Of a DNA stretch of 32,647 nt, positions 1 through 32,647 are shown in pieces (positions within the stretch are counted from its first letter, which is position 1; each line of letters begins with the position of its first letter). The DNA is from Actinomycetota bacterium (GTDB lineage: Bacteria > Actinomycetota > Thermoleophilia > Gaiellales > Gaiellaceae). A model generated the notes under the pieces. It saw nothing but the letters and a program-made list of their open reading frames with translations. It did no database searches and had not been told where the DNA came from. The DNA lies in contig PLZU01000029.1 in the NCBI GenBank assembly GCA_003152275.1, positions 1-32,647 of the forward strand, given 5' to 3'. Both the position numbers and the translations under genes were made by a program.

Positions 1-23
1 TCTCCCAACTGAGCTAACCGCCC
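1..23 (-). tRNA. tRNA, 5' part only (cut by window edge)
   Basis: Read on the minus strand from 23 to 1, the sequence begins GGGCGGT-TA-GCTC-AGTTGGGA-GA. This is a standard 7-base acceptor strand, the TA linker, and a D-stem and D-loop with the conserved AGTTGG. The anticodon lies beyond the left edge, so the amino acid cannot be assigned. The tRNA starts 5 bases after the stop codon of the M23 peptidase gene. Confidence 0.85.
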
Positions 24-28
24 TCCGG

Positions 29-514
29 CTACGGGATTGTAGCCGGAAGGAGCGGCGAGGGATCGAACGCCACCCCGTGCGACCGCACCTCGAAGTGCAG
101 GTGCGTGCCGGTGCAATAGCCCGTGCAGCCGGCGAGGCCGAGCTTCTGCCCCGTCGACACCTGCTCGCCGACGTGCACGCCGACCTCCGACAGATGCGCG
201 TAGAGCGCCTCGAGCCCATGGCCCATGTCGACGAGCACGACATTGCCGTAGCCGTCGAATGTCGGCGCGTAGCCGATCGCCTCGACGACACCCGGCGCGG
301 CGGCGGTGACATCGAGCGAGCGCAGCGTGCCGATGTCGATGCCGGAATGCCACTCGGCTCCGTCGTAGCCGAAGCCGCGCGTGATCGTTCCACTCGCGGG
401 CCACACGAGCGAAAGACCCGGACCGCTATCAGTGTGTGCCGACGCAGGCGCCGCGCAGATCAATGCGGCCGCGCCGGCGGCGACGAGCCGCAGTACCCTC
501 CCCACGCCCGCCAA
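29..514 (-). CDS. Secreted M23-family (LytM-type) peptidoglycan endopeptidase
   Basis: A 161-residue protein that is a signal peptide (about residues 1-26, ending PASA) followed almost directly by an M23 peptidase domain. The zinc-site signatures are present: HxxxD (H56, D60, in HSGID) and HLHFEV (H138, H140). Proteins of this family cut peptide cross-links of peptidoglycan outside the membrane. With intact metal ligands this one is probably catalytic rather than a degenerate activator. There is no SH3 or LysM cell-wall-binding domain, so it is a minimal version. The start is TTG at 514; a GTG three codons later would also leave a signal peptide. It begins 6 bases after the stop of the acetyltransferase gene, so the two are probably co-transcribed, and it ends 5 bases before a tRNA. 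Confidence 0.85.
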   Translation of the reverse strand: MAGVGRVLRLVAAGAAALICAAPASAHTDSGPGLSLVWPASGTITRGFGYDGAEWHSGIDIGTLRSLDVTAAAPGVVEAIGYAPTFDGYGNVVLVDMGHGLEALYAHLSEVGVHVGEQVSTGQKLGLAGCTGYCTGTHLHFEVRSHGVAFDPSPLLPATIP

Positions 515-520
515 GGTAGC

Positions 521-1735
521 TCAGAAGATCTCGGGGCACCAGGGGAGCGGCCGCCATTCGAAGATCGCGTCCGCCCGCTGCACCGCCCCGTCCGAGAGCT
601 CCTCGAGGCGGAGGCCGTCACGCAGCTGCGCGAACGAGACGGCGCCGAGATACGCGGAGCCCAATTCGCCGACGTCGAGTGCGATATCTGCGGCCGCGTC
701 CGTTCGCGCGGCAGAGCCACCCTCGAGCTTCCACCGACCCTCGTTCCACGGGCACACCGCATCGCGCACGTCGAAGACGATGCTGCCGTCACTCGCATAT
801 TCGCGACCGGAGAGCGCTGCCCCGACATCGACGAGCCGCATCCAGAGCGAATCGGCCATCCGGTACCGCGCGCGACGCGGGTTCGCGAGCAGCGTGAACA
901 GCGCGTGGTCGACAGGCAGCAGGGAGCACTCGAGCGTCGCGTACCAGTCGATGTCGAGCACGTAGCGCCAGATCTCGGCCGTCGCCTGCGGTGAGGCGCC
1001 GATCACCTCCGACACGTCGAGCCGCGCGTTGGACGAGCCTCCCTCGAAACTCGGCAGTTGGCGATAGATCGCGTAGGCCTGCACCGAGCTGTCGAGTTCG
1101 AGCACGACGAGACGAACGGGATTCGCCTTCTCCTCGTCCGGTATGCGCAGCCGGCGCAGCTCCCACCACGCTTTCGTCCGCTGGAACACACCCGGGCGCT
1201 CGCGCATCAACGCCTCCCACACGGGAGGGAAAAGCATCGCCGCTTCCTCGGGTGTGACGAAGCGCACCCGGCCGCGCCGCTCCAAAGGCTGCGCATACGC
1301 GGTCCATGTGCGCGGAAGAGTGATCTCACCGCACCACGCTGCGAGCCCGTAGCCGAAGCGCCCGTAGATCGTTTCCTCGCTCGCCCAGAGCGCAGCGATC
1401 GGCTCTTCCCGCTCGTGGATGTCGCGCAGCTGCGCGTCCATCATCGCGCGCAAGACGCCCCGGCGGCGGTGTGTCGGATACACGCCGACAACGGTGACGC
1501 CGCCGCACGGGAGCACACCGCCCGGCACCGAGAACTGGAACGGAAACGCGCCGGCACCGCCGACGATCTCGCCGTCCTCGAACGCCGCATGCATCCGGTC
1601 GAACGGCAGCACCTGCTTGAAGCGGTCGATCCGTTCCTCGGTCAGCGGCCCGGCGAAATATTGGCCGATCGCGTCGACGGCGCGACCGAACTCGGATGCG
1701 TCGCTGCTGGGGCGAACCTCAAACACGTCGGCCAA
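521..1735 (-). CDS. Eis-like GNAT N-acetyltransferase with C-terminal SCP2-like domain
   Basis: About 404 residues, close to the length of mycobacterial Eis (about 400). The N-terminal GNAT domain carries the acetyl-CoA loop VGVYPTHRRRGVL, followed by EETIYGRFGYG. The tyrosine there matches the general-acid tyrosine known in Eis. The middle is a second, degenerate GNAT fold and the C-terminal ~100 residues are SCP2-like. The protein ends in a terminal phenylalanine (WCPEIF), as in Eis, where the C-terminal carboxylate takes part in catalysis. Eis proteins acetylate amines such as aminoglycosides; the natural substrate here is unknown. An upstream extension of the frame overlaps the preceding gene, so TTG at 1735 was chosen; GTG at 1726 is an alternative. 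The preceding gene stops 19 bases upstream, which suggests one transcript. Confidence 0.8.
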   Translation of the reverse strand: MADVFEVRPSSDASEFGRAVDAIGQYFAGPLTEERIDRFKQVLPFDRMHAAFEDGEIVGGAGAFPFQFSVPGGVLPCGGVTVVGVYPTHRRRGVLRAMMDAQLRDIHEREEPIAALWASEETIYGRFGYGLAAWCGEITLPRTWTAYAQPLERRGRVRFVTPEEAAMLFPPVWEALMRERPGVFQRTKAWWELRRLRIPDEEKANPVRLVVLELDSSVQAYAIYRQLPSFEGGSSNARLDVSEVIGASPQATAEIWRYVLDIDWYATLECSLLPVDHALFTLLANPRRARYRMADSLWMRLVDVGAALSGREYASDGSIVFDVRDAVCPWNEGRWKLEGGSAARTDAAADIALDVGELGSAYLGAVSFAQLRDGLRLEELSDGAVQRADAIFEWRPLPWCPEIF

Positions 1736-1754
1736 ACCTAGCGGAGTGGCTGTC

Positions 1755-2165
1755 TCAGCGAACGCGGATCGTGAGGACGAGCGTGTTGTCGGGCCCGAGG
1801 GTCGCGAGACCCATCTCCTCCGACGACTGCACGTTCTTCGCCTGCAGCTTGAAGACGCCACGGATCTGGAAGACGAGCGTGTGGGATGTCCCCGGCTGCC
1901 AGCGACTCGGTCCGAGCGCGAGCTTGCGACCGGCGATCTGGACGATGTCGAAGGCCATCGGGCAGTTGACGCGGATCTGGAGCCGCGTCCCGCGCGTCAC
2001 CGTGATCGTGCGCGAAGCCCCGAGCGGCGACGAGTCCACCGTCCCCCAGACGTGGCAGCCGCGCATGACGTGGATGATCGCGAGCCGCACCGTTGGCGAC
2101 GCCGCCGCGGCAGGCGCGCCAACGAAAACGGCACCGAAAGCGACGCACAGCAGCAACTTCCTCAT
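1755..2165 (-). CDS. Small secreted protein of unknown function
   Basis: A 136-residue exported protein that I do not recognise. It begins with a clear signal peptide (MRKLLLCVAF, then a hydrophobic core ending around APAAAA). The mature part, about 110 residues, looks beta-rich, with one cysteine in the WGTVDS region and one in VNCPMAF. ATG 2165 is preferred over an in-frame ATG at 2201, because it puts the signal peptide at the N-terminus and lies 7 bases after a GACAAT box. Its last part (WQPGTSHTLVFQIRGVFKLQAKN) suggests a cupredoxin- or Ig-like sandwich, but copper ligands cannot be confirmed. It is first in a unit with the acetyltransferase and the M23 peptidase, divergent from the MMPL transporter. 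Confidence 0.65.
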   Translation of the reverse strand: MRKLLLCVAFGAVFVGAPAAAASPTVRLAIIHVMRGCHVWGTVDSSPLGASRTITVTRGTRLQIRVNCPMAFDIVQIAGRKLALGPSRWQPGTSHTLVFQIRGVFKLQAKNVQSSEEMGLATLGPDNTLVLTIRVR

Positions 2166-2172
2166 GCCCTCG

Positions 2173-2178
2173 ATTGTC
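2173..2178 (-). promoter_or_regulatory. -10 box for the secreted protein gene (leaderless type)
   Basis: GACAAT on the minus strand ends 7 bases before ATG 2165, so transcription would start at or next to the start codon. No convincing -35 is seen. Confidence 0.4.
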
Positions 2179-2231
2179 GCGGCGCCTCCGACGACCCGCA
2201 ACCGCAGAAGCTACGGATCCGGCCTGCGGAT

Positions 2232-2237
2232 TAGTCT
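2232..2237 (+). promoter_or_regulatory. -10 box for the MMPL gene (leaderless type)
   Basis: TAGTCT on the plus strand ends 6 bases before GTG 2244 and no Shine-Dalgarno sequence lies between. The divergent boxes at 2173 and 2232 share the 78-base region 2166-2243. Confidence 0.45.
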
Positions 2238-2243
2238 CAGCGT

Positions 2244-4388
2244 GTGCCCGAGCGCTGGACCCGCGCCGTCCTCCGCTTGCGCGGTCCCGTGCTCCTCTGC
2301 TGGCTCGCCGTGCTTGCCGTCGGCGTCGTCGCGTCGCTCCGCCTTCCCAGCCTGCTCGCAAACGTCTTCACCGTGCCGGGCACCCAGTCCGACCGGGCGC
2401 GTCTGATCCTCCAACACGATTTCGGCGAACGGCCGGACGGCATCTTCACGGTCGTCTTCCGCGCGAGGACCGGCCGCGCAGCGCTGCAGCATGAGCTCGC
2501 GGCTGCCGCCCGCCTCGTTCCGACCGGGCACGCGTCGCAGCTGAAGCAGAGCGCAGGCATCTTCTTCGGCGAGGTCGACACGACGCTCGACCTGCAGCAC
2601 GCGAAGGGCTACACGGACACGCTGCGGCGCGTCCTTCCCGGCGCCTACGTCACCGGGCAGCCTGCGATTCAGCACGACCTCGAGCCCGTGCTCTCGCACG
2701 ACCTCCGCCGCGGCGAGGCGATCGCCGTGCCGATCGCGCTCGCTGTCCTCCTTGCGGTGTTCGGCCTCTCGCTCGCCATCCTCGTTCCCTTCCTCTTCGC
2801 TGCGTGCTCGATCGGCGGCACGCTCGCAGCCGTCTACGGGCTCGCGCATGCATTCACCATGGTCAACTACGTCGCCAATCTCGTCGAGCTCGTAGGGCTT
2901 GGCCTCGCGATCGACTACTCGCTGCTCGTCGTCTATCGCTTCCGCGAGGAGCTGGATCGGGACGACCATGTCGACGACGCCATCGTGCGCACGATGGCGA
3001 CGGCCGGCCGCTCAGTCCTCTTTTCTGGCGCGACTGTCGCGATCGGGCTCGGCCTGCTGCTCCTCGTGCCCGTTCCGTTCATCCGCTCGCTCGGGGTCGG
3101 CGGCTTCCTCGTTCCGATCGCCTCGCTCGCGGCGGCGGCGACGTTGCAGCCGGCATTGCTCTCGCTGCTGGGAAGACGGGGCGCACGGCGCTACCCGATC
3201 GCACGGCTGCTGCGCGAGCGCTTCCGGCTGCCTTTACCGGTGCTGCGGGGCACAGTCGACGTCGAACAGGGCCTCTGGGCGCGCCTCGCGCGCACCATCA
3301 TGCGCCGTCCGCTGCCGTTCCTGCTCGCTGGTGTGACGCTCCTCGTCGCCGCCGCCGTTCCCGCAGCGTGGCTGCACGTGACGCCAGGTTCGATCTCGGC
3401 GCTGCCCGGCGGCTCGAACTCCGTGCGCGGGCTTACGCTCCTGCGGGAGCGTGCCGGCGCAGGAGCGCTGACACCAATCGAGGTCGTCATCGACACGGGC
3501 CAAGGCGGCGGCGTGCGTACGCCGGAATTCAAACGTGCCGTCAGGCGGTTGATGAACGCCACGTTCCACGATCCGGAGGCGTACGTCACTGCGAGCGGCC
3601 CGCAACCGCCCTACGTCGATCGGACCGGGCGTTACCGCCGCGTGTACGTCGTCGGACGGCATGAGTACGGCGAGCCCGAGAGCCAGGCGCTCGTGCGCCG
3701 TCTCCGCAGCGTGCTGATCCCGCGTGCGCGCTTTCCCTCTGGCGTTCACGTTTACGTCGGCGGCGCGCCTGCCCAGGGCGTCGACTATCTCACCCGCTCG
3801 TACACATGGTTCCCGTGGCTCGTGCTCGCAGCACTCGTGCTCACCTACATCGTTCTGCTGCGCGCCTTCCGCTCGGTCCTTCTGCCTCTGAAGGCGGTGC
3901 TCCTCAACCTGCTCTCCGTGTCGGCCGTATATGGCCTGCTCGTCGTCATCTTCCGCTGGGGTGTCGGCGCGGACTTACTCGGGCTGTACCGCGTCGACCA
4001 AATCGAGGGGTGGATCCCGATCTTCCTCTTTGCAATGCTCTTCGGCCTCTCGATGGACTACGAGATCTTTCTCGTCACGCGCATGCGCGAGTCGTGGGAT
4101 GAAGTGCACGACAATGCGCGCGCGATCGCGCACGGGCTCGAGCGCACCGGCCGGATCATCACGGCCGCCGCACTCATCATGGTTGCCGCCTTCTCCGGCT
4201 TCGTCGCCGGACGGGTCGCCGGCCTCCAAGAGTTCGGCGTCGGCCTCGCGCTCGCGATCCTCATCGACGCGACGCTCGTGCGCGCAATCCTCGTGCCGTC
4301 GCTGATGGCCATCTTCGGCCGCTGGAACTGGTGGAAGCCGAGGGGAAGGAGCCGAAGCTCCCTCCCCTCGTCCACGCGATCTACTTGA
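2244..4388 (+). CDS. MMPL/RND-superfamily transporter
   Basis: A 714-residue inner-membrane protein with the two-fold MMPL layout: one N-terminal helix (about residues 11-33), a large extracytoplasmic domain, a bundle of helices, then the same pattern repeated. The proton-relay signatures are visible in both halves, GLAIDYSLLVVYRFREE in the first and FGLSMDYEIFLVTRMRE in the second. The family exports lipids, lipopeptides or hydrophobic drugs using the proton gradient (mycobacterial MmpL3 is the best known). Nothing here fixes the substrate. It has no long cytoplasmic C-terminal tail. It starts at GTG 2244 with a leaderless-type promoter and its last 8 bases overlap the end of the convergent gene. 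Size and motifs make the family call firm. Confidence 0.9.
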   Translation: MPERWTRAVLRLRGPVLLCWLAVLAVGVVASLRLPSLLANVFTVPGTQSDRARLILQHDFGERPDGIFTVVFRARTGRAALQHELAAAARLVPTGHASQLKQSAGIFFGEVDTTLDLQHAKGYTDTLRRVLPGAYVTGQPAIQHDLEPVLSHDLRRGEAIAVPIALAVLLAVFGLSLAILVPFLFAACSIGGTLAAVYGLAHAFTMVNYVANLVELVGLGLAIDYSLLVVYRFREELDRDDHVDDAIVRTMATAGRSVLFSGATVAIGLGLLLLVPVPFIRSLGVGGFLVPIASLAAAATLQPALLSLLGRRGARRYPIARLLRERFRLPLPVLRGTVDVEQGLWARLARTIMRRPLPFLLAGVTLLVAAAVPAAWLHVTPGSISALPGGSNSVRGLTLLRERAGAGALTPIEVVIDTGQGGGVRTPEFKRAVRRLMNATFHDPEAYVTASGPQPPYVDRTGRYRRVYVVGRHEYGEPESQALVRRLRSVLIPRARFPSGVHVYVGGAPAQGVDYLTRSYTWFPWLVLAALVLTYIVLLRAFRSVLLPLKAVLLNLLSVSAVYGLLVVIFRWGVGADLLGLYRVDQIEGWIPIFLFAMLFGLSMDYEIFLVTRMRESWDEVHDNARAIAHGLERTGRIITAAALIMVAAFSGFVAGRVAGLQEFGVGLALAILIDATLVRAILVPSLMAIFGRWNWWKPRGRSRSSLPSSTRST

Positions 4389-5895
4389 CGATCGTGATCG
4401 CCAGGCGGATCGCCGGCAGCTGGTAACCGAGCGCGAGGCCCGGCGCATCCTGCGCATACGTCAGGACGGGCACCATGCCGTACGGCGTGTTGGGATACGA
4501 CGGCTGCTGTGTGTAGAGCAGCGGGTACATATCGATCAGATGCGTGCCGGGGCCTCCGGTCGCCACCAGGTTCATGACGGTGTCGCCGTTGCTGTTGAAG
4601 CCGCAGCCGTAGCCGACGTAGCTGTTGTCGTAGTCGACCGCGATCGTGTTGTCGAGCTGCGTCCACCCGAGCCCCTTCAAATGCACGGTGAACCGCTGTC
4701 CCTGCTTCAGCGTCAGCGAGGAGACTCCCTTGCCGAAGATGCTCCGCTTGACGTAATAGGGGATCTGCGCCTTCACTTGGCCGCCCTGCATCAACTGCAC
4801 GACGTGCCAGCCTCCAAGGCCATCGGGAATGGTGATGGCACCCTGGAGCGAACCGTCGGAGGTCGTCGTCACGTTCCCGAGGGGGACGGAGACGAACGAC
4901 CAGCACGTGCCGGTGCAGTTCACGCGGTTACCGACGACGGTCGACCATTCCATGTCGACCGGCGCATTCGGTGTAAGACCCTTGGCCGTGATGCCGACTT
5001 TCGAGTTGACCGTGCCTGCCGACGAGGCGAGGTTCGCGCTCGCTGACGTCGCAGCGGCGAGCCCCGTCAGCTGAAGCGTCGTCTTCGCGTCGAGTGTCGG
5101 AACGACGTTCGCCGGCCAGTCGACCTGCGACTTTGGCCGGCCGATGTCCGCGGTGACACTGAAGGCGAATTTCTCGCCGGTTCCCCAAGGGATCGGGGAC
5201 TGCTGGATGTTCAGGTACTTGAAGCTGATCGCGTCGGCGACCTCGATCGTGTGAATCCCGACGGGCCCTGTTGCGCGAATGTGCGCCACGGCGGTGCCGC
5301 GCGTCCAGTTCGCCATCATCGCGCCGACGTAGTGGTTGTCGTACAGCAGCGACGCGCCGCCCTCGTACAGCGACGAGCCGAGCCCCCGGTAGGTGACAGT
5401 GATCATCGTCCCGATCGGGCCCCGCTTCGGGCGGATCGTCGCCGAGCGGGCGATCAGGAAGCCGCCCTTGGCGACCTGGACGCCGTCGATCACGGCGTAG
5501 ATGTCGTGAATGCCACCGAAGTCGCGGGGAGCAGTCAGCGTCACGGACAGCTTTCCCTGCGCATCTGTCTCGGTCTGCCCCAGGACGACCTGAATCTTCG
5601 TGGCCGCGCGGCCGAGGTAATCGACGCTGTCAGGCCGGGCGTCGACGACCCACGTCACGTTGGCCGTGCCCCAGACGATCGAGACAGACTTGTTCGCGGG
5701 CAGTCCGCTGTCGGTGAGCGTGAAGCGCGTCCCGGCGACGGCGTCGTCGGGCTTCGCCGCCAGGGTCGACATGTTCGCGGCCGGCGTCGACGTAGGCGCG
5801 ATCGGGCCTGGGAGCCCCGCGACGCCCGCAAGAGCCGGGATCACGAGGGGTGTCGGCGCGGCGATTGCCGCAACCAGCTTCGTGTGAGTAGTCAT
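4381..5895 (-). CDS. Exported protein with two copies of a beta-rich (Ig-like) module
   Basis: A 504-residue protein with an N-terminal signal or anchor segment, unknown in function. The mature part is an internal duplication of a module of about 220 residues. FTLTDSGLPANKSVSIVWG matches VGITAKGLTPNAPVDMEWS. DAQGKLSVTLTAPRDFGGIHD matches TSDGSLQGAITIPDGLGGWH. SLLYDNHYVG matches IAVDYDNSYVG, and ATGPVGIHTIEV matches ATGGPGTHLIDM. Each module looks like two Ig/IPT-type sandwiches. Two cysteines in the second copy (VNCTGTCW) may form a disulphide. The start at ATG 5895 has an AAGGAG ribosome site 8 bases upstream. It is the last gene of a three-gene operon of exported proteins, 24 bases after the previous one. 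An adhesion or surface-matrix role would be a guess. Confidence 0.75.
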   Translation of the reverse strand: MTTHTKLVAAIAAPTPLVIPALAGVAGLPGPIAPTSTPAANMSTLAAKPDDAVAGTRFTLTDSGLPANKSVSIVWGTANVTWVVDARPDSVDYLGRAATKIQVVLGQTETDAQGKLSVTLTAPRDFGGIHDIYAVIDGVQVAKGGFLIARSATIRPKRGPIGTMITVTYRGLGSSLYEGGASLLYDNHYVGAMMANWTRGTAVAHIRATGPVGIHTIEVADAISFKYLNIQQSPIPWGTGEKFAFSVTADIGRPKSQVDWPANVVPTLDAKTTLQLTGLAAATSASANLASSAGTVNSKVGITAKGLTPNAPVDMEWSTVVGNRVNCTGTCWSFVSVPLGNVTTTSDGSLQGAITIPDGLGGWHVVQLMQGGQVKAQIPYYVKRSIFGKGVSSLTLKQGQRFTVHLKGLGWTQLDNTIAVDYDNSYVGYGCGFNSNGDTVMNLVATGGPGTHLIDMYPLLYTQQPSYPNTPYGMVPVLTYAQDAPGLALGYQLPAIRLAITIVK

Positions 5896-5919
5896 GGTTG
5901 CGACTCCTTCTCTTCTCAG

Positions 5920-6843
5920 TTACGGGATGACGTTGATGGTGTAGTCGTACGTGGCGGTCTTGCCGCTCTCGAGGTTGAACACGACGTGGATCGTCGTCTC
6001 ACCCATCGGGTAGGTCGCCGGGACGATCCAGGCGTTCGCCCAGAAATAGACCTGGCTCCCGACGACGCCGTGCGGGCCGTAGTTCAGCGTCACGTCCGGC
6101 TGGCCGGCGATCGAGAAGTGCGCGGTGTTCACGTTGTCGGTCGAGAGGACGTCGGTGGTGCTGAGGTCAGTCCCCCACACGCGGACGACGACCTGCTCGC
6201 CCCGCTTGTACACGTTGGTCTGCGAGCAGCCGATCGGCCTCGCCGCGGCACCTACGGGACGCGTGCCGTTGACGGTGTCGACGTACAGGGCCGCGTCGAG
6301 CGCCGTGCCGGTCGCGCCCGCGCCCGCTGTTCCGGCAGGAACGGCCGGCGAGAACGCGGGCGGCGCCGTTGCCGAGATGTTCAACATCGACGTCGCGACG
6401 GGCATCTGCACGAACTGCCCCTTCAGCTGCTTCCCGTTGTGCTTCAGCTGGATCAGGATCCTGAAGCCCACGACTCCGGCCGAATAGCTCGCCGGGACCG
6501 TCCATGTGCCTGTCCAGGGCAGCCCGGTCGACGCACCCGGCGCGGCAGCGCCGTACTTCAACTTCACGTTCGGCTGGTTCGGGATCGTCACGTAGAAGTA
6601 CCTCACGGTCTTCGGATCGACGACCTTGTGCGAGACCGGGTCGACCGCGTAGGCCCGGAACACGACGCTGCCGCCCGGCGCGAACCAGCTGCTCATCGCG
6701 CCGTCGGCGGTCACCGTCTGCGCCGCGATGAAGACCTGCTTCACCTGCGGGGACGGGAACGGGACGGGGTTGGCGGCGCTCGCCGACGCAGTGACTGCGG
6801 CTGCCGTTACGAGCGCCACACCGAGAATCAGAAATGCTCTCAT
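5920..6843 (-). CDS. Exported beta-rich protein of unknown function
   Basis: A 307-residue protein with a clean signal peptide (MRAFLILGVALVTAAAVTAS, cleavage near SASA). The mature part appears to hold two related beta domains joined by a Pro/Ala/Gly-rich linker (residues near SPAVPAGTAGAGATG). VRYFYVTIPNQPNVKLKYG in the first domain resembles TAHFSIAGQPDVTLNYG in the second, and WTGTWTVPASYSAGVVGFRI resembles WANAWIVPATYPMGETTIHV. This suggests a duplication, as in its downstream neighbour. ATG 6843 was chosen because it is preceded by a strong AGGAGG site and begins the signal peptide; the frame is open far upstream, but that stretch is not a gene. I do not recognise the family. It is the middle gene of the exported-protein operon. 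Confidence 0.75.
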   Translation of the reverse strand: MRAFLILGVALVTAAAVTASASAANPVPFPSPQVKQVFIAAQTVTADGAMSSWFAPGGSVVFRAYAVDPVSHKVVDPKTVRYFYVTIPNQPNVKLKYGAAAPGASTGLPWTGTWTVPASYSAGVVGFRILIQLKHNGKQLKGQFVQMPVATSMLNISATAPPAFSPAVPAGTAGAGATGTALDAALYVDTVNGTRPVGAAARPIGCSQTNVYKRGEQVVVRVWGTDLSTTDVLSTDNVNTAHFSIAGQPDVTLNYGPHGVVGSQVYFWANAWIVPATYPMGETTIHVVFNLESGKTATYDYTINVIP

Positions 6844-6866
6844 CGTTCCTCCTCTGCGGACGCCCG

Positions 6867-7352
6867 TCATTTCTTGAGGGTGCCGGTCAACTTGATGGTG
6901 AATGTGCCGTCGTCGTGGTTGAACGAACCCGTCAGCTTGAGGGTGCCCTTCGCCCTGAGGAGCTTCCCTGTCGCCTTCACGACGGTGAGATGCGCGGTCA
7001 CGCTGAAGTTGTGGCCGCCCTCGTCCCCGCAGCTGCTTGCTCCGGGAGCGAGCTTGTAGGTGATCGTCGTGCCCGCGGTGCCGGTGATCTTGCCGGTGCC
7101 ACCGAAGGGAACGCACGGCTGCTGGCTGCTGTCGCCGGTGCCCTTGCCGGTGATCTTGCCGGCGCCCAGGAGGGTCGCCTTGCCGGTGCCGGTGGCGGCG
7201 ATCGTCACGGTGGTGCCGCTGATCAGCGTCGATGCCGTCCCGGAGTACTTGCCGGTGATCAGAATCGACTTGCTCGCGGTGGCAGAGCTCGCGGTCACGG
7301 CTGTCAGAGCCACCACGATCGCGGCGAGCATCGAATAGCGAAACTTCTTCAT
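6867..7352 (-). CDS. Small exported Gly/Thr-rich protein of unknown function
   Basis: A 161-residue protein with a signal peptide (MKKFRYSMLAAIVVALTAVT, cleavage near ATAS). The remainder is rich in Gly, Thr, Lys and alternating beta-strand patterns, with repeated GTGK/GAGKITGKGTG-type strands and two cysteines (PCVPF and SSCGDE) that could pair. It looks like a small extracellular beta-barrel or sandwich. No enzyme motif is seen. The start at ATG 7352 is supported by an AAGGAG site. It is the first gene of the three-gene operon, with the next gene starting 23 bases after its end. Confidence 0.7.
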   Translation of the reverse strand: MKKFRYSMLAAIVVALTAVTASSATASKSILITGKYSGTASTLISGTTVTIAATGTGKATLLGAGKITGKGTGDSSQQPCVPFGGTGKITGTAGTTITYKLAPGASSCGDEGGHNFSVTAHLTVVKATGKLLRAKGTLKLTGSFNHDDGTFTIKLTGTLKK

Positions 7353-7478
7353 GAGTGACTCCTTGTGTCGGGCCTGAGGTACTGATCCGCATCCTCGGCC
7401 CCAGCCGGTAGGGCAGCATCAGGGCCGCCGCTGACTCGGCCTCGGAGAAACTACTCAGCCGCTTCGTGACGCGTGTTG
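7353..7478 (-). other. 126-base leader/intergenic region ahead of the exported-protein operon
   Basis: This region lies between the end of pcrA and the first exported-protein gene. Read on the minus strand it holds a possible -10 (TAGTTT) shortly after the pcrA stop, then roughly 100 bases of GC-rich sequence with the related strings GCCGAGTCAG and GCCGAGGATGCGGATCAG, and then AAGGAG. Unlike most genes here this operon therefore has a long leader with a good ribosome site. I recognise no known riboswitch in it. Confidence 0.3.
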
Positions 7479-10400
7479 CTAGAGCTTCTCGAGCGGCGCG
7501 TAGTCGAGCATGAGTCGGCGCTCGGTGCCGTCGTCGGCAAAGCGCACCGTGACGACACCACCCGGTTCGATGCGAACGACGACGCCCTCGCCGAGAGTCC
7601 CGTGCCGCACGTTGTCTCCCGTCCCGAGCGACGGGACGTCGTCGCGCGACGCAACCTGACTCTGCTTCGGCGCGCCGTAGTTCGACCATGAGGAGGGTTG
7701 CAGCCGCTCACGCTCGACGTGCTGCTCCGGCAGTTCGTCAAGGAAGCGGGACGGCAGGTTGTACGAGCGCCCTCCGTACAGCATCCGCGACGACGCGTGC
7801 AGGAGCGTCAGCCGTTCCATCGCACGCGTCATCCCGACATAACAGAGTCGCCGCTCTTCCTCGACTCCCTGCTCCTCGATCGACCGCGAGTGCGGGAAGA
7901 TCCCCTCCTCCATGCCGATCAGGTAGACGGCGCGGAACTCGAGGCCTTTCGCGTTGTGCAGTGTCATCAACGTGACAAGCGACCCTTCACCGCGAATGGC
8001 GTCCTGGTCGGAGTAGAGCGACACCTCCTGGAGGAATGACGAGAGCGTCGGCTCCGCCGCAGACTCGACCCACTCGCGGGCGAGCGAAACGAGCTCCTGC
8101 AGGTTCTCGATGCGTCCCTGCGCCTCGATCGTGCGCTCAGCCTCGAGCGAATCCATGTACCCCGACTGCTCGAGTACCCGCTCGATCAGCTCGGGAACGT
8201 CGTATTCCTGCGAGGCGGACATGAGTGACTGGATGACCGTTCGGAACGATGCGACAGCTTTCGCCGGCGCCGTGCCGACGCCGGCTGCTTCGGTGCGATC
8301 CATCGCCTCCCAGAGCGACATCTCCGCGTCGTCGGCAAAGGACATCAGCTTGGCGAGCGTCGAGTCGCCGATCCCCCGCCGCGGCCGGTTCGCGCTCCGC
8401 AAGAGCGACACCGCGTCGTACGGGTTGTCGATCACCTGGAGATACGCGACGAGATCCTTGATCTCCGCGCGCTCGTAGAAGCGCGGGCCGCCGATCACCT
8501 GGTATGCAACGCCCTGCCGGACGAGCACGTCCTCGAGCACGCGGCTCTGTGCGTTTGTCCGGTAGAAGACTGCGACCTCGCTGCCGTTGAAGCCTTCTTC
8601 GACGAGCCTCGCGATCTCCGCGGCAACGTAACGCGCTTCGGAGTGCTCGTCCTCCACCTCGACGACGCGCACAGGATCGCCGTCGCCGAGCTCCGACCAG
8701 AGGTTCTTCGGCTTGCGCTCGCGGTTGTGCGAGATGACGCCGTTCGCGGCCTCGAGGATCGAGTTTGTCGAGCGGTAGTTCTGCTCGAGCGCGATCGTCT
8801 TCGCGCCCGGGAAGTCGCGCTCGAACTCGAGCACGTTGCGGATGTCTGCGCCCCGGAACGCGTAGATCGAGTTGTGGGTGACGATCCCATCGGCGATGAA
8901 GTTGTGCGTACGTTCGACGTCGAGGTCGTAGACGGGGGCTTCGAGCTCGACCGGCTCGATCCGCTCAACGAGATCGAACTCGCCGTGTTCATCGACCATC
9001 ACCATTCCCGGCCTCACCGCCGACGCCGGCATAAAGGGAAGCGAGTTGCGCTCCTTGCCGACCCCGTCCGTCGGCGCCGCCAGGCGAGCCGTTAGTCGCA
9101 CGTTCGCTCCCGTTACACGCTTCAGCTCCACCGCAGCTTTCGCCACGCGACCGAAGTCAGCGGCTGCGGTCTCGACACGCCATCCTGTCGACCCTCGGTA
9201 CGCGGGGCGAACGGAGAAGCCTGCGCCCGCCACCGCGCGGCGTCCGGCCTCGTCATAGCCAAAGAGAGCGATTCGATGGAGAGGGCCCCCGCCGCGGCTG
9301 TCACCGCAGAGGCAGACGTTCACGCGCCTGCGCGTACGGACACCGTTCGTCGTCGTTGCTGCAACGAAATGCGGATGGGCGAAACTCAACCCCTGGTCTT
9401 GAAGGAGTTGCCGCCCGCCCGCCTCCGTGTAGAGGTTGTCGAAGAGATCGTCAATAACCCGCTGGTCTCCCACGACTGTTGTACTCCCTACCCGTTTCCC
9501 GGACTTGCGCGCAACGAACGGAATCGTCGGGACTCTGTATTGCAGCGAGAGCATCATCTCCTGCACCCGTGCGTCTGCCTCGCTCGCATGGACCGCAATT
9601 ACCCACGTTGCGTCGGCGTGCTCTTGCGTCATCCGCATCGCCGGGCCCGGCAGCGATTGCCCATGGCGATTGGTGTACGTTCTCGATGTGCCAAGCCGGT
9701 AGCCGACGTCGGCCTTCCACATCAAATACGTCATGTGGAGCTGTGGAGTACGCCCCACTTTGAAGCCGGCGAAATGCGTGTGTTCGGGAGTAGAGACGAT
9801 CCGGCGTCCGGAGGCCAGCGTGATCGCGACTCCTGCACCGCCTAGCGAGGCGTGCGTCCGCAGGACACGCGCAGGCCCAAAGCGGCCGCTTCCGTAGCAC
9901 GAGAGGAGGGCATCTCCCTCGGCGACCGCCTCGATCGGCTTCTTCGAGCCGTCGGCCATCGTCACCAGAGTCCCCTCAACGAGGCACTGATCCGGATCTC
10001 CGACAGCAAAAACGTTCGAGTGCTTCGTAGCGAGCAGTTGCAGGAAGCGGTACTGCGCATGGTTCGTATCCTGGTACTCGTCGACGAGCAGGTAGCGGAA
10101 CGCGCTCTGCCACTTCTCCTGCGCTTCGGGGAAGCGCTCGAGCACATCGACGGTGAGATAGAGCATGTCGTCGAAGTCGACGGCGTTCGAGTTGAACATC
10201 TTCGTCTGGTAGAGCTTGTAGACGTCTGCGACGGTCTGGTCGTAGAAGCTCGCTACGCGGCTCGCGTAGTCGTCGGGGCCGATCAGCTGGTTCTTCGCGT
10301 TCGAGATCTGCGAGTGGATGCCGCGCGGGGTGAAGCGCTTCGGGTCGCGTTCGAGATCCTCGAGGCATTGCTTCGTGAGCCGCAACTGGTCGGCGGTGTC

Positions 10401-10751
10401 GTAGATCGTGAAATTGGAGCGGTAGCCGAGCCGCGGCGCCTCGCGGCGCAGGATGCGCCCGCAGGCGGCGTGAAACGTCATCACCCAGGATGCGCGTGCA
10501 GGAGGCCCGACGAGATCCTCGACTCGCTCGCGCATCTCCGCCGCCGCCTTGTTCGTGAAGGTGATCGCGAGGATCTCAGGCGGCTTCACGCCAACCGCTG
10601 CGAGCAGGTGCGCGATGCGGCGCGTGAGGACGCGCGTCTTCCCCGAGCCCGCGCCGGCAATCACGAGCACAGGCCCCTCGGTCGTCAGCACGGCCTCCCG
10701 CTGTGCCGGATTCAGGTCTGCGAGGTACGTCTCCGGCGTTGTTGCGGCCAC
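7479..10751 (-). CDS. pcrA: PcrA/UvrD-family ATP-dependent DNA helicase, interrupted by an intein
   Basis: A superfamily 1A 3'-5' DNA helicase acting in repair and replication-conflict resolution. The 1090-residue precursor contains a 372-residue intein, leaving a 718-residue mature protein, the normal PcrA size. Visible motifs are Walker A GAGSGKT (about residues 33-39), motif II DEYQD (224-228), motif III GDPDQ/SIYAFRGAD split exactly by the intein, motif IV QNYRSTNS (about 657-664), motif V TLMTLHNAKGLEF and motif VI YVGMTRAMERL. The C-terminus is the Tudor-like tail typical of PcrA (GEGVVVRIEPGGVVTVRFAD). GTG 10751 was chosen because the family N-terminus (YLADLNPAQREAV) follows it and a TACGAT box lies 7 bases upstream. 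The frame is open further upstream, but that stretch runs into the divergent gene and is not family-like. Confidence 0.93.
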   Translation of the reverse strand: MAATTPETYLADLNPAQREAVLTTEGPVLVIAGAGSGKTRVLTRRIAHLLAAVGVKPPEILAITFTNKAAAEMRERVEDLVGPPARASWVMTFHAACGRILRREAPRLGYRSNFTIYDTADQLRLTKQCLEDLERDPKRFTPRGIHSQISNAKNQLIGPDDYASRVASFYDQTVADVYKLYQTKMFNSNAVDFDDMLYLTVDVLERFPEAQEKWQSAFRYLLVDEYQDTNHAQYRFLQLLATKHSNVFAVGDPDQCLVEGTLVTMADGSKKPIEAVAEGDALLSCYGSGRFGPARVLRTHASLGGAGVAITLASGRRIVSTPEHTHFAGFKVGRTPQLHMTYLMWKADVGYRLGTSRTYTNRHGQSLPGPAMRMTQEHADATWVIAVHASEADARVQEMMLSLQYRVPTIPFVARKSGKRVGSTTVVGDQRVIDDLFDNLYTEAGGRQLLQDQGLSFAHPHFVAATTTNGVRTRRRVNVCLCGDSRGGGPLHRIALFGYDEAGRRAVAGAGFSVRPAYRGSTGWRVETAAADFGRVAKAAVELKRVTGANVRLTARLAAPTDGVGKERNSLPFMPASAVRPGMVMVDEHGEFDLVERIEPVELEAPVYDLDVERTHNFIADGIVTHNSIYAFRGADIRNVLEFERDFPGAKTIALEQNYRSTNSILEAANGVISHNRERKPKNLWSELGDGDPVRVVEVEDEHSEARYVAAEIARLVEEGFNGSEVAVFYRTNAQSRVLEDVLVRQGVAYQVIGGPRFYERAEIKDLVAYLQVIDNPYDAVSLLRSANRPRRGIGDSTLAKLMSFADDAEMSLWEAMDRTEAAGVGTAPAKAVASFRTVIQSLMSASQEYDVPELIERVLEQSGYMDSLEAERTIEAQGRIENLQELVSLAREWVESAAEPTLSSFLQEVSLYSDQDAIRGEGSLVTLMTLHNAKGLEFRAVYLIGMEEGIFPHSRSIEEQGVEEERRLCYVGMTRAMERLTLLHASSRMLYGGRSYNLPSRFLDELPEQHVERERLQPSSWSNYGAPKQSQVASRDDVPSLGTGDNVRHGTLGEGVVVRIEPGGVVTVRFADDGTERRLMLDYAPLEKL
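8871..9986 (-). other. Intein within PcrA (372 residues)
   Basis: An in-frame insertion that removes itself from the helicase by protein splicing. It begins with Cys1 (CLVEGTLVTMADGS, block A), has block B TPEH in GRRIVSTPEHTHF, block F VYDLDVERTHNFIADG, and ends VTHN followed by the +1 Ser of the host motif (SIYAFRGAD). All splicing residues are present: N-terminal Cys, block B Thr and His, penultimate His, terminal Asn, +1 Ser. It should therefore be active. The roughly 230 residues between blocks B and F form an extra domain (it includes HADATWVIAVHASEAD and LQYRVPTIPF) with no recognisable LAGLIDADG motif. It may be a degenerate or unusual homing endonuclease region. Insertion at helicase motif III, a nearly invariant site, is typical of inteins. 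Confidence 0.93.
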
Positions 10752-10758
10752 GCTTTCG

Positions 10759-10764
10759 ATCGTA
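10759..10764 (-). promoter_or_regulatory. -10 box for pcrA (leaderless type)
   Basis: TACGAT on the minus strand ends 7 bases before GTG 10751, which supports that start codon. Confidence 0.45.
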
Positions 10765-10795
10765 GCGGCGGCCCTGGTGGTCGCTTTCCACAGCC

Positions 10796-11454
10796 GTGTC
10801 TTGTCTAGCCTCGTACTCTCGTGACGGTCCACTCGATCGCGGGGAGCACGAGCTCGTCTGGCAGGCGGAGCTCTTCGCGTCCATCGAGCAGGAGGGCTTC
10901 CGCGTCGCGGCGCCGCTCCCGCACGCCGTCGACGGCTGGACGGCAGCGCCATACCTCGACGGACGCCACGAGCCCGGGCGTTGGCGCGACATCATCGCGG
11001 TCGGCGAACAGTTCCACGCCGCGCTCGCCGACGCGCCGCGCCCGACGTGATCACCGACGCGCGAACGAGCCCGTGGGAGATCGGGGATCGCGTCGCCTGG
11101 GGCGAGCGGCCCTACGACGGGATCGACGACCTACTCGCCGCACTCGCGCCGGTTGACGCGCCCTCGCAGCTCATCCACGGCGACCTCACCTGCAACGTCC
11201 TCTTCCACGATGAGCTCCCGCCGGCGATCATCGACTTCGCCCCGTACTGGCGGCCGGCGGAGTACGCCACCGCGATCGTCCTCACCGACGCGTTCCTCTG
11301 GGAGAGTGCGCCCGAGGATCTCCTCGACGAAGCACATCCGCAGTACCTCCTGCGCGCGCTGATCTACCGCGGCGTGACGAGCATCGAGTCCGGCACCGAG
11401 TGGCGCCCGACGATCGCGCTCGCTCGTAGAATCGCGGGGTGCGGGTCGCGCTGA
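10796..11454 (+). pseudogene. Degraded aminoglycoside-phosphotransferase-like protein (truncated and frameshifted)
   Basis: Two reading frames together encode one actinobacterial phosphotransferase-like protein of the type annotated as TIGR02569. The first frame runs to a stop near 11050 and carries EGFRVAAPL, DGWTAAPYLDG and VGEQFHAALADAPRP. The second continues at about 11046 with DVITDARTSPWEIGDRVAWGE, the kinase signature HGDLTCNVLF, the metal-binding IDFAPYWRP and YLLRALIYR. One missing base (a -1 shift) at 11040-11048 would restore a single frame. The N-terminal part with the nucleotide-binding strand pair (about 40 residues in the family) is missing, and the space upstream is occupied by the pcrA promoter. 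So the gene is 5'-truncated even if the shift were a sequencing error. Its 3' end overlaps the start of the LLM oxidoreductase by 16 bases. Confidence 0.7.
11427..11432 (+). promoter_or_regulatory. -10 box for the LLM oxidoreductase (leaderless type)
   Basis: TAGAAT ends 6 bases before GTG 11439. It sits inside the 3' end of the degraded phosphotransferase, so the oxidoreductase does not depend on that gene for transcription. Confidence 0.5.
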
Positions 11455-12377
11455 TGATCGAAGGCCAGGAGGGCGTTTCCTGGGAGCAGTGGTGCGCGCT
11501 GGCGGATGCTTGCGAAGAGCACGGCGTCGAGACGCTCTTTCGCTCCGACCATTACATCTCGCAGTCGGACGAGAGCGGCAACGTAGCGCACGATGCCTGG
11601 ACGATCCTCGCCGGCCTGGCCGCCCGCACGACCACCCTCCGCTTCGGCACACTCGTCTCGCCGGCAACGTTCCGCCTGCCCGGCTTGCTCGCGAACGCGG
11701 TTGCGACCGTCGATCACATCTCGGGCGGCCGGATTGAGCTCGGCCTCGGCGCCGGCTGGATGGAGCGCGAGCACCGTGCCTACGGCTTCCCGTTTCCGGA
11801 CACTGCAACGCGGCTCGCGATGTTCGCCGAGCAGATCGAGATCGTGTACCGGCTCTGGACCGAGGAACGCGTCGACTTTCGCGGCACGCACTACACCCTC
11901 GAAGATGCGCCTGCGCAGCCGAAGCCCGTGCAGCAGCCGCACCCGCCCCTGCTCGTCGGCGGCAGCGGCACGCGCGGCACCGCCGAGCCCGCCGCGCGCT
12001 TCGCCGACGAGTACAACACGCCCTTCGCCTCGCCGGAAGACTTCGCACGGATCCGCGCGAAGGTGAAGCGCGCCTGCGAGAGCACCGGACGCACGTTGCG
12101 CTACTCGACGATGACAGGCTGCCTGATCGGCGAGACCCGCGCCGACGCCCTCGGGCGGGCGCGACAGCTCTACGACCGCGTCCCACGCGAGCCCCGCTTC
12201 GACGACTGGCTCGACGCGTACTCGCAACGCGCCGTCATCGGCTCGGTCGCTGAGGTCGCTGAGCGGCTGCGCGAGTACGAGCGCGCCGGCTGCGAACGCG
12301 TCATGCTGCAGCACCTCCTCCACGCCGACCTCGAGCCGGTGCGGCTGATCGGAGCGCTAGGGCAAGAGCTCGTCTAG
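11439..12377 (+). CDS. LLM-class (luciferase-like) F420-dependent oxidoreductase
   Basis: A 312-residue TIM-barrel flavin/F420 oxidoreductase. Family landmarks are the N-terminal strand RVALMIEGQEG, FRSDHY near residue 35, the barrel segment VDHISGGRIELGLGAGWMEREH, and the C-terminal region VIGSVAEVAERLREYERAGCERVMLQ, common to this class. In actinobacteria members of this subgroup usually take hydride from reduced F420. The substrate cannot be read from the sequence, and FMN use is possible. It starts at GTG 11439 directly after a TAGAAT box. Its last 21 bases overlap the convergent membrane-protein gene, leaving no room for a separate terminator. Confidence 0.88.
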   Translation: MRVALMIEGQEGVSWEQWCALADACEEHGVETLFRSDHYISQSDESGNVAHDAWTILAGLAARTTTLRFGTLVSPATFRLPGLLANAVATVDHISGGRIELGLGAGWMEREHRAYGFPFPDTATRLAMFAEQIEIVYRLWTEERVDFRGTHYTLEDAPAQPKPVQQPHPPLLVGGSGTRGTAEPAARFADEYNTPFASPEDFARIRAKVKRACESTGRTLRYSTMTGCLIGETRADALGRARQLYDRVPREPRFDDWLDAYSQRAVIGSVAEVAERLREYERAGCERVMLQHLLHADLEPVRLIGALGQELV

Positions 12378-12740
12378 GTCGATCCGGCGCCACTCGACGC
12401 GGCGCGTCCAGATCCGCTGCTTCGGGAAGAAGCCGCTGAGCGCGCTCTTCGTCATCGACGCCGCGATCACCGACACGAAGAAATTCGCCCAGTGCGGCAG
12501 GCCGATGTCGTCGAACAGGATCGCGTAGCCGGCGGCCGCCCCGGGCCAGATCGCCTTGTAGAGCGCTTTGTCGAGCCGGCCCCGGATGACTGCCCCGAGC
12601 ACCCGGCCGGCGCCCATGGCGATGAAGAACGCGAGAAAGCCGAGCCAGAACGTGTGTGTCCGGTTTCCAGTCACCACGGCGGCCACGATGGCCAACGCGA
12701 AGGTGATCGGGCGAAGCAGGGCTGCCACCGTCCACCGCAT
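12357..12740 (-). CDS. Small integral membrane protein of unknown function
   Basis: A 127-residue protein with about three or four hydrophobic segments (for example ALLRPITFALAIVAAVV near residues 7-23 and TFWLGFLAFFIAMGAGRVLGA near 30-50). A basic tail follows (FFPKQRIWTRRVEWRRIDL). I do not recognise the family. Start ATG 12740 sits 6 bases after a TAAAGT box. It converges on the LLM oxidoreductase with a 21-base overlap and lies downstream of the cinA end on the same strand, from which its own promoter separates it. Confidence 0.65.
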   Translation of the reverse strand: MRWTVAALLRPITFALAIVAAVVTGNRTHTFWLGFLAFFIAMGAGRVLGAVIRGRLDKALYKAIWPGAAAGYAILFDDIGLPHWANFFVSVIAASMTKSALSGFFPKQRIWTRRVEWRRIDLDELLP

Positions 12741-12746
12741 AGGTCA

Positions 12747-12752
12747 ACTTTA
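12747..12752 (-). promoter_or_regulatory. -10 box for the small membrane protein (leaderless type)
   Basis: TAAAGT on the minus strand ends 6 bases before ATG 12740. Confidence 0.45.
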
Positions 12753-12796
12753 CGCGGAGATCGTGGGCGAGAGTGGAACCACCCGTCTGGAGACTT

Positions 12797-13510
12797 TCAC
12801 CGACCGCGCTCTTCGAGCGCTGACTCGAGCCACCATGAGGCTTCGCGCAGCTCGTCCGCGTCGCTCGACTTCACGACGACCTCGACGGTGGGGCCGTCGG
12901 GGCCGAACGTCGGGTACGAGCCGACGAGCACGCCCGGCCAGCGTTTCCCCGCCTCGCTGAGCGCAGGCGCGATCACGCTCTCTCGCGTGCGGTAGGTGCG
13001 GCGCCACGAGCCGATCGGGCTGCCCCGGCGGAACTCCTCGGCGATCGAGTCGAACATCGCTTCCATCTCGGATGGGAGACCCGGCAGTACGTAGACATTC
13101 TCGATCGCGAAACCGGGCGCGCCACCGAGCGGATTCGCGATCGGACGCGCGCCGCGCGGGAGCGCCGCCCAACGCGCCGCGTACTCGGGGTCGCCGGCGA
13201 AGCGCGCGCGCAAGTCGGCGGCGAGCTCGGCAACCTCTTCCTGGGGCACGTCGAATGTGTACGCGAGCGCTTCACGCGTCAGATCGTCGGGCGTTCCGCC
13301 TAGCCCGCCGGTGACGATGAAGAAGTCGACCCGCGGCGCCTCGCGGCGAATCAGCTCCGCGATCGCCTCTATCTCATCCGGGACGGCAACGAGCAGGCGC
13401 GTCTCAACCCCAAGCGGCGCGAGCCGCTTCGCGAGCCAGGAGCCGTTCGTGTTCGGCACGTCGCCCGAAACGAGCTCGTTGCCAATCGTGAGGATCGCTG
13501 CTGTCGCCAC
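12797..13510 (-). CDS. CinA N-terminal-type (molybdopterin-binding fold) protein
   Basis: A 237-residue protein matching the N-terminal (COG1058, MoaB/MogA-fold) half of CinA: ILTIGNELVSGDVPNTNGSWLAKRL, then VTGGLGGTPDDLTREAL, then VYVLPGLPSEMEAMF. The C-terminal nicotinamide-nucleotide amidase domain (PncC) of full-length CinA (about 410 residues) is absent. In characterised CinA the N-terminal domain is an ADP-ribose pyrophosphatase. Whether this stand-alone copy does that is not known. GTG 13510 directly follows the TAG of the upstream frameshifted ORF, so it is translated as the last gene of the cobalamin operon or from read-through of it. A link to cofactor or nucleotide salvage is only suggestive. 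Confidence 0.85.
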   Translation of the reverse strand: MATAAILTIGNELVSGDVPNTNGSWLAKRLAPLGVETRLLVAVPDEIEAIAELIRREAPRVDFFIVTGGLGGTPDDLTREALAYTFDVPQEEVAELAADLRARFAGDPEYAARWAALPRGARPIANPLGGAPGFAIENVYVLPGLPSEMEAMFDSIAEEFRRGSPIGSWRRTYRTRESVIAPALSEAGKRWPGVLVGSYPTFGPDGPTVEVVVKSSDADELREASWWLESALEERGR

Positions 13511-14012
13511 CTACAGCTCGATAGTACGGCCGAGCACGCGACAGGCCCACGGGAGCGCGATCTCGAGCTGCGCGAGCTGGAAGCCACGCACTCCCGGCGC
13601 GCCCTCGGGCGGCGGCAGTCCCGCGAGCGCCGCGAAAAACCCTGCGACATACACGGCGAATCCGAGCTGCCGAGCCTCGCACTCGAGGGCGGGCCACAAC
13701 TGGATGCGTTCGGTGTCGACCCGTGGCTCCAGTCGAAGATGACCGCACGACCGTCCCCTCCGACCGGCGTCGTCTCCCAGCCGTCGACGAGCGCTGGGAG
13801 CGCCTCCTCGAGCCACGCCTGCGAAACGAACCCGAGGCGGAGAAACGGCTCCGGATCTCGAGCGACCGCCGGATCAGAAACGCGCGGCTGCCGTCGTCCA
13901 GCTCGACGATCCAGTGCTCGTTCACGGACCAGCCGCCGCTCGTCACGCGCGTCCATGCCGCCGCTGCGGAGCCGAGGATGCGCTCCGCACTTGCGACCGC
14001 GTCAGGCTTCAC
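13511..14012 (-). pseudogene. Frameshifted ORF, possibly a degraded phosphotransferase-like protein
   Basis: Three successive minus-strand frames make one continuous protein of about 165 residues. Frame one, from GTG 14012, has AVASAERILGSAAAAWTRV, NEHWIVELDDGSRAFLIRR. Frame two, from about 13865, has PFLRLGFVSQAWLEEALPAL and RAVIFDW. Frame three, from about 13725 to the TAG at 13511, has DTERIQLWPALECEARQLGF and FQLAQLEIALPWACRVLG. Both junctions are explained by one missing base each. The N-terminal part resembles the small lobe of aminoglycoside-phosphotransferase-like kinases, but no HGD catalytic loop is present, so the family call is weak. GTG 14012 overlaps the TGA of the toroid gene (GTGA), and its stop abuts the cinA start, so it once belonged, or still belongs, to the operon. 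Confidence 0.6.
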
Positions 14013-14803
14013 TTCAATGGAAACGATCTTCGCATGAGCGCCGGGAGCGCCTGTGCGCTGACCCAGAGCGGCGTCGTCGCATATTGCGTCGAGTAGCGGA
14101 CGCTGCCATCGGCGCGTTGCAGCTGCTTGAGGTAGCGGAACGCCGCGGCCGGCGGCTTGGCGCCCGCGGCGACGAACGCCTGGATCGCCCAGGCCGTCGA
14201 TTGCGCGTTCGAGCGTCCGCCCGCCTGCAGCGCGAAGCCGCCGTCTGTGGTCTCGCGCGCGCGGATGAACGTGATGCCACGTGTGACCGGCTTGCCTCGC
14301 ACACCCGCGGCGACGAGCGCCTGCACGGCCGCGCTCGTGTCGTCGGTATCTGCGCGCACGCCGCGAATCCAGGGGAAGCCGCCGGTGCTCGCCTGCGCGC
14401 GCAGCATCGTGCTCACGACGGCACCCGCGATGGGCTGGTTCGCTTGGCGCAGCGCGAGCACGCCCCAATACGTCGAGTTCAGCGCCTCGCCGATCGTTCC
14501 GCTCGGATGCACGAGCCCGCGCAGCGAGCCGAGCGCTGCGTCCGACGCTCCGCCTGTCACTGCCTCGGCCATGACGACGAGCTCGAGCTCGGTCGACGTC
14601 AGCCCTGACTCGTGCGCCAGCAGGTAGGTGCGCGTCGCAGCCGAAGTCTGAGCGCCCGCCGCGCGTAGCGCAAGGACTGCAGTCGCCGTCAGCGCAACGG
14701 TCGACTGGCTGCTCGGCTCCGCGTAACCGCCGTCAGGCTGCACGCGGCCCTGGACGAACGACAGCACGCTCGCAACCGCGAGCACGGCGACCTTCACGCC
14801 CAT
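14009..14803 (-). CDS. Alpha/alpha-toroid protein (prenyltransferase/squalene-cyclase repeats), candidate B12-binding alpha domain
   Basis: A 264-residue protein made of helix-pair repeats, each with a Q/ADGG-type turn: QPDGGYAEPSSQSTVAL, STGGFPWIRGVRADTDDTSA, TTDGGFALQAGGRSNAQSTA and RADGSVRYSTQ. It is too short for a triterpene cyclase and has no DxDD acid motif. The same alpha6/alpha6 fold forms the N-terminal, cobalamin-binding domain of animal intrinsic factor and transcobalamin. Its end, AQALPALMRRSF, resembles the end of that domain in intrinsic factor (AQVLPALMGKTF, recalled, not searched). The hydrophobic N-terminus (MGVKVAVLAVASVLSFVQG) is probably a signal peptide, but could be the first helix. 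Start ATG 14803 overlaps the ECF S-component stop by 10 bases. Sitting in a cobalamin-riboswitch operon, it is probably an extracellular B12-binding component. Confidence 0.7.
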   Translation of the reverse strand: MGVKVAVLAVASVLSFVQGRVQPDGGYAEPSSQSTVALTATAVLALRAAGAQTSAATRTYLLAHESGLTSTELELVVMAEAVTGGASDAALGSLRGLVHPSGTIGEALNSTYWGVLALRQANQPIAGAVVSTMLRAQASTGGFPWIRGVRADTDDTSAAVQALVAAGVRGKPVTRGITFIRARETTDGGFALQAGGRSNAQSTAWAIQAFVAAGAKPPAAAFRYLKQLQRADGSVRYSTQYATTPLWVSAQALPALMRRSFPLK

Positions 14804-15453
14804 ACGATTTCCGTCTTCAGCCTCTTGCCGTAGCGCTCCAGCATTCGCCGCAGTTCCGGCCCCACCGCGAGGGCGAGCGCAAGGTTGCCGCTCGCGTGCG
14901 CGACGTCGAACGGCAGGCCGGCCGCTTGACGGGCGATGAACGACGCCCAGTTGTGCGGAGCGAACGCGTACCAGTTCCACAGATCGAGCACGAAGCCGTA
15001 CGCGAAGCCGAGGATGCAGCAGGCGACCGCGAGCGAGATGCGCCGCCGTAGCAGCGGGGCAAGCAACGCGCCCGCGGCGCCGCAGCCGCCCCACGCGAGC
15101 ATCTGCCACGGCGTCCAGAGACCCTGCCCGAGGAAGAAATTCGAGACGAACGCCGCCGTCGCCCCGACACCGATCCCCGCGCGCATACCGAGAGCAACGC
15201 CACTAATCACGGCGAGGTCGGTGACGGGCTGCACGTCAGGTATCGGCGCGAGCAAGACGCGGCCCGCTGCGGCCGCCGCCGCAAGTGTCGCGATCACCGC
15301 GATCTCCTTTGCGGAGTCGGGGCCGCCGTCGAGCCAGGCGGCCGCTCCCGCGAGTAGCGCGGCTGCCGCGAGGAAGAGCGCGAGCGCCGATGCATGGGTT
15401 GCGAACGCCACCCCCGCGGACGCGCAGAGCACGATTAGAAAGACGCTACGCAA
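14794..15453 (-). CDS. ECF transporter substrate-binding (S) component, probably cobalamin-specific
   Basis: A 219-residue integral membrane protein with about six helices. It carries the S-component hallmark VQPVTDLAVISGVALGMRAG and SNFFLGQGLWTPWQMLAW, a pattern I associate with the CbrT-like group of ECF S components. It should bind the vitamin in the membrane and dock on the T subunit. Specificity for cobalamin or a precursor is inferred from the adenosylcobalamin riboswitch controlling the operon. The start is TTG 15453, overlapping the ATPase stop by 8 bases, with GGGAG about 8 bases upstream. Later GTG codons would cut into the first helix. The adjacent A and T genes make a complete dedicated (group I) transporter. 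Confidence 0.85.
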   Translation of the reverse strand: MRSVFLIVLCASAGVAFATHASALALFLAAAALLAGAAAWLDGGPDSAKEIAVIATLAAAAAAGRVLLAPIPDVQPVTDLAVISGVALGMRAGIGVGATAAFVSNFFLGQGLWTPWQMLAWGGCGAAGALLAPLLRRRISLAVACCILGFAYGFVLDLWNWYAFAPHNWASFIARQAAGLPFDVAHASGNLALALAVGPELRRMLERYGKRLKTEIVWA

Positions 15454-16783
15454 GAACCGGCTCCCGCTCGGGCGCGATCGCGACTTCGCGATCGGCGACG
15501 GCATGCGCAAACGCCCGGTCGTTCGTGACGACGAGCGTGGCGCGCTCGGCCGCGTGCGCGCGGAGAAGGGCGGCCAGCTCTTGCCTTCGCTCGGGGTCGA
15601 CGCCGCGCGTGGGCTCGTCGAGGACGAGCACATCGGGATCGGCGACGAGCACCGTCGCGAGCGCGAGCCGCTCTCGCTCGCCGGTCGATAGGTCGCGCGG
15701 ATGACGCGCCTCCGAGCCGGCGAGGCCGACAGCCGCAAGCATCTTCCTCGCGCGCGGAAGATCGGAGCCGAGCGCGACCTCCTCGTCCGCACGCTCACGC
15801 ACGAGGTAGCGGCCCGGATCCTGGAGAAGCATCGCCGCGGTGCCTGCGCGAACGACTCGGCCGGTCTGCGGCTCGAGCAATCCCGCGACGAGCTTCGCGA
15901 GCGTCGTCTTCCCGGAGCCGTTCGGCCCGGTGAGCGCGACGACCTCGCCGCGACGGAGCTCGAGCGAGACGTTTTCGAGCACCGGTCGCTCGTAGGCGAA
16001 GGAAACGTTCTCGACGCTGCACGCGACTTCGCCGACGACTGCAATCTGGTTGAAACCAGGTTGCTGCTCTACCCAGGCTGGGCGATGTTCTGCGAGCCAC
16101 TCGACTGCGTCGTCGCGCCTTGCGTCAAGCAGAACGCGCCCCTGCTCGAGGAAGAGGACGCGGTCGGCATAGCGCAGCGCGTTCGCCGGGCGCTGTTCCG
16201 AGATCACGACGCCCGCCTCGCCGCCGAGCGCGAGCTCGAAGAACGCCTCTGCCCCTGCCGGATCGAGCTGCGACGTCGGCTCGTCGAGTAGAAGCAGCTC
16301 CGGCTCGAGCGCGAGCGCCGAGGCGAGGCAGACGCGCTGCAGCTCGCCGCCGGAGATCTCGGTCACGCTGCGGTCGCTGAACCCGGCGATGCCGACGGCG
16401 GCGAGCGCGCGGTGGACTCGCGGCAGGATCGTCTCCGGCAACGCGCCGACGTTCTCGAGCGCGAATGCGACCTCGGAGTCGACGCGCCCGAGGATCACCT
16501 GGTCCTCCGGGTCCTGGAAGACCGTCGCAACCGTTCCTGCGAGCTCTGTCGGACGCGTGCTGCGCGTGTCGCGGCCCGCCACCTCGACACGGCCCTCGAA
16601 CCGGCCGCCGTGGAACCACGGCACGAGCCCGGCCAGCGCGCGCACGAGCGTCGACTTGCCCGAGCCTGACGCGCCGAGCAGCAGAACGACTTCGCCGCGC
16701 TCGACCTCGAGCGAAACCTCCAGGAGCGCCGGCGGCGACTCCGGGTACGCAAACGTCAGCCGGTCGACGCGCGCTAGAGCCAC
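15446..16783 (-). CDS. ECF transporter energy-coupling ATPase, two ABC domains fused
   Basis: A 445-residue protein with two complete ABC ATPase domains in tandem, equivalent to EcfA and EcfA' in one chain. Domain 1 has Walker A GASGSGKST (residues 37-45), Q-loop VFQDPEDQ, signature SGGELQRV and Walker B LLLLDEPTSQLD. Domain 2 has Walker A GPNGSGKTT, Q-loop LLQDPGRYL, signature LSTGERERL and Walker B VLVLDEPTRGVD. The VFQDPEDQ form is typical of ECF ATPases. The second signature reads STGE rather than SGGQ, a mild deviation. GTG 16783 overlaps the T-component stop by 10 bases. It powers uptake through the neighbouring T and S components. Confidence 0.92.
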   Translation of the reverse strand: MALARVDRLTFAYPESPPALLEVSLEVERGEVVLLLGASGSGKSTLVRALAGLVPWFHGGRFEGRVEVAGRDTRSTRPTELAGTVATVFQDPEDQVILGRVDSEVAFALENVGALPETILPRVHRALAAVGIAGFSDRSVTEISGGELQRVCLASALALEPELLLLDEPTSQLDPAGAEAFFELALGGEAGVVISEQRPANALRYADRVLFLEQGRVLLDARRDDAVEWLAEHRPAWVEQQPGFNQIAVVGEVACSVENVSFAYERPVLENVSLELRRGEVVALTGPNGSGKTTLAKLVAGLLEPQTGRVVRAGTAAMLLQDPGRYLVRERADEEVALGSDLPRARKMLAAVGLAGSEARHPRDLSTGERERLALATVLVADPDVLVLDEPTRGVDPERRQELAALLRAHAAERATLVVTNDRAFAHAVADREVAIAPEREPVLA

Positions 16784-17466
16784 AGCACTCCGACGACGAC
16801 GACCGCGACCGCCACAACGACGGCAGCTTGGTCACGCGGCTGCCACGGCGCCGCGGGCACGCGTGTCCTGCCCGAGCGACCGAAACCGCGCGCCTCCATT
16901 GCTTCGGCAAGGCTGAAGCCGCGCTCGAGCGATCCCGCGACGAGCGGCGAGAGCAGGGCAGCGTGGCCACGCAGGCCCTCGGGCGCGATGCCGCGGCCGC
17001 GCAGCGCCTCAACGAGCCCGCGCGCATCCCGCTCGAACGTCGGCACAAGCCGCGTCGCAAGCGCCGCAGCGAGAACCGAGTGGCGCGCAGTCGCCGCAGC
17101 GAGCAACCGGTCGTGATCGAGGAGCAGCGCATAGGCGGCGAATGCAAGGCCGACCGCAGCAAGCCGAAGCGCATTGAGCGCGGCGCCCCGCAGCTCCTCG
17201 GTCGTTACGTCGAGCGGCCCGAGCACCGGGATGGTCGGACCACTCCAGAGCACGTGATAGCCACGCGACTGGAAGAGCGGCCAGAGGATGAACACGAAGC
17301 CGGCGCTCCACAACGTTCCCCAGAGGTACGGCTTCGCGCGCCGCCCCGCCCGAAGACACACGGCGAGCAGCAGCGCCGCGAGCACGCCGACGGCCCACAA
17401 ACGGGTGGCGACGAGCGCCGTCACCGCGAGTCCGGAAAGCAGAATTGCCGCGGCGGTCGGTCTCAT
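16774..17466 (-). CDS. ECF transporter transmembrane (T) component
   Basis: A 230-residue CbiQ/EcfT-family membrane protein with hydrophobic segments at the N-terminus (TAAAILLSGLAVTALVATRL, then a second) and C-terminus. Both Ala-Arg-Gly-type coupling motifs that contact the ATPases are visible: EALRGRGIAPEG (first, slightly changed) and AEAMEARGFGRSG (second). It connects the ATPase to the S component. ATG 17466 overlaps the TGA of the upstream lipoprotein gene (ATGA), so translation is coupled. No separate promoter is seen. Confidence 0.88.
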   Translation of the reverse strand: MRPTAAAILLSGLAVTALVATRLWAVGVLAALLLAVCLRAGRRAKPYLWGTLWSAGFVFILWPLFQSRGYHVLWSGPTIPVLGPLDVTTEELRGAALNALRLAAVGLAFAAYALLLDHDRLLAAATARHSVLAAALATRLVPTFERDARGLVEALRGRGIAPEGLRGHAALLSPLVAGSLERGFSLAEAMEARGFGRSGRTRVPAAPWQPRDQAAVVVAVAVVVVGVLWL

Positions 17467-18122
17467 GGCACCGAATACCGGTAGCGGTACAAGGCAGGAT
17501 CGTGCGCGAGGCGTGCTGCGTTGCCTGCATACGTGAACTCGACCGCACCGCTCGAAAGCATCTGTGCCGTGAACCGCGCAGGCCCGCTCACCAGGCGGAG
17601 AACGTTCGCGCCGTCCGGCGCGTGCGCGGCAACGCGACCATGCACGATCTTTGCGAGCAACTGCGCAGCGTGACCTGAGCCGACGACGACCGCGGGTCGC
17701 ACCTTGCCGCCGTACCCGTGCACGAACGGCTCCGGGAACGCACCGACCACCACGGGGACGCTCTGTCCGACACGTCCCCAGTCTCGGTAATCCCACCACT
17801 CGACATCTCCGTCGTGCAAGCGGTAGTCGACTGCGCCGCGGGTCGCTTCGATTCCGTTCACGAAGTAGAACCAGTCGTGGCGGCTCGACGCCGAGCCCGA
17901 CAATCCGTTGATCGCCTGAACGAACCGGCCGCCGTATCGCGTGTCGAGCTTCACGGAGCGGTCGAGCGCCTGCATCGCCGTCTCATCGGCGGGCACGCGC
18001 TTGACGAGCAGAACCGTCTTCCCTTCGTCGCGCGTCACCCAGAGCGTCGCCTGGCCGTGCCCGACGCCGCCGCAGCCCGCGAGGAGTGCGCCTGCGGCGG
18101 CGACGAGACCCAGCCGGATCAC
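17463..18122 (-). CDS. DUF4430-domain lipoprotein, candidate B12-binding beta domain
   Basis: A 219-residue protein with a lipoprotein signal (lipobox LLAGC, Cys17), so it should be anchored on the outer face of the membrane beside the transporter. Residues of roughly 24-110 form a DUF4430 domain: TLWVTRDEGKTVL, then a helix with TAMQALDRSV, then HDWFYFVNGIEATRGAVDY and LHDGDVEWWDYRDW. This is the fold of the C-terminal beta domain of intrinsic factor and transcobalamin. The remaining ~100 residues (from EPFVHGYGGKVRPAVVV) form an additional region I do not recognise. GTG 18122 overlaps the stop of the upstream DUF4430 gene (GTGA). It probably holds captured corrinoid for delivery to the ECF S component. 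Confidence 0.8.
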   Translation of the reverse strand: MIRLGLVAAAGALLAGCGGVGHGQATLWVTRDEGKTVLLVKRVPADETAMQALDRSVKLDTRYGGRFVQAINGLSGSASSRHDWFYFVNGIEATRGAVDYRLHDGDVEWWDYRDWGRVGQSVPVVVGAFPEPFVHGYGGKVRPAVVVGSGHAAQLLAKIVHGRVAAHAPDGANVLRLVSGPARFTAQMLSSGAVEFTYAGNAARLAHDPALYRYRYSVP

Positions 18123-18712
18123 GGCAGTCGGTTCGAGCGAACCGCGCCGGGCGCGCTCGCCCAGACAAGGCCGTGCGGACGGACCGGACAGACGTGACCT
18201 GCGGGGGCGGGCACGATCTTCGGCCCGAGGTGGAAGACGAGCCCCGGCGGCACCGCCTCTTTGCCGTTGTCGTCCTGGCCGGTGGCGCGGTAACAGCCCG
18301 GCGACGGGCTCGAGAGCTCGAGCGTCGGTGGGCCGCCCGTCGGTCCGAACACCGCGTAGTACCAGAGCACGTTGTCGCCATCCTTCAGCTGCACCTGGTC
18401 GGCACCGACGGGCGGCGAGATGCCGTTCACCTTGAAGACCCAGCCGGCCTGGCCGCCACCGGGGTAGTAGCCGATCTGGTCGACGTACGGGCCGAACGAC
18501 GTGTTCGTGACGTGCGCGAAGAACTCGGCCGCGCGTGCCGTCGACAGGAGTACGTCGAGCGCGTTCGAGCCAAATGCGCGTGGCTCCGTGGCACCGAAGA
18601 TCGTCTGCGTCTTGCCTTCGACGCGAATGTGGACGATCGCAGCGGCCGCGAGGCCGGCGAGGGAGAGGGCGGTCGCGACGACCGCGAGAAGAACGAGAGA
18701 ACGACGAAACAC
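18119..18712 (-). CDS. Secreted DUF4430-domain protein, candidate B12-binding beta domain
   Basis: A 197-residue protein with a signal peptide (about residues 1-25, MFRRSLVLLAVVATALSLAG). Residues 26-122 form a DUF4430 domain. Its core, SFGPYVDQIGYY, GWVFKVNG, PPVGADQVQLKDGDNVLWYY, parallels the end of human intrinsic factor (SWGPYI..., YWELLSGG, VVRNGENLEVRW, recalled). A tail of about 75 residues with two cysteines follows (GCYRATGQ and HVCPVRP). The protein has no lipobox, so it may be released or held by partners. GTG 18712 has an excellent AAGGAGG site 5 bases upstream and lies 33 bases after the cobalamin riboswitch. It is the first gene of the operon. Confidence 0.82.
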   Translation of the reverse strand: MFRRSLVLLAVVATALSLAGLAAAAIVHIRVEGKTQTIFGATEPRAFGSNALDVLLSTARAAEFFAHVTNTSFGPYVDQIGYYPGGGQAGWVFKVNGISPPVGADQVQLKDGDNVLWYYAVFGPTGGPPTLELSSPSPGCYRATGQDDNGKEAVPPGLVFHLGPKIVPAPAGHVCPVRPHGLVWASAPGAVRSNRLP

Positions 18713-18745
18713 GAATCCTCCTTCCGCGAGGGGTTCGGGATGCGC

Positions 18746-18891
18746 GGCGAGCGACAGGTCTTCTGACTCGGGGCTCCCTTCTCCACCGCCTTCCCAGGCT
18801 TTGAGCCCAGTGGCGTGGTGGCGGAGAAGCGTCTCCCCTTACAGCGGCGGGACCGTCCCGGACTTGCACCGGAGTTCCCTTACCGCTCGCC
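18746..18891 (-). promoter_or_regulatory. Adenosylcobalamin (B12) riboswitch
   Basis: On the minus strand the element is closed by a perfect 8-base-pair P1 (18884-18891 with 18746-18753). It contains the class signatures in order: GGGAACTCCGGTGCAAGTCC, CTGTAAGGGGA, the B12 box region GCCACTGG, and GAGTCAGAAGACCTG. It precedes the DUF4430 gene by 33 bases. No strong terminator hairpin lies between, so control of ribosome access to the AAGGAGG site is more likely. When B12 is plentiful the whole operon would be shut off. Confidence 0.95.
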
Positions 18892-18904
18892 GGTTTGGAG
18901 CGCG

Positions 18905-18910
18905 AGTCTA
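18905..18910 (-). promoter_or_regulatory. Candidate -10 box for the B12 operon
   Basis: TAGACT on the minus strand, about 13 bases upstream of the riboswitch P1, would start the transcript near 18898. No good -35 is visible. It overlaps the divergent -10 at 18909. Confidence 0.4.
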
Positions 18911-18914
18911 GCAT
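18909..18914 (+). promoter_or_regulatory. -10 box for the HAD-like gene (leaderless type)
   Basis: TAGCAT on the plus strand ends 7 bases before TTG 18922 and shares two bases with the minus-strand TAGACT. Confidence 0.45.
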
Positions 18915-18921
18915 CGAGCGC

Positions 18922-19362
18922 TTGGAGGCCATCGCCCTCGATCTCGATGCCGTGCTCGCGGACACGCGGCCTCTCTGGCGGGACTGGCTCGAGGATGTGG
19001 CCCGGCGGACACACGTGGAGCTCGACGTGCCGGAAGATCGGGCCGCAGCCGCCGGCGTCCTCGACGAGCGGCTCGGCGACTGGCGACCGCTGCTCCAGCG
19101 CTTCGCCGACGACCGCGCTCCGCTTCACTTCCGGCCGCGCGCGGAGACGAGCGCGCAGCTCCGCCGCCTGCAGGCGGCGGGTGTGAGGATCGGCGTCTTC
19201 ACCGACGCGCCGCGCGAGCTCGCGGACGTCGCACTTGCTCACGTCGGCGCCGCACGCCGCGTCGAAACCGTTGGGACGCTCGACGAGGTCCTGCGAGTGC
19301 TCGGCGGCGGCGCGGTCGTGGTGCGCTCGCGGAGCGAGCTCGACCGCGCCGCCGCCGGCTAG
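18922..19362 (+). CDS. HAD-superfamily-like protein, small, motif IV not evident
   Basis: A 146-residue protein starting EAIALDLDAVLADTRPLW. The HAD nucleophile motif DxD is present (D7, D9), but the usual following Gly is Ala. Motif II is GVFTDAPREL. The region where motif IV acids normally sit reads GGGAVVVRSRSELDRA, without an obvious DD or GDxxxD, so phosphatase activity is uncertain. It is shorter than most HAD phosphatases (about 200-230 residues), mainly because the cap is small and the C-terminal strands are missing. TTG 18922 was chosen for its spacing to TAGCAT; an in-frame TTG at 18895 would run into the riboswitch edge. It is divergent from the B12 operon. A functional link is possible but not shown. 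Confidence 0.65.
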   Translation: MEAIALDLDAVLADTRPLWRDWLEDVARRTHVELDVPEDRAAAAGVLDERLGDWRPLLQRFADDRAPLHFRPRAETSAQLRRLQAAGVRIGVFTDAPRELADVALAHVGAARRVETVGTLDEVLRVLGGGAVVVRSRSELDRAAAG

Positions 19363-19404
19363 TCGACCGGATCGGCGACGAGCTTGCGAAGCTGAACCGC
19401 CGCG

Positions 19405-20817
19405 TTAGCGCAAGCGCCAGATGTCGAGCACGCCGCTCGTGGAGTGGTCGTTCGCGTTCCCTTCGGGAAGCGCGACGCGGCCGTCGACAACGATCGGGCT
19501 GTTCCAATGGCCGCTGCCCGAAGCGAGTGTGCCGACGAGCTTCCCACTTGCCGCCACGTACACGTTCAGGCCACCGTCCGGGTTGTAGACCCAGAGGAGC
19601 CCGCCCGCGACGATGGGGCTCGTTCCGCCGGTGCTGTTGCGCCAGGCCTTCGAGAGCCGTCCGTTGCGGAAGCGCCAGGCCTCGGTGCCGCCATTGTCGG
19701 CAGCGAAGAGCCAGGTGACGTTCGAGTGATGCCAGACCGCCGGCGCCGTGAAGAGGTCGGTGCCGGACGGTGTCGAGACGATCTGCAGCTCGCCGCCGCG
19801 ATGCGGTGCGGTTCCCCGCATCCGCTTGACGCTCAGAACCCGAATCTTCCCGTCCTTGCCGCCCTGCGCGATGTACCCCTCGCTGAGCAGCACCGGCGAC
19901 GTGGAGCCCAGGTCAAGGTCGCTCGAGTTCAGCTGCTCGGTGTTCGTCGGCGTGTAGTTGCCGAGCAGCGTCGACGCATCGCTCGAGAGCCGAAGCACCG
20001 CGTCACCCCAGTTGGTCGTCCCGTTCCAGGGCGCGTTGCCCGTCGCGATGAGCAGCTGTCCGTTTGCCGGGTCGACGACTGCGCCGGCGCGACCCCAGAT
20101 GGCTGAATCGCTCGCAGGGCAGCTCGCCGGGCCGATCAGCGCATGCCGGTCCGAGCAGAGCGAGTTCCACACATGGAGGAGCGCCCCTCCGGGGCTGATG
20201 ATCACGACGTGGCCCTGATACGGCGGCGCGTCACCGATGTAGCCGCCGGTGGTCGCGATCACGTGCCCGTTCGCGAAGTTGAGCGACGACGCGATCTTCT
20301 CGCGCGACGGGAGCGTCGTGATCGACACGCTCCACGCGCTGTGACCGTTGGCGACCGCGAGCTTGTAGATGCGACCGCCAGGCGAGGCAACGTAGATCCA
20401 TTGACGGCTCGGGTCGGCGACCGGCGTCGCCGTCGTGATCTGCGCGGAGCCGGCCCAGGACGCGTAGCCAGGCGGCGTGAACTGCCAGAGCACGTTCCCG
20501 CTCGTTGCGTCGATCGCGATGGTCTTGCCGTACGTCGTCGTGACGAAGAACACGTCGTGGGTCGCGCCGCCCACCTGAACGGCGTGGAGATAGATCGGCG
20601 AGGAGTCTGCGGTGCCGTCCAGCTGTACCTGCTGCTGTTGCAGCGATGTGACGTTTGCCGCGGTGATGCCGGTCGAAAACGTCGGCGCGCTGCTCCGCAC
20701 AGCGTTCCACCCGAAGCGTGTCCAGTCGTTGCCGGAGGATGCGGCGCGCGACGATCCGGCGCACATGGCGACCGCAAGCACAACGCAAGCGAAGCCGGTA
20801 ACGCGGCCCGGCGTCAC
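19405..20817 (-). CDS. Exported PQQ-type beta-propeller protein
   Basis: A 470-residue protein with a signal peptide (about residues 1-25) followed by a propeller of PQQ-like/outer-membrane-BamB-like blades. Repeats of the type G-x-x-x-A-I-D-A-x-S-G-x-x-x-W are visible, for example KTIAIDATSGNVLWQF, RIYKLAVANGHSAWSV and GLNVYVAASGKLVGTL. Cysteines pair plausibly in SLCSDRH and GPASCPAS. No quinoprotein dehydrogenase catalytic residues are evident, so it is more likely a binding or scaffold propeller than an enzyme. It starts at GTG 20817, 16 bases after the stop of the TrkA-type gene, so it may be co-transcribed with it. It converges with the HAD-like gene; the 42 bases between hold only a weak 5-base-pair hairpin (19381-19393). 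Confidence 0.75.
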   Translation of the reverse strand: MTPGRVTGFACVVLAVAMCAGSSRAASSGNDWTRFGWNAVRSSAPTFSTGITAANVTSLQQQQVQLDGTADSSPIYLHAVQVGGATHDVFFVTTTYGKTIAIDATSGNVLWQFTPPGYASWAGSAQITTATPVADPSRQWIYVASPGGRIYKLAVANGHSAWSVSITTLPSREKIASSLNFANGHVIATTGGYIGDAPPYQGHVVIISPGGALLHVWNSLCSDRHALIGPASCPASDSAIWGRAGAVVDPANGQLLIATGNAPWNGTTNWGDAVLRLSSDASTLLGNYTPTNTEQLNSSDLDLGSTSPVLLSEGYIAQGGKDGKIRVLSVKRMRGTAPHRGGELQIVSTPSGTDLFTAPAVWHHSNVTWLFAADNGGTEAWRFRNGRLSKAWRNSTGGTSPIVAGGLLWVYNPDGGLNVYVAASGKLVGTLASGSGHWNSPIVVDGRVALPEGNANDHSTSGVLDIWRLR

Positions 20818-20833
20818 GCTAGTACACCCGGCA

Positions 20834-21496
20834 CTAGCGCTTGAGCAAAACCCGGCGAAGCTCGTCTTCTTTGCCGGGCTCGAGGATCGCGAGCACCTGA
20901 TCGCCCGCCTCCAGCGTGGTCGAGCCGACAGCGATCTCCGACCGGCCGTCGCGCATGACGGATATGAGGCGCGCGCCCTCGGGGAGCTTCAGCCCTTCGA
21001 CGCGCTGCCCCGCGACCGGCGAGGTCTTGTCGATCTGCACCTCGACGATCTCGAGGTTCTCATTACGCAGCTCGAGCAGGTGGATCAGCTCGTGCTCGGG
21101 AACCTCGTGCTCGACGAGCGCCATGATGCTGGACGTTGCGCAAATGGTCGGCGAGATGCCGAGCAGGTCGAAGTGCGACTGGTTGCGTGGATCGTTGACG
21201 CGGGCGATCACCTTCGGCACGCCGTACTTCTCCTTCGCGAGCTGACAGATGACCATGTTGTCCTCGTCGTCGCCGGTGAGGGCAAGCATGATGTCCGGCG
21301 GGCGCGTGATGCCGGCGCGCTCGAGCACGAAGAGCTCGGTCGCGTCGCCGCGCTGCACCTGATGCTCGAATTCCTCCTCGAGGCGCTCGAAGCTATTGCG
21401 GCGCTGCTCGATCAACGTCACCTCGTTGCCGAGACGGAGGAGCGACCGAGCGACGTTGGCGCCGACCTTGCCGCCACCGGCGACGATCACGTACAT
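20834..21496 (-). CDS. TrkA-type potassium channel/transporter regulatory protein (RCK N and C domains)
   Basis: A 220-residue cytoplasmic regulator with a Rossmann NAD-binding RCK_N domain (VIVAGGGKVGANVA at the N-terminus, acidic strand end TLIEQ, GDATELFVLERAGI) and a C-terminal TrkA_C domain (about residues 135-220). In this family nucleotide or c-di-AMP binding gates a potassium channel or transporter. No Trk/Ktr membrane subunit is next to it. The neighbours are APC permeases, so the partner may be one of these. ATG 21496 shares its A with the TGA of the upstream TrkA-type gene (TGATG), which indicates coupled translation of the pair. Confidence 0.88.
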   Translation of the reverse strand: MYVIVAGGGKVGANVARSLLRLGNEVTLIEQRRNSFERLEEEFEHQVQRGDATELFVLERAGITRPPDIMLALTGDDEDNMVICQLAKEKYGVPKVIARVNDPRNQSHFDLLGISPTICATSSIMALVEHEVPEHELIHLLELRNENLEIVEVQIDKTSPVAGQRVEGLKLPEGARLISVMRDGRSEIAVGSTTLEAGDQVLAILEPGKEDELRRVLLKR

Positions 21497-21918
21497 CAGG
21501 CGGGCACCTGCGGGACCGCGCACGCGCGCACGGCCTCGCCGAGCGTGTCGATCGCGGTCTTGGTCGGGCAGACGGTGCGAAGCCCGCGCGCCGCGTAGAA
21601 ATCCGCGCGGGCCGGGTCGAGAATGCGGGCAACGACGCATTCGATGCCGAAGCGCTTCTGCGCCACCTGGCCGATCACGATGTTCGTGTTGTCGCCGTCG
21701 GTCGCGACCACAACGGCGTCGGCCTCCTCGATCCCGGCGGCGCGCAGGAGATCCGCGTCCATGCCGTGACCGACGAGAAAGGCGCCCGGCCAGTTCTCGC
21801 CGAGCCGCGAGAGCGCGTCCTCGTTCTCGTCGACGACCGTCACCTCCCACTCCTCCATGAGGAGCTGGAGCGCAATCGTCGAGCCGACCCTGCCGCAGCC
21901 GATGATGAGTGCCTTCAT
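21496..21918 (-). CDS. TrkA-type RCK N-domain protein, lacking the C domain
   Basis: A 140-residue protein comprising only the Rossmann RCK_N/TrkA_N domain: ALIIGCGRVGSTIA, VVDENEDAL, GHGMDADLLRAAGI, VVVATDGDNTNIV. The TrkA_C ligand-binding domain is missing. It is joined by a TGATG overlap to a second, full RCK protein, so the two probably form a hetero-assembly, as with paired CeoB/CeoC-type TrkA proteins in actinobacteria (family knowledge). The stop codon of the upstream APC-Usp permease is 41 bases away, with a palindrome between. Confidence 0.85.
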   Translation of the reverse strand: MKALIIGCGRVGSTIALQLLMEEWEVTVVDENEDALSRLGENWPGAFLVGHGMDADLLRAAGIEEADAVVVATDGDNTNIVIGQVAQKRFGIECVVARILDPARADFYAARGLRTVCPTKTAIDTLGEAVRACAVPQVPA

Positions 21919-21944
21919 GACCTGTCGCAGCGTAGCGCGGGCAT

Positions 21945-21961
21945 AGGGGCCAGACTCCCCT
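21945..21961. repeat. Imperfect palindrome, same family as 25920-25979
   Basis: AGGGGCCAGACTCCCCT has AGGGG/CCCCT arms around a CAGA-type centre and resembles the GGGGTCAGACCCC units at 25920. It overlaps the stop codon of the APC-Usp gene and could act as a weak transcript end or barrier. Confidence 0.45.
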
Positions 21962-23843
21962 AAGTCTCGAGAACGCCCTGCGGGAAGGCGACGATCAGGA
22001 CCTCGACGTCCTCCGGGGACTTGCGAAGGACATAGTCGACGGTGGGCGAGAAGAAGCGCGATTGCCGGCGCCACCGGGGCGCCGAGCCGAGCACGATCAG
22101 ATCCGCGCCGCTTTCCTCTGCGGCCTGGACGATCGCCTGGCCGATGCCGCGCGACCGTAGCGTCCGCCCGTTGACCTCGACCCCGTTGTCGGCGCCGAGC
22201 GCGCGCGCCTCCTCGAGCGAAGCCGCCGCTTGCTCCTCCTGGTAGGCGAGCTCGGCGTCGAGCGGCTGGTCGAGCGGCACCTTGATCACATAGAGCGCCT
22301 CCACGGTCGCCGCGCCGTCCTGCGCGAGCCGCACCGCCGTGGCAACCATCTCCTCGCCGATCTCGCCGAGCTTCATCGGGACGAGGATCTTCGAGAACGA
22401 TGCCTTCGGCAAAAGCTGCTCGTCGGACGAGACGACGTGCTCGAACAATCCCGCTCCACGGCCGCGGCGAACGACGATGTAGACGCCGAGGCCCGCGACA
22501 AGCCAGACCGGACCGCCGTAGCGGGCACCTGAGTGCGTGACCATCGCGACGACGAACACGGCGGCCGTCAGAACCGCACCGATCACCGACGGTAGAGGGA
22601 TGACCGCCCCGCGCACGCGGATCCCGAGCGGTACGCGGAAGGGACGGCCCAACTCGGGCTTCGTCACGCGCAGCCGGATCACTGCGAGCTGGGCGGCAGT
22701 GAACGCGAGCAGGACGCCGAAGCTGAAGAGGCTCGCGAGGAAGGTCACCGAGCGCGTGAACGACGTGCCGATGAGGAGCGCGATCGCGATCGCCGCCGCC
22801 GCGACGACGGACGCCGGCGCGACGAGTGTCCGCCGGTGCAGCCGGCCGAAGATCGGTGGCAGCTGCCCGTGCTCGCCGAGCGAGTACGCGAGCCGGCCGA
22901 AGCCGGAGATCGAGGTCGTCATCGCCGCAAGCAGCACGAGCGCCCCCGTCAAGCCGACGTAGACGCGCAGGGTGCTGCCGAACCAGTGCGGCAGGTGCAG
23001 CTGGAGCGCCGCAACGATTCCCATCATCGGCGCACGCAACCAGTCCGTCCCGAGCGCTGTCGTCCCGTTGTTGGACGGATAGGCCGATAACCCGACACAG
23101 GCGATCAAGATGTAGATCACGACGACGCACGTGATCGCGCTGAACAGGCTGCGCGGCAGGTCGCGCCCCGGCCGGCGCACTTCCTCGGCGTAGTTGGCGA
23201 CCGTTTCGAGGCCCGTATACGCGAGCATTGCGAGCGGCAGGGCAAACGCGATGTCGTGCCAACTCGGATGCGTGCCGAGCGAGAGGTCGCGCGTGAGCGC
23301 CTTGCCCGAGAAGAGGAACGCGAAGCCGAAGATCACGAGCAGCACCTGCGTCACGAGGTCGAGGATGGGCACGGCGAGGCCGATGCTGTAGAGCCGCGTG
23401 CGGCGGAGGAGACGCACGGCCGCGATGGCAGCGACGACGACGCACGCTGCGATCACATCGCCCGGCCGCCGAGCAATCGCGTTGATGCCGAGGGCGAGGC
23501 CGAGATAGTGCGGAACGAAGAGCGCCGAGAGCGCAATCACGATCAGGTAGTCGAGGAAGAGCACCCAGCCGGTGAGGAAGCCGGCGAGGTCGTTGAAGGC
23601 AACGCGCACGAAAGTCGCAGCTCCGCCGGTTTCGCGAATCGACGCCGTTCCCTCGGCGTACGAGAGCGCAACGATCAGGAAGAGCAGGCCGACGATCCCG
23701 AGCACGACGGGCGTGAAGCCCAGCGCGTGCAGCGCGATCACGCCAAGCGCGAAGTAGATGGAGGAGGCGATCTCGCCGTACGCGACCGAGGCGAGGGCGG
23801 GTGCGTCGAGGGCTCGTTGCAGCTGCGGCAGCTTGCGTGCCAT
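21960..23843 (-). CDS. APC-superfamily permease fused to a UspA domain
   Basis: A 627-residue protein. The first ~450 residues are an APC-fold permease with about 12 helices; YGEIASSIYFALG in helix 1 and PLAMLAYTGLETVANYAEEVRRP in the helix 6 region are typical. The last ~150 residues are a UspA domain, with KILVPMKLGEIGEEMV at its start and an ATP-type loop VLGSAPRWRRQSRFFSPTVDYVLRKSP. The fusion suggests nucleotide (ATP or c-di-AMP) control of transport. The family includes amino-acid and potassium permeases. The surrounding Kdp, KimA and TrkA genes favour potassium, but that is inference. ATG 23843 overlaps the stop of the upstream 57-residue gene (TGATG). Confidence 0.85.
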   Translation of the reverse strand: MARKLPQLQRALDAPALASVAYGEIASSIYFALGVIALHALGFTPVVLGIVGLLFLIVALSYAEGTASIRETGGAATFVRVAFNDLAGFLTGWVLFLDYLIVIALSALFVPHYLGLALGINAIARRPGDVIAACVVVAAIAAVRLLRRTRLYSIGLAVPILDLVTQVLLVIFGFAFLFSGKALTRDLSLGTHPSWHDIAFALPLAMLAYTGLETVANYAEEVRRPGRDLPRSLFSAITCVVVIYILIACVGLSAYPSNNGTTALGTDWLRAPMMGIVAALQLHLPHWFGSTLRVYVGLTGALVLLAAMTTSISGFGRLAYSLGEHGQLPPIFGRLHRRTLVAPASVVAAAAIAIALLIGTSFTRSVTFLASLFSFGVLLAFTAAQLAVIRLRVTKPELGRPFRVPLGIRVRGAVIPLPSVIGAVLTAAVFVVAMVTHSGARYGGPVWLVAGLGVYIVVRRGRGAGLFEHVVSSDEQLLPKASFSKILVPMKLGEIGEEMVATAVRLAQDGAATVEALYVIKVPLDQPLDAELAYQEEQAAASLEEARALGADNGVEVNGRTLRSRGIGQAIVQAAEESGADLIVLGSAPRWRRQSRFFSPTVDYVLRKSPEDVEVLIVAFPQGVLET

Positions 23844-24016
23844 CAGGTCTTGCGAAGCAAGTAGAGACGCGCGGTTCCGAGCACGACGAACAGTGCACCG
23901 AGTGTGTAGCCGATCGTGCCTCCGCCCTCGTAGGCCGTGCGAACGAGCATCGAGAAGCCGAGCACGACCGCGAGGAGCCCGAAGACGAGCACCGAGCGGC
24001 GGTAGAGGCGGATCAC
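23843..24016 (-). CDS. 57-residue two-helix membrane protein
   Basis: A short gene lying exactly between two APC-Usp genes. GTG 24016 overlaps the TGA of the upstream permease (GTGA), and its own TGA overlaps the ATG of the downstream permease (TGATG). The protein begins MIRLYRRSVLVFGLLAVVLG and contains two hydrophobic stretches (about residues 9-24 and 36-53) joined by RTAYEGGGT, with a basic end (RLYLLRKT). Both termini are probably cytoplasmic by the positive-inside rule. Coupling on both sides strongly suggests that it is real, perhaps a small subunit or regulator of one or both permeases. No family is recognised. Confidence 0.7.
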   Translation of the reverse strand: MIRLYRRSVLVFGLLAVVLGFSMLVRTAYEGGGTIGYTLGALFVVLGTARLYLLRKT

Positions 24017-25902
24017 GCGGTCACCCCTCCCGCGGCGACCATCACGCGTACGGGCGCGTGCTTCAACACGAAATCGACGGTATCACCGAAGATCGCGCGC
24101 TTTCCTGCCGTGAGCCGGATGCGGCGCGGACCGCCCATGACAATGATCTCCGAGCCGCGCCGCACGGCCTCGTCGGTGATCGCGCGTCCGGCGTTGCGCG
24201 CACGGACGATGCGGGCGATGACGTTCACGCCGTAGGACTCGCCGATCGCGCGCGCCTCGTCGAGCTGATCGTTCGCCGCCGTCACCTGCTCGGGGAGGTA
24301 CGCGTCGAGCGGCAGCTCGAGCGGCACCTCGATCACCGTCACCGCAACGATGCGCGAGCCGCGCTCCCGCGAGAGCCTGCAGGCAACGTCCATTGCCTCG
24401 TTCGACGGGTACCCCGGCGCGAGCGGCACGAGGATGCTCCGGTACTCGAGCTCCGCGCCCATGATCACGACCGGCGCTCGCACGGTCGTTCGGAGCGGTT
24501 CGCCGAGGTGGCGGCGATACAGCGGATAGAAGATGAACCCGGCGATGAGCCACGCCATGCCGGCGTACCGCGTCGGCGCGTCCTGCACGACGACGACAAG
24601 CCAGGCGATGCCGGTGCCGAGCCCGCCGAGGATCGCGAAGAGCGGCCAGTCGACGCCGGCGATACGCAGATTCGGCCGTGCTCGCCACGGCATGTCTTCG
24701 TCGCGCTGGCGGACCCTGAGCGCAGTCACCGAGACGTGCGCGATCGTGAACGAGAGCATTGCGCCGAACGCGTACATGCGCCCGAGGAAGTCGACCTGGC
24801 CGGAGAGCACGAAGAGCGTCGGTGCGACTCCTGCGAAGACGACGAGGGACAGCCACGGCGTCCTGAACCTTTGATGGAGCCTACGGAAGATCGACGGCAG
24901 CTGCCGGTACGCCGCCATCGAGTACGTGATCCGCGACGCACCGATCACGCCCGCGTTCGTGGCGATAAAGAGAATCGTCGCGGCAAGAATGCCGATGTAG
25001 ATCTTCGCCGTCTGGAGCAGCACGCCGTGCAGGCCGAGGTTCTCGACGATTCCGAGGACCGGATCGTTCTTGAAACCGTGCGGCGGGTTCTCGCCCAGCT
25101 GCGTGACGTAGTGCGCACCATGCTTGACAACGGGCATCGCCGACAGCGCGATCCACGGCAGCGTGAAGTAGATCGCGAAGACCGCAATCGCGACCCACGA
25201 GATGGCTTTCGGAATCGAGCGGAGCGGGTCTCGCGCCTCCTCGGCGAGGTTGGAAACGGTTTCGATCCCGGTGTACGCGATCATCGCGACCGGGATGGCG
25301 AGAGCGAAGCTCGACCACGTTGGAGCGGCGCCGAAATGGATGTTCGTGGACAGGATGTGCGGCGAGAAGATGAGAAAGAAGCCGAGCGCGACGAGGATCA
25401 GCTGCGTCGCGAAGTCGAGCACGGCGAGCACGACGTTCAACTTCGCCGCCTCCTGGATGCCCACGACGTTTAGGCCGACGAGTACCCAGGTGAGAATGAT
25501 TCCGACGATCACGTCCCACGGCGTCGTCCGCAGCGGCGCCCAGAAGATCGACAGGTAGTGCGGCACGAAGATCACCGAGATCGCGACGGTGATCACGTAG
25601 TTGAGCATCTGCGCCCACGCCGCCCCGAACGAGACGAGCTCGTTGAACGCGTGCCGCGCGAACGAAGACGAGCCGCCCGCCTCCGGGTAATGGACCGTTC
25701 CCTCCGCGTACGTCGCGGCAGTCGCCGCGAAGATGATCCCGCTGATGATGAAGACAAGCGGTGTGAGGCCCAGCGCGATCCCGGCGGTCAGGCCGAGCGC
25801 GTAGTAGATCGACGAGCCGACGTTGCCGTACGCGGTCGAGAAGAGAGCGTTCGCCCCGAGAACGCGTTCGAGCTCGTGGGCCTGCCGTCGCCGCCTTGCC
25901 AC
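24013..25902 (-). CDS. APC-superfamily permease fused to a UspA domain (second copy)
   Basis: A 629-residue paralogue of the 21960-23843 protein with the same layout: an APC permease of about 12 helices (AYGNVGSSIYYALG, IPVAMIAYTGIETVSNLAEEARDP), then a UspA domain (YRSILVPLAPGYPSNEAMDVA and the loop MGGPRRIRLTAGKRAIFGDTVDFVLKHAP, which fits G-2x-G-9x). The two are clearly diverged duplicates rather than a recent copy. The GTG 25902 start is preceded at 6 bases by TAGAGT, so this is the first gene of the unit that continues through the 57-residue protein, the other permease and probably the two TrkA-type genes. Potassium or amino acid transport are both possible. Confidence 0.87.
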   Translation of the reverse strand: MARRRRQAHELERVLGANALFSTAYGNVGSSIYYALGLTAGIALGLTPLVFIISGIIFAATAATYAEGTVHYPEAGGSSSFARHAFNELVSFGAAWAQMLNYVITVAISVIFVPHYLSIFWAPLRTTPWDVIVGIILTWVLVGLNVVGIQEAAKLNVVLAVLDFATQLILVALGFFLIFSPHILSTNIHFGAAPTWSSFALAIPVAMIAYTGIETVSNLAEEARDPLRSIPKAISWVAIAVFAIYFTLPWIALSAMPVVKHGAHYVTQLGENPPHGFKNDPVLGIVENLGLHGVLLQTAKIYIGILAATILFIATNAGVIGASRITYSMAAYRQLPSIFRRLHQRFRTPWLSLVVFAGVAPTLFVLSGQVDFLGRMYAFGAMLSFTIAHVSVTALRVRQRDEDMPWRARPNLRIAGVDWPLFAILGGLGTGIAWLVVVVQDAPTRYAGMAWLIAGFIFYPLYRRHLGEPLRTTVRAPVVIMGAELEYRSILVPLAPGYPSNEAMDVACRLSRERGSRIVAVTVIEVPLELPLDAYLPEQVTAANDQLDEARAIGESYGVNVIARIVRARNAGRAITDEAVRRGSEIIVMGGPRRIRLTAGKRAIFGDTVDFVLKHAPVRVMVAAGGVTA

Positions 25903-25908
25903 CGGCCG

Positions 25909-25914
25909 ACTCTA
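25909..25914 (-). promoter_or_regulatory. -10 box for the APC-Usp operon (leaderless type)
   Basis: TAGAGT on the minus strand ends 6 bases before GTG 25902. The first palindrome of the 25920 cluster lies in the spacer between this box and where a -35 would be, so it could serve as an operator. Confidence 0.45.
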
Positions 25915-25919
25915 GTCCT

Positions 25920-25979
25920 GGGGTCAGACCCCGCGCAGCTTCTGGTGTCAGACACCGCGCAGCGGTGTCTGACACCGCT
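25920..25979. repeat. Cluster of three short palindromes
   Basis: Three perfect inverted repeats with a one-base centre fill the gap between the KimA-like gene and the APC-Usp gene: GGGGTCAGACCCC (25920-25932), GGTGTCAGACACC (25944-25956) and AGCGGTGTCTGACACCGCT (25961-25979). They share the core GTC-N-GAC and are separated by GCGCAGC-like linkers. The third begins right after the KimA-like stop codon and could end that transcript; the first lies in the next promoter. They resemble a REP-type element. Confidence 0.8.
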
Positions 25980-25980
25980 T

Positions 25981-28242
25981 TCACCTCAAGAGCTGGTACG
26001 GAACAGACGCAAGGATCACGTGCGGCTCGAGCAGCAGGAGCCGCTTCACGTAGAGCGCCCTCTGGTTGTGCAGGAGCCGCCGCCAGCCCCGGGTGTAGAG
26101 CTCCGGCAGCAGCACGAGCACCTCCGTCCCCTCTTCCGCTGTCAGGTCGCGCAGGTACTGGAGGAGCGGGAGGCCGACGTCGCGGTACGGCGCATCGTCG
26201 ACCTCGAGGGGGATCCTCGGGCCGTGGCGCCGCCACTCCTCCTCGATCTCGCGAGCGTCCGCACGGCTGAACGCGAAGTGCACAGCGCGGACGTCGTCGA
26301 TGTCCAGCGTCTGCGCATAGTTCACTGCACGCATCGAGGCGGCGCTGACGCCAGAGACGAGCACGCGCGCGATCAGCCGCGAAGGCTCCGGCTCGACAGT
26401 CCCTCGCATGACCGGCACGTCGGTGACGACAACGCCCGGCTCGGAGAGCAGGCGGAACTTGAGCACGAGCTCGCGCGGGTGTCGCATCTGTTCGAGCAAC
26501 GAGCGGCTGCCGAAGAGCTCCGGTACGACGACCGTGACGAAGTCCGACTCGCTGCGCGGGAGCCGCCACACCTGCTCGAGCACGGCCTCGGTCACGCCAA
26601 GTGATGGGTCGAGTGCCTCGAGCGGCTCACCGGCGAGCTTGAACCAGCGTGCGCGGATGCCGGGGTCGGTTCCCCGTGCCGGCACGTGCACGACTCGAAC
26701 CGGGTCGCTCGAAATCGCGCGCGCGATCCGCAGCGCGGCCTCCGCGGCCTGGTCGATCTGCTCGACGACGAGCAACGTGGTGTTGTGTGCCGGCGGCGCC
26801 GCAACGACGGCCGCCGCTCCGGCGCGCATCCGGCGCGCGAGCCGGTCGTAGTGCCGCCGCACCCCGAGCATCCCGAGAACGAGCACGGGGATCGCGACGG
26901 TTACGAGCCAGGCACCCTCGGTGAACTTTGTGTCGATGACGACCAGCGCCACGACTCCCGTCGCGGTCGCGCCGACGCCGTTTACGACCGCCTTCACCCG
27001 CCACCGCGCGCTGCGGCGCGCGAACCAGTAGCGCACCATGCCCGCTTGCGACAGTGTGAATGCGGTGAACACACCGATCACGTAAAGGTGGATGAGATTG
27101 TTCGTGTTCGCGCCGTAGATCCACAGCAGCACGCCGGCGACCGTTGCGAGCACGACCATCCCGTTCGAGAACACGAGACGGTCGCCGAGGTTCGTGAACT
27201 GCCGAGGTGCAAAGCGATCGTGAGCCAGCAGCGCCGAGAGGCGTGGAAAACCCTGAAACGAGGTGTTCGCGGCCAGGATCAACACGAGTAGCGTCAGGCC
27301 CTGCACGGCGTAGTACATGAAGCTCGCGAAAGAGCCGGCGGGGAACACAGCACGCGCGATCTGTGAGACGACCGACGCCGTCACGCTTGGTCGCGCATGC
27401 AGATGCACGGCGAGGTACGAGACGCCGAGGAAGAGGAAGATCGCGATCGAGCCAAGGATCGCGAGTGTCTGCGCAGCGTTCTTTCCGTGCGGGCGGCGGA
27501 AGGCATTGACGCCGTTTGCGATCGCCTCCACGCCGGTCAGCGCGGTCGATCCGGACGAGAACGCGCGCAGGAGGACGAACAGGGTGATTGCGCCAGTGCC
27601 CACCGGGAGCGCGTGCGGCACGACCGCACGGTGCGCGTGGCCCGTGGCGAGCTCGACGACGCCGGCGACGACGAGCACGCCCACCGCGGTGACGAAGAGA
27701 TAGGTCGGTAGCGCGAAGAGCAGCCCCGACTCGCGCACACCCCGCAGGTTGACGAGGACGATCAGGACGAGGCACCCGAGTGAGAGTGCGACCTTGTGCC
27801 CGGAAAGCGACGGAGCGAGAGAAGTCACGGCGAAGATCCCAGCCGAGATCGAGACAGCCACCGTCAGCACGTAATCGGTAAGTAGCGCCGCGGCGGCGAC
27901 AAGGCTCGGCAGCATGCCGAGGTTCTCGCGCGCGACGATGTATGCCCCACCGCTCGTCTCGTAGGCGCGCACCGTCTGCATGTACGAGACCACGACGACG
28001 GCGAGGAGCGTTGCGATTGCGATCGAGATCGGGAAGACAAGATGCGCCGATGCCGCCGAGACGGCGAGCAGCACGACGAGCGCCGCCTCGGTCGCATATG
28101 CGACCGAGGACAGCGGGTCAGAGGCGAAGATCGGCAGCGCGAGCGTCTTCGGGAGCAGCGTCTCTTCGAGCTGCCCTGTCTGCATCGGGCGGCCGACGAA
28201 GAGACGCCGGAAGCGTCGCGCCGGGGCGAGAACCTCCGTCAC
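25981..28242 (-). CDS. KimA-like APC-superfamily permease, probably potassium uptake
   Basis: A 753-residue membrane protein with about 12 helices followed by a long cytoplasmic C-terminal part of about 280 residues. The N-terminus (LPKTLALPIFASDPLSSVAYATEA) and AFSSGSTALTGVEAIANGV match the KimA/YdaO group, whose Bacillus member is a proton-coupled high-affinity potassium importer. The C-terminal region looks like Usp-type modules (HNTTLLVVEQIDQAAEAALR, then VLVSGVSAASMRAVNYAQ). It is longer than Bacillus KimA (about 607). GTG 28242 overlaps the stop of the upstream 188-residue membrane-protein gene (GTGA). No ydaO-type c-di-AMP riboswitch precedes it. Confidence 0.85.
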   Translation of the reverse strand: MTEVLAPARRFRRLFVGRPMQTGQLEETLLPKTLALPIFASDPLSSVAYATEAALVVLLAVSAASAHLVFPISIAIATLLAVVVVSYMQTVRAYETSGGAYIVARENLGMLPSLVAAAALLTDYVLTVAVSISAGIFAVTSLAPSLSGHKVALSLGCLVLIVLVNLRGVRESGLLFALPTYLFVTAVGVLVVAGVVELATGHAHRAVVPHALPVGTGAITLFVLLRAFSSGSTALTGVEAIANGVNAFRRPHGKNAAQTLAILGSIAIFLFLGVSYLAVHLHARPSVTASVVSQIARAVFPAGSFASFMYYAVQGLTLLVLILAANTSFQGFPRLSALLAHDRFAPRQFTNLGDRLVFSNGMVVLATVAGVLLWIYGANTNNLIHLYVIGVFTAFTLSQAGMVRYWFARRSARWRVKAVVNGVGATATGVVALVVIDTKFTEGAWLVTVAIPVLVLGMLGVRRHYDRLARRMRAGAAAVVAAPPAHNTTLLVVEQIDQAAEAALRIARAISSDPVRVVHVPARGTDPGIRARWFKLAGEPLEALDPSLGVTEAVLEQVWRLPRSESDFVTVVVPELFGSRSLLEQMRHPRELVLKFRLLSEPGVVVTDVPVMRGTVEPEPSRLIARVLVSGVSAASMRAVNYAQTLDIDDVRAVHFAFSRADAREIEEEWRRHGPRIPLEVDDAPYRDVGLPLLQYLRDLTAEEGTEVLVLLPELYTRGWRRLLHNQRALYVKRLLLLEPHVILASVPYQLLR

Positions 28243-28805
28243 GGCTCAAGCGCCCCGGTAACGCGGCGGAGCGCCGGCGCGAGCAAGGTGTCCGCGTCGT
28301 CCGCGTACAGGGGGCTTGCAGGATCACGGAGCAGGCCCTGCGCGAGCAGGATCCCCCGCGCCGCAACGGGCTTCTCGTCGCCCAGGCGTGTAGCGAGCGC
28401 TACGAACAGATCCCTGGAGCCGCGAGCGGCTGGGCGCTTGAGCGGCGACGCCGACGGCAACCGGGCCGGATCGAGCGAGCGCAGCACGCTCTCGACGTCT
28501 CGCCGGAGCGACTCGCGCTTCGTGCGGGTCGTGAGCTCGTTGCAGCGCCAGCGCACGAGATCGGACGCGTCGCGGCTGCGCGGATTGTGGACGATCAGCC
28601 GGTCTGCAGTCCGCCGCACAGCGGCCAGCTCATGGCGGGCGCGCGCGGTGCGGATCGTGCCCGCGGCCGCGAACAGCACGGCACCTGCGGCGCCGGCGAG
28701 CCACGGCAGGCGCGGATCTGCGTCGAGCGCGAGCGCCGCGAACGCCAGCGCCGCGTACGGAAGCGCAGCCTTTCCGGGCCGAGGCAGATCGAGCGTTGAG
28801 ACCAT
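28239..28805 (-). CDS. Membrane-anchored protein of unknown function, coupled to the KimA-like permease
   Basis: A 188-residue protein with two hydrophobic segments near the N-terminus (AALPYAALAFAALALDA and LPWLAGAAGAVLFAAAGTI). A basic, helical cytoplasmic part of about 120 residues follows (RTADRLIVHNPRSRDASDLVRW, RRDVESVLRSLDP). I recognise no domain. Start ATG 28805 sits 6 bases after a TACGGT box. Its stop overlaps the start of the KimA-like gene, so it probably works with, or controls the level of, that permease. Confidence 0.65.
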   Translation of the reverse strand: MVSTLDLPRPGKAALPYAALAFAALALDADPRLPWLAGAAGAVLFAAAGTIRTARARHELAAVRRTADRLIVHNPRSRDASDLVRWRCNELTTRTKRESLRRDVESVLRSLDPARLPSASPLKRPAARGSRDLFVALATRLGDEKPVAARGILLAQGLLRDPASPLYADDADTLLAPALRRVTGALEP

Positions 28806-28811
28806 GCTCCG

Positions 28812-28817
28812 ACCGTA
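28812..28817 (-). promoter_or_regulatory. -10 box for the 188-residue protein and KimA-like genes (leaderless type)
   Basis: TACGGT on the minus strand ends 6 bases before ATG 28805 and separates this unit from kdpE, which ends at 28863. Confidence 0.45.
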
Positions 28818-28862
28818 AGCCGGGCGCCCCTCAGGCCGTACTCAAGGTTCCGTGCCCGCGCC

Positions 28863-29549
28863 TCAGAAATCTCTCAAGGGGTCGACGAGCCGGTAACCGA
28901 CGCCCGGCTCCGTCAGGATCGTGCGCGGCCGCGCGGGATCGGGCTCGAGCTTTCGCCGCAACTGAGACACGTAGACGTGCAGGTAGTGCGACTCGTCGGC
29001 GTACGCCTCGCCCCAGACCTCACGGAGGATCGCCTTGTGCGTCATCAGCTTGCCCTCGTTACGGGCGAGGAGCGTCAGAAGCCCGTACTCATGCGGTGTC
29101 AGTTGCACACGCTCCCCCGCCCGCGTGACCTCTCGCGCCTCGAAATCGATGCGAAGATCGCCGATGTCGAGCACGGGCTCGGCAGACGGCTCAGCGCGCC
29201 GCAGGGCTGCGCGCAGCCGTGCAAGGAGCTCGTCGACGCCGAACGGCTTCGTGACGTAGTCGTCGGCGCCGGCATCGAGCGCAGCGACCTTCTCGCTCTC
29301 GTCGCCCACGACCGAGAGCACGATGATCGGCGCCTTGCTCCATGCGCGCAGCTCGCGCGCGACCTCGGTGCCGCGCCGGTCGGGCAGGACGAGATCGAGG
29401 ATGACGGCGTCGGGCGGTCGAACCGCGGCGAGCGTCAATGCCTGCTCGCCTGTCGAGGCGGTCTCGACGTCGTACCCGGCGCCGCGAAGGCTCGTCTGCA
29501 GCGCACGCAGGATCTGCGGCTCGTCGTCGACGACGAGGATTCGCGTCAT
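28863..29549 (-). CDS. kdpE: KdpE, OmpR-family response regulator
   Basis: A 228-residue response regulator. The receiver domain has DDE at residues 8-10, phospho-acceptor D52 (VILDLVLPD) and K101 (VTKPFG). The C-terminal winged helix (about residues 130-225) has HEYGLLTLLARNEGKLMTH and the recognition region SHYLHVYVSQLRRKLEPDP, the form typical of KdpE. KdpE activates kdp genes when potassium is limiting. ATG 29549 overlaps the stop of the kinase gene (ATGA), fixing the cognate pair. Confidence 0.93.
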   Translation of the reverse strand: MTRILVVDDEPQILRALQTSLRGAGYDVETASTGEQALTLAAVRPPDAVILDLVLPDRRGTEVARELRAWSKAPIIVLSVVGDESEKVAALDAGADDYVTKPFGVDELLARLRAALRRAEPSAEPVLDIGDLRIDFEAREVTRAGERVQLTPHEYGLLTLLARNEGKLMTHKAILREVWGEAYADESHYLHVYVSQLRRKLEPDPARPRTILTEPGVGYRLVDPLRDF

Positions 29550-30610
29550 GCCGGCAGCGCGAGCACGAAGTGCCCGCCTCCCCCGTTCTCGGCCCAGACT
29601 CGCGCGCCGTTGACCTCGGCGAAGCCACGCGCGATTGCGAGCCCGAGCCCGGCGCCGCGCACGCTGCCGTCTCCTCGGCGAAACGGCTCGAAGACGGTCT
29701 CGCGGTCGTCCTCGGGAACGCCAGGGCCCGCGTCGTGGACGTGTAGCAGCAACTCGTGGTCGCGCGACTCGACGCGAACGCGTACCGGCGAGTCGGGCGG
29801 CGAGAACTTCAGCGCGTTGTCGAGCAGATTCACGAGCGCGCGCTCGATCTGCGCCGCATCGGTCTGCACAGGCGGCGCATCCGCGTCGAGCTCGGCCACG
29901 ATGCGCTCACCGCGCGGACCGAGCTCGTCGAGCGCACGCAAGACGAGATCGTCGGCGGTCCACAGCTCCTGATGCGGCGCCGCGACGCCGCTCTCCAGTC
30001 GCGAGAGATCGAGGAGGTTGCCGACGATCCGGTTCAGCCGCTCGGCTTCGGCGCGGATCGTCTCGACAAGATCATCGCGGTCGGCACGGACAAGGCGAAC
30101 GTCGGGATTGCCGAGCCCGGACGCCGCCGCGAGGATCGCCGTCAGCGGAGAACGCAGATCGTGCGAGACGGCGTGGAGCAGTGCCGTCTTCAGCGTGTCA
30201 CTGCGCCGGTACGACTCCGCCTCGAGCTCCGCGGCCGCGCGGGCCCGCGCCTCACGCTCCCGCAGCTCCGCGAGCTCGGCGCGGCGACGGGCCCGGGCGG
30301 CAAGCGCGCTCACCACGACCGCCGTCACGAGATACACGGCGAGCACGGCCCAGTTCGCGCCGTCGCGGAGCTGGAACGTGTGCGTCGGCGGCAGGAAGAA
30401 CCAGTTGAAGGCGAGCATGCTCGCGATTGACACTGCGACGGCGAGCACGAGCCCCCAGACGACTGCGACCGGCAGAACCGCGAAGATGTAGAGGACGCCG
30501 AGGCTGAGCACCGGAACCCAGCGCTTGACGACCGCAATCGCAGCCGTCACGAACACGACGGCACCCGCACTCGCGAGCACACCGACGAGAAACTCGCCGC
30601 GCTTCTTCAT
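29546..30610 (-). CDS. KdpD-type sensor histidine kinase, C-terminal half as a separate protein
   Basis: A 354-residue protein equal to the C-terminal half of KdpD: four hydrophobic helices of the DUF4118 module (about residues 8-105, with ASMLAFNWFFLPPTHTF), a HisKA dimerisation domain with H150 (HAVSHDLRSPLTAI), then the ATPase with N box LVNLLDNALKFSP and G boxes HDAGPGVPEDD and GAGLGLAIARGF. The N-terminal KdpD and Usp domains that normally precede are encoded by the gene at 31141-32229, with another gene between. ATG 30610 lies 15 bases after the Usp protein stop. It should phosphorylate KdpE. Confidence 0.9.
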   Translation of the reverse strand: MKKRGEFLVGVLASAGAVVFVTAAIAVVKRWVPVLSLGVLYIFAVLPVAVVWGLVLAVAVSIASMLAFNWFFLPPTHTFQLRDGANWAVLAVYLVTAVVVSALAARARRRAELAELREREARARAAAELEAESYRRSDTLKTALLHAVSHDLRSPLTAILAAASGLGNPDVRLVRADRDDLVETIRAEAERLNRIVGNLLDLSRLESGVAAPHQELWTADDLVLRALDELGPRGERIVAELDADAPPVQTDAAQIERALVNLLDNALKFSPPDSPVRVRVESRDHELLLHVHDAGPGVPEDDRETVFEPFRRGDGSVRGAGLGLAIARGFAEVNGARVWAENGGGGHFVLALPA

Positions 30611-30625
30611 GCGGCGAACCGTAGT

Positions 30626-31144
30626 TCACGCCGCGGGCTTCAGCACCACAGTCTCGGCCGGAGCATGCGTCAAGAGCCAGGCGAGCTGCTTCTCGGTGAA
30701 ACCTGGGGAGCCGGGAACCGGTGCGGGAGCGACGATACGGTCGAACGGCTCGACCTCCCACAGGCGCTTCAGCGCATGCGTGAGCGTCCTCCCCTTCTCG
30801 ATGCGCGCGTCGACCGGGACGCCGGCACGGAGAGCTGCATGCTCGACAGCCTCGAGGAGCGGCATCGCCACCGCGACCTGATCTTTGAGCGGGGAGTCCT
30901 CCGCATAGCGAAGCGGAATGATCAGCAGGTACGCCGGGACGAGGACGGCGTTCTCGGCGCGGGCCATGCGAATAGCGGCGTCGAGCACCGTCGGGTCGAG
31001 CCGTCCCTCAAACGGCACGAGGATCCGGCGCACGTCTCGCACGATGGGCAGGCGCCGTGGTGGGCGCCGCGCCACGAGCGTCGCAGCGAGCGCGGCTGCG
31101 AGCGCCGCGACGAGGACGAGCAGCCCTGCGTCGAGCCCGCTCAC
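30626..31144 (-). CDS. Membrane-anchored UspA-domain protein inside the kdp regulatory operon
   Basis: A 172-residue protein with one N-terminal transmembrane helix (LDAGLLVLVAALAAALAATLV) and then a Usp domain (RRILVPFEGRLDPTVLDAAIRMA, ending APAETVVLKPA). The usual ATP loop G-2x-G-9x-G is only partly kept (APAPVPGSPGFTEKQLAWLLTHAP). GTG 31144 overlaps the stop of the KdpD N-terminal gene (GTGA), and the kinase starts 15 bases after its end. So it sits exactly where KdpD has been split and may be a membrane tether or signalling partner between the two halves. Confidence 0.8.
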   Translation of the reverse strand: MSGLDAGLLVLVAALAAALAATLVARRPPRRLPIVRDVRRILVPFEGRLDPTVLDAAIRMARAENAVLVPAYLLIIPLRYAEDSPLKDQVAVAMPLLEAVEHAALRAGVPVDARIEKGRTLTHALKRLWEVEPFDRIVAPAPVPGSPGFTEKQLAWLLTHAPAETVVLKPAA

Positions 31145-32229
31145 GACACAACCTCGGGGCGGTCCGCGCGGTTGGCGACAACGCGGATGTCGACGCCCGG
31201 CAGCTCGCGGACGAGCGCGGAGAGGAGCGAGCCGCGGAGGACCTCGCGCCGGCGGCTCTCGTCGGGCGTGCCGACGAACACGTACGTCGTGCCGCGCTCG
31301 TACACGACCCGCCGTACCGTGGAGACGAGGTCATCGCCCTCCTCCTCGAGGAAGGGTGCGCCGAGCACGATCGCGAGGCGACGGAGTGCGCCGAGCGCGA
31401 CTTGTTGCTCCTCGGTCAGCTCCTGCCCGGGTTTCCGCACCCAGACCGCATCGAGCTGCGCCCCGAGACGCTCGGCCGATCGCCACGCGCGGCGCATGAT
31501 CCGCTGCGACTTCGGCTGTGGCTCGACCAGCGCGAGCACGCGTTCCGCGATCGCCTGCTGGCTGAGCGGATCGAGCACTGCAGCCTGCCGACGCTGCCCG
31601 ACGTCCTCGGCCACCTCCCGCAGCGCGAGCTCCCGGAGCGCCGACAGCTTGTCGATGCGAAAGAAGTTCTCGAGCGCGACCGTGGCACGCTCCCTCGGAT
31701 ACACCTTGCCCGCGCGTAAGCGTTCCTGGAGGGCCTCGGGCGTGAGGTCGACGAGCACCACCTCGTCGGCCTCCTCGAGCACGCGGTCGGGGAACGTCTC
31801 GCGCACACGCACGTCGGTCAGCTCGGCGATCGCGTCGTTCAGGCTCTCGAGGTGCTGGACGTTGACGGTCGAGATGACGTCGATGCCCGCGTCGAGGATC
31901 TCCTCGATGTCCTGGTAGCGCTTCTCGTTCCGCGTGCCCGTCGCATTCGTGTGTGCGAGCTCGTCGACGAGCGCGAGCTCGGGAGCGCGCCGGATCACGG
32001 CGTCGACGTCCATCTCGTCGAGCTCGAGGCCCCCGTGCACCGCGCGGAGGCGGGGTACGACCTCGAGACCTTCCGCGAGCGCCGACGTGTCGGGGCGGTC
32101 GTGCGGCTCCAGGTACCCGATCACGACGTCTCGGCCGTCCGTTTGCGCCTGCCGCCCCTCCTGGAGCATGCGGTACGTCTTGCCGACGCCCGCCGCCATG
32201 CCGAGCAGGATGCGGTAGCGACCTCTCAC
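31141..32229 (-). CDS. kdpD: KdpD N-terminal half (KdpD ATPase plus Usp domain) as a separate protein
   Basis: A 362-residue cytoplasmic protein matching the N-terminal half of KdpD. Walker A is GMAAGVGKT (residues 10-18), Walker B LALVDELAHTN (residues 86-94), and the KdpD block RYQDIEEILDAGIDVISTVNVQHLESLND follows. From about residue 245 a Usp domain appears (AERLGAQLDAVWVRKPGQEL, ending with VFVGTPDESRRREVLRGSLL). There are no transmembrane helices or kinase domain; these are in the gene at 29546-30610. In full-length KdpD this half senses cytoplasmic ATP, c-di-AMP or potassium status. GTG 32229 follows a TAGGAT box at 6 bases. Confidence 0.9.
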   Translation of the reverse strand: MRGRYRILLGMAAGVGKTYRMLQEGRQAQTDGRDVVIGYLEPHDRPDTSALAEGLEVVPRLRAVHGGLELDEMDVDAVIRRAPELALVDELAHTNATGTRNEKRYQDIEEILDAGIDVISTVNVQHLESLNDAIAELTDVRVRETFPDRVLEEADEVVLVDLTPEALQERLRAGKVYPRERATVALENFFRIDKLSALRELALREVAEDVGQRRQAAVLDPLSQQAIAERVLALVEPQPKSQRIMRRAWRSAERLGAQLDAVWVRKPGQELTEEQQVALGALRRLAIVLGAPFLEEEGDDLVSTVRRVVYERGTTYVFVGTPDESRRREVLRGSLLSALVRELPGVDIRVVANRADRPEVVS

Positions 32230-32297
32230 CGGTCGATCCTAGTCACCATTGCGACGGCGGCGAAGCTGAGGATCTGTCCGCCGCCCTGGAGAGTCAT
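32226..32297 (-). CDS. Possible 23-codon ORF resembling the start of KdpA (remnant?)
   Basis: Between kdpB and kdpD an ATG at 32297 opens a 23-residue frame whose TGA overlaps the kdpD start (GTGA). The peptide reads MTLQG, two Gly, QIL-SF-AAVAMVT, then RIDR. This resembles the usual N-terminus of KdpA proteins (M-T-L-Q-G-W-L-Q-I then a hydrophobic helix; from memory). No good ribosome site precedes it. It may be a relic of kdpA, a tiny membrane peptide or chance. Confidence 0.3.
   Translation of the reverse strand: MTLQGGGQILSFAAVAMVTRIDR
32236..32241 (-). promoter_or_regulatory. -10 box for the kdpD unit (leaderless type)
   Basis: TAGGAT on the minus strand ends 6 bases before GTG 32229, giving the regulatory genes a promoter apart from kdpB. 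Confidence 0.45.
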
Positions 32298-32308
32298 CGC
32301 CGGGGCCG

Positions 32309-32647
32309 TTAGGCGCCGAAGACGTTATGCACGAGCAAGTCGATCAGCTTGATCCCGATGAACGGCAGGATCACGCCGCCGAGCCCGTAGATCAGGAGGT
32401 TGCGCCGCAAGAGCGCGGTCGCGCCGATCGCGCGGTACTTCACGCCGCGCAGCGCCAGCGGCACGAGCGCAGGGATGATCAATGCGTTGAAGATGATCGC
32501 GGAGACGATCGCGCTCTTCGGATCGCCGAGGTGCATGACGTTGAGCGAGTTGAGCGGTCCACGCTGCCCGGGCTTCGAGGCGTAGGTGAAGGCGAACATC
32601 GCAGGCAGGATCGCGAAATATTTCGCGACGTCGTTCGCGATCGAGAA
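32309..32647 (-). CDS. kdpB: KdpB, potassium-transporting P-type ATPase, C-terminal part (cut by window edge)
   Basis: The last 112 codons of the catalytic subunit of the KdpFABC potassium pump. The frame is open to the right edge and begins [18 protein letters not shown], a highly conserved KdpB segment, followed by [25 protein letters not shown] and three C-terminal helices ending [10 protein letters not shown]. It ends normally at the TAA at 32309. The next gene leftward is the KdpD N-terminal half rather than kdpC, which is the usual downstream neighbour. Confidence 0.95.

What the first reader, a model, noticed from the sequence alone, without database searches (positions are those of the whole stretch)
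12797..18910. Bacterial vitamin B12 capture operon with intrinsic-factor-like domains split over separate proteins
Seen: an adenosylcobalamin riboswitch heads a leftward run in which each stop overlaps or abuts the next start (4, 4, 10, 8, 10, 4 and 0 bases). The order is secreted DUF4430, DUF4430 lipoprotein, ECF T, fused ECF ATPase, ECF S, alpha/alpha-toroid protein, frameshifted ORF, CinA N-domain. Known: animal intrinsic factor and transcobalamin consist of an alpha6/alpha6 toroid plus a DUF4430-type beta domain that clamp B12 between them. Inference: the toroid and the DUF4430 proteins assemble outside the cell around B12 and hand it to the ECF importer, a Gram-positive-type counterpart of mammalian B12 carriers. 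I am not aware of a characterised example of this exact split arrangement.
Basis: partly seen in the sequence, partly recalled or inferred. Interest (0 to 1): 0.88.

Follow-up and report, generated by a model that had tools for sequence, protein, structure and literature searches.

The report
Bacterial vitamin B12 capture-and-import operon
An actinobacterium carries a vitamin-B12-controlled set of genes that probably makes a two-jawed B12 trap outside the cell, similar in design to the trap that animals use, and feeds an importer; such traps were predicted in 2007, but this split form, and relatives in which one jaw appears welded to the importer, seem undescribed and are testable.

Summary
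Observation confirmed: one cobalamin riboswitch (99.7 bits) heads a compact run of two DUF4430 proteins, ECF-T, fused ECF ATPase, ECF-S and an alpha6/alpha6 toroid; all seven stated overlaps are exact. The order D-D-T-A-S-toroid recurs across Thermoleophilia. All 42 relatives tested at the 5' end carry the riboswitch. In the window's family (43 genomes) the operon and BtuC-type permeases replace each other (strong permease in 1 of 23 versus 19 of 20, p = 5e-10), which argues strongly for B12/corrinoid uptake. Two relatives fuse DUF4430 to the toroid. In 18 of 19 Solirubrobacterales-labelled loci the toroid shares one open frame with the S component, usually behind a membrane-type helix. The idea itself is not new: Burroughs et al. 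2007 predicted transcobalamin-like domain plus toroid plus CbiO/CbiQ operons for B12 scavenging. The toroid fold is confirmed (pLDDT 96.8), but no search singles out transcobalamin's alpha domain: PF01122 does not match, and the hits shown are mainly terpene cyclases, prenyltransferases and complement proteins. B12 binding, pairing and hand-over are inferred. Verdict: real; a new variant of a known (predicted) kind; interest about 0.55.

The parts
18736..18902 (-). cobalamin (B12) riboswitch, leader of the operon
   Evidence: RF00174, 99.7 bits, full model 1-189; only copy found in the held genome
18119..18712 (-). D1: secreted DUF4430 (transcobalamin beta-domain family) protein, 197 aa, GTG start
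   Evidence: PF14478 46.6 bits, cut-off 23.8; D1-family profile finds transcobalamin-2 first in the PDB, E 0.033-0.29, not significant
17463..18122 (-). D2: DUF4430 lipoprotein, 219 aa, lipobox LLAGCGG by inspection
   Evidence: PF14478 48.3 bits, cut-off 23.8; 16 invariant columns in an alignment of the window protein and 17 relatives
16774..17466 (-). ECF T component (CbiQ-like)
   Evidence: PF02361 33.7 bits, cut-off 25
15446..16783 (-). fused double ECF ATPase
   Evidence: two ABC_tran stretches, 186.8 bits; TIGR04520 270 bits, below its cut-off 315
14794..15453 (-). ECF S component, DUF6580 / PF12822 type
   Evidence: PF20221 31.0 bits over cut-off 27; PF12822 27.3 bits, below cut-off 30.7
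14009..14803 (-). alpha6/alpha6 toroid, 264 aa, short N-terminal signal-like stretch
   Evidence: PF00432 28.3 bits, cut-off 26.5; AlphaFold2 pLDDT 96.8, pTM 0.93, 12 helices
13511..14012 (-). frameshifted open frame of unknown family, probably not part of the system
   Evidence: third-position GC moves through the three frames; two pieces without Pfam match
12797..13510 (-). CinA N-terminal-domain protein; a neighbour kept in some relatives
   Evidence: PF00994 110.7 bits; detected in 14 of 80 related loci, many of them cut by contig ends

Best explanation
A B12 (corrinoid) import system. When adenosylcobalamin is scarce the riboswitch lets the operon be expressed. D1 (secreted), D2 (lipid-anchored) and the toroid act outside the membrane; the toroid and a DUF4430 domain close on one corrinoid as the two domains of transcobalamin do, and hand it to the S component, which a dedicated T subunit and a double ATPase drive inward. 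In most Solirubrobacterales-labelled loci the toroid appears to be covalently part of the S protein, so the trap is built on the importer. Shown: gene order, riboswitch linkage, domain families, predicted toroid fold, shared open frames, replacement of BtuC-type permeases. Inferred: B12 binding, which DUF4430 protein pairs with the toroid, export of the window's toroid, the hand-over.
For: RF00174 upstream of the operon in 42 of 42 relatives tested. In family f1, 43 genomes: a strong FecCD/BtuC permease in 1 of 23 genomes with DUF4430 and 19 of 20 without it, Fisher p 4.8e-10; in the 13 of those 19 whose coordinates the capped lists showed and I copied, the permease starts 927-1088 bases after a B12 riboswitch; the one genome with neither (G162) has CbiC. 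The window's genome: two B12-binding-domain matches over cut-off, no CbiC, no FecCD over cut-off, assembly 86% complete. DUF4430-toroid in one frame under a riboswitch (L139; L078). S and toroid in one frame in 22 of 46 loci that hold all five part types, and in 18 of 19 Solirubrobacterales-labelled loci with both. Toroid is a 12-helix alpha6/alpha6 barrel.
Against: No PF01122 match. Structure and sequence searches rank squalene-hopene cyclases, other terpene cyclases, prenyltransferases and complement proteins; no transcobalamin or intrinsic factor among the rows shown. The D1 match to transcobalamin-2 is not significant (E 0.033) and with D2 rows added falls to E 0.96, behind three other chains, two of them unrelated. 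The window's own toroid has an atypically short signal stretch. G171 carries both systems and G003 the operon together with CbiC. Eight further DUF4430-positive f1 genomes have weak FecCD matches (E 6e-4 to 8e-8). Two f1 genomes have DUF4430 without a toroid match (G138, G177) and two the reverse (G162, G185); no B12 riboswitch was found in G185.
Confidence: 0.68

Rival explanations
1. The DUF4430 proteins alone capture the corrinoid; the toroid is a structural adaptor that docks them on the S component and does not touch the ligand.
For: S and toroid in one frame suggest that the toroid sits on the importer. No search singles out the transcobalamin alpha domain.
Against: Riboswitch-led DUF4430-toroid pairs occur in fetched stretches where no ECF part was detected (L079, L082, L188, L189), so the toroid is probably not only a docking part. 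Polar residues at the N-ends of even-numbered helices are among the most conserved (Thr156, Gln201, Ser202, Thr244).
Confidence: 0.2
2. The substrate is not B12 itself but cobalt, cobinamide or another B12-related compound.
For: The T component and ATPase resemble the cobalt CbiQ/CbiO parts. B12 riboswitches also precede some cobalt uptake genes (PMC2667541, passages read).
Against: No CbiM or CbiN match among the seven proteins scanned (of the 79 ATPase matches 25 were shown). The window's genome has no CbiC, so cobalt for corrin synthesis would be of little use. The operon alternates with BtuC-type permeases. Cobinamide would remain a corrinoid and fits the main reading.
Confidence: 0.08
3. 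The toroid is an enzyme of the class II terpene cyclase or prenyltransferase kind and its place in the operon is incidental.
For: Best sequence and structure matches are squalene-hopene cyclase, drimenyl diphosphate synthase and farnesyltransferase. The window toroid contains DTDD, which fits the DxDD pattern (motif recalled).
Against: DxDD is kept in 24 of 79 aligned toroids; the third position is N in 34 and G in 4 of 79. Relatives look secreted or membrane-tethered. Gene order and shared frames tie it to DUF4430 and S.
Confidence: 0.04

Closest known systems
Bacterial transcobalamin-like SLBB proteins (Burroughs et al. 2007, PMC1796856; DUF4430)
   Same: Transcobalamin-type secreted domain, alpha/alpha toroid, often a second paralogue, operon with CbiO ATPase and CbiQ, hosts usually lacking B12 synthesis; predicted B12 scavenging (abstract, passages and part 1 of 2 of section 7 read)
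   Different: There: toroid fused to the domain, clade described in low-GC Gram-positives, planctomycetes and less often euryarchaea. Here: actinobacteria, toroid as a separate gene or in one frame with the ECF S component, riboswitch-led
Animal transcobalamin / intrinsic factor / haptocorrin
   Same: alpha/alpha toroid plus a beta-grasp domain that sandwich one B12 (PMC1796856, passage); DUF4430 at the C-terminus (PMC4350170, passage)
   Different: Split over separate genes; DUF4430 first where fused (L139, L078); no PF01122 match; an ECF importer in place of cell-surface receptors
ECF-CbrT of Lactobacillus delbrueckii (PMC5997447, passages)
   Same: ECF-type importer for cobalamin
   Different: There the S component itself is the substrate-binding protein; here extracellular capture proteins and a toroid are added, and the S component is of DUF6580/PF12822 type
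BtuFCD
   Same: B12 importer with an external binding protein; its permease family follows a B12 riboswitch in sister genomes
   Different: Unrelated permease and binding-protein families; the two systems nearly exclude each other in family f1. Only the FecCD permease was searched, not BtuF or BtuD
SCO2321 family (NF053823) loci
   Same: toroid next to T, A and S genes in L174-L176
   Different: The window toroid scores 58 bits against a cut-off of 300; in L174 and L175 the secreted protein between toroid and T gives no significant match to the D1 or D2 profile, and no riboswitch leads these three operons

Membership tests
Bacterial transcobalamin-like (DUF4430/SLBB) B12-scavenging systems | DUF4430 domain over the curated cut-off | tested here: met
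   46.6 and 48.3 bits against 23.8
Bacterial transcobalamin-like (DUF4430/SLBB) B12-scavenging systems | alpha/alpha toroid partner, fused or linked | tested here: met
   Separate gene in the operon, predicted 12-helix toroid; in one frame with DUF4430 in L139 (DUF4430 20.1 bits, under its cut-off) and L078 (32.1, over)
Bacterial transcobalamin-like (DUF4430/SLBB) B12-scavenging systems | operon with CbiO-like ATPase and CbiQ-like protein | tested here: met
Bacterial transcobalamin-like (DUF4430/SLBB) B12-scavenging systems | host lacks B12 synthesis | tested here: inconclusive
   Only CbiC was sought and is absent, in an 86% complete assembly
Bacterial transcobalamin-like (DUF4430/SLBB) B12-scavenging systems | B12 binding | not testable with these tools
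   needs protein
Animal intrinsic factor / transcobalamin | PF01122 cobalamin-binding alpha domain | tested here: not met
   No PF01122 at E up to 1 for the toroid
Animal intrinsic factor / transcobalamin | toroid structurally closest to the transcobalamin alpha domain | tested here: inconclusive
   None among the 50 rows shown of 574 or of 1953; the finer aligner was unavailable
Animal intrinsic factor / transcobalamin | both domains in one chain | tested here: not met
   Separate genes in the window
ECF importer with dedicated T, A and S | T, A and S encoded together | tested here: met
   CbiQ and ABC over cut-off; S is DUF6580 over cut-off, PF12822 just below
Cobalamin riboswitch | RF00174 over the gathering score | tested here: met
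   99.7 against 31.5 bits
Class II terpene cyclase | DxDD motif (recalled) conserved in the family | tested here: not met
   24 of 79 toroids; the window's own DTDD does fit
SCO2321 family (NF053823) | score over 300 bits | tested here: not met
   58.1 bits

The most novel reading that the evidence does not exclude
An ECF importer that carries its own two-jawed, transcobalamin-like trap. One jaw (the toroid) is permanently mounted on, or recruited to, the membrane S component, and the other jaws (a free and a lipid-anchored DUF4430 protein) close on it with B12 inside. The S-toroid chimera of Solirubrobacterales would be an ECF S component with a built-in extracellular substrate-capture domain, and the window's split form is a variant of the same machine. 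It would show how the parts that are combined in animal B12 carriers work in bacteria.
Probability: 0.45. Interest if true: 0.75.

Novelty: new variant of a known kind. Interest (0 to 1): 0.55.

Why it matters
In ECF importers the S component is described as the substrate-binding protein (PMC5997447, passages); an extracellular trap, and an S component fused to half of it, would change that picture. It gives a candidate B12 importer for the 22 of 43 sampled genomes of the window's family that have DUF4430 and no strong FecCD match. It makes the 2007 prediction about bacterial B12 traps and the origin of animal B12 carriers testable with small proteins and a cultured relative (Svornostia abyssi J379, locus L123).

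Tried and rejected
Tried and led nowhere: a direct structural test against transcobalamin. Foldseek lists only the top 50 rows, and none is transcobalamin or intrinsic factor; a profile of four ECF-less toroids gave only terpene cyclases and lanosterol synthase; mixing D1 and D2 rows weakened the transcobalamin-2 match. The fused DUF4430-toroid model (pLDDT 90.3, pTM 0.69) was returned without coordinates, so I could not ask whether the DUF4430 domain faces the toroid mouth.

Rejected: terpene cyclase (DxDD kept in 24 of 79); SCO2321 equivalog (58 of 300 bits); the claim of first description (Burroughs et al. 2007); CinA-N as a working part (found in 14 of 80 loci).

Weak points of my own tests. 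The helix N-end conservation contrast used helix ranges from the model and my own labelling of the even-numbered helices as inner. In some searches a shared open frame was taken as a fusion; in high-GC DNA that can be false for single loci. Of 35 such loci, 28 have a hydrophobic peak of at least 1.89 in the linker; seven do not (six with linkers of 20 residues or fewer, because the profile hit began early, and L143 with 40 residues and a peak of 0.67). The hydrophobic N-ends of free-standing toroids had no control set. The family-level table counts genomes and not independent events; FecCD also covers siderophore permeases; the strong-FecCD threshold (best E below 1e-40) was set after seeing the list, and eight DUF4430-positive genomes have weaker matches. 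The S gene of the cultured strain's locus L123 is split by an apparent frameshift in the record. The window's class name is inferred from the titles of its relatives, not looked up.
Full report
WHAT IS THERE. The window's - strand between 18902 and 12797 holds a cobalamin riboswitch followed by eight tightly packed frames. The riboswitch scores 99.7 bits over the full model and is the only one found in the held genome, which is 86% complete. Pfam supports two DUF4430 proteins, a CbiQ-like T component, a double ABC ATPase, an S component (DUF6580 over its cut-off, PF12822 just below), a toroid (Prenyltrans family over its cut-off) and a CinA N-domain protein. The frame between toroid and CinA shows the third-position GC signal moving through the three frames, so it is broken or mis-sequenced; the two pieces scanned gave no Pfam match.

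CONSERVATION. I cut out 20 operon-scale regions, chosen for kinship and for unusual layouts. Fifteen show D-D-T-A-S-toroid in that order (three of them with a third DUF4430), two show D-toroid-D-T-A-S, two show only D and toroid, and one has D, then D and toroid in one frame, then S. One scan of named genomes matched 165 stretches, of which 142 encode relatives; the best 80 loci were kept. Their titles are mostly Thermoleophilia, Solirubrobacterales or unspecified actinobacteria, nearly all metagenome-assembled, plus the cultured Svornostia abyssi J379; four carry odd labels (L134, L137, L151, L154). Of the 80, 46 hold all five part types; many others are cut by contig ends. I tested 42 loci that hold the 5' end and all 42 have RF00174 directly upstream. 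One more such locus, L146, was missed by my selection and not tested with Rfam; it has the exact B12-box 12-mer 92 bases before its first DUF4430 hit, as have 40 of the 42 tested loci within 320 bases.

BEYOND THE CLASS. I fetched 16 regions chosen from the hits. Five from other families of the phylum (L177-L180, L185) show a riboswitch, a DUF4430 protein, T, A, S and toroid in that order, with roughly 3 kb between riboswitch and DUF4430. In two of these that I read (L177, L179) that gap holds a large secreted propeller-like protein. L183 has riboswitch-D-toroid-T-A; L187 (riboswitch 37.6 bits) has toroid-T-A-S; L186 a toroid after a riboswitch that only just passes (32.5 of 31.5 bits). L188 and L189, from the window's class, like L079 and L082, have a riboswitch and a DUF4430-toroid pair with no ECF part found in the fetched stretch. 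L174 and L175 (SCO2321-family hits over the cut-off) have toroid-T-A-S without a riboswitch over the gathering score; the riboswitch in L176 lies on the opposite strand and does not lead its operon; L181, L182 and L184 have DUF4430 but no toroid match. So the toroid-DUF4430 link is common but not universal.

FUSIONS. In L139 (a Solirubrobacterales assembly) a riboswitch at 8084-8208 is followed by one secreted protein with DUF4430 and toroid, then T, A and S. The toroid is over its Pfam cut-off; DUF4430 is slightly under (20.1 of 23.8 bits). In L078 both are over their cut-offs, with a riboswitch upstream (43.0 bits). In 35 of the 71 loci that hold both S and toroid, the two lie in one open frame; among the 46 loci with all five part types the count is 22 in one frame, 23 separate and one D=toroid. 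By title, 18 of 19 loci labelled Solirubrobacterales or Solirubrobacteraceae with both parts have them in one frame, L139 being the exception. Of the 35 linkers 28 contain a clearly hydrophobic stretch and seven, as cut, do not. The 35 loci with a free-standing toroid gene all have a hydrophobic N-terminal stretch (11-residue peak of at least 1.6, no control set; L139 is listed there too but is the D=toroid case). The window's own stretch is short, so its export rests largely on its relatives.

STRUCTURE. AlphaFold2 gives the window toroid with pLDDT 96.8, pTM 0.93 and exactly twelve helices. Foldseek ranks squalene-hopene and drimenyl cyclases and prenyltransferases first; no transcobalamin or intrinsic factor is in the 50 rows shown of 574. 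Sequence profiles agree (60 rows shown of 76). The D1-family profile finds transcobalamin-2 as its five best PDB matches, but at E 0.033 to 0.29; the D2 profile finds only RUMGNA_00854, a putative metal-binding protein (a DUF4430 protein by recall), at E 0.7. So the fold class is confirmed by prediction and a special kinship to animal carriers is not. That transcobalamin proteins bear DUF4430 at the C-terminus comes from PMC4350170 (passage).

FUNCTION. The strongest evidence is replacement. In the window's family, 23 of 43 genomes have DUF4430 and 20 do not. A strong FecCD (BtuC-type) permease is in 1 of the 23 and 19 of the 20 (Fisher p 4.8e-10); eight more of the 23 have weak matches (E 6e-4 to 8e-8). 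In 13 of those 19, the ones whose coordinates the lists showed, the permease starts 927-1088 bases after a cobalamin riboswitch on the same strand; no riboswitch was found in G185, and for the other five the riboswitch coordinates were not listed. The one genome with neither system has CbiC, a corrin synthesis gene. The four other sampled genomes of the window's genus are all of the FecCD type. The window's genome has two B12-binding-domain matches over cut-off, no CbiC and no FecCD over cut-off. I conclude that the operon imports B12 or a close corrinoid (about 0.85). The clamp between toroid and DUF4430 is less sure (about 0.65): it rests on the two shared frames, on the ECF-less pairs, on analogy with transcobalamin and on conserved polar residues at helix N-ends. 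The alternative that the toroid is only an adaptor is open.

WHAT IS KNOWN. Burroughs et al. 2007 (PMC1796856; abstract, passages and part 1 of 2 of section 7 read) defined the transcobalamin-like clade, noted bacterial fusions with toroids in both orders, second paralogues, CbiO and CbiQ neighbours and lack of B12 synthesis, proposed B12 scavenging, and proposed transfer to animals from low-GC Gram-positives. They listed low-GC Gram-positives, planctomycetes and, less often, euryarchaea as holders of this clade. My ten literature searches (open-licence papers only) showed no experimental work on such a system and no S-toroid fusion, judged from listings; I read passages of PMC4350170, PMC2667541 and PMC5997447. 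Absence from that library is not absence from print.

VERDICT. A real, conserved and well-defined B12 uptake operon; a new variant of a kind predicted in 2007. Interest comes from the S-toroid chimera, the split form, and the sharp replacement of BtuC-type permeases.

Noticed in passing
window 7479-10952 (- strand): UvrD/PcrA-like helicase frame of 1157 aa with an intein-like insert: it starts at Cys after the DPDQ stretch (CLVEGTLV) and ends VTHN before Ser (helicase and intein readings recalled, not searched).
   Followed up: no
window 19405-20817 (- strand): Secreted propeller-like protein (by eye) just upstream of the riboswitch, on the same strand. In L177 and L179 a large propeller-like secreted protein is the first gene after the riboswitch; possibly a related surface part.
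   Followed up: partly
L091 9762-11054 (- strand): A GNAT acetyltransferase gene lies antisense between toroid and CinA; in the window this place holds the frameshifted ORF.
   Followed up: partly
L188, L189, L082, L079: Riboswitch-led DUF4430-toroid pairs with no ECF part detected in the fetched stretch, a minimal two-jaw unit that may serve another importer.
   Followed up: partly
L182 6910-12426 (- strand): A very long frame (about 1839 aa) with several DUF4430 copies next to D, T, A, A and S genes, in a stretch without a toroid match.
   Followed up: no
window 18895-19362 (+ strand): An open frame on the + strand reaches into the riboswitch region from the other side (18895-18902), so the two share a few bases.
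   Followed up: no
G171: The only family f1 genome with both systems: the operon on C55 and a FecCD gene 189 bases after a second B12 riboswitch on C112.
   Followed up: partly
L123 8292-8871: The S gene of the complete Svornostia abyssi J379 record is split over two frames that overlap, an apparent frameshift.
   Followed up: no
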